Assembly: GCF_009765985.1 (NCBI RefSeq)
Contig: NZ_LMUM01000034.1
Coordinates: 221,508-285,507 of the forward strand
Direction: 5' to 3'
DNA: 64,000 nucleotides
Source of the DNA: Acidobacterium sp. S8
GTDB taxonomy: Bacteria; Acidobacteriota; Terriglobia; Terriglobales; Acidobacteriaceae
This document shows, in pieces, positions 1 to 64,000 of this stretch (positions are counted from its first letter, which is position 1; each line of letters opens with the position of its first letter). The position numbers were made by a program, and so were the translations under genes. The notes beneath the pieces are model-generated. The model did no database searches, was not told the origin of the DNA, and was given only the letters and a program-made list of their open reading frames with translations.

Positions 1-822
1 TTGCCTGCGTTCTTTAGCGTATTTCGCGGCACAATTCCACGCGCCCTGTGCGAGGCCCAGCATCTGGGCACCGATGCCGATACGGCCTTCGTTAAGCGTT
101 TCGATAGCGATTTTGTAGCCCTTGCCAGGCTCGCCGAGGACACTGGCGATGGGCACGCGGCAGTCTTCGAGAATCAACTCGCAGGTGGAGGAGGCACGAA
201 TGCCGAGCTTGTCTTCCTTCTTGCCCACAGTAAAGCCCGTTGAGTCTTTCTCGACAACGAAGGCGGTGATGCCTTTGTAACTCGCTGCAGGATCGAGTGT
301 GGCGAAGACGATGAAGATCCCGGCTTCCTTTGCGTTCGTGATCCAGAGCTTCTGGCCGTTGAGCAGGTAGTGGTCGCCGCGCAACTCAGCGCGTGTCTGC
401 AGGGCAAAAGCGTCAGACCCGGAAGCAGCCTCAGACAAGGCGTAGGCGCCTACCGTTCCAGTTGCAAGACGCGAGAGGTAGTGCTGCTTCTGTTCAGGGG
501 ATCCCCAGCGCAGGAATGCGTTCACGCAGAGCGTGTTCTGCACGTCGACGAGCACACCGACGGAGGCATCGATGGCGGAGATTTCTTCGACGGCGAGAAT
601 AGCCTCGAAGAACGTGCCGCCACTGCCGCCATATTCGACGGGAATTTCAATGCCCATAAGGCCGAGATTGAAGAGCTGCGGCAGCAGTTCGGCGGCGAAG
701 TGTTGCTCTTCATCCATCTGGCGGACAAGCGGACCGATGCTTTGCTGTGAAAATTCGCGCACGGTGGAGCGGAAGAGCAGCTCGTCTTCGTTCAATTGGG
801 TAAGGGGTACTGCGTCAGACAT
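1..822 (-). CDS. Acyl-CoA dehydrogenase (C-terminal part outside window)
   Basis: Partial gene: 274 residues are present, starting at the ATG at 822 and running off the left edge without a stop. The order is typical of the family: an all-alpha N-terminal domain ending in an IEIPVEYGG-type loop, then the flavin-binding middle segment with YALSEAASGSDA and WITNAKEAG, then the start of the C-terminal helical domain (GRIGIGAQMLG). Such enzymes oxidise fatty or branched-chain acyl-CoA to the trans-2-enoyl-CoA and pass electrons to ETF. The catalytic glutamate lies beyond the window, so chain-length class cannot be judged. It is divergent from the symporter at 901. Confidence 0.93.
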   Translation of the reverse strand, partial: MSDAVPLTQLNEDELLFRSTVREFSQQSIGPLVRQMDEEQHFAAELLPQLFNLGLMGIEIPVEYGGSGGTFFEAILAVEEISAIDASVGVLVDVQNTLCVNAFLRWGSPEQKQHYLSRLATGTVGAYALSEAASGSDAFALQTRAELRGDHYLLNGQKLWITNAKEAGIFIVFATLDPAASYKGITAFVVEKDSTGFTVGKKEDKLGIRASSTCELILEDCRVPIASVLGEPGKGYKIAIETLNEGRIGIGAQMLGLAQGAWNCAAKYAKERRQ

Positions 823-900
823 GGAAACCTCGAGGGCGTGGAAAACATTTGAGTGTAGCAGAGCGCAACTATATCGATCGGCGGAAATCGAATAAGATCA

Positions 901-2433
901 ATGGAACGCGAGATGACATCCTCACTGCATATAGTTGCCACTGGGATTTTCTGTGCCTGCTTTCTGCTGGTTACGCTGGCGGGCTTCTGGGCTGCGCGAT
1001 GGAAGCGCGGCGACCTCGACAGCCTGGAAGAATGGGGGCTGGCCGGGCGCCGTTTCGGAACGCTGATCACGTGGTTCCTGATCGGCGGCGACTTCTATAC
1101 CGCTTACACGGTCATTGCTGTTCCGGCGGCGCTTTATGGCACAGGGGCTCCGGGATTCTTCGCCATTCCTTACTGCATCCTGCTGTATCCGTATATGATG
1201 CTGGTGCTGCCGAGACTGTGGCAGGTTTGCAACCGTCACGGTTACATAACGCTGGCCGATTTTGTGCGCGGTCGCTTCGGCAGCCGACCGCTTTCGATTG
1301 CCATTGCGCTCACGGGGATTCTGGCGACGATGCCGTATATCGCACTGCAGCTGGTGGGTATGCGCGAGGTGATTGCCGCGCTGGGCATACATGGCGAATG
1401 GCCACTGGTGGCGGCGTTTATCATTCTGGCTGCTTACACGTATTCAAGCGGGTTGAGGGCGCCGGCGGTGATTGCGATTGTGAAGGACATCATGCTGTAC
1501 ATCATGGTGCTGGCAGCGATCATCATTATCCCCATCAAGCTAGGTGGATATGCGCATATTTTTGCCGCTGCGGGCACGGTGCTGGCGCAGAAGAAGCCTG
1601 CGGCTTCGATCATTCTGCATCCCTCACAATATTTGAGTTATACGACGCTGGCATTTGGGTCGGCGATTGCGATTGTGCTCTACCCGCATACAGCTACGGG
1701 GGTATTGAGTTCTTCGAGTGGAAAGGTTATCAAGCGCAACGCTGCGCTGCTGCCTGCCTATAACCTGCTGCTGGCGCTCATCGCCTTGCTCGGTTTTGTT
1801 GCGATTGCGGCGGGAATTCATACAGCGAATTCGTCGAGCGCGGTGCCGCTGCTCTTCATGCAGGAATTTCCGGAATGGTTCTCGGGATTCTGCCTGGCAG
1901 CGATCGGCATTGGCGCGCTGGTGCCCGCTGCGATCATGTCGATTGCTTCAGCGAATTTATTTACGCGCAATCTGTATGGCGAGCTGTGGCATCGCTCGAT
2001 GACCCCCAAGCAGGAGGCGACACAGGCCAAGCTGGTTTCGCTCTTTATCAAATTAGGCGCGCTAGTCTTCGTGCTGTTCGTGAAGGCGCAGTATGCTATC
2101 GAGCTTCAACTGCTGGGAGGCATCTGGATCGCGCAGCTCTTTCCGTCGGTGGTCTGCGGATTGTTTACGCGATGGCTGCATGGACGCGCTCTCTTTTGGG
2201 GATGGGCTGCGGGCATGGCAACGGGAACGGGCATGGCCTTTGCTCGCGACCTGAAAAGCTCCATCTATCCGATTCATTTCGGTAGTCATGTGTGGACGGT
2301 ATATGCGGCGATCCCGGCATTACTGGCGAATCTGCTGGTCTCTGTTTTAGTCACTTTGGCGCTGGACGCGATGAAGCGCGAGCGCGGACAGGATGTGACA
2401 ATCGAGGCCGACTATGTGGCGGAGCAGGCGTGA
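901..2433 (+). CDS. Sodium:solute symporter (SSS family), probable monocarboxylate uptake
   Basis: A 510-residue polytopic inner-membrane protein with about 13 hydrophobic segments from residue 8 onward. The early loop (GGDFYTAYTVIAVPAALYG, about residues 60-78) and the FADFVRGRFGS-like cytoplasmic loop place it in the sodium:solute symporter family, close to the MctP/YhjB-like branch. No strong ribosome binding site is visible; ATG at 913 is an alternative start. Only 24 bases separate it from the downstream FAD/Fe-S dehydrogenase, so the two probably form one unit. That context suggests import of lactate, glycolate or a similar 2-hydroxy acid; the substrate is inferred. Confidence 0.9.
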   Translation: MEREMTSSLHIVATGIFCACFLLVTLAGFWAARWKRGDLDSLEEWGLAGRRFGTLITWFLIGGDFYTAYTVIAVPAALYGTGAPGFFAIPYCILLYPYMMLVLPRLWQVCNRHGYITLADFVRGRFGSRPLSIAIALTGILATMPYIALQLVGMREVIAALGIHGEWPLVAAFIILAAYTYSSGLRAPAVIAIVKDIMLYIMVLAAIIIIPIKLGGYAHIFAAAGTVLAQKKPAASIILHPSQYLSYTTLAFGSAIAIVLYPHTATGVLSSSSGKVIKRNAALLPAYNLLLALIALLGFVAIAAGIHTANSSSAVPLLFMQEFPEWFSGFCLAAIGIGALVPAAIMSIASANLFTRNLYGELWHRSMTPKQEATQAKLVSLFIKLGALVFVLFVKAQYAIELQLLGGIWIAQLFPSVVCGLFTRWLHGRALFWGWAAGMATGTGMAFARDLKSSIYPIHFGSHVWTVYAAIPALLANLLVSVLVTLALDAMKRERGQDVTIEADYVAEQA

Positions 2434-2457
2434 TTCGTTAGCTGCTAGGATACTGCC

Positions 2458-5391
2458 GTGGCTTCGACATTCGACTTTCCAGTCCTGAACAATACGCAGC
2501 ATCCGCATGAGAAATTTTCCGCTTCGCATGAGCTGGAGCAGAGGCTGCGCTCGGTAGTTCGCGGCGAAGTGCGCTTCGATGCGGGCGCACGTGCCCTATA
2601 TGCGACCGATGCCTCGAACTACCGGCAGGTGCCGATTGGACTCGTCGTTCCTCTTGATGAAGAGGACGTGATTGCAGCAGTCGCTGCATGCCGTGAAATG
2701 GGTGCGCCGGTGCTGGCGCGCGGCGGCGGCACGAGCCTGGCCGGACAGTGCTGCAACGTCGCGGTGGTGCTCGATTTTTCGAAGTACATGCGGTCGATCA
2801 AGTGGCTCGATGCTGAAAAGAAGCTGGCGTATGTAGAGCCGGGGATCGTTCTCGATCGCGTGCGTGAAGCTGCCGAGGAGCATCATCTGACCTTTGCGCC
2901 TGATCCGGCAACGCATAGCCGCTGCACGCTGGGCGGCATGATCGGCAACAACTCCTGCGGCGTGCATGCGCTGATGGGCGGCAAGACGGTCGATAACATT
3001 CATTCGCTTGATATCGTTTTATATGACGGCACGCGGCTGACGGTCGGTGCGACTACCGAGGATGAGTTGCAGACGATCATCGCGGCAGGCGGGCGTCGCG
3101 GAGAAATTTATGCCGGATTGCGGAGTTTGCGCGACCGATACTCCGATCTTGTTCGGCAGCGCTTTCCGCGCATTCCGCGGCGGGTTTCCGGATATAACCT
3201 CGATGAGCTGCTGCCGGAGAATGGCTTTCATGTAGCGCGTGCGCTGGTGGGAAGTGAAGGCAGCTGCATGACGGTACTCGGCGCGACGCTGCATCTGACG
3301 GACAGTCCTCCGCATCGCCGGCTGGTAGGGCTGGGCTTTGCTGATCCATTTATTGCTGCGGATCATGTGCCCGAGGTGCTGGAGTATAGGCCAATTGGGC
3401 TCGAAGGCTTCGATGGCATGCTGGTGGATTTTATGCAGCGCAAAAAGCTGGCGGTGGATGATGTGGCGTTGCTGCCGGAGGGGCGTGGACATCTGCTGGT
3501 GGAATTTGGTGGCTGGTCGCCGGAAGATGCTGATTCCCAAGTCGAGCGTTTTGTGCAGGGAATATCGCAGACGCCTGCTTCGGTTCGCAGATACAGCAGT
3601 GAAGAGGCGCCGCGGGTGTGGCATGTACGCGAGTCGGCGCTTGGCTCAACCGTGTTTGTTCCGGGCGAGCCGCATGGATGGGAAGGTTGGGAAGACGCCG
3701 CGGTTCCGCCGGCGAAACTTGGCTCATACCTCCGCGCTCTTTTCCACCTCATGGACGAGTTTGGCTACCGTAGCCCCATGTATGGTCACTTTGGGCAGGG
3801 ATGCGTGCACATGCGCATCAACTTCGACCTCGAGAGCGAGCCGGGTATTCGCAAATTCCGCGTGTTTCTGGATCGCGCGACGGATGTGGTCATTGAGCAC
3901 GGTGGATCCCTTTCAGGCGAGCACGGGGATGGACAGGCGCGGGCTGCGTTGCTGCCGAAGATGTTCGGGCCGGAACTGATGCAGGCCTTCCGCGAATTTA
4001 AGGCACTGTGGGACCCGCTGAACAGGATGAATCCGGGCAAGCTGGTGGATCCGGTGAACGTTTATGAACCGCATGAAAACCTGCGATTAGGCGCGAACTA
4101 TGTCTCGGAAAAGACCGCGACCTATTTCCAATTTCCTGAAGATAAGGGATCGCTGGCGGAAGCTACGTTGCGCTGTGTGGGTGTGGGCGCATGCCGTAAG
4201 CAGGGCGTAGGTACGATGTGCCCCAGCTACATGGCCACGAAGGAAGAAAAACATTCGACGCGCGGGCGAGCGCATCTGCTGTGGGAGATGCTGGAAGGCA
4301 ACGTGCTGGATCGCAACTGGAATAGCGAGGCTGTGCATGAGGCGCTCGATCTGTGCCTCTCCTGCAAGGCGTGTAAAACCGAATGCCCGGTCAATGTAGA
4401 CGTAGCGACTTATAAGGCAGAGTTCCTTGCGCATTACCATGAGAAGCATCGGCACGCGCTCCGCGATTACGCATTCGCCTTCATGGATCGCTGGGCGCAT
4501 CTTGCGTCTGCGATTCCAGGCATAACAACGCGCGCGGCTAATTTGCCCCTGCAGGTTCCGGGTCTGCGCGAGATTGTGAAGCAGGTATTGGGAGTCGCAC
4601 CGCAGCGTAGCCTTCCGCGCTTTGCCGCTCGCAGCTACCAGAGCGGCGTGAGTGATCGGAATTCACGCACAGAGCAGGTTCTGCTGTGGCCGGACACATG
4701 GAACAACTATTACCATCCGCATGTTCTTGAGTCGGCGCGGCAGGTGCTTACGGATGCGGGTTTCGCGCCATACACGCCAAAGCAGCACGTCTGCTGCGGG
4801 CGGCCGCTTTATGATTTCGGATTTCTCACGGAAGCGCGCTCGTATCTCGAAAAAATTCTGCGGGACTTTGCTCCGCAGATTGAAGCAGGAACGGCCTTCA
4901 TTTTCCTTGAACCCAGTTGCGCCAGCGTCTTTCGTGATGAGCTATTAAATTTCTTTCCATCAAATGACGGCGCGAAGAGGCTAAGTAGCCAGACTTATCT
5001 GCTGAGCGAATTCCTTGTCCGCCAAGCACCTCAGTATCGGCCGCCAAGTCTCACCGGACAACGCATCGTGTTGCATGGACACTGCCACCACAAATCGCTT
5101 TTCAAGATGAAGGACGAGATTGCAATTTTGAAAGCCACAGGGGCAGACGTCCAGACGCTCGATTCCGGCTGCTGTGGCATGGCCGGACCATTTGGTTTTG
5201 AGAAAGAGAAATACGAAGTATCACAGGCGCTTGGAGAGCGTGTCCTGTTGCCTGCAGCGCGGAGCGCCTCGGATAAGACGCTGCTGGTGTCAGATGGTTT
5301 CAGCTGCCGGGAGCAGATCGCTCAGAATACAAACCGCCGTGCGCTGCACTTCGCTGAGGTGATCAGTAGTCGCCGTGGACGACATTCTTAA
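2458..5391 (+). CDS. FAD-linked oxidase fused to Fe-S/CCG domain (D-lactate or glycolate dehydrogenase type)
   Basis: This 977-residue protein joins a GlcD/DLD-type flavoprotein to a GlcF-type Fe-S subunit. FAD-binding motifs are RGGGTSLAGQC (about residue 87) and GMIGNNSCGVHAL (about 160). Two ferredoxin-like cysteine clusters follow near residues 572 (CVGVGACRKQGVGTMCP) and 633 (CLSCKACKTECP). Two CCG motifs lie near 778 (CCGRPLYDFG) and 905 (CCGMAGPFG). The family oxidises D-lactate, glycolate or longer 2-hydroxy acids at the membrane and feeds electrons to quinone. The start is GTG, as no in-frame ATG occurs before residue 80. It follows the symporter by 24 bases and overlaps the convergent dehydrogenase at its 3' end by 29 bases. 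Confidence 0.93.
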   Translation: MASTFDFPVLNNTQHPHEKFSASHELEQRLRSVVRGEVRFDAGARALYATDASNYRQVPIGLVVPLDEEDVIAAVAACREMGAPVLARGGGTSLAGQCCNVAVVLDFSKYMRSIKWLDAEKKLAYVEPGIVLDRVREAAEEHHLTFAPDPATHSRCTLGGMIGNNSCGVHALMGGKTVDNIHSLDIVLYDGTRLTVGATTEDELQTIIAAGGRRGEIYAGLRSLRDRYSDLVRQRFPRIPRRVSGYNLDELLPENGFHVARALVGSEGSCMTVLGATLHLTDSPPHRRLVGLGFADPFIAADHVPEVLEYRPIGLEGFDGMLVDFMQRKKLAVDDVALLPEGRGHLLVEFGGWSPEDADSQVERFVQGISQTPASVRRYSSEEAPRVWHVRESALGSTVFVPGEPHGWEGWEDAAVPPAKLGSYLRALFHLMDEFGYRSPMYGHFGQGCVHMRINFDLESEPGIRKFRVFLDRATDVVIEHGGSLSGEHGDGQARAALLPKMFGPELMQAFREFKALWDPLNRMNPGKLVDPVNVYEPHENLRLGANYVSEKTATYFQFPEDKGSLAEATLRCVGVGACRKQGVGTMCPSYMATKEEKHSTRGRAHLLWEMLEGNVLDRNWNSEAVHEALDLCLSCKACKTECPVNVDVATYKAEFLAHYHEKHRHALRDYAFAFMDRWAHLASAIPGITTRAANLPLQVPGLREIVKQVLGVAPQRSLPRFAARSYQSGVSDRNSRTEQVLLWPDTWNNYYHPHVLESARQVLTDAGFAPYTPKQHVCCGRPLYDFGFLTEARSYLEKILRDFAPQIEAGTAFIFLEPSCASVFRDELLNFFPSNDGAKRLSSQTYLLSEFLVRQAPQYRPPSLTGQRIVLHGHCHHKSLFKMKDEIAILKATGADVQTLDSGCCGMAGPFGFEKEKYEVSQALGERVLLPAARSASDKTLLVSDGFSCREQIAQNTNRRALHFAEVISSRRGRHS

Positions 5392-6328
5392 GCGACTCGC
5401 CATGCATGAATCGCCTGATTTGTTGCGCGACGAGATCAAATGCGCGGGGCATGAACAGCGGGCTTGAGCCACCGACATGCGGCGTGAGCAGCAGGTTTGG
5501 CGCGGTCCACAGCGGGTGTCCTTCAGGCAGCGGTTCAGGATCAGTAACATCAAGCGCTGCGCGAATTCGCTTGTCTGTAAGCGCCTCGACCAGTGCGTCG
5601 GTATCAACGACAGGTCCGCGGGCGGCGTTAACGAGCAATGCACCCTGCTTCATGCATGCGATGGCGTCGGCGTCGATAAGATGGTGTGTTTCCGGTGTGA
5701 GCGGAACGATGAGAACGATAATATCGGCTGTATACAACAGTTCGCGTAGCCTGCTGACTGGTTCTACGCCGGGCTTTGCCGAGCGAGCCACGCGCACAAT
5801 GTTCACTCCGAATGGAACCAGACGCTCTTCGATCGATTTGCCGATCGAGCCATAGCCGACGATCATCACCGTCTTGCCTTCCAGCTCTTCGATCAAGACA
5901 GGCGGATAATTGTGAGTCTGCGTCTTATAGATGGAGCGGTAGTTTTCGTCGGCAACATCGCGCGAAACCCACTTGCCCGCCCGTTGAAGATCGAAATAAA
6001 AGGGCAGGAATTTGGTCATCGCGAGAATTGCACTCACTGTCCATTCAGACGTAGCGACGTTGTGAACGCCCTGTGCATCGCACAGAATTGCGCCCGGAGG
6101 CACGAAGTTTCGTTGCCAATCGACGCCGGCTTGTAAGGATTGCACAACTTTTACGCCGCGAAGAAACGGCGCGACCGGCTGCGCATCTTTAGCGAAGATA
6201 GGCGTAACCCAGAAATCGATTTCGATGGGGACCGCGGGCGCTTTAGGCAGGACGATGACGTCGGCTTCTTTGGGCAGCTTTGCAATTAAAGGCGCGTCCG
6301 CCCAGTAGGGAACTCCAACTCTTATCAC
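5363..6328 (-). CDS. D-2-hydroxyacid dehydrogenase, NAD(P)-dependent
   Basis: The 321-residue protein has the D-isomer-specific 2-hydroxyacid dehydrogenase fold. The dinucleotide motif VGYGSIGKSIEERL lies near residue 158. The catalytic set is readable in order: Arg in NAARGPVVD (about 230), Glu in DVTDPEPLPEGHP (about 268) and His in LLTPHVGG (about 284). It would reduce 2-keto acids to D-2-hydroxy acids or the reverse; the exact substrate is not readable. Its 3' end overlaps the end of the opposite-strand FAD/Fe-S dehydrogenase, a convergent arrangement, and both act on 2-hydroxy acids. Confidence 0.93.
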   Translation of the reverse strand: MIRVGVPYWADAPLIAKLPKEADVIVLPKAPAVPIEIDFWVTPIFAKDAQPVAPFLRGVKVVQSLQAGVDWQRNFVPPGAILCDAQGVHNVATSEWTVSAILAMTKFLPFYFDLQRAGKWVSRDVADENYRSIYKTQTHNYPPVLIEELEGKTVMIVGYGSIGKSIEERLVPFGVNIVRVARSAKPGVEPVSRLRELLYTADIIVLIVPLTPETHHLIDADAIACMKQGALLVNAARGPVVDTDALVEALTDKRIRAALDVTDPEPLPEGHPLWTAPNLLLTPHVGGSSPLFMPRAFDLVAQQIRRFMHGESLKNVVHGDY

Positions 6329-6488
6329 GTGTCCAGGCTCCTGCGGAATGGAAGGATTGCACTGACAGATTATCTCAGTGAGCAGACGATATTGAGTCGA
6401 TCCGGATGGAAATCTGTGTTACCTATTCGAAAGTTCGCAGACTCAAGATCGTGCCTTCTATCTGAGTGCAGAAGGCACGAGTTCGATG

Positions 6489-7265
6489 TCACTGCTTCTG
6501 ATGGAAGACGGCGTCGTTAATATCGGGCCAGAATTCTTTAAAGATGAATGTCAATCCATCGAGACCTACGTTTGTGAGCCAGTGCTGGCCAACTTTTGTC
6601 CAGGTGCGCTCCTGGGCCGGATAGTAAAGGCTGGAGATACCTGATGCAGCGCCTGCCCCGACTATCTCTGAGGCATTAAAGGTTTCATTGCCCGCGTCGG
6701 TGCGCGTAATGAGGACGCGGGAGAAGGAATAGGCACTTCGCTTTATGAGGCCACCGTGCCCTAATGTGTAGTAGCGCGAATCCTGCTTGAGCACTGTGGG
6801 GAAGATGAATTCGACGTTATAGTTCTCGACTGCCTGGTCAGCGAACGTATGCCAGTAATAGCGGCCGTAGCCTGCTGCACCCTGGTCAAATTCAGGGTAT
6901 GAGTCCTCTGCCTGACTGATGCCTGCCAAAATTCCGGCAAAGATGAAAGCTGAATAATCGAAGCTGTCCTGCGTGGAGGTGATGAATTTATCTTTCATGG
7001 ACTGAGGCGGGAGCTTTTCATTCGCGGAAACCGAGCGAAAATTGGGTATTATGCCGAGAATGCGTTTCGTCTGCTTTCCCTCTGTGCTCGCCGGCGGCTG
7101 CTGGCTCTGAGCCGTGCCGGTCTGGTCCTGTTCCGCGAATGTGATATCAGGTGCGTCGGGAAGATTGTCTGTAGACGCAATAGTGTGGGATTGCGCATTG
7201 GCCATGGAAAATGCGGCAAAAGAGAGAAGACACATACAAGAAAGAAAAAAAAAGCTTCGGCGCAT
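6489..7265 (-). CDS. Exported hypothetical protein
   Basis: A 258-residue protein with a clear N-terminal signal peptide (MRRSFFFLSCMCLLSFAAF, cleavage probably after ANA near residue 25). A proline/glutamine-rich low-complexity linker follows to about residue 70. The rest has aromatic and small-residue patches (AAGYGRYYWHTFADQAVENY, YYTLGHGGLIKRSAYSFSR) and a glycine/alanine segment (GAGAASGISSLYYPAQE). I believe similar exported proteins recur in Acidobacteriota, but no function is known to me. It could be periplasmic or outer-membrane associated. It lies 160 bases upstream of the hydroxyacid dehydrogenase on the same strand. Confidence 0.85.
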   Translation of the reverse strand: MRRSFFFLSCMCLLSFAAFSMANAQSHTIASTDNLPDAPDITFAEQDQTGTAQSQQPPASTEGKQTKRILGIIPNFRSVSANEKLPPQSMKDKFITSTQDSFDYSAFIFAGILAGISQAEDSYPEFDQGAAGYGRYYWHTFADQAVENYNVEFIFPTVLKQDSRYYTLGHGGLIKRSAYSFSRVLITRTDAGNETFNASEIVGAGAASGISSLYYPAQERTWTKVGQHWLTNVGLDGLTFIFKEFWPDINDAVFHQKQ

Positions 7266-7328
7266 GCAGGTTTAGACGAAATATATTGCAGACAAGGTGC
7301 AATTAAACGCGAAATCGCATTCGTGCGG

Positions 7329-8501
7329 TCATTTTAGAAACTTAGCCAGGGCTTCAATACCTGCTTCAATCGCCGAATCAGGCACTGAATAGCCGAAGCG
7401 TACATGGCCTTCGCCCTGCGCGCCGAATACTACGCCGGGGATCGTGGCAACATGCGCCTTTTCCAGTAATATCCCGGCAGCTTTACGGCTGTCCTTGTTG
7501 ATTCTGCTGACATTCGGCAGAGCGTAAAAGGCTCCTTCCGGCATTTCGCAGGTCAGGCCAAGTTCATTCAGGGCCTTTACGAGCGAATCACGCTTACGCC
7601 GGTATTCTTCGCGCCGCCCATCGAGAAAGCTCTGAGGAGTTGCCAGCGCTTCCAGAGCAGCCCATTGCGAGGGTGTCGATACGCCGTTGACGGAATAGAG
7701 CACCAGCTTGCGCAGCCCGCTCATGAACGGTTCTTTGGCGACAACGTAACCTACGCGCCACCCTGTCATTCCGTAGCTCTTGGAAAAAGTGTAGGTCGAG
7801 ATAGTGTGTTCAGCCATGCCCGGCAATGAGCCGATGGAGACGTGGTCGCCATCATAGACGAGATCTTCATAGGCCTCGTCGGCGATGACGATAAGGTTGT
7901 GTTTCTTTGCAAAGGCTGCGACCTCTTCTGCTTCCTTTCGCGAAAATACTGTTCCTGACGGATTCTGGGGTGTGTTGTAGTAGATCGCCTTCGTGTGCGG
8001 CGTGGAGAATTGCTCGAGCGTCTGCGTGATCCCGTGGCGTCGCGCGCTTGCCGTGGGCACCAGCAGCGGACGCGCTTGAGCGCCAGTGACCATGTCGCGG
8101 ATGGGAGTCCAGTAAGGGGAAAAGAGCAGCAGATCATCGCCGGGATCGAGGACAGCCTGAAAGGCTGCATAGAGTGCGTGTGCGCCACCGGCAGTGACGA
8201 GCACGTCGTCGAATTTCACGTCGAGATGGTTGCGGTTCCGCAGCTTTTCGACGAGAGCCTCCCTCAGTGGGACAATTCCGGACGAGGGCGCGTATTTTGT
8301 CTTGTTCTCAACGAGGGCCCGGATCATGGCGTACTTTACCGGTTCCGGCGTCTCAAAAAAGGGCTCGCCACCGTGAAAAGCGTGTACGATTTCCCCCGCC
8401 GTGCGAAGCTCAATGACTTTGTTGCGGACCTGGACGATGTCGGAAAATCCGACCTCATCCAGACGTTTTGCCAGGCGGAATGCGCTCTTTTTCGTAGCCA
8501 T
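7329..8501 (-). CDS. Pyridoxal-phosphate aminotransferase, class I/II
   Basis: A 390-residue fold-type I aminotransferase. It carries the substrate-side region VKYAMIRALVENKTKYAPSS, the PLP-stacking region (TAGGAHALYAAFQ), the NPQNPSG-type motif (YYNTPQNPSGTVF), the Asp of VIADEAYEDLVYD and the Schiff-base lysine in YTFSKSYGMTGWRVGY near residue 237. The reading frame is open for 147 more codons upstream, but that part looks non-coding. The ATG at 8501 has GGAGA about ten bases before it and matches the usual family length, so I start there. Aspartate/aromatic-type specificity is likely but not decided. Confidence 0.93.
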   Translation of the reverse strand: MATKKSAFRLAKRLDEVGFSDIVQVRNKVIELRTAGEIVHAFHGGEPFFETPEPVKYAMIRALVENKTKYAPSSGIVPLREALVEKLRNRNHLDVKFDDVLVTAGGAHALYAAFQAVLDPGDDLLLFSPYWTPIRDMVTGAQARPLLVPTASARRHGITQTLEQFSTPHTKAIYYNTPQNPSGTVFSRKEAEEVAAFAKKHNLIVIADEAYEDLVYDGDHVSIGSLPGMAEHTISTYTFSKSYGMTGWRVGYVVAKEPFMSGLRKLVLYSVNGVSTPSQWAALEALATPQSFLDGRREEYRRKRDSLVKALNELGLTCEMPEGAFYALPNVSRINKDSRKAAGILLEKAHVATIPGVVFGAQGEGHVRFGYSVPDSAIEAGIEALAKFLK

Positions 8502-8690
8502 TGCGAACTTTCTCCAGATCAGGAAATCGGTTGGCGAAGTGCGAACCGGGGAGCGCCAAACTAATAAGCTTATCCGATCCTGGGCTTTTGCAGTGTCGTC
8601 CCGGACCCGTGGGACACCCGGAAGACTCTCAGGAACCATCTCAACTGTGGACGCGTATGATTTGTCAGCAGCGATAGAGGAGTGCAGCTT

Positions 8691-9119
8691 ATGACCACGC
8701 CCTGGATAACTGGAGACCTTACGGATGAACAGCGCGCGGTCTTTTATGCGCAGATGTCGGCAGTACAGAAAGACGAAGTGGTGGGCGTGCTGCTGGCGCT
8801 GTTTCTGGGGACCTTCGGGGCGCACCACTTTTATCTGCGTCGCAACGGCATGGGCGTCATATATGTATTGTTCTGCTGGTCCGGCATTCCCACCATTGCC
8901 AGCCTGATCGAATGCTTCTTTATGCCTGCCCGGGTGCGACAATACAACGCCGAACAGGCAGCTATCCTGGCCTCCAGCCTGCGTTATGCCATCCCGGCAA
9001 CAGCAGGCATGGTAACGACGGCTTTACTGCCCGCAGGTGGATCAAGATGCTTTTCGTGTGGAACTCCGCTGCCGGCGGGTGTGAAATTCTGCAGCCGTTG
9101 CGGCGCTCCAGTGGAATAG
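8691..9119 (+). CDS. TM2-domain membrane protein with C-terminal zinc ribbon
   Basis: The 142-residue protein has a TM2 domain: two hydrophobic segments (about residues 27-45 and 52-75) around the signature GTFGAHHFYLRRNGMGV, where the conserved Gly, His, Phe and Tyr are all present. After a variable linker and a third hydrophobic patch, the C-terminus is a small zinc ribbon with two CxxC knuckles (CFSCG and CSRCG). AGAGGAG at 8676-8682 supports ATG at 8691 over the GTG at 8682. Its role is unknown; it is probably a small inner-membrane protein. It is divergent from the aminotransferase. Confidence 0.88.
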   Translation: MTTPWITGDLTDEQRAVFYAQMSAVQKDEVVGVLLALFLGTFGAHHFYLRRNGMGVIYVLFCWSGIPTIASLIECFFMPARVRQYNAEQAAILASSLRYAIPATAGMVTTALLPAGGSRCFSCGTPLPAGVKFCSRCGAPVE

Positions 9120-9123
9120 ACGT

Positions 9124-9687
9124 TCAGGAACGTAATGCCTGCATCACGAAGTCGGCGCGCTCCGAGATAGAAGTCCTCGGGATCTCGATTAAATTGTAGC
9201 CATACTCGACGTAAACATCTTTGATCGTCTGATACACGGCGACGGATTCAGCATAGGTCTGCTTGCGCTCGGAATCGGTTTCGTAAATCTCCTCCCAGGG
9301 CGGAGTGAGAAAAACGTTGCGGTTGTAGCGGAGAAGCTGCGCATGCGCGTAAGAGTCTTCCGGCAATGTGAGTTGCGCGAGGCGATAATGGGCAAAAGTA
9401 TCCAGGATGCCGCGATCGAAAATCGTTACCTGCTGTGCATTCGCGTATGCCAGATAATCTTCGATGGATTTTTTCAACATTAACTCTGAATAACGCTGCA
9501 TGTTCTTCCAAGGAACAGCATCGCCGCCGTTGCGCATTTCCTGCTGGATGATGTCACGTGCCGCTTCGGGAACACATGCGCTGCCGCGGCTGATCAACTC
9601 ATCCAGCAACTTGGTTTTTCCAGTGCCGGGACCGCCTGTGATGACATACAGGCGGTCATTGGATTGTTCTTTGATTTGGGTCGGCAT
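9124..9687 (-). CDS. P-loop ATPase, AAA_28/NadR-like
   Basis: A 187-residue single-domain ATPase. The Walker A motif is GGPGTGKTKLLDEL (about residues 18-31). A Walker B-like DRGILDTFAHY lies near residue 90 and the Arg-rich end of the domain is RTSISERADF. The layout matches the small AAA_28 family that includes NadR ribosylnicotinamide kinase-like and Ttd14-like proteins; substrate and partner are unknown. It is the last gene of a minus-strand run after dnaG and the 310-residue unknown protein, with a 24-base gap. It converges with the TM2 gene, ending four bases from it. Confidence 0.88.
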   Translation of the reverse strand: MPTQIKEQSNDRLYVITGGPGTGKTKLLDELISRGSACVPEAARDIIQQEMRNGGDAVPWKNMQRYSELMLKKSIEDYLAYANAQQVTIFDRGILDTFAHYRLAQLTLPEDSYAHAQLLRYNRNVFLTPPWEEIYETDSERKQTYAESVAVYQTIKDVYVEYGYNLIEIPRTSISERADFVMQALRS

Positions 9688-9711
9688 TTCTCTCGAGCGG
9701 AGAGCGTGGTC

Positions 9712-10644
9712 TTACATATTGGTGTGGCCGGCGCGCATCTCTTCGTTGAAGGTAGGCTTGGTGATGTCGAGGGCAGCGTGCAGACGGTCGTTGTATTCTT
9801 CGGCGTGAGCAATGAGACCCGGTGTCGCTACCGCGTAATCGTCGGTAAGAGCGAACTGACCTTGTTTTGCCAGATCGGCAGCGATCCGCTGCAACTCTTC
9901 GGCCGTCGTGTTCAGGTACTGTGCATCGCGTGGATCGGCGGTCCAGACGGGCTGATCGTTTCCGAGGACGTGCGAAAGCCAGTAGATCTTCAGCTTAAGG
10001 AAGTCCATGCGGCTGGCATCATCCGTATCGGTAAAGAAGAATTTCTTCTGCCAGCGGCTGTAATAGCGCGTTGTGACCGGAACAGGCTGGCGGTTGCCGC
10101 TCTTGAGCAATTCAAGCTGGCCCTGATCGAAGGTCTTGCGGATGGCGTTGTAGATAAACGTCTCGGCATAGGGCTGCTCAGGCGCAGGAACGATCTCGGC
10201 GAAGGTCAGGGTCATGCTGGAGGCGATCTTTGCGTGCAGAGGGGATTTTGTGCCGTCTTCGAGGTGCGCGAGGCCGTGCACGATATAGGTGTCGGCACCG
10301 GAGGTCGAGCGATGAAACGGCCATGCAAACTGGTCGAAGCTGATGGGTAATCCCGCGATCGTCACGTAAGCATCCGGTCGCGGATTGCGCAGCCGCTTCG
10401 CGGCTTCCTGCAGGTGAGTAGTCATCTCGCCAATCAGTTCGGCACTCTGAAAGTCAAAAGCGTCGCTCAGCTCAAGCTGCAGAGTCTTTGCGGGTGGTGC
10501 ATCCGGCGAAAGTGCGAGCTTGAAGATCGCGGTAGGACGGTTGTTGAAGCCGGTGCCTGCTTCGGCGGAAAGAACGGTTAATCCGGCTGCCTGAGCAGCG
10601 TTGCCCAGAGTGGCCGTCAGTGCTGTTTCTAAATTCGTACTCAT
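9712..10644 (-). CDS. Conserved hypothetical protein downstream of dnaG
   Basis: A 310-residue soluble protein with no signal peptide, membrane span or motif that I recognise. Composition is balanced, with a central aromatic/basic stretch (TTRYYSRWQKKFFFTD, about residues 195-210) and a largely helical C-terminal half. Strong codon structure and tight spacing on both sides (24 and 35 bases) argue that it is real. A GTG at 10647 directly precedes the chosen ATG at 10644. It sits between dnaG and the small ATPase, so a link to replication or nucleotide metabolism is possible but only inferred from position. Confidence 0.82.
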   Translation of the reverse strand: MSTNLETALTATLGNAAQAAGLTVLSAEAGTGFNNRPTAIFKLALSPDAPPAKTLQLELSDAFDFQSAELIGEMTTHLQEAAKRLRNPRPDAYVTIAGLPISFDQFAWPFHRSTSGADTYIVHGLAHLEDGTKSPLHAKIASSMTLTFAEIVPAPEQPYAETFIYNAIRKTFDQGQLELLKSGNRQPVPVTTRYYSRWQKKFFFTDTDDASRMDFLKLKIYWLSHVLGNDQPVWTADPRDAQYLNTTAEELQRIAADLAKQGQFALTDDYAVATPGLIAHAEEYNDRLHAALDITKPTFNEEMRAGHTNM

Positions 10645-10679
10645 CACTCTTTATCTTACTGGTTCACGGGAAAAAGCGC

Positions 10680-12437
10680 CTAGAACTCGCGGAGGGCCCG
10701 GTCGACCGAGAGCTTTTCCGTAGTGAGATGGATAACGGTGGCGCTGTCGCCTTTGCGTTCCGCTTCGGAGATCGCAGCGCGCAGCTCCCGCTGTCGCCAT
10801 TCGAGGTGGCGGTGACGCAGGGTATCGAGCGCTGCGGTCACATGCTCGGCGCTGACCGGCTCGATCTCGCCGTTTAGCGCCTGCGCCAGCAGGCTGCGGC
10901 CCATCGGGTCTTCGATGGCGTGCATGGGATCGGCGGAACCACGATGGCGAAGCTGCTTCAGAATAGGCGCGACAGTCAGGCCGTCGAAGTGCGCTTCGTT
11001 TGCGTCGAAGCCCGTGGATGCAACCTGGCAGGCGGCTTCTGAGAGCGCACCGGCGAGGGCGCGCAGAAGAATTTTTTCCGCTTCGCTGAGCGCGGGGAAG
11101 GCGTGCGCTAATGAATCGCGACGCTTTGCGGCGGCCTCTTTCAGCTCTTCACGCACAAGGGCCGAATCAATGCCGATTTTCTGGGCGGCATCGGCGGCAA
11201 ATTCGTCGCGGGTGATGCGACTGGGCATGCGGCGGATATGCGGCAGCAGATAATTCAGCGCCTTCACCTTGGCGTCCGCTGTTGTCGGCGGAAAAAGCTG
11301 GCGCGCCCGCTCGATCAGGTAATCGGAGTGGCGTTTTGCACCGCGCAGGGCTGCCAGATACGCCGGTGCCCCATGCTCGCGAATATACCGGTCGGGATCG
11401 AGGCCGCCTTCGAGGGTGACGACGCGCACCTCAAAGCCCTCTTCGGTCAGTAATGCGATGGATTTTTCTGCCGCGTTTGCGCCTGCGGTATCGGGGTCAA
11501 AATTGACGATGATGCGAGTTGCGTAGCGCGCCAGCAGGCGCGATTGCGCTTCGGTAAAGGCCGTGCCGCTGGTGGCGAGAACATTTTTTACCCCGGCGAG
11601 ATAGACAGAGATGCAGTCCATCTGGCCTTCGACGAGCAGGGCGAAGCCGGTTTCGCGGATCGGCTGACGTGCCTTATCGAGATTAAAGAGCACGTTTCCC
11701 TTGGAATACAGGGGCGTTTCGGGCGAATTCAGGTACTTCGGACCTGCTTTTTCGCCAGTTTCAAGCGCCCGTGCGGTGAAAGCGATGGCGCGGCCCGCCT
11801 CGTTCGCGATGGGGAAAGTGACCCGCTTGCGAAAGCGCGAGTAGAGTGGTCCCGGCGTGCCGTCTTCCTGCGCCTTGAAAGAGAACAATCCGGAGAGGCG
11901 CAGCGTCTCTTGATCGGCGACCGACTGCAGTTTTTCGCGCAAAGCGTGAAAAGAATCCGGCGCGTAGCCGATGCGGAATTTTTGAATATCTTCCGGCTTG
12001 AGACCGCGTCCGGTGAGATATTCGCGCGCCAGAGAGCCTTCCGGCGAGCGAAGCTGCTCCTCAAACCATGCCGTCGCCAGCTCGTGAAGCTCGATCAATT
12101 TCCCGCGCTGGCGGCTTTCCTGTGCCTCTTCTTCAGAAGAATATTCGCGTTTTGGCAGCTGAATACCGCACTTTTGAGCGACAAAACGGACCGATTCGGG
12201 GAAGCTGACGTTCTCGACTTTTTGAATAAAGGTGAAGACGTCGCCGGAAACGCCGCAGCCGAAACAGTGGAAGAACTGCCTAGTGGCATGCACGGAAAAA
12301 GAGGGCGATTTTTCCTTATGAAAAGGGCATAATCCGCTGAAGTTTTGCGCTCCAGCCTTCTTCAGACGTACATAATCGCCGATGATTTTGACGATATCGG
12401 CCTGCTGCTTGACGAGTTGTGCGAAATCCGAAGCCAT
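10680..12437 (-). CDS. dnaG: DNA primase DnaG
   Basis: A 585-residue bacterial primase that makes RNA primers at the replication fork. The N-terminal CHC2 zinc domain has its ligands in CPFHKEKSPSF and FFHCFGCGVSGD (about residues 38-65). A DnaG catalytic core follows, including the Toprim domain with Glu in VEGQMDCISVYLAG and the acidic pair in NFDPDTAGANAAEKS. The C-terminal helical region corresponds to the helicase-interaction domain. Length is usual. The partner genes normally flanking dnaG (rpsU and rpoD) are not here; instead two uncharacterised genes follow on the same strand. Confidence 0.97.
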   Translation of the reverse strand: MASDFAQLVKQQADIVKIIGDYVRLKKAGAQNFSGLCPFHKEKSPSFSVHATRQFFHCFGCGVSGDVFTFIQKVENVSFPESVRFVAQKCGIQLPKREYSSEEEAQESRQRGKLIELHELATAWFEEQLRSPEGSLAREYLTGRGLKPEDIQKFRIGYAPDSFHALREKLQSVADQETLRLSGLFSFKAQEDGTPGPLYSRFRKRVTFPIANEAGRAIAFTARALETGEKAGPKYLNSPETPLYSKGNVLFNLDKARQPIRETGFALLVEGQMDCISVYLAGVKNVLATSGTAFTEAQSRLLARYATRIIVNFDPDTAGANAAEKSIALLTEEGFEVRVVTLEGGLDPDRYIREHGAPAYLAALRGAKRHSDYLIERARQLFPPTTADAKVKALNYLLPHIRRMPSRITRDEFAADAAQKIGIDSALVREELKEAAAKRRDSLAHAFPALSEAEKILLRALAGALSEAACQVASTGFDANEAHFDGLTVAPILKQLRHRGSADPMHAIEDPMGRSLLAQALNGEIEPVSAEHVTAALDTLRHRHLEWRQRELRAAISEAERKGDSATVIHLTTEKLSVDRALREF

Positions 12438-12832
12438 GGATGCTGCAAATAGAGTGTATCGAGTCGCTCATTACGTGGCAGAAAACCTAAGATAGCCAAA
12501 TTATGGTCATCGGGTGGCCCCATCAATTCTGTAAATTCCTTATTTTTAAGGGCTTACAAATTCGATGGTGTGGTAAATTACTTGTTTTCAATTATTTACG
12601 AATTTTTCCACATCAAATTATTGAAAAATAAGGACTTACTGAAACTACGGTAACGTTCTCTACTTTGAGAATCGGATCTGACGACTTCCTCCTGATTCAA
12701 GTGACGGCGGTCTATAACTACAGAAAAAATACTTTACAAGCTGCATTCGGAATTCTCGATATAAAACCCCCTATATTCAGGATATCGAATCTGCCCATAA
12801 TTCTCTGCCAACACTTGTTGGAACAATTAAAT
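12438..12832. other. AT-rich gene-free interval between gluQ and dnaG
   Basis: About 395 bases without a convincing gene, strikingly richer in A and T than its surroundings, most of all 12530-12700. It holds a 9-base inverted repeat (CTTATTTTT at 12539-12547 with AAAAATAAG at 12624-12632), a near-direct repeat AAGG(G/A)CTTAC at 12548 and 12630, a DnaA-box-like TTTTCCACA at 12604-12612, and a short hairpin CCAACA-CT-TGTTGG at 12808-12821. The dnaG promoter must lie here. The open frame 12665-12889 overlaps gluQ and is not convincing. Confidence 0.6.
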
Positions 12833-13675
12833 TTATTTTGCTGCGAAGGCAGAAATCAGTGTCTCGGGGGATTTGCCGTCTTCGCGTAACGATCGCAGCG
12901 ATAAGGCATCGTGGCGCTTCGCCAATCGTTGTCCGTGCTCGTCGAGCAGGAGCGGGCAATGGTACCAGCGGGGCGGCTCATATCCGAGCGCGCGATAGAG
13001 AAGAATCTGCCGCGCCGTCGAGCGCAACAAGTCTGCGCCGCGCACCACTTCTGAAATGCACATGTCGGCATCGTCGACGACAACGGCAAGCTGGTAAGCG
13101 GGGATATCGTCGCGCCGCCAAATGAGGAAATCGCCGAAGTCGCGCCCGGCGGTGAATCGCTGCCGGTCGAAATGGCCATCCTCGAAAGCGACGATTTCGC
13201 TATCGGGAACGCGAAAGCGCCAATTCATCCCCGCAGGCGAAGCTGGCAGCTCGACTGCGGAAACAGGTCGGCAGGTTCCGGGATACAACGGCTCATCGTC
13301 CTCATCGTGCGGAGCCTGCGCGCTGCGTACGAGATCTTTACGTGAGCAGCGGCAAGGATAGACGAAGCCATCCTGGACCAGCCTGCGCCATGCGGCCAGG
13401 TACAGCTCTCGCCGCTGGCTCTGCACATAAGGGGCGTAAGGGCCGCCCACGTCCAGGCCTTCCTGCCAGTAGATTCCCAGCCAGCGGAGGTCTTCGAGCA
13501 TGGCCCTTGCATATTCGGGCCTGGATCGCTGCGGGTCGAGATCTTCGTCGCGCAGGATTAACGTGCCATTGGCGTGCAGTGCGCGCTGATAGGCCGTCCA
13601 AAAAGTTCGCGCATGACCCAGGTGCAGGAATCCGGTGGGTGACGGCGCGAGACGGCCGCGATAAGAGGAGATCAC
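12833..13675 (-). CDS. gluQ: Glutamyl-Q tRNA(Asp) synthetase
   Basis: A 280-residue truncated glutamyl-tRNA synthetase paralogue. It has the HIGH-type motif in RLAPSPTGFLHLGHARTF (residues 8-25) and a cysteine-rich zinc insertion (YPCRCSRKDL, later PGTCRP). The KMSKS-like loop is degenerate (LAKRHDALSLRSL), and there is no anticodon-binding domain. The family charges glutamate onto queuosine at the wobble position of tRNA(Asp). The start is GTG at 13675. It is followed by the AT-rich gap and has a stem-loop cluster upstream. Confidence 0.94.
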   Translation of the reverse strand: MISSYRGRLAPSPTGFLHLGHARTFWTAYQRALHANGTLILRDEDLDPQRSRPEYARAMLEDLRWLGIYWQEGLDVGGPYAPYVQSQRRELYLAAWRRLVQDGFVYPCRCSRKDLVRSAQAPHDEDDEPLYPGTCRPVSAVELPASPAGMNWRFRVPDSEIVAFEDGHFDRQRFTAGRDFGDFLIWRRDDIPAYQLAVVVDDADMCISEVVRGADLLRSTARQILLYRALGYEPPRWYHCPLLLDEHGQRLAKRHDALSLRSLREDGKSPETLISAFAAK

Positions 13676-13697
13676 GAATTTAGTTTAGTGGTTTGAA

Positions 13698-13720
13698 CCC
13701 ACATCTCTTCGAGATGTGGG
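13698..13720. repeat. REP-like perfect stem-loop (10-bp stem)
   Basis: CCCACATCTC and GAGATGTGGG pair perfectly around the loop TTC. It lies just upstream of gluQ in the gap before the DUF1772 gene and is one of three stem-loops within about 150 bases. The sequence resembles short dispersed extragenic palindromes that I associate with Terriglobales genomes. Copy number in the genome cannot be seen from here. Confidence 0.7.
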
Positions 13721-13774
13721 GCACCCAGGTTCGAGAGACCCCGGAGCTAAAGCCCATTTTTCCCTGATGTTATT

Positions 13775-13794
13775 CACCGGGCTAAAGCCCGGTG
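13775..13794. repeat. REP-like perfect stem-loop (GGGCTAAAGCCC core)
   Basis: CACCGGGCT and AGCCCGGTG form a 9-bp stem around AA. A related half-copy, GGAGCTAAAGCCC, stands at 13743-13755, so the unit is partly duplicated with about 26 bases between copies. Likely a dispersed intergenic palindrome rather than a terminator, because no T-run follows on either strand. Confidence 0.7.
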
Positions 13795-13809
13795 CTTCTA
13801 CCGAAAAGC

Positions 13810-13844
13810 ACCAATGACCGAAAGTGGGATTTTCTGTCATTGGT
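13810..13844. repeat. Inverted repeat with 17-base loop
   Basis: ACCAATGAC (13810-13818) and GTCATTGGT (13836-13844) are perfect 9-base complements. A 12-base direct repeat, CTCAATGATCGA, follows at 13854-13865 and 13873-13884. All of this lies between gluQ and the end of the DUF1772 gene, so the third hairpin could help end that transcript; no T-run supports this strongly. Confidence 0.5.
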
Positions 13845-13942
13845 TTCATCATCCTCAATGATCGAGACTGCTCTCAATGATCGATCTTATTCGAGTACGT
13901 TTGCCAAGGCGGAGGCGGTCTATCTGAGCGAGCCGGACCGCT

Positions 13943-14389
13943 CTATCGCAGGATGCCATGAAGCAGAAAGATCATGGCTGCAGTGATAGACAGAATGCGC
14001 CAGCGATGCAGCGTCTCCCACTTTTTGGGTTGCTGTTGCCAGCCCTCCGGCAAAGAGCCGTCTTTCAATGTGGCGATGCGATCGTTGATCGGCACCAGCG
14101 CAGCGATGCTGAAGACGATGACCGCTATCCAGACAGCGGACGCGATGAGAAGAGACGACAGTGCCGGCTCATGTCTCCGCGCGTAGGCCTCGATCAGCAT
14201 AAGAAGGAGCGATATTCCATACCAGACGGGCATGGCCTTACCGAGCAAGGCGGCGAAGAGCCGCAGTATTTTTGCCTGTGTGCCTTCGTCGAGTTGCCGG
14301 ACCACCGGATTGATAAAGAGTGAGACGGTCAGCTCATTGCCGATCATGAAACCGACGCAAAGGATCGTAAGTATGTCGAGAATTTGCAT
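13943..14389 (-). CDS. DUF1772-family membrane protein
   Basis: A 148-residue protein with four hydrophobic segments: ILDILTILCVGFMIGNELTV at the N-terminus, then segments near 60, 85 and 130. It carries the DUF1772/anthrone-oxygenase-like pattern of an N-terminal membrane helix with a Glu, a central NDRIA motif after helix 3 and a W-x-x-LHRWR stretch before the last helix. GGAG upstream of ATG at 14389 decides the start; the open frame extends 19 codons further. It is divergent from an HxlR regulator with an 83-to-100-base gap holding a palindrome, so it is probably the regulated target. Function is unknown. Confidence 0.85.
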   Translation of the reverse strand: MQILDILTILCVGFMIGNELTVSLFINPVVRQLDEGTQAKILRLFAALLGKAMPVWYGISLLLMLIEAYARRHEPALSSLLIASAVWIAVIVFSIAALVPINDRIATLKDGSLPEGWQQQPKKWETLHRWRILSITAAMIFLLHGILR

Positions 14390-14453
14390 GTGAAAACTCC
14401 GGGAACTACATATCTTCTGATCCATCTCGCTTATATGATGACTCAAATGGATG

Positions 14454-14473
14454 TACTGACTAATTTGTCAGTA
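14454..14473. promoter_or_regulatory. Probable HxlR operator
   Basis: A perfect inverted repeat, TACTGAC and GTCAGTA, with a 6-base spacer. It sits between the divergent DUF1772 and HxlR genes, just upstream of the GAGGG ribosome site at 14477-14481. HxlR proteins bind such dyads as dimers, so self-control plus control of the neighbour is expected. The site is seen; binding is inferred. Confidence 0.65.
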
Positions 14474-14490
14474 TGCGAGGGTTCATCGAC

Positions 14491-14835
14491 ATGCCAGTTT
14501 CCAAAAAAGAAATTTCGCAATGTCCCATCGACGCCATGCTGTCTGTGATTGACGGACGATGGAAGGGGACGATTCTATGGCGCTTGTGCGATGGGCCGAT
14601 GCGAACCAGCGAGCTGCGGCGCAGCATTCCCGGAATTACGGAGCGGATGCTGATTCGGCACCTGCAGGAGCTGGTGCGCGACGGCATCATTGCCAGGCAT
14701 GAAGAAAAGCGAGTGCCGCCCTGTGTCCGCTATTCGATTACAAAATATGGATGGACGCTGGCGCCGGTGCTGGAGACGATTTGCGGCTGGGGACGTAAGC
14801 ATCTGGGGCGGATGGAAAAGGATGCGCACCGATGA
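14491..14835 (+). CDS. HxlR-family winged-helix transcriptional regulator
   Basis: A 114-residue MarR-like winged helix of the HxlR type. It has the conserved early cysteine (SQCPIDAML), IDGRWKGTILWRLCDGPMR, the helix-turn-helix LRRSIPGITERMLIRHLQEL and the wing (YSITKYGWTLAPVLETICGWG). Members often respond to aldehydes, quinones or other electrophiles through the cysteine. An upstream ATG at 14473 overlaps the palindrome; ATG at 14491 has GAGGG nine bases before it and is preferred. It is divergent from the DUF1772 gene, which it likely controls. Confidence 0.92.
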   Translation: MPVSKKEISQCPIDAMLSVIDGRWKGTILWRLCDGPMRTSELRRSIPGITERMLIRHLQELVRDGIIARHEEKRVPPCVRYSITKYGWTLAPVLETICGWGRKHLGRMEKDAHR

Positions 14836-14855
14836 TGGGATGGTTTGAGTTCAGC

Positions 14856-15671
14856 TTAATGTCCGGGCTGGATGTCGTAGCCTGGCGGCGGATAGAATAA
14901 TGCCGCATCGGGCTCTCCGCGGTGAATGCTGGTCAGTTCAAAGTCGGGTAGCCCAGTCGAACCTTTCTCATCTGGAAGCTGTTTCATCTCGATCAGCTCT
15001 TTTAGCTCTGGCGAGTACCAGATCTCCATCACCAGGGTTTGTTGCGCGCCAGTCTTGGCGTCCGTTGTGATCCTCGTTCGCCGCACTCCGACTGCTTCGA
15101 GATTACCGAATGTTCTCTTCCCCAGTGGCTCTGAATGAGTGACAGTATTTACGAAGTGCTCTTCTTCCGGTTTCGTAATCACGGTGTCGGCCCACATGTG
15201 CTGCGTGTAATGCAGCGTGCGGGGCATGCAAGTCACAATCGCTGTCGGCTTGTCGGGCGCCACCCACGGCTCCATCCATCGGAAGCTGCAGTGTGAGACC
15301 GAATCGTTGACAGAAACTTCGCGAGCCTGGATCATGCCTCCATGGCCGTCCGGTCGTGGCATCGCCTCTTCCGTTCTTGTTCTGCCAGCCCCGTCGCGAG
15401 CCTGGGAATTGCTCTTGCTCATGTCTTTCACCGCTCCCGTTGCCGGATTGAGATAGTGCATGGTGGTGACGAGTGTGGCTGTATACGGAGCGTCTGTTTC
15501 GGGAGACATGGTTGAGGTCACATCGTTGTCCGGCGGATACCAGCTTGCGGGAAAACGTGCCGATGGGGGCGGAGCGATCTTCGTTATGACGGGAGTGCTG
15601 CTTTGCCCATAGCCCAGGACAGTCACACAAATCATGAGGCTCCAGCCGAATTTCATCGCCAGTCGTTCCAC
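14856..15671 (-). CDS. Exported hypothetical protein
   Basis: A 271-residue protein with a signal peptide (MKFGWSLMICVTVLGYGQS if the internal ATG at 15656 is used). The mature part starts with a proline-rich segment. Later comes SFRWMEPWVAPDKPTAIV and a repeated-strand pattern (TFGNLEAVGVRRTRITTDAK, LVMEIWYSPELKELIEM) ending in YPPPGYDIQPGH. The Ala/Thr-rich strand pattern and the GVRRTRIT segment recall exported proteins that I believe are common in Acidobacteriota, with no known function. It probably sits in the periplasm. It converges with the HxlR gene and lies 28 bases beyond the Y-family polymerase start region on the same strand. Confidence 0.85.
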   Translation of the reverse strand: MERLAMKFGWSLMICVTVLGYGQSSTPVITKIAPPPSARFPASWYPPDNDVTSTMSPETDAPYTATLVTTMHYLNPATGAVKDMSKSNSQARDGAGRTRTEEAMPRPDGHGGMIQAREVSVNDSVSHCSFRWMEPWVAPDKPTAIVTCMPRTLHYTQHMWADTVITKPEEEHFVNTVTHSEPLGKRTFGNLEAVGVRRTRITTDAKTGAQQTLVMEIWYSPELKELIEMKQLPDEKGSTGLPDFELTSIHRGEPDAALFYPPPGYDIQPGH

Positions 15672-15699
15672 GGCATCATGCTAACGCAGGCGCCTCGCG

Positions 15700-17004
15700 T
15701 CAGAACAGGTCGGGAATGCTGGTGAAGGCAATGCGGGTGGGCGCGGCGGCCCTGGCCAAGAGCATGCTTGCGGGGAAGAGAGTATCGGTGCCGTATTTGA
15801 GGTTGAGCTCATCCATGGTGGCGGAGAGGCGGGAGCGGCGGGATTCCGTTTCAAGGCTGGAAAACAGATTGAGGGTGTGCAGTTGATCGGGCACCAGATT
15901 TCCCAGCCATACGCCCACAAAAAAGGGCTTGGCATACAGCTCGCCCGTGGGCAGATGTGCCCAAAGCTTGGAGAGGGTTTCCACGAGAGTCTGATTATCC
16001 TGGCACTCGACGACGGTCATGCTGCGCGACCAGCCGCTTTGGGGAATGCCCGAGTAGTGGCGTTTTTTTGCAGTGTCTTTGGGCACAACAAATTTTACTG
16101 ACAGCGTTACATTGCTTGCCCACAGGTTGGCCGCGCGCAAACGCATGGCTGCCTTGTGCAGCAGCTTGTGGGCGATGGCATAGGAGCCGTCCCGGGAGCG
16201 GAACTCCGGTGGCAGCATGTGGCTCTGACTGATCGATTTCTGATGCTCAAGCGTGGGATCGTTGAAGTCGTCACCGCGGAGCCAGTGCCAGAGTTTTTCT
16301 CCGCCGATGCCTCCCCAGACGTCGTTGAGCTCTTCGCGGTCGAGAGCGAGCAGTTGCGTCATGGTTCGAATGCCGCGGAGATGGAGGTGCTTTTCCATCC
16401 GCGCGCCGATGCCGGGAAGTGCGCGCAGATCGAGGCTTTCGAGTGCCGGTTTCAGGATGTCCGGGGTGAGAGCGACGAGGCCATCGGGCTTGTCCATATC
16501 CGAGGCGATCTTCGCGAGATAGCGGTTTGTGGCGAGCCCAACGGAGCAGTGGAGGGTGCTGCCCACCTTCTGCCTGATTGTCTCTTTGACGCGGCGTGCC
16601 AGGTCGAGAGCGGCTACTAAGGGCTGTTCGCGACCCATGAGGCTACAGGCCATTTCATCGATGGACATGACGGTCGAGACGGGCACGCAGCTTTCGACGG
16701 CTTCGACAATCTTATTGTGGTATTCGACGTACATCTTGTGGTCGGCTTCCACCAGTTCGATACCGGGGCAAAGGCGCTTGGCCTCGCCCACCTGGGTGCC
16801 GGTTTTTACGCCGAAAGCCTTGGCTTCATAGCTGGCGGCGATGCAGCAGGTGGTATCGGCCATAACGGGAACGACGGCGACGGGCCGGTTGCGCAGCTCG
16901 GGGTGAAGCTCCTGTTCGACGGAGGCGAAGTAGGAGTTCAGGTCCAGGAAGAGCCAGCGAAGGCGAGGTTCGGAGGCGAAACGGGGTTGGGTGACGGAAG
17001 TCAC
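15700..17004 (-). CDS. Y-family DNA polymerase (DinB/Pol IV-like)
   Basis: A 434-residue translesion polymerase. Palm residues are visible as Asp in FLDLNSYFASVEQ (about residue 21) and the SIDEM motif (about 115), with the steric-gate aromatic in SYFASVE. Helix-hairpin-helix ALPGIGARMEKHL lies near 196 and a little-finger domain fills the C-terminal third. The family copies past damaged bases with low fidelity. The start is GTG; no better start is near. No lexA, imuA or dnaE2 neighbour is present, so it may act alone; no SOS box was recognised. Confidence 0.92.
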   Translation of the reverse strand: MTSVTQPRFASEPRLRWLFLDLNSYFASVEQELHPELRNRPVAVVPVMADTTCCIAASYEAKAFGVKTGTQVGEAKRLCPGIELVEADHKMYVEYHNKIVEAVESCVPVSTVMSIDEMACSLMGREQPLVAALDLARRVKETIRQKVGSTLHCSVGLATNRYLAKIASDMDKPDGLVALTPDILKPALESLDLRALPGIGARMEKHLHLRGIRTMTQLLALDREELNDVWGGIGGEKLWHWLRGDDFNDPTLEHQKSISQSHMLPPEFRSRDGSYAIAHKLLHKAAMRLRAANLWASNVTLSVKFVVPKDTAKKRHYSGIPQSGWSRSMTVVECQDNQTLVETLSKLWAHLPTGELYAKPFFVGVWLGNLVPDQLHTLNLFSSLETESRRSRLSATMDELNLKYGTDTLFPASMLLARAAAPTRIAFTSIPDLF

Positions 17005-17231
17005 GGCGATTATTCGTATTTTATTCGCCTTCGAGAGGTTCCGGTAAACGAAAAAAGAAGAAATGACATCTTAGATTTTGTTTCGCGCTGTTGGCTGCTG
17101 AGCCGATAAGGGCATCATGCAGCCAATTTCACACGATTTTGCTTTCTAGCCTTGAAATACGGTGAGATGATGAAGGTGCCTGGTACAGCCATCCACCCCG
17201 ACATGGCGCAGAAGAAGAAGTGGAGCTGAAT

Positions 17232-17402
17232 ATGTGGTTCCTGAAAATGAGCGATCTGTTGAGCCATTTGTCGCATATGAGCGATTTTTTGCCTGCGATC
17301 CTGGTGACGATCGGCGCTGGGATGTTAATTGGGTGCGCGGTGGGATGTGTGTGCACTCCCTGCGAAGAGAAGGACGATCTTTTTCACAAAGAAGTCTATT
17401 GA
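17232..17402 (+). CDS. Possible small membrane protein
   Basis: A 56-residue frame with GGAG six bases before ATG at 17232. The N-terminal 18 residues are amphipathic and Met/His/Ser-rich. A single hydrophobic span (FLPAILVTIGAGMLIGCAVG) then ends in three cysteines (CVCTPC), followed by an acidic/basic tail. This is a plausible one-span protein, but short and without a family that I know. It lies between the polymerase and the carboxylase gene. Confidence 0.4.
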   Translation: MWFLKMSDLLSHLSHMSDFLPAILVTIGAGMLIGCAVGCVCTPCEEKDDLFHKEVY

Positions 17403-17495
17403 GCTCTCGCAGTCGCACGGCTGAAAGATCGGCGACTCTTGCCCTGTTACGTACTCATCTACTGCCATCGTCTGTCTCTTCTATAATCCGACTTC

Positions 17496-19115
17496 ATGGA
17501 GACATCGAAGTCCGCGATACGCGCTGAATCTCTGGACGAATTAGAACGCCGCAACCGCCTGGCAGAAGAGGGCGGCGGACTGGAGCGTCGCGAACGCCAG
17601 CATCGCGAAGGCAAGCTGTCAGCGCGCGAACGCATCTCTCTGCTGCTGGATGAAGGCAGCTTCGAAGAAACCGACAAACTGGTTACGCATCGCTGCACCG
17701 ATTTCGGGATGGAGCAGAAGCGCATTCCCGGCGACGGCTTTGTGACCGGATATGGGCGCATTGACGGCCGCACTGTTTTTGTTTTCGCGCAGGATTTCAC
17801 TGTCTTCGGCGGCTCGCTCTCCGAGTCGAATGCTGCGAAGATCGTCAAGCTGATGGATATGGCGGTGCGGGTCGGCTCGCCGATCATTGGGCTGAATGAT
17901 TCGGGTGGCGCGCGCATTCAGGAGGGCGTGGTGTCTCTAGCAGGGTACGCGGATATCTTCCTGCGGAATACTCTTGCGAGCGGCGTTGTTCCGCAGATAT
18001 CGGCGGTGCTTGGACCGTGCGCGGGTGGCGCGGTGTATTCGCCGGCTATTACCGATTTCACGCTGATGGTGGATAAGACTTCGTACATGTTCGTGACCGG
18101 GCCTGACGTGATCAAGACGGTGACGCACGAGGAAGTGACGAAGGAGCAGCTGGGCGGCGCTGCCACTCACAATGAAATCTCAGGTGTGGCGCACTTTATG
18201 GCGCATGATGATGCGGAATGCCTGGCGATGATTCGCGAGCTGTTCAGCTTTCTGCCATCGAACAATGTCGATGATCCGCCGAGGCGGGCATGCTCCGATC
18301 CTGTGGATCGAGCGGATGCGGAGCTGGACACGCTGGTGCCTGCGGAATCGAATCAGCCGTACGACATCAAGCTGGTGATCGAGCGGCTGGTGGATGACGG
18401 GTATTTTTTTGAAGTCCACGAGCACTTTGCTCGGAATATTGTGATTGGGTTTGCGCGCATGAATGGGCGTCCGGTGGGCATTGTTGCCAACCAACCGGCG
18501 TTTCTTGCCGGGGTGCTCGACATTGACGCGAGCGTGAAGGCTGCGCGCTTTGTTCGCTTTTGCGATGCGTTCAATATTCCGCTGATTACTCTCGAAGATG
18601 TGCCGGGCTTTCTGCCGGGAACGCAGCAGGAGTATGGCGGCATTATTCGCCATGGAGCGAAGCTGCTCTATGCCTTTGCCGAAGCAACGGTGCCGAAGCT
18701 CACGGTGATTACGCGCAAGGCTTATGGCGGCGCTTATTGCGTGATGAGCTCGAAGCATATTCGCACGGATCTGAATCTTGCATGGCCTACGGCAGAGATT
18801 GCGGTGATGGGGCCGGAAGGCGCGGTGAATATCGTCTATGGGCGGGAGCTGTCGCAGGTGGTTGCAGAGGCGGAACGCAATGACGGGCCGCTGAGCGAAG
18901 AACGTAAGCAGGCATTGCTGGCAGCTGCGCGGGCGGAAAAGGTTCACGAATTCCGCGAGCAGTTTGCCAATCCCTACATTGCTGCCGAGCGCGGGTACGT
19001 CGATGCCGTGATCCCGCCGCGTGAGACGCGCCGGAGGCTGATTACCGCGCTTGAAATGCTGGACGGCAAGCGAGATAAAAATCCACCGAAGAAGCATGGG
19101 AATATTCCGCTATGA
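17496..19115 (+). CDS. Acyl-CoA carboxylase beta (carboxyltransferase) subunit
   Basis: A 539-residue carboxyltransferase of the PccB/MccB type. The N-terminal crotonase-like half carries the acyl-CoA-binding [20 protein letters not shown] and the oxyanion-hole segment [29 protein letters not shown] loop follows near 171. The C-terminal half has the carboxybiotin site ([33 protein letters not shown]). It would transfer CO2 from biotin to propionyl-CoA or another acyl-CoA. No biotin carboxylase/carrier gene is nearby, so its alpha subunit must be elsewhere. A cupin gene overlaps its stop by four bases. Confidence 0.95.
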
Positions 19116-19453
19116 ACGACGCCATCAGTACAGAAACGGCAGAGCACTACACGTGGGGCACGGTCTGCGACGGCTGGCATTTTGTGCGCTCTGAAGATTT
19201 AAGCGTGATCGAAGAACGTATGCCGCCGGGAACGGAAGAACAGCGGCACTGGCATCAACGCTCGCGCCAGTTCTTTTACGTTCTGGAGGGTGAGTTCACC
19301 ATGCAGTTCGACGAGCATGCGACTGTGCTGAAGTCAGGGCAGGGAATTGAGATTGCTCCCGGCACGCCGCATCAGGCGAAGAATGCATCGGGCGCGGACG
19401 TGCGTTTTCTGGTTGTTTCGCAGCCACGCAGCCACGGTGACCGGTTGGTTTAA
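19112..19453 (+). CDS. Cupin-domain protein, coupled to carboxylase subunit
   Basis: A 113-residue single-domain cupin. Motif 1 is [17 protein letters not shown] (about residues 48-64), offering two His and probably a Glu for metal; motif 2 is [13 protein letters not shown] with its His. It is a small beta barrel, possibly metal-binding. The ATG overlaps the carboxylase TGA (ATGA), so translation is probably coupled. Its role is unknown; a metabolite-binding or epimerase-like part in acyl-CoA or branched-chain metabolism would fit the neighbour. It converges with the permease gene six bases away. Confidence 0.9.
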
Positions 19454-19459
19454 GAGGTT

Positions 19460-21019
19460 TTAGCGTGCGCGGTGCGCCGGGCAGAACTCGCTGCGCCTGC
19501 GGCTGTAAAAGTAGTAGATGCAAAGCCCGATCGCCAGCCAAACGAAAAAGCGCAGCCAGGTCATGATCGGGAGACCGGCCATGAGCAGGATGCAGAAGAA
19601 GATGCTCAGTACCGGAAGGACCGGGCCGCCGGGGCAGCGGAAGCTGCGGTGCCGGTGCGGGTCTTTGTAGCGCAGAATCAGCACGCCGGTTGATACGAGC
19701 ACGAATGCGAAAAGTGTTCCGATGTTCGAGAGATCGGAGAAGGTTCCGATATCGAGCAGGCCTGCTGGAAGTCCTACAACAAATCCCGCTACCCAGGTCG
19801 AGATCGCGGGCGTCCGATACTTAGGGTGCACCTTTGAAAATACTGACGGCAGAAGCCGGTCGCGCGACATGGCAAACCAGACGCGCGCCTGTCCGATCTG
19901 GAAGACGAGGATCGAAGAGATCATTCCCAGAAGTGCGCCGATGAGTACAGCGAGCCGCACCCAGTGCAGCGTCTCTCCGCCATGAGAGAGAGAGAGTTTT
20001 TTAAGAGTATTGACCACCGGCGCGGCATCGCCCACCAACTGATCCCACTTGATGAGTCCCGTCAGCACCACGGCTACGCCGATGTAAAGAATGGTGCAGA
20101 CAATCAATGTCGCAATAATGCCGATCGGGACGTCACGCTGAGGATTTTTACATTCCTCGGCAGCCGTCGAAACCGAGTCGAAGCCAATGTAGGTAAAGAA
20201 AATAATCGAGCCGCCGGTGAGCACGCCCGACCATCCGTGCGGGTAGAACGGATGCCAGTTCGATGAATGGATAAAGTGGGTCCCGAAGGCGACAAAGATC
20301 AAAATGGCTGCGATCTTCAGCAGCACCATAATGTTGTTGGTTTCCGCCGATTCCCGGATACCGCGCACCAGCACTACCGTCAGCAGCATGACGATCAGGA
20401 ATGCCGGGAAGTTGAAGCCGAAGTGCCAGCCGGATGCGTACAACATGTTGCCCTGCAGGTCCTGCAAACCTGACGGCAGATACGCCGGAGAGATCCATTG
20501 CAGGGCGGGATGAATGCCCAGCCAGTCCAGCAGATCTACGACGTGTGCCGCGAAGCCGACGGACACCGCCATATTCGAGAAGGCGTATTCCAGGATTAAA
20601 TCCCAACCGATGATCCAGGCAATCAGCTCGCCCAGGGTTGCATAGGTATAGGTGTATGCCGATCCGGCAATGGGAATCATCGAAGCCAGCTCGGCATAGC
20701 AGAGCCCGGTAAACGCGCAGACGATAGCCACCAGCACGAGCGATAACGCCAGCGCCGGTCCAGCTCCTGGACGACCGACTAAAGCCGTGTGATGGATCAA
20801 ATAATCCAGCACAGGCGTGTTCAGGATCGACGAGGTATCGAACTTTTCGCCCGCAATGGCAGTGCCGATTACAGTAAAAATACCTGAGCCGATCACAGCG
20901 CCAATGCCCAGCGCTGTCAGCGACCACGGACCAAGCGTCTTTTTGAGGCTGTGCTCAGGCGCTTCCGAATCGCTGATAAGTTTGTCGATCGATTTTCTGG
21001 CGAAGACTTGGTACGACAG
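19460..21019 (-). CDS. APC-family amino acid permease with apparent CTG start
   Basis: A permease with 12 or more predicted spans; the first is LTALGIGAVIGSGIFTVIGT, the substrate-binding GSGIF type. It resembles cationic/neutral amino acid transporters (YfnA/CAT-like). The first ATG/GTG/TTG in frame is the GTG at 20896, which would cut off half of span 1. The frame continues upstream with a normal cytoplasmic leader (SYQVFARKSIDKLISDSEAP). At 21019 there is CTG with GGAG eight bases before it, giving a 519-residue protein. I take CTG as the likely start. This is an inference from family layout and the ribosome site. Confidence 0.88.
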   Translation of the reverse strand: MSYQVFARKSIDKLISDSEAPEHSLKKTLGPWSLTALGIGAVIGSGIFTVIGTAIAGEKFDTSSILNTPVLDYLIHHTALVGRPGAGPALALSLVLVAIVCAFTGLCYAELASMIPIAGSAYTYTYATLGELIAWIIGWDLILEYAFSNMAVSVGFAAHVVDLLDWLGIHPALQWISPAYLPSGLQDLQGNMLYASGWHFGFNFPAFLIVMLLTVVLVRGIRESAETNNIMVLLKIAAILIFVAFGTHFIHSSNWHPFYPHGWSGVLTGGSIIFFTYIGFDSVSTAAEECKNPQRDVPIGIIATLIVCTILYIGVAVVLTGLIKWDQLVGDAAPVVNTLKKLSLSHGGETLHWVRLAVLIGALLGMISSILVFQIGQARVWFAMSRDRLLPSVFSKVHPKYRTPAISTWVAGFVVGLPAGLLDIGTFSDLSNIGTLFAFVLVSTGVLILRYKDPHRHRSFRCPGGPVLPVLSIFFCILLMAGLPIMTWLRFFVWLAIGLCIYYFYSRRRSEFCPAHRAR

Positions 21020-21063
21020 GTTCCTGGCTCCTGCAGACTTGATGAGGGGAGTGTAGCCGCTCA

Positions 21064-21100
21064 GGGCCTCTTCGGCGAAGCAAAATCGCCGAAGAGGCCC
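21064..21100 (-). terminator. 15-bp perfect hairpin after small basic protein gene
   Basis: Bases 21064-21078 pair perfectly with 21086-21100 around a 7-base loop. It starts 12 bases after the stop of the 51-residue protein and lies upstream of the permease ribosome site. No T-run follows on the minus strand, so it may act as a processing or attenuation stem rather than a classical terminator. Confidence 0.65.
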
Positions 21101-21112
21101 TTCAAATCGCCT

Positions 21113-21268
21113 TTAGCGCTTGCTCGCGCCGCGTACCAGTTTCTTGATCTTCTGTTTGTTCGAGCCACGCGGAGTGGTCCGCTTTGCCTTCGGTGCCGCC
21201 TTCTTGCGGGCTGTACGCTTTACCTTCTTGCGTTCTTCGGTGCTTTCAATCTTCTTTGTGTTTGCCAT
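21113..21268 (-). CDS. Small lysine/arginine-rich protein (51 aa)
   Basis: A 51-residue protein starting ATG at 21268 with AAGGAG about five bases upstream. About 40% of residues are Lys or Arg, in clusters such as RKKVKRTARKKAAPKAK and NKQKIKKLVRG. The N-terminus is MANTKKIESTEE. The composition resembles histone H1-like or ribosome-associated small basic proteins and suggests nucleic acid binding; no fold can be assigned. A 15-bp hairpin follows its stop. It lies between the helicase and the permease, all on the minus strand. The strong ribosome site and clean codons make it likely real. Confidence 0.75.
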   Translation of the reverse strand: MANTKKIESTEERKKVKRTARKKAAPKAKRTTPRGSNKQKIKKLVRGASKR

Positions 21269-21315
21269 TGTTCTCCTTCAATCCCTTGTCGTCCTCGAAC
21301 CATTCGCATCGCGAC

Positions 21316-21355
21316 TTGTCATCCTGAGCGGAGCAATGCGAAGTCGAAGGACCTA
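21316..21355. repeat. Dispersed intergenic repeat (GTCATCCTGAGCGGAGC type)
   Basis: The segment reads ACTTGTCATCCTGAGCGGAG, then CAATGCGAAGTCGAAGGACC. I recognise this as a short repeat seen many times between genes in several bacteria including Acidobacteriota. It lies between the helicase and the small basic protein gene. Copy number cannot be shown in this window. Confidence 0.55.
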
Positions 21356-21381
21356 CTTTTTTCTTTTTGATCGGCAGGCGT

Positions 21382-24054
21382 TTACAGCCGCTCCAGCTGG
21401 GCAAACTTCTCCACCAGCTTTTTCACACCGAACCTTGTAAATTGTACCGTGATCTTGGCATCTTCACCGTCTCCCTCGCGCCGAAAGACCACGCCCTCGC
21501 CATATTTTGGATGTCGAACTCTCTGACCGCTTTTGAATCCAACCGCGCCCTTCGGTTCCGGTACGTCAATCTTAGGTCGCGACGAACCTGCGCCGCGCCC
21601 GCTAAAAAACTGCGCGATGTTATCGAGCGATTCGCCGCCGCCCTTTTTTATCGAGCTTCGGGCTGGTAAATTCCCGTTCCGTTGCGCGCGGGCAGGCCGC
21701 TGATCTTCATCTTCATAGCTGTAGTGATGGCCCGTCTCAAAGCCATCGTCATACTCGCGCCGCTGAAAGCGCGATGGCTGCTGTGTGTAAGCCGCCGCAT
21801 AGCCGCCCCAACTCGAAGAAGTTCGCGTCCCGCCGCTCAAGTCTTCAAGCAGCGCCGAAGGTACCTCTTCGAGAAACCGCGAAGGCAGGGAAGCCTCCGG
21901 CATATCGTTTCCATAGCGCCTGCGATACCGCGCCCGCGTCAGCACCAGGATATCCATGGCGCGCGTCATGCCGACGTAGGCCAGCCGCCGCTCTTCTTCC
22001 ATCTGCTCCGGATCGTTGAGCGTCCGCGAATGCGGAAACAATCCCTCTTCAAGCCCGGCCAGCAGCACGAGTGGGAATTCCAGCCCCTTTGCCGCGTGCA
22101 GTGTCATCAGCGTGACGCGCGAATTGGCGTCGTACTTGTCCGTATCGCTGACGAGTGCAGCATGGTCGAGAAACTCATCCAGTGTCTCGCCGCGCTCCTG
22201 CGCATCCTGCGCTGCGTTTGCCAGTTCCTTGAGGTTTTCGATGCGGGAGAAAGCTTCCGGTGTTCCTTCTTCTTCGAGGGCGCGAATGTATCCGCTGCGG
22301 TCATTGATGAAGCGAATCAGCTCCGGCAAGGTCGCAGCATCGCCCGGTGCACGGAAACCGGGCACGGCTTCCGGCTCCTCTTTCTTCACCTCAGGAGTTA
22401 CAGGCGGTGTTTTCTTTGCAGGCTCGTCCGCAAACGGATTGAAATCCGAAGCGTCGAAGGCTACATCCTCGTCTGAGAAGGCGAATCCATGCTGCTCGTC
22501 GTTGCCGAAATCGAAGCTGGTGTCGTCGTCTTCAGAAGCAGCGGCCTCTATCTCAAACGATGTATCTTCGACTGGTGCTACATCCGCGGCCAACTTCTCC
22601 GCAAAGCCCGGAGCCAACATCGCACGCGCATCTTCGATCAGCTTGCGAAATGAATCGAGCGCGATACAGGCCCGCGTGGGCAGCAGTCTCTCGCTCAGGA
22701 CCTTTCCGATTGCATTCCAGGTGCTCGATCCGGTTTCGAGGGCGATGCGTTCGAGAGTTTCAAGTGTGGTTTTGCCGATGCCACGCGCTGGAACATTGAT
22801 GACCCGCTGCAATGCAATCGAGTCATTGGGATTCTGCACCAGTTTCAGATAGCTGAGCAGGTCTTTGATTTCAGACCGGTCGTAGAAGGAAAACCCGCCG
22901 ACCATGGTGTAGCTGATTCCGTATCGGCGCAGCGCTTCTTCAATCAAGCGCGACTGCGAGTTCGTTCGGTAGAGCACCGCCACGCGCACATCTTCGTGCT
23001 CTGAGCCAGCCTTGCGCAGATATTTCTGGATGTAATCGGCGACGAAGAGCGCCTCGTTCTCGCCATCCGGAGCTTCATAATATCCAATCAGCGAGCCGCC
23101 TTCGCGCTCCGTCCAGAGGTGCTTGCCCTTGCGCTGCGAATTGCGCGCGACGACAGCGCCCGCCGCCTCGAGAATCACCTGCGTCGAACGATAGTTCTGT
23201 TCGAGGCGAATCACTTGTGCGTTCGGGAAATCCTTCTCGAACTCGAGAATGTTGCGGATATCCGCGCCGCGCCACGAATAGATGCTCTGATCCTCATCGC
23301 CGACGACGCAGACATTCTTGTTTTCGCCTGCCAGAAGTTTCATCAGCTCGTACTGCGGCCGGTTTGTATCCTGATATTCGTCGATCAGCAGGTAACGGTA
23401 GCGGCGGTAATAGCGCTCGCGTACTTCGGCGGAAGACTTGAGTAACCGGACTGCCTCGAGAAGAAGATCATCGAAATCGAGCGCGTTGTTTTTCCGCAGC
23501 TCTTTACGATAGGCCTCGAAGATGTGGGCGACCTTCTCGCTCATCGGATCCGAGGACTGCAGGTAATACTCCTGCGGGTCGATCATGTGGTTCTTGGCCC
23601 ATGAAATTTTCGACAGCACCACGCGCGGCGTCAGCTGCTTGTCGTCGAGGCCCATGCGCCGCATGATCTGCTTGACCAGCGACTGCTGGTCGCTCTCGTC
23701 ATAGATGGCGAAGGTTTTGGTCAGCCCTTCATTGCCGATGCGTAGCGCCTCGATATCGCGCCGCAGCATGCGCACGCAGAACGAGTGAAAAGTCGCAATC
23801 AATGGCTTTGCCAGCGTCGAGTGCCCGATTAATTTGTCGACACGCTCGGCCATCTCGGCAGAAGCTTTATTGGTAAACGTCACGGCGAGGATCGAATCCG
23901 GCGCAACTCCCCGCTCCTGAATGAGATACGCGATGCGATGCGTAATGACGCGCGTCTTCCCCGATCCGGCGCCAGCCAGAATCAGCACGGGGCCATCAAC
24001 GGATTCGACCCCAGCCCGCTGCGGTGGGTTTAATTTGTCCAGTAAATGCTGCAA
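21382..24054 (-). CDS. UvrD/PcrA-type ATP-dependent DNA helicase
   Basis: An 890-residue superfamily 1A 3'-5' helicase for repair and rolling-circle unwinding. It shows Walker A in LAGAGSGKTRVITHRIAYLI (about residues 25-44), motif Ia TFTNKASAEM, motif II LLIDEYQDTN, motif III GDEDQSIYSWRGA, motif IV QNYRS and motif V TLMTLHAAKGLEF. The C-terminus is a KOW-like Tudor domain (GQRVRHPKYGEGVVF) as in PcrA. An unusual acidic, low-complexity stretch rich in Asp, Glu, Ser and Phe lies at about residues 490-570. Length is above the usual 720-770 because of this insertion. Confidence 0.95.
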   Translation of the reverse strand: MQHLLDKLNPPQRAGVESVDGPVLILAGAGSGKTRVITHRIAYLIQERGVAPDSILAVTFTNKASAEMAERVDKLIGHSTLAKPLIATFHSFCVRMLRRDIEALRIGNEGLTKTFAIYDESDQQSLVKQIMRRMGLDDKQLTPRVVLSKISWAKNHMIDPQEYYLQSSDPMSEKVAHIFEAYRKELRKNNALDFDDLLLEAVRLLKSSAEVRERYYRRYRYLLIDEYQDTNRPQYELMKLLAGENKNVCVVGDEDQSIYSWRGADIRNILEFEKDFPNAQVIRLEQNYRSTQVILEAAGAVVARNSQRKGKHLWTEREGGSLIGYYEAPDGENEALFVADYIQKYLRKAGSEHEDVRVAVLYRTNSQSRLIEEALRRYGISYTMVGGFSFYDRSEIKDLLSYLKLVQNPNDSIALQRVINVPARGIGKTTLETLERIALETGSSTWNAIGKVLSERLLPTRACIALDSFRKLIEDARAMLAPGFAEKLAADVAPVEDTSFEIEAAASEDDDTSFDFGNDEQHGFAFSDEDVAFDASDFNPFADEPAKKTPPVTPEVKKEEPEAVPGFRAPGDAATLPELIRFINDRSGYIRALEEEGTPEAFSRIENLKELANAAQDAQERGETLDEFLDHAALVSDTDKYDANSRVTLMTLHAAKGLEFPLVLLAGLEEGLFPHSRTLNDPEQMEEERRLAYVGMTRAMDILVLTRARYRRRYGNDMPEASLPSRFLEEVPSALLEDLSGGTRTSSSWGGYAAAYTQQPSRFQRREYDDGFETGHHYSYEDEDQRPARAQRNGNLPARSSIKKGGGESLDNIAQFFSGRGAGSSRPKIDVPEPKGAVGFKSGQRVRHPKYGEGVVFRREGDGEDAKITVQFTRFGVKKLVEKFAQLERL

Positions 24055-24118
24055 AACAGAAATTCTCTCGGTAGGCGTTCTAGCTCTAGTGTATCGCTAT
24101 TTGGTAATCTATAAAGTT

Positions 24119-24148
24119 CATATTCCTTACTAAAAAGTAAGGAATATG
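24119..24148. promoter_or_regulatory. Operator palindrome of toxin-antitoxin operon
   Basis: A perfect 13-base inverted repeat, CATATTCCTTACT and AGTAAGGAATATG, around AAAA. It lies 28 bases upstream of the antitoxin start. A TATGAT box follows at 24151-24156. AbrB-type antitoxins usually repress their own operon through such sites, so this is the likely operator. The palindrome is seen; binding is inferred. Confidence 0.75.
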
Positions 24149-24176
24149 GTTATGATTAAGGATAGAAGAAGAAGCT

Positions 24177-24422
24177 ATGGCATCATCCACCATTACATCT
24201 AAAGGACAGATCACAATTCCTATCGAAGTAAGGACCAATCTGGGCGTAGGCGTCGGGGATCGCATTGAGTTTGTCTTTAATAAAGCAACCGGGCACTATG
24301 AAATGATCCCGGCCACCGTTTCCATACAGTCGCTCAAAGGCATTCTTCCAAAACGGAAGAAGCCCGTTACGATCAGCGAGATGAATGAAGCAATTGCGGA
24401 GCGGGGAGCGTCCGCTCGGTGA
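24177..24422 (+). CDS. AbrB/SpoVT-type antitoxin
   Basis: An 81-residue swapped-hairpin AbrB-family protein. The N-terminal half is a typical DNA-binding domain (STITSKGQITIPIEVRTNLG followed by VGDRIEFVF). The C-terminal tail (about residues 50-81) is basic and flexible and would wrap the toxin. AbrB-type VapB proteins bind operator DNA and neutralise PIN toxins. Its TGA overlaps the GTG start of the next gene (GTGA), so translation is coupled. A perfect palindrome stands upstream. Confidence 0.93.
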   Translation: MASSTITSKGQITIPIEVRTNLGVGVGDRIEFVFNKATGHYEMIPATVSIQSLKGILPKRKKPVTISEMNEAIAERGASAR

Positions 24423-24814
24423 TAGGTCTCGATACGAACGTGCTTGTGCGCTATTTTGCTCAAGATGATCCGGTCCAGTCGTCCAAGGCTACTACCCTGA
24501 TAGGATCGCTTACGCCCGAGGATCCCGGCTTTGTCGCTATCCCCTCGGTAGTCGAATTGGTGTGGGTACTCGCGCGCGCCTATCAGTCCGACCGTATCTT
24601 TATCATCCATATTCTGGAGGAACTACTGCGGGCGAAGGAAATCATCGTTGAGCAATCGCCCTTAATGTGGCAAGCTCTGCACTTGTACAAAGTTTCGAAA
24701 GCAGATTTCGCCGATTGTTTAATCGAGCGCTCCTGCCAGATTGCAGGCTGTCACTACACGGTAACCTTCGACGCTATTGCGGCAAAAACTGCGGGCATGC
24801 GGCTGATTAAGTAA
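24419..24814 (+). CDS. PIN-domain toxin (VapC-like)
   Basis: A 131-residue PIN-domain ribonuclease. The acidic metal-binding set is visible as Asp5 (MIGLDTNVLVRYF), Glu46 (PSVVELVWVL), Asp99 in SKADFADCLIE and Asp118 in TFDAIAAKTAG. Such toxins cut specific RNAs, often tRNAs, when the antitoxin is lost. The start is GTG and overlaps the antitoxin stop. No transposon or phage gene is nearby, so the pair sits in housekeeping DNA between the helicase and a LOG gene. All catalytic residues are intact, so it is probably active. Confidence 0.93.
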   Translation: MIGLDTNVLVRYFAQDDPVQSSKATTLIGSLTPEDPGFVAIPSVVELVWVLARAYQSDRIFIIHILEELLRAKEIIVEQSPLMWQALHLYKVSKADFADCLIERSCQIAGCHYTVTFDAIAAKTAGMRLIK

Positions 24815-24824
24815 ACTTTCATTG

Positions 24825-25436
24825 ATGCCCAAACCCATCCAGCCAAGTATCTGCGTTTTTTGCGGCTCAGCCGACGGAGCCGACCCAGCCTACGCCCAGA
24901 CCGCAAGAGAACTAGGCGAGCGTATAGCCGCGGCAGGCATGGGACTCGTTTACGGCGGAGCCACAGTCGGTCTCATGGGAATTGTTGCCGAAGCCTCTAT
25001 TGGTGGCGGAGCGGAGGTGATCGGCGTGATGCCCGAAGTGTTGATGGATCGAGAGATCGCACATCGCCGCATCACGCATTTCCACGTAGTTACGACCATG
25101 CATGAGCGCAAAGCCCTCATGTACGATCACGCTGATGCCTTTGTCGCGCTTCCCGGCGGCTACGGTACGCTCGACGAATTCATGGAGATCGTCACATGGG
25201 CCCAGCTTAAGATCCATCAGAAGCCCTGCATCCTCATCAACACCAGCGGCTACTACGATAGCTTTCTCGCCTTCCTGGATCACGCGGTAACGCAAGGCTT
25301 CCTCAAACCGGAGAACCGCAAGCTGGTTCGGGTAGCGGCAGATGCAGAAACAGCTCTGGCTATCGCTCGAAGCTATTGGGAGACGCAGCGGATCGAGCCG
25401 TCTCATGACGAGTCATTCGACAATCTCATCCGATAG
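24825..25436 (+). CDS. LOG-family protein (Rossman fold, TIGR00730)
   Basis: A 203-residue lysine-decarboxylase-like Rossmann protein of the LOG family. It shows the GMGLVYGGATVGLMGIVAEA nucleotide-binding region (about residues 39-58) and the signature PGGYGTLDEFMEIVTWAQL (about 109-127). LOG enzymes release free bases from nucleoside 5'-monophosphates (phosphoribohydrolase); in bacteria the physiological substrate is often unknown. An adjacent TTG at 24822 is an alternative start. It follows the toxin gene by ten bases and could share its transcript. Confidence 0.94.
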   Translation: MPKPIQPSICVFCGSADGADPAYAQTARELGERIAAAGMGLVYGGATVGLMGIVAEASIGGGAEVIGVMPEVLMDREIAHRRITHFHVVTTMHERKALMYDHADAFVALPGGYGTLDEFMEIVTWAQLKIHQKPCILINTSGYYDSFLAFLDHAVTQGFLKPENRKLVRVAADAETALAIARSYWETQRIEPSHDESFDNLIR

Positions 25437-25662
25437 CTGCACGCTGTTCAAAATCTTCTTTATCTATAAATCCAAAACTTCAGAGCTGCCGTACAAACTA
25501 CAGATGAAGTAGGTCCGTTCTGGACCGCGCTCCGTCACGGGAGCCCCTGTTCGAGCAGTACGCTCAAGACTCCACTCATAAAGTCGCCGTACTTCTCCGC
25601 CCACTTGTCCGGCGATCGCCGGCATTGGGCTGACTGTTGTTCCACCCTTTCAAGGAGGAATC

Positions 25663-26586
25663 ATGAAACAGGAAGAATCGCAAAAAACTGACGACATTGT
25701 TGAGATCGTTGAAAGAGTTCTCAACCGCCGTTCGTTTGTCAAAGGTGCCGGAGTTACAGGAGCTGGTCTGATTGGCGCCACTTTTCTCGGCGCCAAAACA
25801 GGCATGCTGGATAAAATACCCGGGGCTCACGCGGTCGGTCTCCATTCAACTTCGGTCGAGGCGGCGTCGATCACCGATGCTGACATCCTCAACTTCGCGC
25901 TCAATCTGGAATATCTTGAAGCCGAGTTCTATACCGTCGCAACTACCGGCAAGACGATTGAACAAATCGGTATCGGAACTGGCGGCGTGGGAGAACCTGG
26001 GCCTACGAGCGGCGGCAAACGTGTTCATTTTGAACGGGACAGAGGTGACTGGCACTGGTCTGGTGATGAAGTGTCTGGCCGGCTGCATGCCATCGCGGAG
26101 GAAATTGCATACGATGAACAGCAGCACGTTATCCTTTTGCGCTCAGCACTCGGATCTGCGGCGATTGCCAAGCCTGCCATCAATCTCGACGCCTTGGGGA
26201 TTGGCTTCGATACCTTCCAGCAGTTCCTTGTCCTTGCCCGCGCATTTGAGGACACGGGTGTTTCTGCCTACGGTGGGGCAGCTCCGCTCATCACCAGCAA
26301 GGCTTATCTGGCAACCGCAGCGCGCATCGCCTTAACCGAGGCTTTGCACTCTGCAAACCTGCGTCTCCTTATCGCCGAAAATCACGTCAAGACTTCACCG
26401 CTCGATAGTCTCGACATTCTTCCACCGCCCTCGGGCAAACAGTATTTTGAAGTAGACAAGCAGGCATTGGCGGTCGTCCGCACGACCAGCCAGGTGCTGG
26501 CAATTGCCTATGCAAGCAGCGCACCGGGAACCTCCAAGGGCGGCTTCTTTCCCAATGGAGTCAATGGCAACATCAACACCGTGTAG
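25663..26586 (+). CDS. Tat-exported ferritin-like domain protein
   Basis: A 307-residue protein with a strong AAGGAGG ribosome site eight bases before its ATG. A twin-arginine signal (NRRSFVKGAGVTGAGLIGAT) spans about residues 25-44. The mature part is a ferritin-like four-helix bundle: helix 1 FALNLEYLEAEFYTVAT, helix 2 IAEEIAYDEQQHVILLRSAL (an ExxH-type ligand pair), with further helices near 190-250. These desiccation-linked or DUF4439-type proteins are periplasmic; iron binding is likely but not shown. It is probably a single-gene unit. Confidence 0.88.
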   Translation: MKQEESQKTDDIVEIVERVLNRRSFVKGAGVTGAGLIGATFLGAKTGMLDKIPGAHAVGLHSTSVEAASITDADILNFALNLEYLEAEFYTVATTGKTIEQIGIGTGGVGEPGPTSGGKRVHFERDRGDWHWSGDEVSGRLHAIAEEIAYDEQQHVILLRSALGSAAIAKPAINLDALGIGFDTFQQFLVLARAFEDTGVSAYGGAAPLITSKAYLATAARIALTEALHSANLRLLIAENHVKTSPLDSLDILPPPSGKQYFEVDKQALAVVRTTSQVLAIAYASSAPGTSKGGFFPNGVNGNINTV

Positions 26587-26624
26587 CCGGACGGTTCCAC
26601 GTATACCTGAGTATGCTGGGTGGC

Positions 26625-26649
26625 CCATCCTTCGCACAGCGAGGGATGG
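26625..26649. repeat. Dispersed palindromic repeat (CCATCCTTCGC type)
   Basis: CCATCCTTCGC and GCGAGGGATGG pair around ACA with one G:T. Flanking bases GGGTGG and GCGCCC extend the pattern. I recall similar CCATCCTTCGC stem-loops as repeated intergenic elements in acidobacterial genomes. It lies between convergent genes (ferritin-like and DUF971) and may also act as a transcription stop. Confidence 0.6.
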
Positions 26650-26737
26650 CGCCCGGCCAGCATATAAGTTCATTCACGGCAGGTCGTCGGAATTTGCTCC
26701 GGCTTGGCGGCGAGTGAAGAGGATGATCGTTGCCGAA

Positions 26738-27163
26738 TTATTGTCGGCACTCCGCACAAACGCAATGCCGTCGCAGATAGTCCCATGAGTAGATCCCGCT
26801 CTGGTGCCCATCGTTCCAGTGGAAGCTGATGGCGTACCGACCTACTGGCGTCACTGAATCAGGCCGCGCCGGAGCCTGATACATTGGCAGCAAAGTTTCA
26901 GGTTTTGCTTTTGCCTCGCCCGGTTTGCGTCCCGACTTCTGTCGTTCCTCATGGCACGTTGCGCAGGGACACGCAAGCCGCAGCCAGGCAAAACTCCACT
27001 GGCTGCGGTGACCGTCCTTCCAGTCGATCTCCATGCCGGAGCCACCCGTTTTGTCTACCCGGACTTTGGACGGAGTCTTCGCATCCGCAGAAAGCTCGCG
27101 CTCTGCGGCCTTCGCCTGCCGCGCTTCTTCCTCGGTAACGAAGCGAATCCCTTCGTGGCTCAT
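26738..27163 (-). CDS. DUF971 domain protein
   Basis: A 141-residue protein with the DUF971 layout (the N-terminal domain of gamma-butyrobetaine hydroxylases, often alone in bacteria). The core has two Cys motifs, ACPCATCHEE and CVCAECRQ, suited to zinc binding. Other matches are a DGHRSQWSFAWLRL turn, a central proline-rich linker and HWNDGHQSGIYSWDYLRRHC. Such proteins are sometimes linked to Fe-S assembly through the Mrp/ApbC fusion, but this copy stands alone. It is followed by a TauE permease gene on the same strand upstream. Confidence 0.9.
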   Translation of the reverse strand: MSHEGIRFVTEEEARQAKAAERELSADAKTPSKVRVDKTGGSGMEIDWKDGHRSQWSFAWLRLACPCATCHEERQKSGRKPGEAKAKPETLLPMYQAPARPDSVTPVGRYAISFHWNDGHQSGIYSWDYLRRHCVCAECRQ

Positions 27164-27193
27164 CTCTTCCAGTGTATCGCCTGAGCAGCTCTT

Positions 27194-27982
27194 CTAGCCT
27201 TGTCTCCAAAAGAAGTAAGCAGCCATGCCCAGCCCCAGGCAGACTACTACCCACCGCATTAGACGAGCATCGAGACGGCGCGAGAAACGTGCGCCAAAAT
27301 ATCCGCCGATCGCAGCCGTCACCATCATCAGGAGACAATGCTGCCATAGCACCTGCTTCTCCACGATGAAGACGATCACGGCGACGCCGTTTGCCAGCGT
27401 GGTCGTAACCACCTTGAGCGCATTGATCTGGTTGATATTCTCGATTCCGAAAATCGCCAAAAGCGAAATGATCAGGAAGCCGGCACCTGCACCGAAGTAG
27501 CCAATGTAAAAACAAACCACGATCATGCCGAGAAACAACGGAAGATGTGACGGAGGGCTTTGCTCCGCAGTCTTGCCACGACTGCGTGCCTGCAACCAGC
27601 GGGAAATCGGCGTACTCAAGGCGAAGAGTAAAGCAGCCATCAGCAACAGCCAGGGAACAAGACGCAGGAACGTATTTTGCTCGGTCCGCAGCAGCACCAG
27701 GCCGCCGGCAACGCCGCCGATGGCCGCCGCAATGCAGAGCGGCAGCAACAGGCCCAGGTTATGTTTCAGGTCTTCAAAATAGGCAGCAATCGAAGTGAAT
27801 TGCCCAGGCCAAAGGGCTACTGTATTGGTTGCGTTTGCCTGAATCGGCAAAACGCCTATGTTCAGCAGAGCGGGAAAGGACAGAAACGATCCTCCGCCGG
27901 CCATTGCGTTCAGTGCTCCTGCAATCAGTGATGCGGTCAGAAGCCACGCACCGCGTCCGTCCCAATGAAAGTGCATGTTCAT
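27194..27982 (-). CDS. TauE/SafE-family permease
   Basis: A 262-residue inner-membrane protein with about eight hydrophobic spans arranged as two repeats. The family motif is visible in repeat one (AGALNAMAGGGSFLSFPALL) and repeat two (GAGAGFLIISLLAIFGIENI), with a short charged loop near residue 130. The family exports sulfite, sulfoacetate or other organosulfur anions; the substrate here is unknown. It starts in front of the orphan ABC ATPase gene (28012), 30 bases away on the same strand, and is followed by the DUF971 gene. Confidence 0.92.
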   Translation of the reverse strand: MNMHFHWDGRGAWLLTASLIAGALNAMAGGGSFLSFPALLNIGVLPIQANATNTVALWPGQFTSIAAYFEDLKHNLGLLLPLCIAAAIGGVAGGLVLLRTEQNTFLRLVPWLLLMAALLFALSTPISRWLQARSRGKTAEQSPPSHLPLFLGMIVVCFYIGYFGAGAGFLIISLLAIFGIENINQINALKVVTTTLANGVAVIVFIVEKQVLWQHCLLMMVTAAIGGYFGARFSRRLDARLMRWVVVCLGLGMAAYFFWRQG

Positions 27983-28011
27983 TCGATTCTATTGCGCAAG
28001 CCAAGATTCTC

Positions 28012-28794
28012 TCACGCAAGATGCAGTTCAGGTGTGGCTGCGATCAGAGTCTGCGTATATTCATTGCGGGCCGTGTTGCATACTTCACTGCTGGTGCCGA
28101 ATTCCACCAGTCTTCCACGGCGCAGCACCGCAATATTTGTCGAGAGATACCGGACCAGCGGCATCGAGTGCGAGATGAAGAGATATGTCAGCTGAAACTC
28201 ACGCTGGAGATCACGCAGCAGGTTCACAATCTGTGCGCCCACGCTCACGTCGAGCGCCGAAACCGGCTCGTCCAGAACTAGTAACTCCGGCCGCAGAGCC
28301 AGAGCACGCGCGATGTTGATGCGCTGTCGCTGGCCGCCGGAAAATTCATGCGGATATCGATCGAGTGCAGACTCGTCGAGCCCCACAGCGCGTAGTAACT
28401 CGGAGCACTTCGTCTTCAATTCTTTCCGGACCGCGGCACGGTGGATCACCAGCGGCTCCGCTACGATCTCGCCCACACGCATGCGCGGATTCAGGGCTGC
28501 AAAAGGGTCCTGGAAGACGGGCTGCATACGGCGGCGCATTCCACGCAGCTGACGCTGGGGCACATTGTTCACGGGCCGTCCGTCGAAGGTCACGTTGCCG
28601 GAAGTGGGTTCGATCAGCCCAAGTACCATGCGCGAAATTGTGCTCTTGCCGGAGCCCGATTCGCCAACGAGTCCAAGCGTTTCACCCCGTTCGATGACAA
28701 ACGAGACGTCGTCGACGACAAGCGCATGCGAACTGCGCAGCCCGTCGCGCCGCGGATAGCTCTTCGAGAGGTGACTTACTTGAACAAGCGGCAT
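28012..28794 (-). CDS. ABC transporter ATPase, oligopeptide/dipeptide type (orphan)
   Basis: A 260-residue ATPase. Walker A is [17 protein letters not shown] (about residues 42-58), the Q-loop is near [16 protein letters not shown], the signature is [14 protein letters not shown] and Walker B is [12 protein letters not shown]. Such DppF/OppF-type subunits power peptide or nickel uptake, but they normally end with a longer C-terminal oligopeptide domain; this one stops early after PELHLA. No permease or binding protein gene is nearby. It follows the amidase by 15 bases and precedes TauE, so all may share a transcript. The partner must be encoded elsewhere. Confidence 0.92.
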
Positions 28795-28809
28795 AGGTCG
28801 ATTCTTGCA

Positions 28810-30669
28810 CTAAAGCTTCGGATGCAGCTTTTGAAATCCTGTCGCATCCTGATATGCCCTGGCAAATGCGCACAGCTTCGCGTCCTGATAATGGCCGCCG
28901 AGAAAGGTAAGGCTCACAGGAGTTCCCGGTCCGCCGATGGAGTCGTCATCGCCTGTATCAATCTTCGGGGGCGTTGGCGCATCGTCTCCGCGAATTCCAT
29001 TCGGCACAATCACAGCTGGGTGTCCGGTAAGATTCGTGACTACCAGCTGTTCGCTATTGGTGGAGGCCACGATGACATCCACCTGATCGAAGAGCTTCGA
29101 CACTTCGCGAATCGCCAGCGTGCGGGCGCGGTTCGCCTGAATGTATTCCACGGCGGGATAGAAACGCGCGATGCGAAAATCATTTGGCCAGTCTTCCGGG
29201 CTCTGCTCGGTCAGCAACTTGTCGCGTCCGGTCATGGTGAGCTCATCGAAAGCTGCCGCCGCCTCAGCGGTCAGCAGGGGAGTCATTGCACCATACGGAA
29301 GATCGGGCAATGTCACCGGAACTAGATTCACGCCCATGCCGCGCAGCTTATCGAGAGCGGCCAGATCATAACGGCGGTCGTACTCGCGACGCGCGCGTGC
29401 AGCCATCCGCTCTCGCTCCTGTTTCTCGCGCTTCTTCTTTTCCTCATCGGTCAGAGGAGCGGATTGCTTTTCTTCGTGCTTAGGCTCTTCTTTCTCGGCT
29501 TCGAACTCTTTAGCGATGTAGCCCACGCGCAGCGACTTCCAATCAAATTCCGCGTCCCAATTGAAGGCGGCATTGCGTACGGATTGATCCTCATCGTCGG
29601 GACCGTAGATCGCTTCGAGTACGATGGCGCAGTCTTCTACTGCGCGACAGATAGGCCCGAGTTTGTCCATCGTCCAGCTGAGTGCCATTGCCCCGGTGCG
29701 GGGAACGAAGCCGAAGGTGGGACGCAGTCCAGTGGTGCCGCATCGTGTGGAAGGCGAAGAGATGGAGCCCAAAGTCTCTGAGCCGATGGCAAAGGCTACG
29801 CAGCCGGAAGCCGTTGTCGATGCCGAGCCGGCTGACGAACCGCTGGAGCCCTGCTTCAGGTTCCACGGATTGCGCGTACGACCACCGAACCATTTGTCCC
29901 CCATTGCCAATGCGCCGAGCGTTGTCTTAGCCACCAGCACTGCGCCCGCGGCATCGAGTCGCTTGACCACAGTCGCGTCTTCGTTAAAGCTCTGCTTCTC
30001 GAATCCGCCGGCGCCCCACGTTGTCGGATAGCCCTTCACCGATAACAGGTCTTTCGCTCCCCAGGGCAGCCCATGCAGGGGTCCGCGATATTTTCCTGCG
30101 GCAATGTCAGCGTCGGCTTCCTTTGCGTGTGCCAGTGCGCGCTCTTCAGTAATGGTAACGACGAAATGCAGCAGTGGATCGTAGCGCTTGAGGCGCGCAA
30201 TGTACATCTCGGTGAAATCCACCGAAGAGACTTTCTTTCTCCGTACCAGGTCGCCCAGTTCCACCACAGAAGCAAAGGCCAGTTCTTCAAGATTCGAAGG
30301 CGCGGTCGCGATTGCGGGGGCTTTGCTATAACGTGGCTCGTGTTTTTCGGTGTTGATCTTTGCGCCCGGCGGCAGGGGATTGAAGATATAGGCCGGTGGC
30401 ACGTTGTTCGGTATGTTTAGTTTGCGAATCGCCGCATAAGATGCACGCTGGTCGTTTAAGCCATCGATCATCATCTGCTTCTGGTCCGGAGCAATCGTCA
30501 CTCCGGCCAGTTCTGCAGCCGCGTCTATCATCGCGGGTGTGATTTTTGCTCTTGCTCCATCAGCAGTCTTTTCCTGCGCGGCCAGCGTATACAGCGCACC
30601 AGGGAAAAGCGTGGATGCCAGGCCAAAACGGCTGCAGGTAAACAGAAATGCTCGGCGGTCTAATGGCAT
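28810..30669 (-). CDS. Exported amidase (amidase-signature family)
   Basis: A 619-residue amidase with a Tat-like signal (MPLDRRAFLFTCSRFGLA). The Ser-cisSer-Lys triad is visible: Lys in GLPWGAKDLLSVKGYPT (about residue 202), and the two serines in the Gly/Ser-rich KQGSSGSSAGSASTTASG (about 275-293). These enzymes cleave carboxamides such as amides or aryl amides. A highly charged Lys/Glu/Arg-rich stretch interrupts the fold at about residues 380-430 and is not usual. The Asp-rich loop GIRGDDAPTPPKIDTGDDDS follows later. It leads into the orphan ABC ATPase. Confidence 0.93.
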   Translation of the reverse strand: MPLDRRAFLFTCSRFGLASTLFPGALYTLAAQEKTADGARAKITPAMIDAAAELAGVTIAPDQKQMMIDGLNDQRASYAAIRKLNIPNNVPPAYIFNPLPPGAKINTEKHEPRYSKAPAIATAPSNLEELAFASVVELGDLVRRKKVSSVDFTEMYIARLKRYDPLLHFVVTITEERALAHAKEADADIAAGKYRGPLHGLPWGAKDLLSVKGYPTTWGAGGFEKQSFNEDATVVKRLDAAGAVLVAKTTLGALAMGDKWFGGRTRNPWNLKQGSSGSSAGSASTTASGCVAFAIGSETLGSISSPSTRCGTTGLRPTFGFVPRTGAMALSWTMDKLGPICRAVEDCAIVLEAIYGPDDEDQSVRNAAFNWDAEFDWKSLRVGYIAKEFEAEKEEPKHEEKQSAPLTDEEKKKREKQERERMAARARREYDRRYDLAALDKLRGMGVNLVPVTLPDLPYGAMTPLLTAEAAAAFDELTMTGRDKLLTEQSPEDWPNDFRIARFYPAVEYIQANRARTLAIREVSKLFDQVDVIVASTNSEQLVVTNLTGHPAVIVPNGIRGDDAPTPPKIDTGDDDSIGGPGTPVSLTFLGGHYQDAKLCAFARAYQDATGFQKLHPKL

Positions 30670-30737
30670 AGTGGGACAGTTGCCTCCGAAATCTGGGTTG
30701 AAATGGCAGTATACCGACCACGGACCGAAAACGGCCT

Positions 30738-32240
30738 TCAGGAGGTAAGACGATTCGATGAGATTGGGCGCATCTGCCAGAGCGTCGCATCGCTCACGGC
30801 CCGTCCCGGATCGAGGATCGTCAACAACGTCCGATCCGGCTCCAGATCGTATACCCGGCTGGTGTGCGCGATTCTGTCGTTCACCATCACCTCGACAACC
30901 GAGCCATCGAGATAGAGAGAGAGCTTCATCTCCCCTTGGGATACGGAGACGCCAACCTCCTTGGCGTTGAATGTTAAGGCGCCGCTTGTCGCATCAAGCT
31001 GAAAATGAGCTGCGGGTTTCGCTTCCGTCCCGAGAACAATGTGCACCGGTCCGTGCAACGGCTGAACCTGCATATTCAGCGAAGCGCTCAAGCCCTTTAC
31101 CGGCCACGCTATCCGATTCTTCCTCGCCTGCCATCGTACGGGTTCGCCCGCTCGCAGGTCTTCAACTTTTGGGAGCACCCGCATCTCCAGTTGCCCGCTC
31201 GCATTCACTCGCAGCACGCGCGGCAAAGACATCATCCCCGCCCATCCCGCGCTCGCATATTCAGCTTCCGGCCTTGTCTCCCGCAGCCATCCCCATAGAA
31301 TCCGGTTGCCGTCCTTATCCACCATCGACTTTGGTGCGTAATATACCTGCGGCCCGTAATCCAGTTCGCCCTTTTGCTCGCCCGTAAATCTCTTCGCTTC
31401 CGCGTCGTAGGTGCCAACCTCCCAGAAGACCGTGCCCTCAGTCGAATAAAGCAGCACATGCTTTCCATCGAGCGCAAAAAAGTCCGGACACTCCCACATC
31501 TCTCCGCTGCCCACCGGATCGGTGTGCTTACCGTTCCATTTGCCCTCGGCCAGCGGATGCAGATATTCCCAGCGTCGCAAGTTATGTGAGCGATACAGCA
31601 ATACGCAACCGCCTTTGTTACGTATTCCTGAGCCTACACCCACATACCATGTGTCTCCCTCACGCCACGGACATGGATCGCGAAAGCCGGTAATATCCAT
31701 CCCCGGTGGAGGCGCAGGAATTACCGGCTTCGCCAGCTTCTTCCACGTTTTCAGTTCGGGATCATGCGACACAGCCAGGCACTGCGATTCGCGCAAAGGA
31801 TTTCGCTCATCCTTGATCGTCGCCTCTGCCAGCGGCGCGCGCTTCACACCCGTGTAGATAAATGTAGGCGCGCCTTTGTAAACAATAGCGCTGCCGCTGA
31901 AGCAGCCTTCCTCGTCCGGCCCGCCCTTCGTCGGCGACAGCGCTATCGGCAGATGCTGCCAGTGCACCATGTCCGGACTCACCGCATGCGCCCAGTGCAT
32001 ATCGCCCCACACCGCCGCGTGCGGATTGTACTGGCAGAACATGTGATATTTACCCTTCCAGTAAATTGGCCCATTCGGATCATTCATCCAGTTGCGTGCA
32101 GGCAATAAATGAAACTGGGGCCGGTTGGTATCCATCGCCAGATCCGCACCAGCGGCAAACGCGCTGCGCCGCAACATCGATGCAGCCGCCACATCGGCGC
32201 ATCCCTGCATAAACTCTCTGCGTGAAACTTCTTTGGTCAT
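30738..32240 (-). CDS. Glycoside hydrolase family 32 (levanase/invertase type)
   Basis: A 500-residue enzyme with a Tat-like leader (KEVSRREFMQGCADVAAA). The GH32 catalytic triad is readable: nucleophile Asp in NWMNDPNGP, transition-state Asp in FRDPCPW and acid/base Glu in WECPDFF. A beta-propeller precedes a C-terminal beta-sandwich (about residues 370-495). The enzyme would hydrolyse fructans or sucrose outside the cytoplasm. The frame opens eight codons earlier with GTG at 32264; ATG at 32240 is preferred because it puts the twin-arginine leader near the N-terminus. No sugar transporter or regulator is nearby. Confidence 0.94.
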   Translation of the reverse strand: MTKEVSRREFMQGCADVAAASMLRRSAFAAGADLAMDTNRPQFHLLPARNWMNDPNGPIYWKGKYHMFCQYNPHAAVWGDMHWAHAVSPDMVHWQHLPIALSPTKGGPDEEGCFSGSAIVYKGAPTFIYTGVKRAPLAEATIKDERNPLRESQCLAVSHDPELKTWKKLAKPVIPAPPPGMDITGFRDPCPWREGDTWYVGVGSGIRNKGGCVLLYRSHNLRRWEYLHPLAEGKWNGKHTDPVGSGEMWECPDFFALDGKHVLLYSTEGTVFWEVGTYDAEAKRFTGEQKGELDYGPQVYYAPKSMVDKDGNRILWGWLRETRPEAEYASAGWAGMMSLPRVLRVNASGQLEMRVLPKVEDLRAGEPVRWQARKNRIAWPVKGLSASLNMQVQPLHGPVHIVLGTEAKPAAHFQLDATSGALTFNAKEVGVSVSQGEMKLSLYLDGSVVEVMVNDRIAHTSRVYDLEPDRTLLTILDPGRAVSDATLWQMRPISSNRLTS

Positions 32241-32281
32241 CGGCAGAAGTATATGCCCGCGCACGGCGCTATCCTCAACTC

Positions 32282-32728
32282 ATGAGCGAGATTCTTTTCC
32301 GCAAAGCGAATGAAGGCGACCTTCCGGCAATTCTGAGGCTGTATGCCGGTGGCGGCATCACAGATGACGAGTCCTTCACTCTGGATGAAGCGCGCCAGCA
32401 TTTTCAGCTCTTCAAAAGCTATCCATCCTTCCGCATCTTCGTCGCGCTGATTGACGACGTCATCGTCGGCACCTATGAATTGCTGATTATGGACAACCTC
32501 GCCAAGCGCGGCAAAAAATCGGGAGTTGTTGAAGACGTAGCAGTCGATCCCGCGTATCAGGGCCGCGGCATCGGTCGCGCCATGATGGAGCACGCGCGCG
32601 ACGAATGCCGCAAAGCCGGATGCTATAAATTCACTCTCTCGAGTAATCTCAAACGCGAAGCAGCGCACCGCTTTTACGATGCGCTGGGATTCGAGCGCCA
32701 CGGCTACAGCTTTCTTACGAAGCTATGA
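32282..32728 (+). CDS. GNAT-family N-acetyltransferase
   Basis: A 148-residue GNAT protein. Acetyl-CoA-binding motif A is VVEDVAVDPAYQGRGIGRAM (about residues 80-99, with the Q/RxxGxG/A core), followed by motif B (CYKFTLSSNLKREAAHRFYD) and the end strand (LGFERHGYSF). It could acetylate an amine on a small molecule or protein; the substrate is unknown. An upstream frame extension of 20 codons overlaps the GH32 leader on the other strand and is not used. It is divergent from GH32 and convergent with the ankyrin gene. Confidence 0.93.
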   Translation: MSEILFRKANEGDLPAILRLYAGGGITDDESFTLDEARQHFQLFKSYPSFRIFVALIDDVIVGTYELLIMDNLAKRGKKSGVVEDVAVDPAYQGRGIGRAMMEHARDECRKAGCYKFTLSSNLKREAAHRFYDALGFERHGYSFLTKL

Positions 32729-32735
32729 GGCCGCA

Positions 32736-34292
32736 TCATGTCGGTTCCGCTGCGGCACGCAGGCCGTCAAAATATTCTTCTATCTCCTCTGAATAGTCGT
32801 CTTCTTCCGGCGGAAGAGGCATGCCATGCGCGACCAGAGATTTCGCGCAGGCGAGCCAGTTGCCCGTTGCGAACTCTTCTGCGTTGTTGTTCGATGCGTA
32901 GCCGAGGGTGCCCCTGGCATTGCCACCAAAGCCATGTTTCTGCTGCCAGTCCGCGCCATGGCTGAGCAGGAATTCCGTCATATCGGCATCCCCGCGAAAG
33001 ACAGCGAGATTGAGCGCTGAGGCATTCCAGTCGCCACCGCGTGCCTGGATCGGCCACCCTGCCTCCACCATCGTTTTCACGGCTGCAAAGTTTCCTTGTG
33101 CGGCCAGATTCGGTAGCTGTTTCAGCTGCTTTTCCGAGAGCTTTTGTACTATATCCGGCATTTCAGCTAGCAGCCGTTTCGCTTCGTTGCTGTCGCCACG
33201 CGCGCACGCCGCAACAAATGCATCTTCTCGTGAAAGCGTGGCGTCGGTTTCAGAGGTACGGAGCATCTGGGCCACTTCAGGTAGTCCATACGAAAGAGCA
33301 AATCGATACGGTGTCTGGCCATCTGCGTTCACTGCGTTTTTATCTGCTCCGGCATCGAGCAGCATTTGAATATGCTCGATCGAGCGGCCTCGCTTGATGG
33401 CATGGAAGATGGGGAAGTCCGAAGCGCCGGGGTGTCCGGCATTGCCTCCGTGGGCAAGCAGCAGCCTCAGGCCTTCCGGTCTGTCGTAATCCAGCGCATG
33501 ACCGACAGCGTTTGTGCCATCGACTTTCGCTCCGGCTTCCAACAGCAGCCGCGTGCAGGTTAGATCGCTGCTCTCCATCGAGTGATAGAGCGATTCGTTG
33601 TCATTCGGATTCGCCCCACGCTCCAACAGAAGGCGCGTCATACCGGCGTGGTGATTCTGTCCCGCCGCGCCGAACAGAGCACTCAACGGCCAGTCAGGGT
33701 AGTCCGGGTTGGTCCATGACTGATTGGGATTCGCGCCATGATCGAGCAACAATTTGGCGCAACGCAGCAAGGCGTCTGCGAATGCGTCATCTCTAACCAG
33801 GCTTGAATGCGTAACCGCTACCAGAGGAGGCCTCTGCAGAGGACCACCCGCTGCATGCACCCATGCAGGATCGATGGCGAGCTTGCGGCGCAGCAGATCT
33901 TCATTTCCTGTTGCGCATGCAAGGTTAGGATCGTCGCCAAGCAGATCGGGACGGTCGTGAAGCATGCGGATCGCCAACTGTGGCCTCGGCGCATCGTAGC
34001 CTGCGCCATAAACGAGTTTGAGCCATCGCAGCACGGCTTCTTCCTGGCTTAATCGTGCAAGGGTCTTCTGTTCGACATGAGCTTTTAGCGCGGTCCACGA
34101 TGCGAACCCGTATTTGCGTGCAATACAGGATTGAGCGTCATGCAACCGAGGCTGCTCAATGGACAAAGCGGATGGGAGAGATTCACGAATTCGATGTACT
34201 GCGGTGAGATCGTTTTCTTTGCAGGCGCGCAGCAGCTGCTTGGCTTGTTTTTTAAGGTGAGAAAGGTCAGGAACTTCGGGAAGTTGTTTCAT
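32736..34292 (-). CDS. Ankyrin-repeat protein
   Basis: A 518-residue protein with ATG at 34292 and GGAGG four to five bases upstream. The N-terminal 90 residues are an amphipathic helical region (LPEVPDLSHLKKQAKQLLRA, then an RLHDAQSCIARKYGF segment). Ankyrin repeats then run from about residue 120 to 500. Recognisable repeats contain LLDHGANPNQS, LLLERGANPNDN, LLLEAGAKVDG, LLAHGGNAGHP, MLLDAGADKNAVNADGQTP and LLSHGADWQQ. These mediate protein-protein contacts; the target is unknown. It converges with the acetyltransferase gene. The open frame extends 51 codons upstream but that part looks non-coding. Confidence 0.92.
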   Translation of the reverse strand: MKQLPEVPDLSHLKKQAKQLLRACKENDLTAVHRIRESLPSALSIEQPRLHDAQSCIARKYGFASWTALKAHVEQKTLARLSQEEAVLRWLKLVYGAGYDAPRPQLAIRMLHDRPDLLGDDPNLACATGNEDLLRRKLAIDPAWVHAAGGPLQRPPLVAVTHSSLVRDDAFADALLRCAKLLLDHGANPNQSWTNPDYPDWPLSALFGAAGQNHHAGMTRLLLERGANPNDNESLYHSMESSDLTCTRLLLEAGAKVDGTNAVGHALDYDRPEGLRLLLAHGGNAGHPGASDFPIFHAIKRGRSIEHIQMLLDAGADKNAVNADGQTPYRFALSYGLPEVAQMLRTSETDATLSREDAFVAACARGDSNEAKRLLAEMPDIVQKLSEKQLKQLPNLAAQGNFAAVKTMVEAGWPIQARGGDWNASALNLAVFRGDADMTEFLLSHGADWQQKHGFGGNARGTLGYASNNNAEEFATGNWLACAKSLVAHGMPLPPEEDDYSEEIEEYFDGLRAAAEPT

Positions 34293-34441
34293 GTTGCCTC
34301 CATGCGTGGTCATGCCGATGGCCCGCAATCCGGCTGCATAAAGGCTTTTAACCTTTGGTGAATTGGCAAGTGGGTTCAACCCTTCCCGCGGGCCCGGAGG
34401 CGTCCTGCAACGCCAAAAGAATTGTAGCGAAAATGAGTGGA

Positions 34442-35170
34442 TCAATCGAATTTCCGGCTTGATTTATTACCGTCGACGATTTCCGCGCCCGTTGGACACA
34501 TCGCCAGTAGAGGGCAGGCAGCGCAGTGCTTTTCAAAATCAATTTTGGTACACCGCACTTGGCCGTGCCGCTTCACAAGGCTGTGATGCTCGTCCAGCAT
34601 CGCCGGAGTCCAGGAAACAGGCGCCATCTGCAGAAGCCGTCGCTCGGTCTCGTCTGCAGTCACGCTTTGCGGCACGAGGTGCAGGCGTTTCGCAATGCGA
34701 TCATGATGTGAATCTACAGCAATGGCGCGACCGCGAATCGTGCTGAAGTTTACGACCGAAGCGCTGGTCTTTGCGCCTACGCCTTCGAAGGATTCCAGCC
34801 AGCGGCGAATGCGCTCTTCGCTATGGCCATGCAGAAAATCAAGATTCAGCTTACCGCCGTTCTGGCGGGTAATGCGCCGCAATGCCTTTTGCAGGGCGGG
34901 AGCTTTCTTTTCCGGAAACTTAACAACAGCGATTGTCTCCAACACATCTTGTTCGGGCGCATCGCGCACCTGTTTCCAGGTAGCAAAACGTTTTTCAAGT
35001 GCGTACAACGCTTCATGGGAAACCTCTGTTTTGGTACGTGATGAAAGCATGGAATACACAAGCTGACGCAAAGGGGGCCAGCATTCACGCTGTGGCGGAG
35101 GTCCGTAGGCGGCCAGCAATGCCTGATGCAGCTCTTCAAGCCGCGTGTCCTGAAAAAGAAAAGGACTCAC
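34442..35170 (-). CDS. Endonuclease III-like DNA glycosylase (HhH-GPD)
   Basis: A 242-residue HhH-GPD base-excision enzyme. The helix-hairpin-helix has Lys in FEGVGAKTSASVVNF (about residue 135) and the catalytic Asp follows in AIAVDSHHDRIAKRL (about 152). A Cys cluster of the [4Fe-4S] type stands at the C-terminus: CTKIDFEKHCAACPLLAMC. The first spacing is eight residues rather than the six usual in Nth. It would remove oxidised pyrimidines from DNA. The start is GTG at 35170. It lies after the ankyrin gene on the same strand and before the gyrB terminator. Confidence 0.92.
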   Translation of the reverse strand: MSPFLFQDTRLEELHQALLAAYGPPPQRECWPPLRQLVYSMLSSRTKTEVSHEALYALEKRFATWKQVRDAPEQDVLETIAVVKFPEKKAPALQKALRRITRQNGGKLNLDFLHGHSEERIRRWLESFEGVGAKTSASVVNFSTIRGRAIAVDSHHDRIAKRLHLVPQSVTADETERRLLQMAPVSWTPAMLDEHHSLVKRHGQVRCTKIDFEKHCAACPLLAMCPTGAEIVDGNKSSRKFD

Positions 35171-35232
35171 AATATCTATGTTATGACCTTTTCAATCTGG
35201 AACAAGATGGGGTCATTAGTGTTGTCATAAAA

Positions 35233-35262
35233 AGAAAAGAGCGGCCATGGCCGCTCTTTTCT
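35233..35262 (-). terminator. Rho-independent terminator of gyrB
   Basis: A perfect 14-bp stem: AGAAAAGAGCGGCC at 35233-35246 pairs with 35249-35262 around AT. Read on the minus strand the arm ends in TTTTCT and four more T follow (35232-35229), a classical stem plus T-run. It lies 21 bases beyond the gyrB stop. The A-run on the other arm makes it usable in both directions. Confidence 0.85.
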
Positions 35263-35283
35263 GATTCAAACACAAAGCTGCGC

Positions 35284-38019
<2,736 letters not shown>

Positions 38020-38125
38020 TCAATTATAGCATGCCGGAGGGGTATTTTTGAGTATCTTCCAGGGGCGAAAAAGGCCGCATTTTGGGCGCATTTCGATGCA
38101 AAAAACGCACCAAATACGCCCTTTT

Positions 38126-38728
38126 TCAGTAGTAAAGATACTTCCGCCACTTCTGGTCGCTGTGGCCGATCATCCGCATGATGTGACGGCTGGTGTGGAG
38201 GGTAAATGGACGGGGTTCCCTGAGCAGTTTCATGTCCTGTAACTCGTGCAATAACTGGTTTCCTTTACGCCGGTTACAGCTGTGGCAGCAGGCGACGAGG
38301 TTTTCCCAGGTGGAGAGGCCGCCGCGGGAGCGTGGGATGACGTGGTCGAGCGTCAGTTCACCCGCCGGGAGCACAACGCCGCAATATTGGCAGCTGTTGC
38401 GGTCACGCAGCAGGATATTTTTTCGCGACAAGGCCCGCGTCTGATGGGGAATTCGGCGGTATTCGAGCAGACGGATCACCGATGGCATGGGCATGCGGAC
38501 ACGGGCGGCGTGCAGCGTGGCTCCCTGCTCTTCCTCGGTCTTGGCGACGCCTTTGAGGACCAGCACCAGAGCGCGGCGTGCTCCACAGATGTTAATGGGT
38601 TCATAGGAGGCGTTCAGGACCAGCACTGGCGCCTGCAGGGTTGTCGCGATCTGCGGCCGCACATTTTCGCGCGGGACGGCGGTGTGCTTCTGTTTGCGTG
38701 CGTGAATCATGGCTCTTCCCAATGACAT
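38126..38728 (-). CDS. HNH endonuclease
   Basis: A 200-residue protein with a C-terminal HNH nuclease domain. Zinc-binding cysteines are in CQYCGVVLPAGELTLDHVIP and CCHSCNRRKGN, and the HNH histidine, asparagine and histidine pattern runs through LDHVIPRSRGGLSTWENL. The N-terminal part (NASYEPINICGARRALVLV) matches the family that precedes many bacterial HNH proteins of unknown role. It is probably a non-specific or repair-type nuclease; no restriction partner is nearby. An internal ATG (38710) is a possible start. It lies upstream of gyrB on the same strand. Confidence 0.9.
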   Translation of the reverse strand: MSLGRAMIHARKQKHTAVPRENVRPQIATTLQAPVLVLNASYEPINICGARRALVLVLKGVAKTEEEQGATLHAARVRMPMPSVIRLLEYRRIPHQTRALSRKNILLRDRNSCQYCGVVLPAGELTLDHVIPRSRGGLSTWENLVACCHSCNRRKGNQLLHELQDMKLLREPRPFTLHTSRHIMRMIGHSDQKWRKYLYY

Positions 38729-38774
38729 CTCTCCCCCAAATCTCGATCAAAGACCTGATGAGCACAGCCCCCGG

Positions 38775-39638
38775 CTAGCTGCCGCCGCGAACCGCAGGAA
38801 CCAACTCCGCATCCCAAAACGCCACATCTTCGTGCATCGGCGCCAAAGTGGCGGGCAAGACTGGCGGCTGGATTCGTTCCTGCCGCTGCGCCCGCGCTAC
38901 CGTGGCCACATACACGCTCGCTGCACCCGCCCTGCGCAGCGCCTGCGCGCATGCTCGAGCCGTCGCTCCTGTGGTGTAAATATCGTCAATCAGAAGAAGG
39001 TCTGCGCCCTTTATCTTTTCCGGCGCAGAAACAAAAAAAGCGCCGCGCACGTTGGCGCGGCGCTGGTGCGGGGTTAGACCCGCCTGACTTTCCGTGGCTC
39101 GACGGCGTTCGAGGACGCCCGCAGCCACGCTCAATTTCCACTCGGGGCGCGCCTGCCTGAGCGCTTTGATCGCGGCCCTGGCCAGCAATTCGGCTTGATT
39201 GAAGCTCCGCTGGCGGTGCTTGCTTCTGAAGAGCGGAACGGGAACCACGACCAGCTTCTTCGGTATTCCTTCGACTGCGGCGATCTGCCGGGCGAGCAGT
39301 TGACCCAGCGGCGCAGACACAGGTTCCATTCCGTCGTATTTCAGCAGGTGCAGCAGTTCCCGGAGCTTGTCTTGGTAAAGTCCGTGAGCAACGGCCCGCT
39401 CAAAGGGCGGCGCAGTGGTGCGGCAGAACCGGCAGAGCAAGCGGTCGGCTTCGCCAAAGTCCTGAATTCCGAGGGCTTCGCCGCAAATCGCGCAGAGAAT
39501 TTCATTTTGTTCGGGGAGCTGTTGCCAGCAGGAATTGCAGACAGGGACGCGAGAGAGATGCAGGAGAGATTCGCCACAGAGGCGGCATGGAGCAGGAAAG
39601 AGGGCGCAGCCGAGACTGTCTACCGGACTTCGCAGCAC
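38775..39638 (-). CDS. ComF-family phosphoribosyltransferase-like protein
   Basis: A 287-residue ComF/GntX protein. The N-terminal part has paired zinc knuckles (CRLCGESLLHL, CNSCWQQL, CAICGEAL, CRFC). The C-terminal half is a phosphoribosyltransferase fold with the PRPP loop LLLIDDIYTTGATARACAQA. Other matches are KRHRQRSFNQAELLAR-like basic patches (SKHRQRSFNQAELLA) and RRANVRGAFFV. ComF helps DNA uptake in competent bacteria. The frame stays open to 39875, but the upstream sequence looks non-coding. GTG at 39638 gives the usual length and start (LRSPVDSLGCALFPAPCRLC). Confidence 0.9.
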   Translation of the reverse strand: MLRSPVDSLGCALFPAPCRLCGESLLHLSRVPVCNSCWQQLPEQNEILCAICGEALGIQDFGEADRLLCRFCRTTAPPFERAVAHGLYQDKLRELLHLLKYDGMEPVSAPLGQLLARQIAAVEGIPKKLVVVPVPLFRSKHRQRSFNQAELLARAAIKALRQARPEWKLSVAAGVLERRRATESQAGLTPHQRRANVRGAFFVSAPEKIKGADLLLIDDIYTTGATARACAQALRRAGAASVYVATVARAQRQERIQPPVLPATLAPMHEDVAFWDAELVPAVRGGS

Positions 39639-39999
39639 GCGAGCGACCGCTCTCCATGCTGAGGTACCGGTCTGTCGAACGTCGAGCGCGTTTGCATCAC
39701 GCTGACTAGGGAAGACGCACCTCTCACGGTGGTCTGAACCACCGTTGCACAGGAGTATACAGCGAAACGTTGCACAAATCCAGGTGCTTCGGTTTCGGGA
39801 GCGTGTCAGTTTGAATTCATATTTCTGAGCGGCAGACAACATACCGGCACTCAGCGGAAGCTGCAGGGAAATCAATCAGCGATTTGGTCCGTTATCGCCA
39901 TTCCCAAAGCAGGCACCACCCGAACCTCGACCCGATTCGGATAATCCGGCGTTAGGTCGAGGTTGAACGGCGTAAGACTCTCAGGCCTACCTTCCGAGA
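39639..39999. other. Gap between katG and comF with a hairpin
   Basis: About 360 bases with no convincing gene. The main structure is a perfect 8-bp hairpin, ACGGTGGT (39726-39733) with ACCACCGT (39738-39745), around CTGA. No T-run follows, so it may be a regulatory stem for comF rather than the katG terminator. The open frame that could extend comF to 39875 is doubtful. Confidence 0.5.
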
Positions 40000-42327
<2,328 letters not shown>

Positions 42328-42359
42328 TCAACCAGATGAATGTAGCATTATGAAGTCAG

Positions 42360-42405
42360 ATAGTTCCAATACATAGATCGCATCCTGAGTATAGGTATCA
42401 CCTAT
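42360..42405. promoter_or_regulatory. OxyR-like binding region between katG and oxyR
   Basis: ATAGGTATCACCTAT at 42391-42405 matches the OxyR half-site pattern ATAGnTnnnAnCTAT at every fixed position and is a perfect 6+6 dyad. It overlaps the oxyR start codon. A weaker copy, ATAGTTCCAATACAT at 42360-42374 (8 of 10 fixed positions), lies upstream with centres 31 bases apart. This fits autoregulation and control of katG; binding is inferred. Confidence 0.7.
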
Positions 42406-43270
42406 GGAGTTTCACCAACTTCGTTACGTCTGTGCAATCGCCGATACAGGCAGTTTCAGCCGCGCCGCAGAACGCTGCCAGGTTGCCCAGCCCTCGCTCT
42501 CGCAACAGGTCCTCAAGCTCGAGGAAGATTTAGGAACTAAGCTCTTTGACCGCCTGGGCCGCAGCGTGCGCCTCACTGAGGCCGGTCACGCCTTTCTGCC
42601 CCACGCTCGCTCCATTCTGAGTCAGATGGAGATGGCACGATCAAACGTAGCCGATAAATGCGCGGACGTTCGCGGCAGCGTAGCCGTAGGTATTATCCCG
42701 ACCATTGCGCCCTACCTTATGCCGCGCTATACGACGGCCTTTGCGAAGAAATATGCGGAGGCGAAACTGCGCATCGTTGAAGATACAACGCCGGTCCTGG
42801 TCGAAAGCCTGCGGGACCTGTCGATCGATCTGGCGATTCTTGCCCTCCCTCTGCGTCACAAAGACCTGGAGCTATTTCCTCTTCGCACCGAACCGCTATT
42901 CGCCGTGCTACCCAGAAATCATCCCCTTGCCGCAGCCGAATCACTTGCCCTCAAAGATCTCCGCGGAGAGTCCTTCGTCATGCTGCGCGACGGCCACTGT
43001 TTCCGTGACCTCAGCCTCGCCGCCTGCACGCATGCCCGCGTGACGCCGCGCATCGCGTTTGAAAGCGGCCAGTTCAGCAGCCTCTTTGGAATGGTTGCCG
43101 CCGGCGTCGGCATCTCGCTCGTTCCTGAGATGGCCATAGACCGGAACGCTGGCTGCCGCTATGTACGTCTCAGCGATGCGCGAGCAACGCGCACCATCGT
43201 CGCCGCTGTTCTACGTGGACGCAGCTTCAACCGCGTCCAGCAGGCCTTTTTGTCAGGGATCAAAAACTAG
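42404..43270 (+). CDS. oxyR: Peroxide-sensing LysR regulator OxyR
   Basis: A 288-residue LysR-type regulator. The N-terminal helix-turn-helix is typical (FSRAAERCQVAQPSLSQQVL). The effector domain has the peroxide-sensing pair in DGHCFRDLSLAAC: the cysteines fall at residues 199 and 208, the same numbers as in Escherichia coli OxyR. The protein forms a disulfide with peroxide and activates katG and other genes. It is divergent from katG with an OxyR-like box at its own start. No clear ribosome site precedes ATG at 42404, which lies inside the box. Confidence 0.96.
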   Translation: MEFHQLRYVCAIADTGSFSRAAERCQVAQPSLSQQVLKLEEDLGTKLFDRLGRSVRLTEAGHAFLPHARSILSQMEMARSNVADKCADVRGSVAVGIIPTIAPYLMPRYTTAFAKKYAEAKLRIVEDTTPVLVESLRDLSIDLAILALPLRHKDLELFPLRTEPLFAVLPRNHPLAAAESLALKDLRGESFVMLRDGHCFRDLSLAACTHARVTPRIAFESGQFSSLFGMVAAGVGISLVPEMAIDRNAGCRYVRLSDARATRTIVAAVLRGRSFNRVQQAFLSGIKN

Positions 43271-43441
43271 GAGAGCATCGATTCGCGCGGCGGTGAAAGG
43301 TTACGTCTCAAATAACTCCAACTCGCCAATGCGCGCATTGAACGTCGAGAAATGGCCAAGCCCCAGTTCACTCCGGAATCAGGTCTATTCGGAAACTCTG
43401 GAGGCAAACTGGTTCGTGGCCCGTTTCGCGGCAACAATACT

Positions 43442-45919
43442 CTATTCAGCCCGCAATGCGTCTACGGGGTCGACCGTCGAGGCTCGGCGGGAGGGCAGAT
43501 AGCAAGCCAGGTACGAAGTGGCGATCACGCCGACTGTGATTGCGATGTAGGTGATCGGATCGACCGGGCTTACGTTGAACAGCAGCGACGACATCAGGCG
43601 CATGGTGATGAAGGCGACGACGAGGCCGCAGGCTACTCCTATGGCTGTGAGCAACAATCCCTGGCGGACGAACAAGGCGGTCAACGCGCTGCGCTGCGCG
43701 CCGAGGGCCATGCGGATGCCGATTTCACGCGTACGCTGTGAGACGGAATATGAGATGACGCCATAAATTCCTATGATTCCGAGCAGCAGAGCCATGCCTC
43801 CGGCGACGCAGAGCATGACCAGCGTGAAAGAAGTCCGCGCCATGGATTTCGTATAAAGCTCGCCAAGAGTCGCGGGATTCGCGAGAGGCACATCCGGATC
43901 GATAGACCAGACCTGCTGCTGAATCTCTTTCATGAAGGTCTGCGAGCCCGCGCGGGGGCTGCGGATGACGAAAGCAACACCGCGCCGCAGGTCCTGTTTC
44001 TGGCCTTCGAAGTTGATTGGAAAGATGGGCCAGTAGACGGTCGAAGGCGCGGGCTTATCGACGCCGTCATCGTGCATGTCCTGGGCAACTCCGACGATCT
44101 CACGCCAGTCGTCGGTGGTTGCCACGCGAATTCTTTTGCCCAGCGCACCGTTTGCATCGTGCCAGTACTCGCGCGCGAAATTTTCGGAGATGATGGCGAC
44201 CGGTCTCTTCTGATAAGTGTCTTCCCAGGTGAGATCGCGACCGGCCACAAGATGTGTTCCCAGGGTTGCGAAGAAGCCGGGCGAGATGAATTTGAAGCGG
44301 CGAATTGGAGGCAGCTCACCTTCGCCATACACATGGTCCTGGGCAAACAATACGTCGTTTGAATCGCGCCCATCCATGGGGACCGCGCTTGAGAAGCTGA
44401 CGGCAGAGACGCCGGGAATTGCTGCGAGCTTGTCGAGAATATCCTGCTGCATCCGGATCACGCGCTCAGGCTGAGAGTCCGGGATTTGCGTTTCCGGAAT
44501 GTAGAAACGGAAAGACTGTATGGCTTCCGGCTGAACGAAGCCTGGAGAGACGTGGATCAAGGCGCGGAATGTGCGGATCATCAGTCCGGAGCAGATCAGC
44601 AGGACCAGCGCGAGCGCTACCTGCACGACGACGAGGGCCTTGCGCGCGCGATGCCGCTCGCGGCTCTGGCTCAACGCGCGGCCGCCTTCGCGGAGGCTGC
44701 TGTTTACGCTTGCGCCGGCATATTTGAGGACAGGAATGGCTCCAATCAGGAGGCTGGTGAAAAGAGCGAGACCGAGCGTGAAGAGCAGAACGGGAATATT
44801 GATGCCGATTTCATGGATACGCGGCAGGCCAGTGGGCGCAATCGCCACGAGAAGCCGCAGTGCGCCGTAAGCGAGTGTTAGACCAAGCAGGCTGCCTGCA
44901 ATGCCAAGAACGACACTTTCAAAAAGTAGATCTCCCGCAATGCGCTTCCAGTCGGCACCGAGGGCGGAGCGAACTGCCAGCTCCTGACGGCGTCCTTCGA
45001 CACGTACCAGCAGCAGGTTGGCGACATTTGCGCAGGCGACCATGAGAACCAGAGCGATTGAACCCATGAGCACCCACAACACATTGCCAATGTCGCCGAC
45101 AACGTCCTGCTTCAGCGGCCGAAGATTGGGCATGATGCGAGCTTTTTCAAAGATGGTGGGGCTAAACCCTTCGGGAGCAGGAAAGCTGCGCAGAACTACC
45201 GGAAGCAGTCGCGCCATGTCGGCGCTGGCTTGCGCCATAGTCACTCCGGGCTTTAAGCGGGCAAGAGCGCTCTGGCTGAAGTTGCCGAGCTTTGTCTTGC
45301 TGCGGTCCCATTGGAAAGGCAGCACCAGCGCTGCATCTTCATAGTCGAGAAAATGAAAATCTCTGGGCAGAACGCCGATGATCTCCCGCGGCTTGCCGTC
45401 CACTGTGATCGAGCGTCCGATGACGGATGATTCGCCGCCAAACTTCTTCTGCCAGTATCCATAGGAGAGCAGAACGGTCTGTGGCGCGCCGGGAGAGTCG
45501 TCCTTGCGGGTAAATAAGCGTCCCAGCGTGGGAGCGACGCCGAGAATCGGCAGCGTACCATCGGTGACATCAAGCCCTCGCAGATGTTCCGGTTCTCCAG
45601 CTCCGGTCACATCCAACGAATCGCTGTCGTAAACGCCGATGTCCTGGAGCGTGGTGTTTTGTTCGCGGTCGATAAAGTAGATCGACGGCGACATATTCAG
45701 TTCCTTGATGTTGATTCCGGGCGCGGTGTGCCAGACGCCGATCAACTGTTCAGGATGGGTATAGGGCAGCGCCTTGAGAAGAACACCATCGACGACGCTG
45801 AAGATTACGGTATTCGCGCCTACACCAATGGCGAGCGTGAGCAGCGTGATGGTGGTAAAGAGTGGCGCGCGGCTTAGCCTGCGCAGGACCTGCTTCAGTT
45901 GATCGTTGAACATTGCCAT
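43442..45919 (-). CDS. Orphan MacB/FtsX-like permease (ADOP family)
   Basis: An 825-residue protein with a MacB periplasmic core domain at about residues 20-245 after one membrane span, then an FtsX span block (about 290-420). A second periplasmic segment (about 440-680) and a second FtsX block (about 700-820) follow. This two-part layout without an ATPase is the acidobacterial duplicated orphan permease family. Its role is unknown, possibly export or envelope stress. No ATPase or outer-membrane partner is nearby. The last span ends in RRASTVDPVDALRAE, the usual end of this family. Confidence 0.93.
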   Translation of the reverse strand: MAMFNDQLKQVLRRLSRAPLFTTITLLTLAIGVGANTVIFSVVDGVLLKALPYTHPEQLIGVWHTAPGINIKELNMSPSIYFIDREQNTTLQDIGVYDSDSLDVTGAGEPEHLRGLDVTDGTLPILGVAPTLGRLFTRKDDSPGAPQTVLLSYGYWQKKFGGESSVIGRSITVDGKPREIIGVLPRDFHFLDYEDAALVLPFQWDRSKTKLGNFSQSALARLKPGVTMAQASADMARLLPVVLRSFPAPEGFSPTIFEKARIMPNLRPLKQDVVGDIGNVLWVLMGSIALVLMVACANVANLLLVRVEGRRQELAVRSALGADWKRIAGDLLFESVVLGIAGSLLGLTLAYGALRLLVAIAPTGLPRIHEIGINIPVLLFTLGLALFTSLLIGAIPVLKYAGASVNSSLREGGRALSQSRERHRARKALVVVQVALALVLLICSGLMIRTFRALIHVSPGFVQPEAIQSFRFYIPETQIPDSQPERVIRMQQDILDKLAAIPGVSAVSFSSAVPMDGRDSNDVLFAQDHVYGEGELPPIRRFKFISPGFFATLGTHLVAGRDLTWEDTYQKRPVAIISENFAREYWHDANGALGKRIRVATTDDWREIVGVAQDMHDDGVDKPAPSTVYWPIFPINFEGQKQDLRRGVAFVIRSPRAGSQTFMKEIQQQVWSIDPDVPLANPATLGELYTKSMARTSFTLVMLCVAGGMALLLGIIGIYGVISYSVSQRTREIGIRMALGAQRSALTALFVRQGLLLTAIGVACGLVVAFITMRLMSSLLFNVSPVDPITYIAITVGVIATSYLACYLPSRRASTVDPVDALRAE

Positions 45920-46043
45920 GCGACACGCCTCGCTCGATCATGCAAATTTTGCCCGGATAAGGCGCAGCTCTCCCACGCCAGGTCTAGTGATACGTCGTAC
46001 GTCAGGAAATCTCCGGAAGTTCCAGAGTAGTTGTCTTAGGCAG

Positions 46044-46958
46044 TTAAACGGTGATCTTCTTCGTCGCAGGAGCCGCCTGCTTTCCCATCAGCGTCGAAAA
46101 GACCCCGGCAACGACTAGAAAGACGCCTACGAGTTGAAATGGAGCCAGCCGCTCGCCTGCGAGCACAGCTCCGGCAAAGAGGGCTATGACTGGATTTACA
46201 TACGCATAGCTGGCGACGCGGGTTGTAGGTTCATTGGCAATAAGCCACACATAAGCGGTGAAGGCTATGATCGAGGCCGCCACCACAAGATAAGCCATGC
46301 TGCCGAGAATGAGCGGCCGAAGGAGCACGTTTGTTGGCGGCATGCGGCTTAGTTCTCCCGTCAATGCGGAGAGCACGAAGATCAGGCCGCCGCCAACGGC
46401 CATCTGCCATCCGGCATTGAGTGTCTGGGGCTTCGGCAAAGAGAGACTGCGCGACCAGAGTGTTCCACCAGCCCAGCAGAGCGTGGCAGCGATGAGAATG
46501 AGCAATGCCAAGGTTGAGATATGAGTTGACGAATGAGACGACGGCAGAGCGAGCATGGCGACTCCGACGAAGCCCAGAAAGACTCCAATGATGGAGAGCA
46601 CCGAGGCTTTCTGCGATCGCAGGATCGTGAGCTCGCCGACGAATATCCAGACTGGAATCATGGCGGAGATGACAGCGGCAATCCCTGATGGCACTTGAAT
46701 CTCAGCCCAGAAGAGTCCCGCATACATGCAGGTGAACATGATGAAGCCGAGCGCACCCGCGCCGAGCCATTGCCGCCACGAGCAGATGCATTCACCTCGC
46801 AGATAGCTGTAGAGGACCAGTAATAATCCAGCGAGAGCGAAACGGAAACCAGCAGCAAAGAACGGTGGCACTGCGGCAACGATTTCACGGATTGCGAGGA
46901 AGGAGCCGCCCCACAGAATGTAAATTGCAGCGTAGGCCAGCAGCTTGCGGATGGACAT
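46044..46958 (-). CDS. EamA/DMT-family transporter
   Basis: A 304-residue inner-membrane protein with ten predicted spans made of two EamA repeats. The first begins YILWGGSFLAIREIVAAVPP with AALIGPFF-like spacing, and the second carries SFTAYVWLIANEPTTRVASY and YVNPVIALFAGAVLAGERL. The family includes metabolite and amino-acid exporters such as RhtA/YdcZ types; the substrate is unknown. It follows fumC on the same strand with a 24-base gap and may be the last gene of the poxB-maeA-fumC unit, which would suit export of an organic acid or amino acid. Confidence 0.93.
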   Translation of the reverse strand: MSIRKLLAYAAIYILWGGSFLAIREIVAAVPPFFAAGFRFALAGLLLVLYSYLRGECICSWRQWLGAGALGFIMFTCMYAGLFWAEIQVPSGIAAVISAMIPVWIFVGELTILRSQKASVLSIIGVFLGFVGVAMLALPSSHSSTHISTLALLILIAATLCWAGGTLWSRSLSLPKPQTLNAGWQMAVGGGLIFVLSALTGELSRMPPTNVLLRPLILGSMAYLVVAASIIAFTAYVWLIANEPTTRVASYAYVNPVIALFAGAVLAGERLAPFQLVGVFLVVAGVFSTLMGKQAAPATKKITV

Positions 46959-46982
46959 GGTATAGCATAACGCGCGTGTATC

Positions 46983-48404
46983 TCACTTTTTGAGCGGGTG
47001 CGTCATGTCTTGCGGTCGCACCCATTGATCGAACTGTTCTCCAGTAAGGAAGCCCAGCTTAAGAGCTGCTTCGCGAAGGCTGATGTCTTCGCGGTAAGCG
47101 GTGAGGGAGATTTTCGCCGCCTTCTCGTATCCGATATGCGGATTGAGGGCCGTGACGAGCATGAGCGAATTGTCTAGATTGTCCTTGATCCGTCTTTCGT
47201 CTGGTTCAATTCCTCTGGCGCAGTGCTCGGTGAAGGACCGGCAGGCATCGGCAAGGAGTTCGGCGGATGTAAGAACGTTATGCAGGATCACGGGCTTGTA
47301 GACATTGAGCTGAAAGTTTCCCTGGGAGCCGGCGAAGGCGACAGCATGATCGTTGCCAAAGACCTGCACCGCGACCATGGTGAGCGCTTCGCACTGCGTG
47401 GGATTAACCTTGCCGGGCATGATGGAAGAACCGGGTTCGTTCTCGGGGATTTTGAGCTCGCCTAAACCTGCTCGCGGGCCGCTAGCATACCAGCGGACGT
47501 CGTTAGCGATCTTCATCAGCGCGCCTGCGAGCGTACGCAGCGTTCCGCTTACTGTAACTATGCCGTCATGGGCGGCGAGTGCAGCGAATTTATTGGGAGC
47601 AGAGATGAATGGCTTACCGGTTTCTTCGGCAATGTGGTGCGATGCCACTTCGCCAAAGCGTGCATCGGCGTTGAGTCCTGTACCGACGGCTGTGCCGCCG
47701 ATGGCTAATTCATAGATCAGCGGGAGCGACTTGCGAATGCCTTCGAGAGACTGTTCAAGCTGTGCCACCCAGCCAGAGATCATCTGTCCGACGGTGAGCG
47801 GAGTTGCGTCCTGAAGATGGGTTCGCCCAATCATTACGATGTCCGTGTAGACCCACGCTTTTTCATCGAGCACACTGCGGAGTTCGTCGACCGCAGGAAT
47901 GAGTATGTTTTCGATCGTCTCGACGGCGGCGATGTGCATCACGGTTGGAAAGGTATCATTCGACGACTGGCTGCGGTTGACATCGTCGTTGGGATGAACC
48001 GGCTTCTTCGATCCGAGAACGCCGCCAGCGAGTTGGATTGCGCGATTGGCGATTACCTCGTTGGCATTCATATTGGTCTGCGTGCCGGAGCCGGTCTGAA
48101 AGACGACCAAGGGGAATTCGTTATCCCAGCGACCGTCGATGACTTCCTGAGAGGCGCGCGCGATCAGATCGACTTTTTCTTTCGAAAGCTGGCCTAGATC
48201 GCCATTTGCCAGCGCAGCAGATTTTTTCAGAATACCAAGCGCGCGTATGACAGAACGGCCCCAGCGGAAGCGCTCTACGCCGATGAGGAAATTGATGTGG
48301 GATCGCTGCGTCTGCGCCCCCCAAAGATGTTCGGACGGCACCTCCACATCTCCAAGAGCGTCTTCTTCGATCCGAAAGGAATGATTTGTTTCGCTGGCTG
48401 GCAT
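46983..48404 (-). CDS. fumC: Class II fumarate hydratase FumC
   Basis: A 473-residue oxygen-stable fumarase. Family regions include the N-terminal [18 protein letters not shown], the substrate-binding [17 protein letters not shown], the catalytic [15 protein letters not shown] and the signature [17 protein letters not shown]. It interconverts fumarate and malate in the cytoplasm. It starts 21 bases after the malic enzyme gene stops, so the two very likely share an mRNA and chain fumarate to malate to pyruvate. Length matches FumC; a longer N-terminus than Escherichia coli FumC is small. Confidence 0.96.
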
Positions 48405-48425
48405 GATCGTTTTCTCCGCTGCGTG

Positions 48426-50132
48426 CTATTCCTTGCGTTTATATAGCTGATATTTTGGTTCCCAAATATTGGCTTCGATCTCGCGGTTCAATGCGTCTTC
48501 GCCATTGATCTGCGCCTGTCCGTCTTGAATCGCCCGTTGGCCCACGGCGTGTGCGATCAAACGCCCGAGATTGCGGGCTTCAGAGAGTGGCGGAAGCAGG
48601 CTGTCTTCTTTATTGGTCTGCGTGGGGAGGTGGCGAATCAGCTCTGTTGCCGCCGCTTTCACCATGGTGTCAGTTACATGCTTCGATCTGGAGGCGATGA
48701 TCCCGAGAGCCAGCCCGGGGAAGATGTAAGAGTTGTTGGTCTGCGCGATGTGGATTTTCTTTCCGCCGACTTCGACTGGATCGAAGGGGCTCCCAGTACC
48801 GACGAGTGCACGGCCTTCCGTCCAGTTGATCAGATCCTGCGGAGTAGCTTCGCTGCGAGAGGTTGGATTCGAGAGAGGGAATATCACGGGGCGAGCGCTA
48901 TGCTTCGCCATCTCGCGCACGACCTGCTCAGTAAATGCGCCACCCTGACCGGAGACACCGATGAGGACCGTGGGTTTCACATTGCGGATTACGTCGAGGA
49001 GCGTAATCTCTCCATCCGATTGCCGCCAGTTTCGTACTTCCTGTTCTTTGCGCGCATAAGGCCGCTGGTCGGCTCCCACATCCTTACGATTTTCAGTGAT
49101 CAGGCCGTAGAGATCGACTGCATAGAAATGGGAACGCGCCTCTTCTTCCGAGAGACCATTGTCCTGCATGAACTTTGACAGCAGGTCGGCGATGCCCAGG
49201 CCTGCGCTTCCGAAGCCGAAGACGACAATCTTCTGCTGCTCCAGTGGGTTGCCGGTTACGTTGACGGCGGAGACTAATGTTGCTGTCGCGATCGCAGCGG
49301 TGCCCTGAATATCGTCGTTGAAGGTGCAGAGCTGATTTCTATAGCGAGCGAGGAGGCGGGCTGCATTGGAACCTGCGAAGTCTTCCCATTGCAGAAGCAC
49401 ATGCGGCCAACGCGCTTTCACAGCGGAGACGAACATTTCAACGAAGTCGTCGTATTCCTGTCCGCGGATGCGATGGTGTCTCCATCCGATGTAGATTGGA
49501 TTCTTCAATCTTTCATCGTTGTCTGTTCCTACATCGAGCAGAATCGGCAGGCAATGTTCCGGATGAATGCCTCCAAGCGCGGTGTAGAGAGCCATCTTGC
49601 CGATGGGAATCCCCATCCCTCCGGCGCCTTGATCGCCAAGGCCAAGGATGCGTTCGCCATCGCTGACGACGATGCACTTTATGTCGTCGTAGCGCCGGTG
49701 GCTGAGTATTTTCGCGATGCGGTCTCTATTGGGGTAACTGAGAAATAATCCACGCGGCTTTCTCCATATTTCGCTGAAGCGCTGACAGCCTTCGCCTACG
49801 GTTGGCGTGTAGACGAGGGGTAGCATCTTGTCGATGTTGCGCACGAGCATTGCGTAGAAGAGCGTCTCGTTCGTATCCTGCAGGTCGCGGAGAAAAGCGT
49901 ATTTACTGAACGGAGTCGGCTGCTGATCGAAGGCCTGCATTCTGCGCTCGATCTGTTGCTCGAGATTTCCGACATGGGGCGGCAACAGGCCGTGGAGGGA
50001 AAACTCATCGCGCTCCTGATCGGTAAACGCTGTTCCCTTGTTCAGGCGAGGAGAATTGATCAGGTTGAAGCCGGCAAGAGATATAAAGCAGGTCTTTTCG
50101 GCTGATTCTTCCTGATCGTATGCGCTCATCAT
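48426..50132 (-). CDS. maeA: NAD-dependent malic enzyme (MaeA/SfcA type)
   Basis: A 568-residue malic enzyme. The N-terminal domain carries YTPTVGEGCQRFSEIWRKPR and the catalytic acid/metal region (LGLGDQGAGGMGIPIGK; DDIQGTAAIATATL). The NAD-binding Rossmann motif is VVFGFGSAGLGIADLL (about residues 304-319). It decarboxylates malate to pyruvate with NAD, or NADP. AGGAGGAGC just upstream of two adjacent ATGs supports the start. It lies 29 bases after poxB stops and 21 bases before fumC, in a tight pyruvate/C4-acid unit. Confidence 0.95.
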   Translation of the reverse strand: MMSAYDQEESAEKTCFISLAGFNLINSPRLNKGTAFTDQERDEFSLHGLLPPHVGNLEQQIERRMQAFDQQPTPFSKYAFLRDLQDTNETLFYAMLVRNIDKMLPLVYTPTVGEGCQRFSEIWRKPRGLFLSYPNRDRIAKILSHRRYDDIKCIVVSDGERILGLGDQGAGGMGIPIGKMALYTALGGIHPEHCLPILLDVGTDNDERLKNPIYIGWRHHRIRGQEYDDFVEMFVSAVKARWPHVLLQWEDFAGSNAARLLARYRNQLCTFNDDIQGTAAIATATLVSAVNVTGNPLEQQKIVVFGFGSAGLGIADLLSKFMQDNGLSEEEARSHFYAVDLYGLITENRKDVGADQRPYARKEQEVRNWRQSDGEITLLDVIRNVKPTVLIGVSGQGGAFTEQVVREMAKHSARPVIFPLSNPTSRSEATPQDLINWTEGRALVGTGSPFDPVEVGGKKIHIAQTNNSYIFPGLALGIIASRSKHVTDTMVKAAATELIRHLPTQTNKEDSLLPPLSEARNLGRLIAHAVGQRAIQDGQAQINGEDALNREIEANIWEPKYQLYKRKE

Positions 50133-50161
50133 TGCTCCTCCTGTTCTGGTGGATTACATCC

Positions 50162-51886
50162 TCAGCGCAGAAGGTTGGTTTTGGCCAGGTCGATGACTTC
50201 GTCACCGCGTCCGCTGAGCACAGCGCGAATCATGTAGAGGCTGAAGCCCCAAGCCTGTTCGAGATTGATGGTCGGCGGCATCGAAAGTTCCTGTCGATTG
50301 ACCAGGACATCGACCAGGGCAGGCCCATTGTGAGCGAGCGCGCGGGCGAAAGCCGGGCGCAGTTCTTCCGGCTTCTCGACGCGAATTCCGAGGATGCCGG
50401 CTGATTCGGCGAGCTTGGAGAAATCGGGATTGACGAGGTCTGTGCCGTAATCGACAAGTCCGGCTGCCTTCATTTCCAGTTCCACGAAGCCGAGCGAGCT
50501 GTTGTTGAAGACCACGACCTTAACCGGCAGATTGAGTTGTTTGAGCGTCAACAGATCTCCGAGCAGCATGGCAAGGCCCCCGTCTCCGGAGAGTGTGATG
50601 ACCTGCCGACCTGGATGGCTCGCTTGTATTCCGATGGCCTGTGGCAGTGCGTTTGCCATGGAGCCGTGAGTGAAGGAACCAAGCAGCCTGCGCCTGCCAT
50701 TCATGTGAAGATAGCGTGCAGACCACACCGTAGGCGTGCCCACGTCGCAGGTGAAGACGGCGTCTTCGGATGCAACCTCGTCGAGAATTTTTGCGACATA
50801 TTGCGGATGAATGGGCGTGCGACCGGGCTCGCCTACGGCAAGATCATCAAGTCCCTGACGAGCATTCTTATAGTGATTGAGGCATGTATCGAGATACGAA
50901 CGATCGGCTTTGGGATCGATGTATGGAGTTAGAGCGTCCAGAGTATCCTTCACGTTTCCGATAAGGCCAAGATCGACGGTGGTGCGCCGTCCTATCTGCT
51001 CGCCGAGCCGGTCAACCTGAATAATCTTTGCGTTCCTCGGATAGAACTGCTGATAGGGGAAGTCCGTCCCCAGCATCAGCAGCACATCGCAGTTCATCAT
51101 GGCGTGATAGCCGGAAGAGAAGCCCAGCAGGCCGGTCATTCCCACGTCATAAGGATTGCCATATTCGATGAATTCCTTGCCGCGCAGCGCATGGACAATC
51201 GGCGCTTTCAATCGTTCGGCCATTGCGACGAGTTCTGTGTGAGCGCCTTCACAGCCAGCGCCGCCAAGGATGGTCACTTTGCGCGCATCGTTAAGAATCG
51301 CCGCGGCGCGCTGGATCTCATTGTCTGACGGGCGAATGACGGGTGCGGAGTCTTCGATACCGAGTGATAGTGCAGGCGATGGACATTCGCGCAGAGCAAC
51401 GTCTCCAGGAAGAACAACGACGGCAACGCCACGCTTCAGGATGGCTGTACGCATGGCGATGCCGAGCACGCGCGGCATCTGATCGGGCTGCGAAACGAGC
51501 TCGCAATAATGGCTGCAGTCTTTGAAGAGAGATTCAGGATGCGTTTCCTGAAAATAGCCGCTTCCGAGTTCGTGGCTGGGAATCTGCGCGGCGATGGCGA
51601 GCACTGGCACGCGGCTGCGGTGACAGTCGAAAAGACCATTGATGAGGTGAAGATTGCCAGGGCCACAGCTGCCGGCACAGACTGCGATCTTTCCAGTGAG
51701 ATGGGCTTCTGCGCCGGCAGCGAAGGCGGCTACTTCTTCATGCCTGGTGTGCAGCCAGTCAATTTCCTTACTTTTGCGGATGGTGTCGGTCAGACCATTC
51801 AGCGAATCGCCCGCCACTCCATAGACTCGTTTCACGCCCGCGTTGACGAGGGTCTCAATGAATATCTCGGCTACTTTCTTTGCCAT
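50162..51886 (-). CDS. poxB: Pyruvate oxidase/dehydrogenase, ThDP-dependent (PoxB-like)
   Basis: A 574-residue ThDP enzyme with ATG at 51886 and AGGAG nine bases upstream. The activating Glu is in [20 protein letters not shown] (about residue 48), the central FAD/structural domain follows, and the ThDP motif is [13 protein letters not shown] to [10 protein letters not shown] (about residues 425-460). The C-terminus resembles the membrane-binding tail of PoxB. In such enzymes pyruvate is oxidised to acetate and electrons pass to quinone. It is followed by maeA and fumC. The open frame extends 34 codons upstream; the shorter start is better supported. Confidence 0.92.
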
Positions 51887-52394
51887 GCCGTTCTGCTCCT
51901 TTTGTCTTTGAAACACGGGACAAACAACTGAGTGGCTGACGAGTGGATATTCCCAGTGGCTATAATTATCCCGCATTATTGGGAGCAATGATCAGCGGAC
52001 TGAAGCAGGCCTCGTGATCTTAATGCCTGGGCTTTGGTCCAAGCGCTTGCAGATGTTTTAAGGTAAGCCGCGAATTTCTCACGAACGAATGCCGGCCGTT
52101 CATATTGGCAAATGTATGAATCGGACTTGTTCATAGTCCCATTCATATTTGTTTTGCGCGGATATAAGAGAGTTTAATGGCGCACAGAAATTTCGACGTA
52201 TCCAGCAACAAACGTCTTGACGCGGTCGTCCGGCTGCTCGATAACTGAACCAACTCAATTTTGCACTTCGCCTTTTAGGCCTGCCGAGGTAGTTCCCAGC
52301 CTCAGGCAGAAGGCGCCCTTCTACAGTCATCGTGCGTAGTATTTTAGTACCTCGCAGCCCTATATACCGTTCCGCTTTTTTGGAGGCATTTCAA
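51887..52394. other. Gap between poxB and copper amine oxidase
   Basis: About 508 bases without a convincing gene; it must hold the divergent promoters for poxB and the amine oxidase. Four TTCATA motifs lie close together at 52099-52104, 52130-52135 and 52142-52147, with one inverted copy at 52115-52120. The first and inverted copies form an arm pair, TTCATA-N10-TATGAA, that looks like an operator. A 23-codon frame at 52177 and an upstream frame at 52332 (GTG) are not convincing as gene starts. Confidence 0.5.
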
Positions 52395-54398
52395 GTGGGC
52401 CATCGTCTCTCTGTCGTTTTGTCATTCTTTTTTTGCAGTCTGGTCAGCAGTTTTGCACTGCCGCCGAGCGTTCATCATCCTTTGGACGCACTTACTCCCG
52501 ATGAATACTGGACGGCTTACAGAGTGCTCCGTGCCGCCGGCCATGTTGAGGAATCGACAGCGTTTGCCAGCGTACTTTTTCATGAGCCGCCCAAGGACCA
52601 GGTCCTGGCATGGAAGACGGGAGATCCGATTTCACGTAAAGCCGATGTTGTTCTTTTCGACAAGGGCCACTCTTATGCTGCGCTCGTCGATATCAGCGGC
52701 GAGAAGCTTGAAAGCTTCACCGAGTTAAAAGGTGTGCAGGCGCCTTTTACGGATGATGAGCGACATGGGGTGGAAGATGCGATCAAGCACGATCCGCGTG
52801 TTGTAGAAGCGCTGAAGAAGCGCGGCATTACTGACCTGAAAGTGGTGACCTGTTATGCCGTTCCTGCGGGCTTTGTAGATTTACCTGAGCAGAAGGACGG
52901 CAAGCGCCTGGGATGGGGCGGTTGTATGGACGCGGAAGGCGCCACCGGTATGTGGGACCGTGAAATAGGCGGAATCTTTTTTACCGTAGACATGAACGCG
53001 AAGAAAATTATCCGCTTCAACGATTATGGCGCAGTGCCTATGCCGCCGCCTTCCAATAATTATGACGCAGACGGCGGCCCTGCGCTGCCAGGTACACAGC
53101 CCATCATCGTCTCGCAGCCCGGCGGGCCAAGCTTCACCATCAAGGATGGAGAAGTGAGCTGGCAAAACTGGCGCTTCCGCTTCCGTCTCGATCCGCGTAT
53201 CGGAACGGTGATCAATCTCGCGTCTATCAATGATGGCGGCAAGCTGCGTTCGGTGATGTATGAGGGCTCGCTCTCGGAGCTATACGTTCCGTACCAGGAC
53301 CCGGAAGAGACGTGGAACTCGCATGTTTTCATCGATGCGGGCGAATATTTTACTTACGACGGCATCGGTACCATCAAGCCGCTACTTGCAGGCGTTGACT
53401 GCCCGTCGTATGCGAGCTTCTTCAGCGGCGTGTTTTATAACACGAGCGGCCATCCGGTTCTTCGACCGCAGATGGCATGCATGTTCGAGCGCACGATTGG
53501 CGATCCGGCGTGGCGTCATGGCGACGAGGCCGGAGTCTCCGGCAGACCGTCGCGCGAACTTGTGCTGCGCACGGTAGCAGTGGTGGGGAATTATGACTAC
53601 CTGCTTGACTGGCGGTTCGAGCAGACGGGTACCATTCGCGTGGCCGTGGGCGCCACGGGAGTTCTTGAAGTAAAGCCCGTGAAAGAAAAGACTGTCGATG
53701 GTCCCATGTCCGATGACCTGATGGCAAAGGATGAAAAGGGCAATCCGGTTGAATTCGGCCAACTGGTTGCGCCGGGAGTGGATGGTGTCGATCACGATCA
53801 TTTCTTCAGCTTCCGACTTGATCTCGACGTGGATGGGCCCAAGAACTCGTTCATGGCTGACAAGCTGGTGCAATACCAGCTGCCAAAGGACAATCCGAGC
53901 CCACGCCGCGTGATATGGGCGATGCAGCCGACGATGGTGAAAACAGAAGGCGATGCCATGCAGGATCTCGACCTGCATCATCCTACGATGTGGCGTTTTG
54001 TAAGCCAGGATATGCACGATCCATACGGCTATCCAACAAGCTTCGAGATCATGCCGGGAGAAACAGCAGCTTCTCTATTGCCTGATAGTGAGTGGCCGCA
54101 ACGTCGCGCCGGTTTCTCATCGCATCAGCTCTGGGTCACACCATACGATCCGTCGGAGTTCTATGCTGCCGGCACCTACGTTGCGAACAGTAAAGATAAG
54201 GATGGGCTCCCCGCGTGGGTGAAGCAGAATCGCAGCATCGAAAATACCGATATCGTTGCCTGGTATACGGTTGGTTTCCACCATGTCCCGCGTCCAGAAG
54301 ACTGGCCACAGATGCCTGTGATGTGGCATGACTTCGATATTCGTCCATTCCATTTCTTCCCAAAGAATCCGGGAATGGATTTACCTATGACGCCGTAA
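52395..54398 (+). CDS. Exported copper amine oxidase
   Basis: A 667-residue copper/topaquinone amine oxidase. GTG at 52395 with GGAGG eight bases upstream gives a signal peptide (MGHRLSVVLSFFFCSLVSSF). The TPQ precursor is Tyr400 in VGNYDYLLDW. The catalytic base is Asp314 in VFIDAGEYFTYDG. Copper ligands are His467 and His469 (DHDHFFSF) and His630 (FHHVPRPEDWP). It oxidises primary amines to aldehydes with release of ammonia and peroxide, here outside the cytoplasm. A terminator hairpin overlaps its stop. A frame starting 21 codons earlier would hide the leader and has no ribosome site. Confidence 0.95.
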   Translation: MGHRLSVVLSFFFCSLVSSFALPPSVHHPLDALTPDEYWTAYRVLRAAGHVEESTAFASVLFHEPPKDQVLAWKTGDPISRKADVVLFDKGHSYAALVDISGEKLESFTELKGVQAPFTDDERHGVEDAIKHDPRVVEALKKRGITDLKVVTCYAVPAGFVDLPEQKDGKRLGWGGCMDAEGATGMWDREIGGIFFTVDMNAKKIIRFNDYGAVPMPPPSNNYDADGGPALPGTQPIIVSQPGGPSFTIKDGEVSWQNWRFRFRLDPRIGTVINLASINDGGKLRSVMYEGSLSELYVPYQDPEETWNSHVFIDAGEYFTYDGIGTIKPLLAGVDCPSYASFFSGVFYNTSGHPVLRPQMACMFERTIGDPAWRHGDEAGVSGRPSRELVLRTVAVVGNYDYLLDWRFEQTGTIRVAVGATGVLEVKPVKEKTVDGPMSDDLMAKDEKGNPVEFGQLVAPGVDGVDHDHFFSFRLDLDVDGPKNSFMADKLVQYQLPKDNPSPRRVIWAMQPTMVKTEGDAMQDLDLHHPTMWRFVSQDMHDPYGYPTSFEIMPGETAASLLPDSEWPQRRAGFSSHQLWVTPYDPSEFYAAGTYVANSKDKDGLPAWVKQNRSIENTDIVAWYTVGFHHVPRPEDWPQMPVMWHDFDIRPFHFFPKNPGMDLPMTP

Positions 54399-54409
54399 CA
54401 ATACGGCGT
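54390..54409 (+). terminator. Hairpin terminator overlapping amine oxidase stop
   Basis: ACGCCGTA (54390-54397) pairs perfectly with TACGGCGT (54402-54409) around ACAA; the TAA stop at 54396-54398 lies in the stem-loop. Only TT follows, so it is a short weak terminator or processing stem. It separates the oxidase from the TonB receptor gene by about 115 bases. Confidence 0.55.
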
Positions 54410-54523
54410 TTGAAGTGAAGTAAAGCCGCAGAGGTTCGCGGCCTCGCTCGTCATATTTTTACGAAACGGCGGTCCAGCTGAGCAGCTTGGGGCCAGTACT
54501 CTACGTGTCTCTTGAGGTGCATC

Positions 54524-57500
54524 ATGGTGAAGCTCCTTCTATCGTTTACGCGTAATGTTGTGGCCCGGGATTATCGCCCGATTCTTTATTTAACGCTTGC
54601 AGCCAGCATGGGATCACTGCCGATACATTCACAATCTACTTTTGGCTCGATTGTCGGCACCATAAGAGATTCATCAAACGCGGTGGTAAGCGGAGCCTCG
54701 GTCAATCTAACCAACACCGAAACTGCAATCTCACGCGATACCACGACGAACCAAAGCGGAGATTACAGTTTCACAAATCTAAATCCGGGCAAATATGAGG
54801 TTCACATTGTCGCTTCGGGATTTGAAAAGGTTGAATTCTTTAATCTCGATCTGCAATCGCGAGAGACCAAGCGCGTCGATGCTGCATTAAAAATTGGAAA
54901 AGCTTCCGACACCATCACCGTGCAGGGCGCGTCGGCAGGCGTAATTACAACCGAGGTATCGAATCTTTCTGAAACGAAGACGGGGCGGGAGCTGACGGAG
55001 TTGCCCGTGGCTGTCTATTCAAGATCGACCGGCTCTACGAGCCCGATTACCACGCTGACAACCGAGCCGGGCGTTCAGATCGATGACAACTCCAACATAA
55101 TGGTGGATGGGACAACGCCGGCCCTCATGTCTTACACCATCGATGGAATCAGCAGCGTATCAGTTGAAAACAGCGGTCCCATCAACGAGCTTTTTCCTTC
55201 ATTCAACTCCATTTCTGAAATTCGTATCAGCGGAAGCAACAATAGCGCCGAGTTCAGCGGCGTTGCTGATGTGACTACGACGTCGAAAAGCGGGACGAAT
55301 GAATTTCACGGCGGGGTTTTCGAAAACTTTGAGAATACCGTTCTCACGGCTGGCGATCCCTTCACGCACTCGACACCTAAGCTCATCATGAATGACTTTG
55401 GAGGATTTCTTGGTGGTCCGGTCAGCATTCCAAAGTTGTATAGCGGGCAGAATAAGTTCTTTTTCTTCATGAGTTATGAGGGGCTTCGTCTGCCCCGCGA
55501 AGTACCGCTTATCACCAGCGTTCCATCAGAGGACATGCGCAACGGCAACCTTGTGGATTATCTAAGTGGAACACCTATCTATTATCCCGATGGCAGTCCC
55601 ATCGACCCGGCAAATGTTCCTATCTCGCAGGTTTCCGCGAATATGATGAAGTACTTTATTCCGCATGAGAATATCGGCGATCCGTCGTCTTACCAGAAAA
55701 ACTATCGCGTGAATTATCCAGCGCCTATCTCCAGCGATCAGGCCGATCTTCGGTTGGACTATGTGCTGACTCCCAAGCAATCCATGTTTGCGCGAGGAAC
55801 CTACAAGACGCGGTATGTGGTGACACCGCCAGATCCTAACTGCACGGGTTTTTGTGTCAACGCAGGATCGCCAATTACCGGCGCATTTGCGCAGCCGGAA
55901 ACCGATCAAGGCGTGACCTTCTCGTACAACTACGCCATCACTTCTTCGCTCGTAAACGAATTGCGCGCAGGTTTTAATGGAACGCACTTTGCTACCGTGA
56001 TGCAGCAGGGCACGTCCGCCGGGTACCTCGACCAATCTGGCATTGAGGGGATTCAACAGCCCGATCCCGTACCGCAGGTTCCCAACGCAATCATCACCGG
56101 TTTTATGTGGACCGGGGGTGGCAATCCCTCGGTACAGCACAGTAATATCGTGCAGCTTATTGACAACGTGACCTGGAACAAGGGAGGGCACACATTCAAA
56201 TTCGGGGCCGATATCCGCCGGATGACCGATCACGATGACAACGTCTTCGGCAATCTTCAGTCGGGCTGGTACGTGTTCGACAACTCACAAACCGCCTTTA
56301 CGGATGCAGGCGGAAATCCCGTAAGCATCGGCGACCCATTCACCGGATTTTTGCTCGGCTATCCTGACTACACAGTTCTTGCGGAGCAGGTGAATCACCC
56401 TGCCATGAATGGTCTCGGCTACGGCTACGGATTTTTTGCCCAGGATGATTGGAAGATCACGCCGCGGCTGACATTGAACATTGGTCTGCGCTACGAACTG
56501 CATCCGCCCCTCAAGGACACGAAATACAACACCGCTGCTTTCCTGCCCGACTACAACCAGGACGGAGTAGCGGGAGCCGTGGCCGTACCCAATGAGCAGG
56601 CCTTAGGTTATACCTCTTCGTATTTTGCTGAATCGATTTCGCCCTCTCCCATCCTCACTGCCAAGCAGGCAGGCATTCCCGAGACGCTTCGCTACACCTA
56701 CAAAAAAGATTTTGGACCACGCATCGGTTTTGCCTGGCGGCCACATGGCGATGACAAGATGGTGCTGCGCGGTGGTTGGGGACGCTTTATCGAACAGCCG
56801 CTCGGCTTCTCGCTAGTCTCCGGATGGGCCGTGCATTCGAGCTTCGTCAACTACTCCTATCAAAGCGTTGATGCGAATGGGAATCCAACGATTTCGTTCC
56901 CGGCCCCTTTTTCTTCCACAATTACGTCCGGAGGGGCATCGTTTCAATATGCTTTTCCAGTTCACTATATCGATCCCTCCGTGCAGCAGTGGAATCTCAC
57001 TCTGGAGCAGGACCTCGGTGCCGGCATCGGCATGCGCCTCTCCTATATCGGAAGCCACGGTGGAAATCTCGAAACCTTCGTCGATGTGAATCAGGTGCCT
57101 GCCAACACGATCGGCTGGAACTCAGCGTTTCCGCAGTACGCCCCCTTTCAAAGCTGGGGCTATATCCAGAGCGTTGTGAATGGCGCCGAGAGCAATTACA
57201 ACAGCATGAGTGTGGCTGCAACCAAACGCTTCGTGAATGGACTGCAATTTCAGGCGAGTTACGTTTGGACGCGTGATTTGTCGGATGCAGGTGGATACGC
57301 GCCCTCCGGAGTTACCACCGAAGGCGGCAGCATTTCTTCTGATCGTTTTCATATCGGACGCGACTATGGCAATGCGTCTTTCGATCGACGCCATCGCTTT
57401 CTTACAACGTTTCTCTATGAGCTGCCTTTCGGTAAAGGCAAGCAGTTTTTCTATAACAGTGGATTGTTGAACGAGTTGGCCGGCGGGTGCCAGCTTGGAG

Positions 57501-57976
57501 GCGTAGTCGTTCTACAGAGTGGAGCCTTCCTGACTCCTTATCAAACATCGACCGATCCGGCAGGCACGAACATGCTTTCGAACGTGGGCGCCACTCGAGC
57601 CGACGTTGTACCGAACACTGCTGCTTATGTGCGCCATATGTCGACAGGCGGAGGCGATCCGGTCTATCTGAATTCGGATGCTTTCACAGATCCGCCTAAT
57701 AATAGCGGCGGATTCGGCAATGCTGGCGTCGGCAACTTCGCCGGCCCTGGAACTGAAGCGGTTTCGCTTTCGCTGATCAAGAAGACCACGATTCGCGAAG
57801 GAACGGCTTTATATTTTGGCGCGGAGGCATCGAACCTCCTCAACCATCGGAACTACGATATTCCCGATATGAACGTGGACGACGGTCCCGGGGCATTTGG
57901 AGTAATCACCGCGCTTCAATCTGCGGAGGGAGCCGGCCCCCGCAACATTGAGCTGACAGCGCGAATTACTTTCTAA
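54524..57976 (+). CDS. TonB-dependent receptor with N-terminal carboxypeptidase-regulatory domain (Oar-like)
   Basis: A 1150-residue outer-membrane protein. ATG at 54524 with GAGG six bases upstream; an N-terminal signal peptide is followed by a CarboxypepD-regulatory beta-sandwich (STFGSIVGTIRDSSNAVVSG onward, to about residue 125). Then comes a plug domain, including IMVDGTTPALMSYTIDGISS and the SGTNEFHGGVF loop near 255, and a long 22-strand barrel ending in the terminal aromatic of ELTARITF. Such Oar-like receptors carry large or polymeric substrates; the cargo is unknown. Its place after the amine oxidase suggests that it imports products or polyamine-like ligands, by inference only. Confidence 0.94.
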   Translation: MVKLLLSFTRNVVARDYRPILYLTLAASMGSLPIHSQSTFGSIVGTIRDSSNAVVSGASVNLTNTETAISRDTTTNQSGDYSFTNLNPGKYEVHIVASGFEKVEFFNLDLQSRETKRVDAALKIGKASDTITVQGASAGVITTEVSNLSETKTGRELTELPVAVYSRSTGSTSPITTLTTEPGVQIDDNSNIMVDGTTPALMSYTIDGISSVSVENSGPINELFPSFNSISEIRISGSNNSAEFSGVADVTTTSKSGTNEFHGGVFENFENTVLTAGDPFTHSTPKLIMNDFGGFLGGPVSIPKLYSGQNKFFFFMSYEGLRLPREVPLITSVPSEDMRNGNLVDYLSGTPIYYPDGSPIDPANVPISQVSANMMKYFIPHENIGDPSSYQKNYRVNYPAPISSDQADLRLDYVLTPKQSMFARGTYKTRYVVTPPDPNCTGFCVNAGSPITGAFAQPETDQGVTFSYNYAITSSLVNELRAGFNGTHFATVMQQGTSAGYLDQSGIEGIQQPDPVPQVPNAIITGFMWTGGGNPSVQHSNIVQLIDNVTWNKGGHTFKFGADIRRMTDHDDNVFGNLQSGWYVFDNSQTAFTDAGGNPVSIGDPFTGFLLGYPDYTVLAEQVNHPAMNGLGYGYGFFAQDDWKITPRLTLNIGLRYELHPPLKDTKYNTAAFLPDYNQDGVAGAVAVPNEQALGYTSSYFAESISPSPILTAKQAGIPETLRYTYKKDFGPRIGFAWRPHGDDKMVLRGGWGRFIEQPLGFSLVSGWAVHSSFVNYSYQSVDANGNPTISFPAPFSSTITSGGASFQYAFPVHYIDPSVQQWNLTLEQDLGAGIGMRLSYIGSHGGNLETFVDVNQVPANTIGWNSAFPQYAPFQSWGYIQSVVNGAESNYNSMSVAATKRFVNGLQFQASYVWTRDLSDAGGYAPSGVTTEGGSISSDRFHIGRDYGNASFDRRHRFLTTFLYELPFGKGKQFFYNSGLLNELAGGCQLGGVVVLQSGAFLTPYQTSTDPAGTNMLSNVGATRADVVPNTAAYVRHMSTGGGDPVYLNSDAFTDPPNNSGGFGNAGVGNFAGPGTEAVSLSLIKKTTIREGTALYFGAEASNLLNHRNYDIPDMNVDDGPGAFGVITALQSAEGAGPRNIELTARITF

Positions 57977-58027
57977 GCAAGCAGCGAGCAGAAATCAGTT
58001 TTTGTCGTAGTGCGGGAAGTGTTGCGA

Positions 58028-58993
58028 TCAGGCGTGTGGCTGGCTACTGAGTCGTGGCTGCCATCCGTATGCGGCAATTGAATTACGCCAAAAGAATTTC
58101 TCCTGAGCAGTCATGGTTTTTGTGTTCATAAACTTCTGAACGAGGCCCAGCGTGTCTGCATAAGTCGCTAAATGGTCGCCGTTAGGCCAATCGCTGCCGA
58201 ATAGCAGGCGATCCTCGCCGAATGTATCCCACAGCATATCCAGCTTCTCTTTGTAGAGAGCCAGATTGAGCGAGGTCTGCCCATTTAACTGCTTCGGAAT
58301 TTCCGAGAGCTTAGCGAAGACATTCGGCGCACTTCGGAGGGTTTCAAGATGAGCCGCGAACGTCTTTTGAGATGAGGCATCGGCGGGTATTTGCGCATTG
58401 GGCAGATGATCGATAACGATCTTAGCTGCCGGAATTTTGTCTTTAATTCGGAAGAGAGCGGAAATCAGTTCCATGTCTGGATTCGCACTTTCAAAGACAA
58501 GATGAGTTTCGCTCAACAGCTTCAGATCTTCGAGAAATCCCGGCTTGTTCATGTCCTCCGACAAATTCCGATTCCAAAGATTGCCATAGCGAATTCCTTT
58601 AAAGAGCGGATTTGCGCTGAGGCGATCGATATTCTTTCCAAACGACACGCTGCCCGGAACCAGATCACCGATGATACCGACGATGATCGGGTCGCTCTCA
58701 GCGATTTGAAGAAGCCAATCGTTATCACTTTCCCATGGACTACATTCGATGGCAATGGCTCCGCAGATGCCTAGACCTCGAGTGACATTTTTGTAGCGAC
58801 CGGGCAGCGATGGTTTATACAGAACCGTATCTGTCGCTGGCGGCCAGGGCACTCCCTGCGGCCGTGTCGGATCGAAAAGATGTATATGTGCGTCGAGGAT
58901 CGGGATGTTCTTCGTTGTGTCCGCCTGCACTTGTTTTGTAAGGGCCGTCAGCAGAGTAGCTGCGGCTGATTTCAAGACATCTCTTCGCTTCAA
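58028..58993 (-). CDS. Exported amidohydrolase (2-pyrone dicarboxylate lactonase-like)
   Basis: A 321-residue amidohydrolase-2 family protein. The leader is MKRRDVLKSAAATLLTAL, Tat-like, if TTG at 58993 is used, with AGGTGA just upstream; a TTG at 59038 is an alternative. The metal-binding HIH motif is in ILDAHIHLFDPTRP (about residues 35-40). The catalytic Asp lies in LLFGSDWPNGDHLATY near 270, and IVIDHLPNAQIP holds the middle ligand. The family hydrolyses lactones or similar ring compounds. It is encoded opposite the TonB receptor and faces it, 51 bases apart; a role in the exported oxidative block is possible. Confidence 0.9.
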   Translation of the reverse strand: MKRRDVLKSAAATLLTALTKQVQADTTKNIPILDAHIHLFDPTRPQGVPWPPATDTVLYKPSLPGRYKNVTRGLGICGAIAIECSPWESDNDWLLQIAESDPIIVGIIGDLVPGSVSFGKNIDRLSANPLFKGIRYGNLWNRNLSEDMNKPGFLEDLKLLSETHLVFESANPDMELISALFRIKDKIPAAKIVIDHLPNAQIPADASSQKTFAAHLETLRSAPNVFAKLSEIPKQLNGQTSLNLALYKEKLDMLWDTFGEDRLLFGSDWPNGDHLATYADTLGLVQKFMNTKTMTAQEKFFWRNSIAAYGWQPRLSSQPHA

Positions 58994-59038
58994 TCGATCA
59001 CCTGCCGATATATGGTTTTGAAAATAGGCACCAGCCAA

Positions 59039-59537
59039 TAATATTCAAGCCGACCCTGCGGGTCACATTGGCGAATGTGCCATTATGGTTATTGCGGTAG
59101 AGATGGCTTTTTTGGCTGAGGCTCCGAAAAGATTCTCCCATCCGTAGCTTTGCCGTTGGCCAGGAAATATCGGGCCATCGCCGCGATCGTAATCGATGAT
59201 GCCGGCTCGGCTTCAGGTCATTTCAATGATGTATTTCTTTGTGCCGGCTTTTCCCGAAGCAGCAGCCATCCGTTTCATTTCTGACCGCCTGTATGAGGTG
59301 ACGATTATCTAGCCGGAGAGCGCTGAAAGCCACGCCGGCTATAGGTCTGCGGCTTCCAGATCACCTTCGATCAACCGCTTTTCGGGTGAAAAGCTACGTC
59401 CCGGATTCATGATACGCGCTCATTGTGGGAAAATGGGCGAGACTAGAAATCCAGCTTTTCTGCGCCACAGAATTTTGGGGATGTGGTCATAAAGGGTGCA
59501 TATCTCAATACTTCAATCACAGGGTTCACGAGTCCAT
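59039..59537. other. Gap before the PQQ-type dehydrogenase, with degraded coding traces
   Basis: About 500 bases with no intact gene. On the minus strand short coding-like stretches broken by stops occur between about 59100 and 59320 (for example ITIAAMARYFLANGKATDG ending near 59095 and an upstream frame ending GTKKYIIEMT). They may be remnants of a decayed gene, but I cannot name it. The promoter of the PQQ-type gene should lie in the last 150 bases. Confidence 0.4.
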
Positions 59538-61079
59538 ATGAAGTTTTTAAAAGTAGCGTTTGCTGTTCTGACGGGCGTGTTCGTTTGCGGCGGTTCTTCT
59601 CTGGTTGCACAGAATGTCGATGCAACGATGCTGCTCAAGCCGCCTGCTGATAGCTGGCCAAGCTATCATGGTGACTATTCTGGTCGTCGCCATAGCAAGT
59701 TGGCACAGATCACTCCGCAAAACGTAGATGGACTGACACTTGGATGGGCATTCCAGACGAATCAGACAGCGACGATCAAGTCTTCGCCCATATTGGTCGA
59801 TGGGGTGTTGTATTTTACCGTGCCGGATAACGTCTGGGCAGTCGATGCCCGTTCTGGCCATATGCTATGGCACTATACCTATCCGCCGAACAACGGTGAC
59901 CACATCGGACAGCGCGGCGTTGCCATATACAAGGACTGGGTGTTCTTTACGTCGCCGGATGCGCACCTGATTTCGCTGAATGCGAAAGATGGAAGCGTGC
60001 GTTGGATCGTGGAGATCGCTGACGTAGAGAAGGGATACTGGGCGACCATGGCCCCCCTCGTTGTCGGCAATCACGTGATTATTGGGGTGGGCGGCGACCT
60101 CGATAACCTGCAAACCTTTATCCGATCGGTTGATCCGGAGACAGGTAAAACGCAATGGCAATGGGATGTCACTCCTCCTGCCGGCACTCCGCATACTGCG
60201 ACCGGCGGCACCACGTGGATGGCCGGGACCTACGATCCTGATCTTCACCTCATTTACTGGGGAACAGGGAATCCAACGCCTGTCCTTAATGGAACCGTGC
60301 GTCCAGGAGACAATCTCTACACCTGCAGCATCGTTGCTCTCGATCCTGATACTGGAAAGCTCGTATGGGCTTTTCAGCCATCGCCGCACGATACCCACGA
60401 TTGGGATGCAGTCGAAATTCCAGTGCTTGTGGATGGAGTTTTTCACGGCCAGCACCGAAAGATGCTGATGCAGGCCTCTCGGAACGGGTATTTCTTTGTG
60501 CTCGATCGCACCAATGGGAAGAGCTTGTTAACTGCGCCCTTCGGGCCGGTGAACTGGGCATCGAGTGTGGATAAGGAAGGCCGCCCCATTCCCGATCCCG
60601 CAAAAGAACCAGCGCCTGATGGCCGACTTATCGCGCCTGACGAGGGTGGCCTTACGAATTTTCGATCGCCCAGTTTTGATCCGAATACTGGCCTGTTTAT
60701 TGTCGATGCTCATCCGAGCTGGAGTATCTATTTCGCCAAACCGGCTGATGGCACTTATGGATGGGCAGGTGCCGATTACGGCGTGTGGGGTAAGGGAGTC
60801 ATCGAAGCTATTGACTATCAAACCGGAAAAATTCGTTGGAGCCATGAGGTAGGTCCGGGAGGAGCAGGTTCGGGAGTTTTAACGACGGATTCCGGACTGA
60901 CCTTTACAGGTGACGCTCATGGAAACTTTCTGGCGCTGGATACAAATAACGGCAAAACGCTATGGCATGCGGGATCGGGAGGCAATATAGCCAGTTCTCC
61001 GATCTCTTATGAACTCGACGGAAAACAGTATGTCCTGACCAGCGGAGGCGGCGTCTTGTTCGCCTGGAGACTGCCTTAG
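59538..61079 (+). CDS. Exported PQQ-dependent dehydrogenase-like beta-propeller protein
   Basis: A 513-residue protein with a signal peptide (MKFLKVAFAVLTGVFVCGGS). The body is an eight-bladed quinoprotein propeller with W-motif-like repeats (LDPDTGKLVWAF, IDYQTGKIRWSHE, LDTNNGKTLWHAG). PQQ/Ca2+ site features include Asn in WGTGNPTP and Asp in DTHDWDAVEIPV (about residues 245-295). The glutamate of alcohol dehydrogenases appears to be replaced in GVGGDLDNLQTF, and no vicinal CysCys is seen. It may oxidise alcohols or sugars, or be a non-catalytic relative. No cytochrome partner gene is adjacent. ATG at 59538 is chosen over a start 14 codons upstream. Confidence 0.88.
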   Translation: MKFLKVAFAVLTGVFVCGGSSLVAQNVDATMLLKPPADSWPSYHGDYSGRRHSKLAQITPQNVDGLTLGWAFQTNQTATIKSSPILVDGVLYFTVPDNVWAVDARSGHMLWHYTYPPNNGDHIGQRGVAIYKDWVFFTSPDAHLISLNAKDGSVRWIVEIADVEKGYWATMAPLVVGNHVIIGVGGDLDNLQTFIRSVDPETGKTQWQWDVTPPAGTPHTATGGTTWMAGTYDPDLHLIYWGTGNPTPVLNGTVRPGDNLYTCSIVALDPDTGKLVWAFQPSPHDTHDWDAVEIPVLVDGVFHGQHRKMLMQASRNGYFFVLDRTNGKSLLTAPFGPVNWASSVDKEGRPIPDPAKEPAPDGRLIAPDEGGLTNFRSPSFDPNTGLFIVDAHPSWSIYFAKPADGTYGWAGADYGVWGKGVIEAIDYQTGKIRWSHEVGPGGAGSGVLTTDSGLTFTGDAHGNFLALDTNNGKTLWHAGSGGNIASSPISYELDGKQYVLTSGGGVLFAWRLP

Positions 61080-61091
61080 GACAGTCTCCAG
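61064..61091. terminator. Bidirectional hairpin between PQQ-type gene and gntP-like gene
   Basis: CTGGAGACTG (61064-61073) pairs perfectly with CAGTCTCCAG (61082-61091) around CCTTAGGA, which holds the TAG stop at 61077-61079. The convergent genes end 15 bases apart, so one stem serves both strands. No long T-run follows. The 3' end of the permease at 61095 lies just beyond the stem. Confidence 0.65.
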
Positions 61092-61094
61092 CGC

Positions 61095-62444
61095 TCAAAT
61101 TACCAGAGACAAAGCGACTGTAAGAAGCAGAGCGACAACCGAGATAATCGTCTCGCAAACGGACCATGTTTTGATGGTTTGAGCGACGCTCATGTTGAAG
61201 TATTCTTTGACGAGCCAGAAGCCGCCATCGTTGACGTGCGAAAAAATTAAAGAGCCAGCGCCAGTTGCAATTGCCAGCAGCTCAGGATGAACTCCGGTGC
61301 TGTGCAGCGCGATAGGAGCGATGATGCCAGCGGCGGTCGTCATGGCCACCGTCGCAGATCCTGTTGCCAGTCGCATTAGTGCAGCAAGCAGCCACGCCAG
61401 CAGGAGCAGCGGGATGTGGCTGTGCAGCGCGACGACGATAATCGCCTTGGAGACGCCGCTATCCTGCAGAATGCGTCCAAACCCTCCGCCCGCGCCCACC
61501 AGAAGCGTGATGCTTGCCGTGGGAGCCAGGCATTCATTGCTGAACCGCAGAATTGTGTCACGGGTAAAGCCGCTTAATTTGCCAAGTGTGAAGAAGCTGA
61601 AGAGTACGCCGATCAGCAATGCCATATCGTCGTTGCCTATAAAGTGCAGGCTCTCATTCATCATGTTGCCCGGCCTAGATATCGCGTCTGCCCAGCTTCC
61701 GATAAGCATCAGGAGAACCGGCAAGAGGATCGTAAGCAGCGTAAGCGAGAAGGTCGGCAGCTTGCGGTTCGGATCCGGGTCTGCGAATTCCGCGGCCATC
61801 GGGTTATCTGCAGCCAGGGTGACATGCGGAGCGATGAGCTTCGCATAAAAGGGACCAGCGATGATCGCCGTAGGAAGGCCGATCAGCAACGCGTAAAAGA
61901 TGGTGCGACCCACATCTGCTTTATAGATCGTTGCTGCCATCAGGGCCGCTGGATGCGGAGGCACCAATCCATGAACAACGGAAAGCCCGGCTACCATGGG
62001 CAGTCCCACCAGGATCAACGAAGTCCTGGTTCGCCGGGCTACCGTAAACGCGATTGGAATCAGCAGTACGAAGCCAACTTCAAAGAAAGCGGGCAGGCCA
62101 ACTAACAGCCCGATCACAACCATGGCCCAATGAATGTTCTTCTCTCCGAAAATCCGGATGAGAGTATACGCAATTTGATCTGCACCGCCTGATTCGGCCA
62201 TCATTTTGCCGAGCATGGTTCCCAGCGCCACCACGATCGCTATATGTCCCAGCGTTCCACCGACTCCGGTTTCAAACGAGTGCACGATGGTGCTGAAGGG
62301 CATTCCGGTAACAACAGCGAGCGACAGCGCAGCAAGAAACAGGCTGATGAAAGGATTCAGCTTGAAGATGGTGATCAGCAAAATCAGTCCGACAACGGAA
62401 ACTGAAGCCGCGACAAGCAGAAAAATGTTGTGATGATCGATCAT
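61095..62444 (-). CDS. GntP-family permease
   Basis: A 449-residue inner-membrane transporter with about 12 spans, of the gluconate:proton symporter family. It has the family regions VALGTMLGKMMAESGGADQI, LIPIAFTVARRTRTSLILVG and FLLLAWLLAALMRLATGSAT-like stretches near the C-terminus. GntP members import gluconate, fructuronate or D-serine. It is the last gene of a run with RidA (54-base gap) and a D-aminoacylase, which suggests D-serine, D-amino acids or their N-acyl forms as cargo; the substrate is inferred. Confidence 0.93.
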   Translation of the reverse strand: MIDHHNIFLLVAASVSVVGLILLITIFKLNPFISLFLAALSLAVVTGMPFSTIVHSFETGVGGTLGHIAIVVALGTMLGKMMAESGGADQIAYTLIRIFGEKNIHWAMVVIGLLVGLPAFFEVGFVLLIPIAFTVARRTRTSLILVGLPMVAGLSVVHGLVPPHPAALMAATIYKADVGRTIFYALLIGLPTAIIAGPFYAKLIAPHVTLAADNPMAAEFADPDPNRKLPTFSLTLLTILLPVLLMLIGSWADAISRPGNMMNESLHFIGNDDMALLIGVLFSFFTLGKLSGFTRDTILRFSNECLAPTASITLLVGAGGGFGRILQDSGVSKAIIVVALHSHIPLLLLAWLLAALMRLATGSATVAMTTAAGIIAPIALHSTGVHPELLAIATGAGSLIFSHVNDGGFWLVKEYFNMSVAQTIKTWSVCETIISVVALLLTVALSLVI

Positions 62445-62498
62445 AGACGCACTAGTAGCGCTGCTCCAGTCACTTCTTCGTTGTGCTCAGATTAAAAA

Positions 62499-62891
62499 TT
62501 ACTCATTCGCAGACTTGTAGGCGACGCAGTCAATCTCAACTTTGCAATCTACAACCATGCTTGATACTACGCAGGCGCGGGCAGGCGGATGTTCACCGAA
62601 ATATTCTTTGAAAACAGTGTTGAATGAGGAGAAGTCACGCGGATCATCAAGCCACACACCGCAACGCACTACATGCTCCGGCCCATATCCGGCCTCTTTA
62701 AGAATCGCCAGAAGATTGCGAATTGCCTGATGAGATTGAGCGACGATGTTGCCTGCGACTACTTCGCCGTTGATCATGGGAATCTGACCCGAAACATAGA
62801 GCCAGCCATTGGCTTCTACTGCTCGCGCAAATGGAAGATGCTGCCCGCCTGTACCTTTGCCGCCTTCTACGCCATACCGCTTAATGCTCAT
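62499..62891 (-). CDS. RidA-family enamine/imine deaminase
   Basis: A 130-residue RidA (YjgF/YER057c/UK114) protein. It has the strand-turn motif YVSGQIPMINGEVVAGNI and the active-site Arg in PPARACVVSSMVVD near residue 104. The family forms a trimer and hydrolyses reactive 2-aminoacrylate and related imines from pyridoxal-dependent dehydratases. ATG with GGAGCAG upstream. It is between a D-aminoacylase (28 bases) and a GntP permease, where it would handle enamine products of D-amino acid breakdown. Confidence 0.95.
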   Translation of the reverse strand: MSIKRYGVEGGKGTGGQHLPFARAVEANGWLYVSGQIPMINGEVVAGNIVAQSHQAIRNLLAILKEAGYGPEHVVRCGVWLDDPRDFSSFNTVFKEYFGEHPPARACVVSSMVVDCKVEIDCVAYKSANE

Positions 62892-62919
62892 CCGCTGCTC
62901 CTCACCTTACTTTTTGGGG

Positions 62920-64000
62920 TTACTGAATCCACTTTGTTTTCCCTCGAGAGAGAAACCGTCCGCCACGTTTTTCTGTCGCTCCGTGAGCGGTATAAGAAAG
63001 AATGCCATTGACCCACACGCCTGCAATGCCTTCGGCGGGTTGCATGGGATCAGAAAATGTAGCTGTGTCGATGATTCTCTCCGCATCGAAGAGCGCGAGG
63101 TCAGCAAAATAACCTTTACGTATCATTCCTCGCTCAGCGAGCCCGAAGCGTTGAGCCGGCATGCCTGTCATCTTATGAACTGCCTCCGGCAGCGAAAACA
63201 ATTTCTCGTCCCGGCTGTAGCGGCCCAGCACACGCGGAAAGGTGCCCCATAGGCGTGGATGCGGAAGAGGATCGTTGGGTAGGCCATCTGAGCCAATCAT
63301 GGTCGCTGGATGTCGCAGAATCCTGCGCATATCTTCTTCAGAGATGCTGTGATAGATAGCGCCAGCAGGTTGCAATTGCCGCGCCGCCTCCAGTTGCTTA
63401 ACGCCCCAAAGCGCCGCAATTTGGGCAAGTGTGTGCCCGGCAATCTCAGGATGTGGCATGCTCCAGGTGATGGTGATCTTGACGCGCTCGTCTACCTGCC
63501 GCAGATCAAGCGTGCTCGAACCAGCCGCGTAGGGATAGCAATCGCAGCCTGCATATTGTTCGGTTCGCGCCGTTTCCAGGGTGCGCAGAACTTCCTCACT
63601 TCGTCCCCAGTTGTTTATTCCGGCGCACTTCAAGTGAGAAATGATGACAGGCACATGGCTTAATCGCCCAATCTCGAATGCTTCCTGCATCGCATCGAGA
63701 ATTGTTTCGGTTTCAGAGCGCATGTGCGTTGTATATACAGCGCCTGCGGCTGCAAGTGGCGTTGCCAGGCTCAACACTTCTTCAGTAGAGGCGGAGTAGG
63801 CCGAGAGGTAAGCGAGTCCGGAGCTAAGACCTAACGCTCCGTTGTCCAGCGCTTCCTTCAGTTGCTCGCGCATCGCATCGATTTCCACTTCTGTAGCGAA
63901 GCGGTCGAGCCGATCCATGTGGTTATTGCGCAAAGCCGTATGCCCGACAAGCGCACCTACATTTACTGCTGGACTGGCGGCTTGAATGGCCGCGACATAT
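62920..64000 (-). CDS. N-acyl-D-amino-acid deacylase (5' part outside window)
   Basis: Partial amidohydrolase-family gene running off the right edge; its 3' end is complete. About 359 residues are visible. They include metal-ligand and catalytic motifs of D-aminoacylases: His in YTTHMRSETETILDAM, VPVIISHLKCAG, the Asp in TMIGSDGLPNDPLPHPRLWG, and the C-terminal FLSRGKTKWIQ. The enzyme removes the acyl group from N-acyl-D-amino acids, yielding a D-amino acid and a fatty or acetic acid. It starts a run with RidA and a GntP permease, which looks like a small D-amino-acid catabolic operon. Confidence 0.94.
   Translation of the reverse strand, partial: YVAAIQAASPAVNVGALVGHTALRNNHMDRLDRFATEVEIDAMREQLKEALDNGALGLSSGLAYLSAYSASTEEVLSLATPLAAAGAVYTTHMRSETETILDAMQEAFEIGRLSHVPVIISHLKCAGINNWGRSEEVLRTLETARTEQYAGCDCYPYAAGSSTLDLRQVDERVKITITWSMPHPEIAGHTLAQIAALWGVKQLEAARQLQPAGAIYHSISEEDMRRILRHPATMIGSDGLPNDPLPHPRLWGTFPRVLGRYSRDEKLFSLPEAVHKMTGMPAQRFGLAERGMIRKGYFADLALFDAERIIDTATFSDPMQPAEGIAGVWVNGILSYTAHGATEKRGGRFLSRGKTKWIQ

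Follow-up and report, generated by a model that had tools for sequence, protein, structure and literature searches.

The copper amine oxidases of the primary-amine oxidase (TynA/AGAO) type are unrelated to the second amine-oxidizing enzyme considered here, the quinohemoprotein amine dehydrogenase, whose cofactor is CTQ. The latter is specified by the qhp operon, and this respiratory, heme-bearing complex contains no copper and is expected to be periplasmic. To our knowledge, an Oar-like neighbor is not part of the known qhp operon. Myxococcus xanthus requires its Oar receptor to secrete the protease PopC (PMC6434023). In the abstract openings that a literature search covered, we found no ligand named for any Oar-like receptor of Acidobacteria.

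The window, that is, the whole stretch of 64,000 nucleotides that was analyzed, comes from a soil bacterium of the Acidobacteria and contains the gene of a copper amine oxidase (CAO) followed by that of an Oar-like receptor (OAR), with two further genes of exported proteins alongside. The four protein-coding frames are all open at the positions given below, and export was called from N termini read by eye.

52332 to 54398, + strand: CAO, Sec-exported copper (TPQ) amine oxidase of 688 aa, start GTG 52332 (Pfam Cu_amine_oxid)
54399 to 54523, + strand: CAO-OAR gap, with short hairpins and a ribosome-binding-like GAGGTG before ATG 54524
54524 to 57976, + strand: OAR, Oar-like outer-membrane receptor of 1150 aa, CarboxypepD_reg and OMP_b-brl_4 barrel
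58028 to 59038, - strand: amidohydrolase (Amidohydro_2, fuconolactonase-like; Pfam and NCBIfam) with a twin-arginine-like start, a bystander
59496 to 61079, + strand: EQ, empty quinoprotein of TIGR04528 group A (778.7 versus 650 bits), a bystander

CAO has in common with the TynA/AGAO-type enzymes their domains and their TPQ and copper residues. It matched the Pfam Cu_amine_oxid model at 6.9e-124 and solved copper amine oxidase structures at 2e-105, and it scored under both NCBIfam primary-amine oxidase cutoffs (570.9 versus 651 and 390.9 versus 1278). An alternative in-frame start, GTG 52395, is the one that had been used in the first-pass annotation. The same annotation had credited the protein with the TPQ and copper residues of an amine oxidase, and this was borne out by an alignment of 41 CAOs, window included, in which the TPQ tyrosine (Tyr421, within an NYD/E motif) and the copper ligands His488 and His490 were each found in all 41. 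The base Asp335 was present in 40 of the 41, the remaining one having Glu. For the third copper ligand, His651, the count was 39, and the other two rows are gapped at this position. Judged by its TPQ tyrosine, three copper histidines, and base aspartate, CAO is predicted to be a copper amine oxidase. Unlike for the TynA/AGAO-type enzymes, its gene is paired with that of an Oar-like receptor.

The OAR frame spans 54512 to 57976, with a probable start at ATG 54524 behind the GAGGTG motif. The scan reported no terminator-like site in the gap between the genes, and the two are probably cotranscribed. OAR has the arrangement by which Oar-like TonB-dependent receptors are recognized, CarboxypepD_reg and then an OMP_b-brl_4 barrel (Pfam matches at 2.8e-191 and 1e-19); a Plug domain was matched only at E 0.078, under its cutoff. 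Its earlier description as a very large Oar-like receptor was correct as to type but not as to size, which is ordinary for this genome, where most of the 67 OMP_b-brl_4 matches lie in frames of about 1,090 to 1,285 aa. AlphaFold, run on eight sequences, gave no usable structure of OAR (mean pLDDT 29.5), comparison of the OAR alignment with solved structures gave five short, weak matches (the best, at E 0.0059, to scaffoldin), and a plasmid search for OAR recovered only receptors at 24 to 28% identity.

The CAO matches numbered 43, with at most two candidates scored per genome, and copy numbers are therefore lower bounds. One CAO (L068) was absent from the ORF calls and was recovered by tblastn; fragments from G141 (two), G434, and G276 (one each) were left out of the neighborhoods. 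Close CAOs were defined by an identity of 61% or more, which gave a set of 17 that includes the window. Orthologous OAR follows CAO on the same strand in 14 of these 17, again with the window included; the three exceptions are the CAO of G001 and, in each of G399 and G335, a second copy. Cultured relatives that have the pair include Granulicella aggregans (L010) and Acidipila sp. EB88 (L007). At L083, the sequence ends at CAO, with nothing downstream to inspect. By our count, the conserved pair is found in eight different immediate neighborhoods and has therefore outlived rearrangement. Across 13 pairs, CAO distances correlated with OAR distances (r = 0.92), and none of 10,000 permutations reached this value; shared descent alone would also give such agreement.

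On the receptor side, there were 41 OAR matches, likewise with at most two candidates scored per genome; that of G403, on a 3.1-kb contig, was unmapped. Among the 40 with flanks, CAO stands next to 13 and a broken CAO next to 1; another 7 have a complete or partial qhp operon as neighbor, and the other 19, some of them at contig ends, have neither. Examination of 19 OAR stretches for CAO remnants upstream of CAO-free receptors revealed one at L136 only, a locus in which OAR is broken as well as CAO. In genus g9, seven genomes retain OAR without CAO. With so many receptors flanked by neither enzyme (19/40), either the receptor also serves where no amine oxidase is adjacent or its partner is being lost.

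Phylogenetic analysis placed the 32 mapped OARs in one clade (support 100), separate from 35 other Oar-like rows. Besides OAR, this genome has 66 OMP_b-brl_4 matches, of which 29 were included in the tree; L057 was too short and was left out, and L136 is labelled CAO-free despite its broken CAO. The clade contains both CAO-linked and qhp-linked receptors. Within it, qhp genes adjoin OAR in seven of the eight loci of CAO-free, qhp-side receptors (L137 to L142 and L278, but not L143). Beside these sister receptors lie genes for Qhp subunits and maturation proteins, and no qhp gene is present in the window. QhpD scored 585 to 624 bits against a cutoff of 453 in the three loci scanned, QhpE 177.8 and 165.8 against 165, and QH_alpha 501 against 274; QhpG-like matches (55 to 83 versus 240) and QH_beta matches (70 to 77 versus 223) were below cutoff. 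No qhp match was detected in any of the 40 CAO stretches, and no CAO was found in the 8 qhp-side receptor loci. Thus, CAO and qhp exclude each other among the loci examined. Two of the qhp-side loci, L138 and L139, are near-copies.

The presence of sister receptors beside a second, unrelated amine-oxidizing enzyme is a hint that OAR brings in amines, and the two unrelated quinone-cofactor amine enzymes alongside a single receptor lineage suggest that an amine-bearing compound is imported. CAO and OAR may therefore form a two-gene module for the import of such a compound and its periplasmic deamination, a proposal whose chances we put at about even. OAR, as a receptor of the Oar/TonB-dependent type, would import an amine-bearing compound whose size or scarcity puts it beyond the reach of porins, and the exported TPQ enzyme would then oxidatively deaminate its primary amine in the periplasm, yielding aldehyde, ammonia, and hydrogen peroxide. 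In the sister receptor lineage, the CTQ quinohemoprotein amine dehydrogenase would take over the job of CAO. Acidobacteria carry dozens of Oar-like receptors, and a clade tied to two unrelated amine-oxidizing enzymes provides a testable ligand class for one of them.

The pair could instead be an inherited neighborhood with no functional coupling, the qhp association being a second coincidence among the dozens of receptor paralogs in each genome. This explanation, which we regard as possible but doubtful, is favored by the 67 OMP_b-brl_4 matches of this genome, by the many OARs with neither enzyme beside them, and by the g9 genomes that have OAR without CAO. Further, few changes in the tree explain the linkage to CAO, which needs few gains and therefore does not represent many independent events. 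However, the immediate flanks change eight times while the pair persists, and a second amine-oxidizing operon adjoins this one small clade in all but one of its qhp-side loci, even if two of these are near-duplicates.

Two other roles for the receptor were considered. By analogy with Myxococcus xanthus Oar, with which OAR has the Oar-like type in common by naming, OAR might export CAO across the outer membrane, much as Oar serves the secretion of PopC there (PMC6434023), rather than import a compound as proposed here. The direct adjacency of CAO and OAR would fit such a role, but many genomes retain OAR without CAO. The enzyme of the sister lineage is, moreover, expected to remain in the periplasm, and we consider export by OAR improbable. 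Supply of copper to CAO by OAR appears less probable still: CAO needs copper, and in G001 the next gene after CAO encodes a Cu/Zn superoxide dismutase, yet a qhp operon, specifying a copper-free enzyme, adjoins the sister receptors. Import of an amine-bearing compound for CAO is the reading that we retain.

The amidohydrolase and EQ are separate neighbors, outside the proposed module. The first-pass annotation had joined all four proteins in an amine- or alcohol-oxidizing system with uptake of its products. The genes are indeed physically close in the window, but they are split over both strands, neither the amidohydrolase nor the quinoprotein adjoins CAO in any of the 40 stretches examined in relatives, and neither an amidohydrolase nor GntP adjoins EQ in the relatives' EQ loci. 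Gene neighborhoods in relatives thus rule out a four-gene system, and we consider a four-protein system scarcely credible. Conservation of the cluster holds for the CAO-OAR pair only, and amine oxidation with uptake survives for these two proteins, given the kept pair and the sister receptors beside qhp, but not for the amidohydrolase or the propeller; the compound taken up is more probably a substrate than one of the small products. Of the four neighboring exported proteins, only CAO and OAR belong together. The amidohydrolase does have the Tat-type N terminus ascribed to it (KRRDVLK, twin-arginine-like, read by eye), and its nearest model, L-fuconolactonase, was far under cutoff (97.2 versus 400). 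The term PQQ-type for the propeller is right by fold only, since EQ scores above the cutoff of the acido-empty-quinoprotein group A model TIGR04528 (778.7 versus 650) and below that of the PQQ alcohol dehydrogenase model TIGR03075 (386.3 versus 480.05).

Residue conservation in group A was assessed in an alignment of 36 rows, from which one duplicate and one low-identity row had been left out. The vicinal Cys-Cys and the metal-ligand Glu were each absent from all 36, and Asp201, beside the Glu position, was present in every row. Model scores and residues together rule out EQ as a standard PQQ enzyme. Trp241, Asn259, Asp302, Asp304, and Arg329 were invariant (36/36); these we take, from PQQ enzymes, to be the Trp under the ring, the Asn and Asp at the metal, the catalytic Asp, and the Arg. 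As in the definition of TIGR04528, the host appears to make no PQQ, judged on PqqC and PqqE, for which its genome gave matches far below cutoff only. A literature search found no paper on "acido-empty-quinoprotein."

The first set of EQ loci comprised 20 stretches out of 62 over-cutoff matches, chosen mainly for closeness, and a later set added the best locus from every over-cutoff genome; EQ in L221 and L223 was absent from the ORF calls and was recovered by tblastn. A multiheme cytochrome c gene lies directly upstream of EQ in 23 of 29 relatives, L222 and L211 being among the cytochrome-linked loci. With such a usual neighbor and invariant metal and catalytic residues, the label "empty" may be misleading for group A. 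Tentatively, and as a joint proposal, Acidobacteria would possess a dedicated outer-membrane route for amine import, in which a TPQ copper oxidase and a CTQ dehydrogenase replace each other as the enzyme serving one receptor lineage, and the "empty" quinoproteins would be redox enzymes that depend on a metal, use some cofactor other than the standard disulfide-held PQQ, and deliver electrons to a multiheme cytochrome c. The window also bears on the role of quinoproteins in bacteria that make no PQQ. Its own EQ has no cytochrome c gene upstream, and in relatives a laccase-like oxidase is sometimes found beside EQ in addition to the cytochrome c.

All four genes that the first-pass annotation had tentatively combined into an exported oxidative system were found where it had placed them, and their assignments were checked:

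52332-54398 (+), exported copper (TPQ) amine oxidase (CAO)
54524-57976 (+), Oar-like outer-membrane receptor, CarboxypepD_reg and OMP_b-brl_4 (OAR)
58028-59038 (-), Amidohydro_2 amidohydrolase
59496-61079 (+), propeller of TIGR04528, acido-empty-quinoprotein group A (EQ)
61095-63933 (-), row of genes (not among the four) for a GntP-type permease, a RidA-like protein and an N-acyl-D-amino-acid-deacylase-like amidohydrolase, resembling a D-amino-acid operon

The proposal survives in the CAO-OAR pair, whose receptor lineage is tied to amine oxidation. The amidohydrolase and EQ, its other supposed members, adjoined CAO at none of the CAO places examined in relatives and are bystanders. The system is therefore partly supported, as a conserved pair beside an unexplained quinoprotein type.

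CAO was searched in 398 genomes of the family, including the window's own (5.4 Mb, 38 contigs), and was matched in 34 (43 rows); neighbourhood stretches were taken around 40 CAO places. Named near relatives of the window CAO were Acidobacteria, including Granulicella aggregans and Acidipila sp. EB88. Seventeen CAOs, the window's included, shared at least 61% identity over most of their length, and a same-strand OAR (54-67% identity) directly followed 14 of them (window and L055-L067; L057 is cut by a contig end). The three without OAR were second copies in G399 and G335 (L068, L069) and the gene of G001, which is split over two contigs (L002, L011), with a Cu/Zn superoxide dismutase gene 3' of its end. 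OAR followed none of the 17 CAOs of 45-55% identity with downstream sequence (L083 ends before it) and none of the six of 32-33%; neighbours of these more distant CAOs differ from those of the close group. By manual count, the immediate flanks of the pair comprise eight different contexts: the window; L055 (LpxC, RND); L056, L057, L058, L061, L062 and L067 (MFS, ASPIC or two-component genes in common); L059; L060 with L065; L063; L064 (peptidase M1); and L066. CAO and OAR distances agreed over 13 complete pairs (r 0.92), which is expected from shared descent and is no proof of co-evolution.

OAR was matched at E up to 1e-180 in 40 of the 398 genomes (41 rows). In a 67-row tree (FastTree, local support, no bootstrap), a single clade with support 100 united 32 OARs and excluded 29 own-genome paralogs and six Oar-like rows of relatives. 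All CAO-linked rows fell within one subclade of 25, mixed with CAO-free rows. Seven of the latter formed their own clade, all of genus g9, to which G366, a carrier of the pair (L064), also belongs. L126, L130 and L131 retain the upstream genes c3 and c5, which enclose CAO-OAR in L056, L058 and L062; thus OAR stayed put while CAO came or went at one fixed site. The second subclade (L137-L143) had no CAO. Among the 40 matches with analysed flanks, OAR adjoined an intact CAO in 13, a broken CAO in one (L136, where both genes are remnants), quinohemoprotein amine dehydrogenase (qhp) operon genes in seven (L137-L142 and L278), and neither enzyme in 19 (L125-L135, L143, L274-L277, L279-L281; some at contig ends). 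L278, outside the tree, was placed on the qhp side by its higher score to the L137 receptor. In G001, a gene upstream of CAO (L002 2336-3661) encodes a regulator-like protein that matches no Pfam family and is 25-28% related to c25, which is divergent from OAR in CAO-free L133, L134 and L135.

The qhp genes beside the sister receptors were as follows:

L137, L142, L278: qhpA, D, B, F, E and G adjoin OAR (qhpA cut in L137 and L142)
L141: qhpA, D, B, F and E adjoin OAR, G at the far end
L140: qhpG, E, F and part of B
L138, L139: qhpG only (near-copies of each other)

QhpD scored 585, 601 and 624 (cut-off 453), and QH_alpha 501 (cut-off 274; cut copy 139). QhpE scored 177.8 and 165.8 above, and 162.7 below, its cut-off of 165; QH_beta (70 and 77; cut-off 223) and QhpG (55-83; cut-off 240) were below theirs. 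In L137, L141 and L142, qhpD and qhpB are separated by a small frame that resembles the CTQ-bearing gamma subunit. No qhp match was found in the 40 CAO stretches and no CAO at the seven qhp loci.

CAO and the qhp enzyme have no common ancestry, perform the same kind of reaction, and are mutually exclusive beside one receptor lineage. Their common requirement is a primary-amine substrate. Since two unrelated amine enzymes share this lineage, import of an amine-bearing compound by OAR, probably co-transcribed with CAO, is favoured; we infer both direction and ligand. A receptor supplying copper would suit CAO, a copper enzyme, but the qhp enzyme partnered with sister receptors contains no copper. 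Export of the enzyme by OAR is likewise less favoured than amine import, as the qhp enzyme feeds electrons to periplasmic carriers. Counting against import are the 19 of 40 receptors with neither enzyme next door, which indicate that OAR works without CAO, whereas close-group CAO seldom occurs without OAR.

Hydrogen peroxide is a product of CAO. A haem peroxidase (KatG-like) gene with a divergent LysR-type regulator is separated from CAO by about 9 kb in the window (40003-43270) and by about 2 kb in L063 (14110-17470). A distant CAO group (L072-L075) ends a row with an Oar-like receptor, M20 peptidase, SSF symporter and S58 peptidase, suggesting peptide-derived amines; in L074 the M20 peptidase is on the other strand or unclustered. 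Another group adjoins SIS-domain, sugar transporter and ROK genes (L076, L078, L080, L081, L084; partly L077, L079), surroundings like an amino-sugar cluster.

The window EQ scored above the TIGR04528 cut-off. For each genome the best group-A locus was counted, together with the two copies of the own genome (n=29); 23 of these loci had a same-strand upstream frame with at least two CXXCH motifs. The six others were L161 and L166 (tandem EQs), L154, L164, the window copy and L157, where a contig edge leaves the start of a CXXCH-type gene visible. Among 20 longer stretches, 17 of the 19 with upstream sequence had the CXXCH-type gene; in five, a laccase-like multicopper oxidase gene precedes that of the cytochrome. 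The whole set is present at the own second copy (L222), which holds the genome's only close cytochrome (480 bits; next, 60 bits). Thus, the window EQ is a paralog lacking the partner that most of its relatives have, and nothing links it to CAO.

In a sample of 100 genomes, own included, group-A proteins passed the cut-off in 28 (62 rows) and PqqC in 14; only G016 had both, against about four expected under independence. The own genome gave PqqC and PqqE matches only far below cut-off. Cys-Cys occurred in none of 36 distinct aligned group-A rows (control, 32 Cys-Cys rows), and the Glu column held no Glu. The adjacent Asp201 was invariant, as were Arg140, Trp241, Asn259, Asp299, Asp302, Asp304, Arg329 and Asn388, compared with an invariant share of 15% among all columns. 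Some genomes in which no PqqC match passes the cut-off also carry Cys-Cys proteins, so this class may use scavenged PQQ. Within Acidobacteria, PMC12124388 reports the PqqU importer from Vicinamibacteria only. The own genome's sole TIGR03075 match (E up to 1e-135), L014 (G000:C15), likewise lacks Cys-Cys. It belongs with L176, L237, L241, L242, L244 and L245 to a second quinoprotein group, in which an Asp-Ala or Ala-Ala type replaces Cys-Cys, Asp replaces the metal Glu, and host genomes occur both with and without PqqC.
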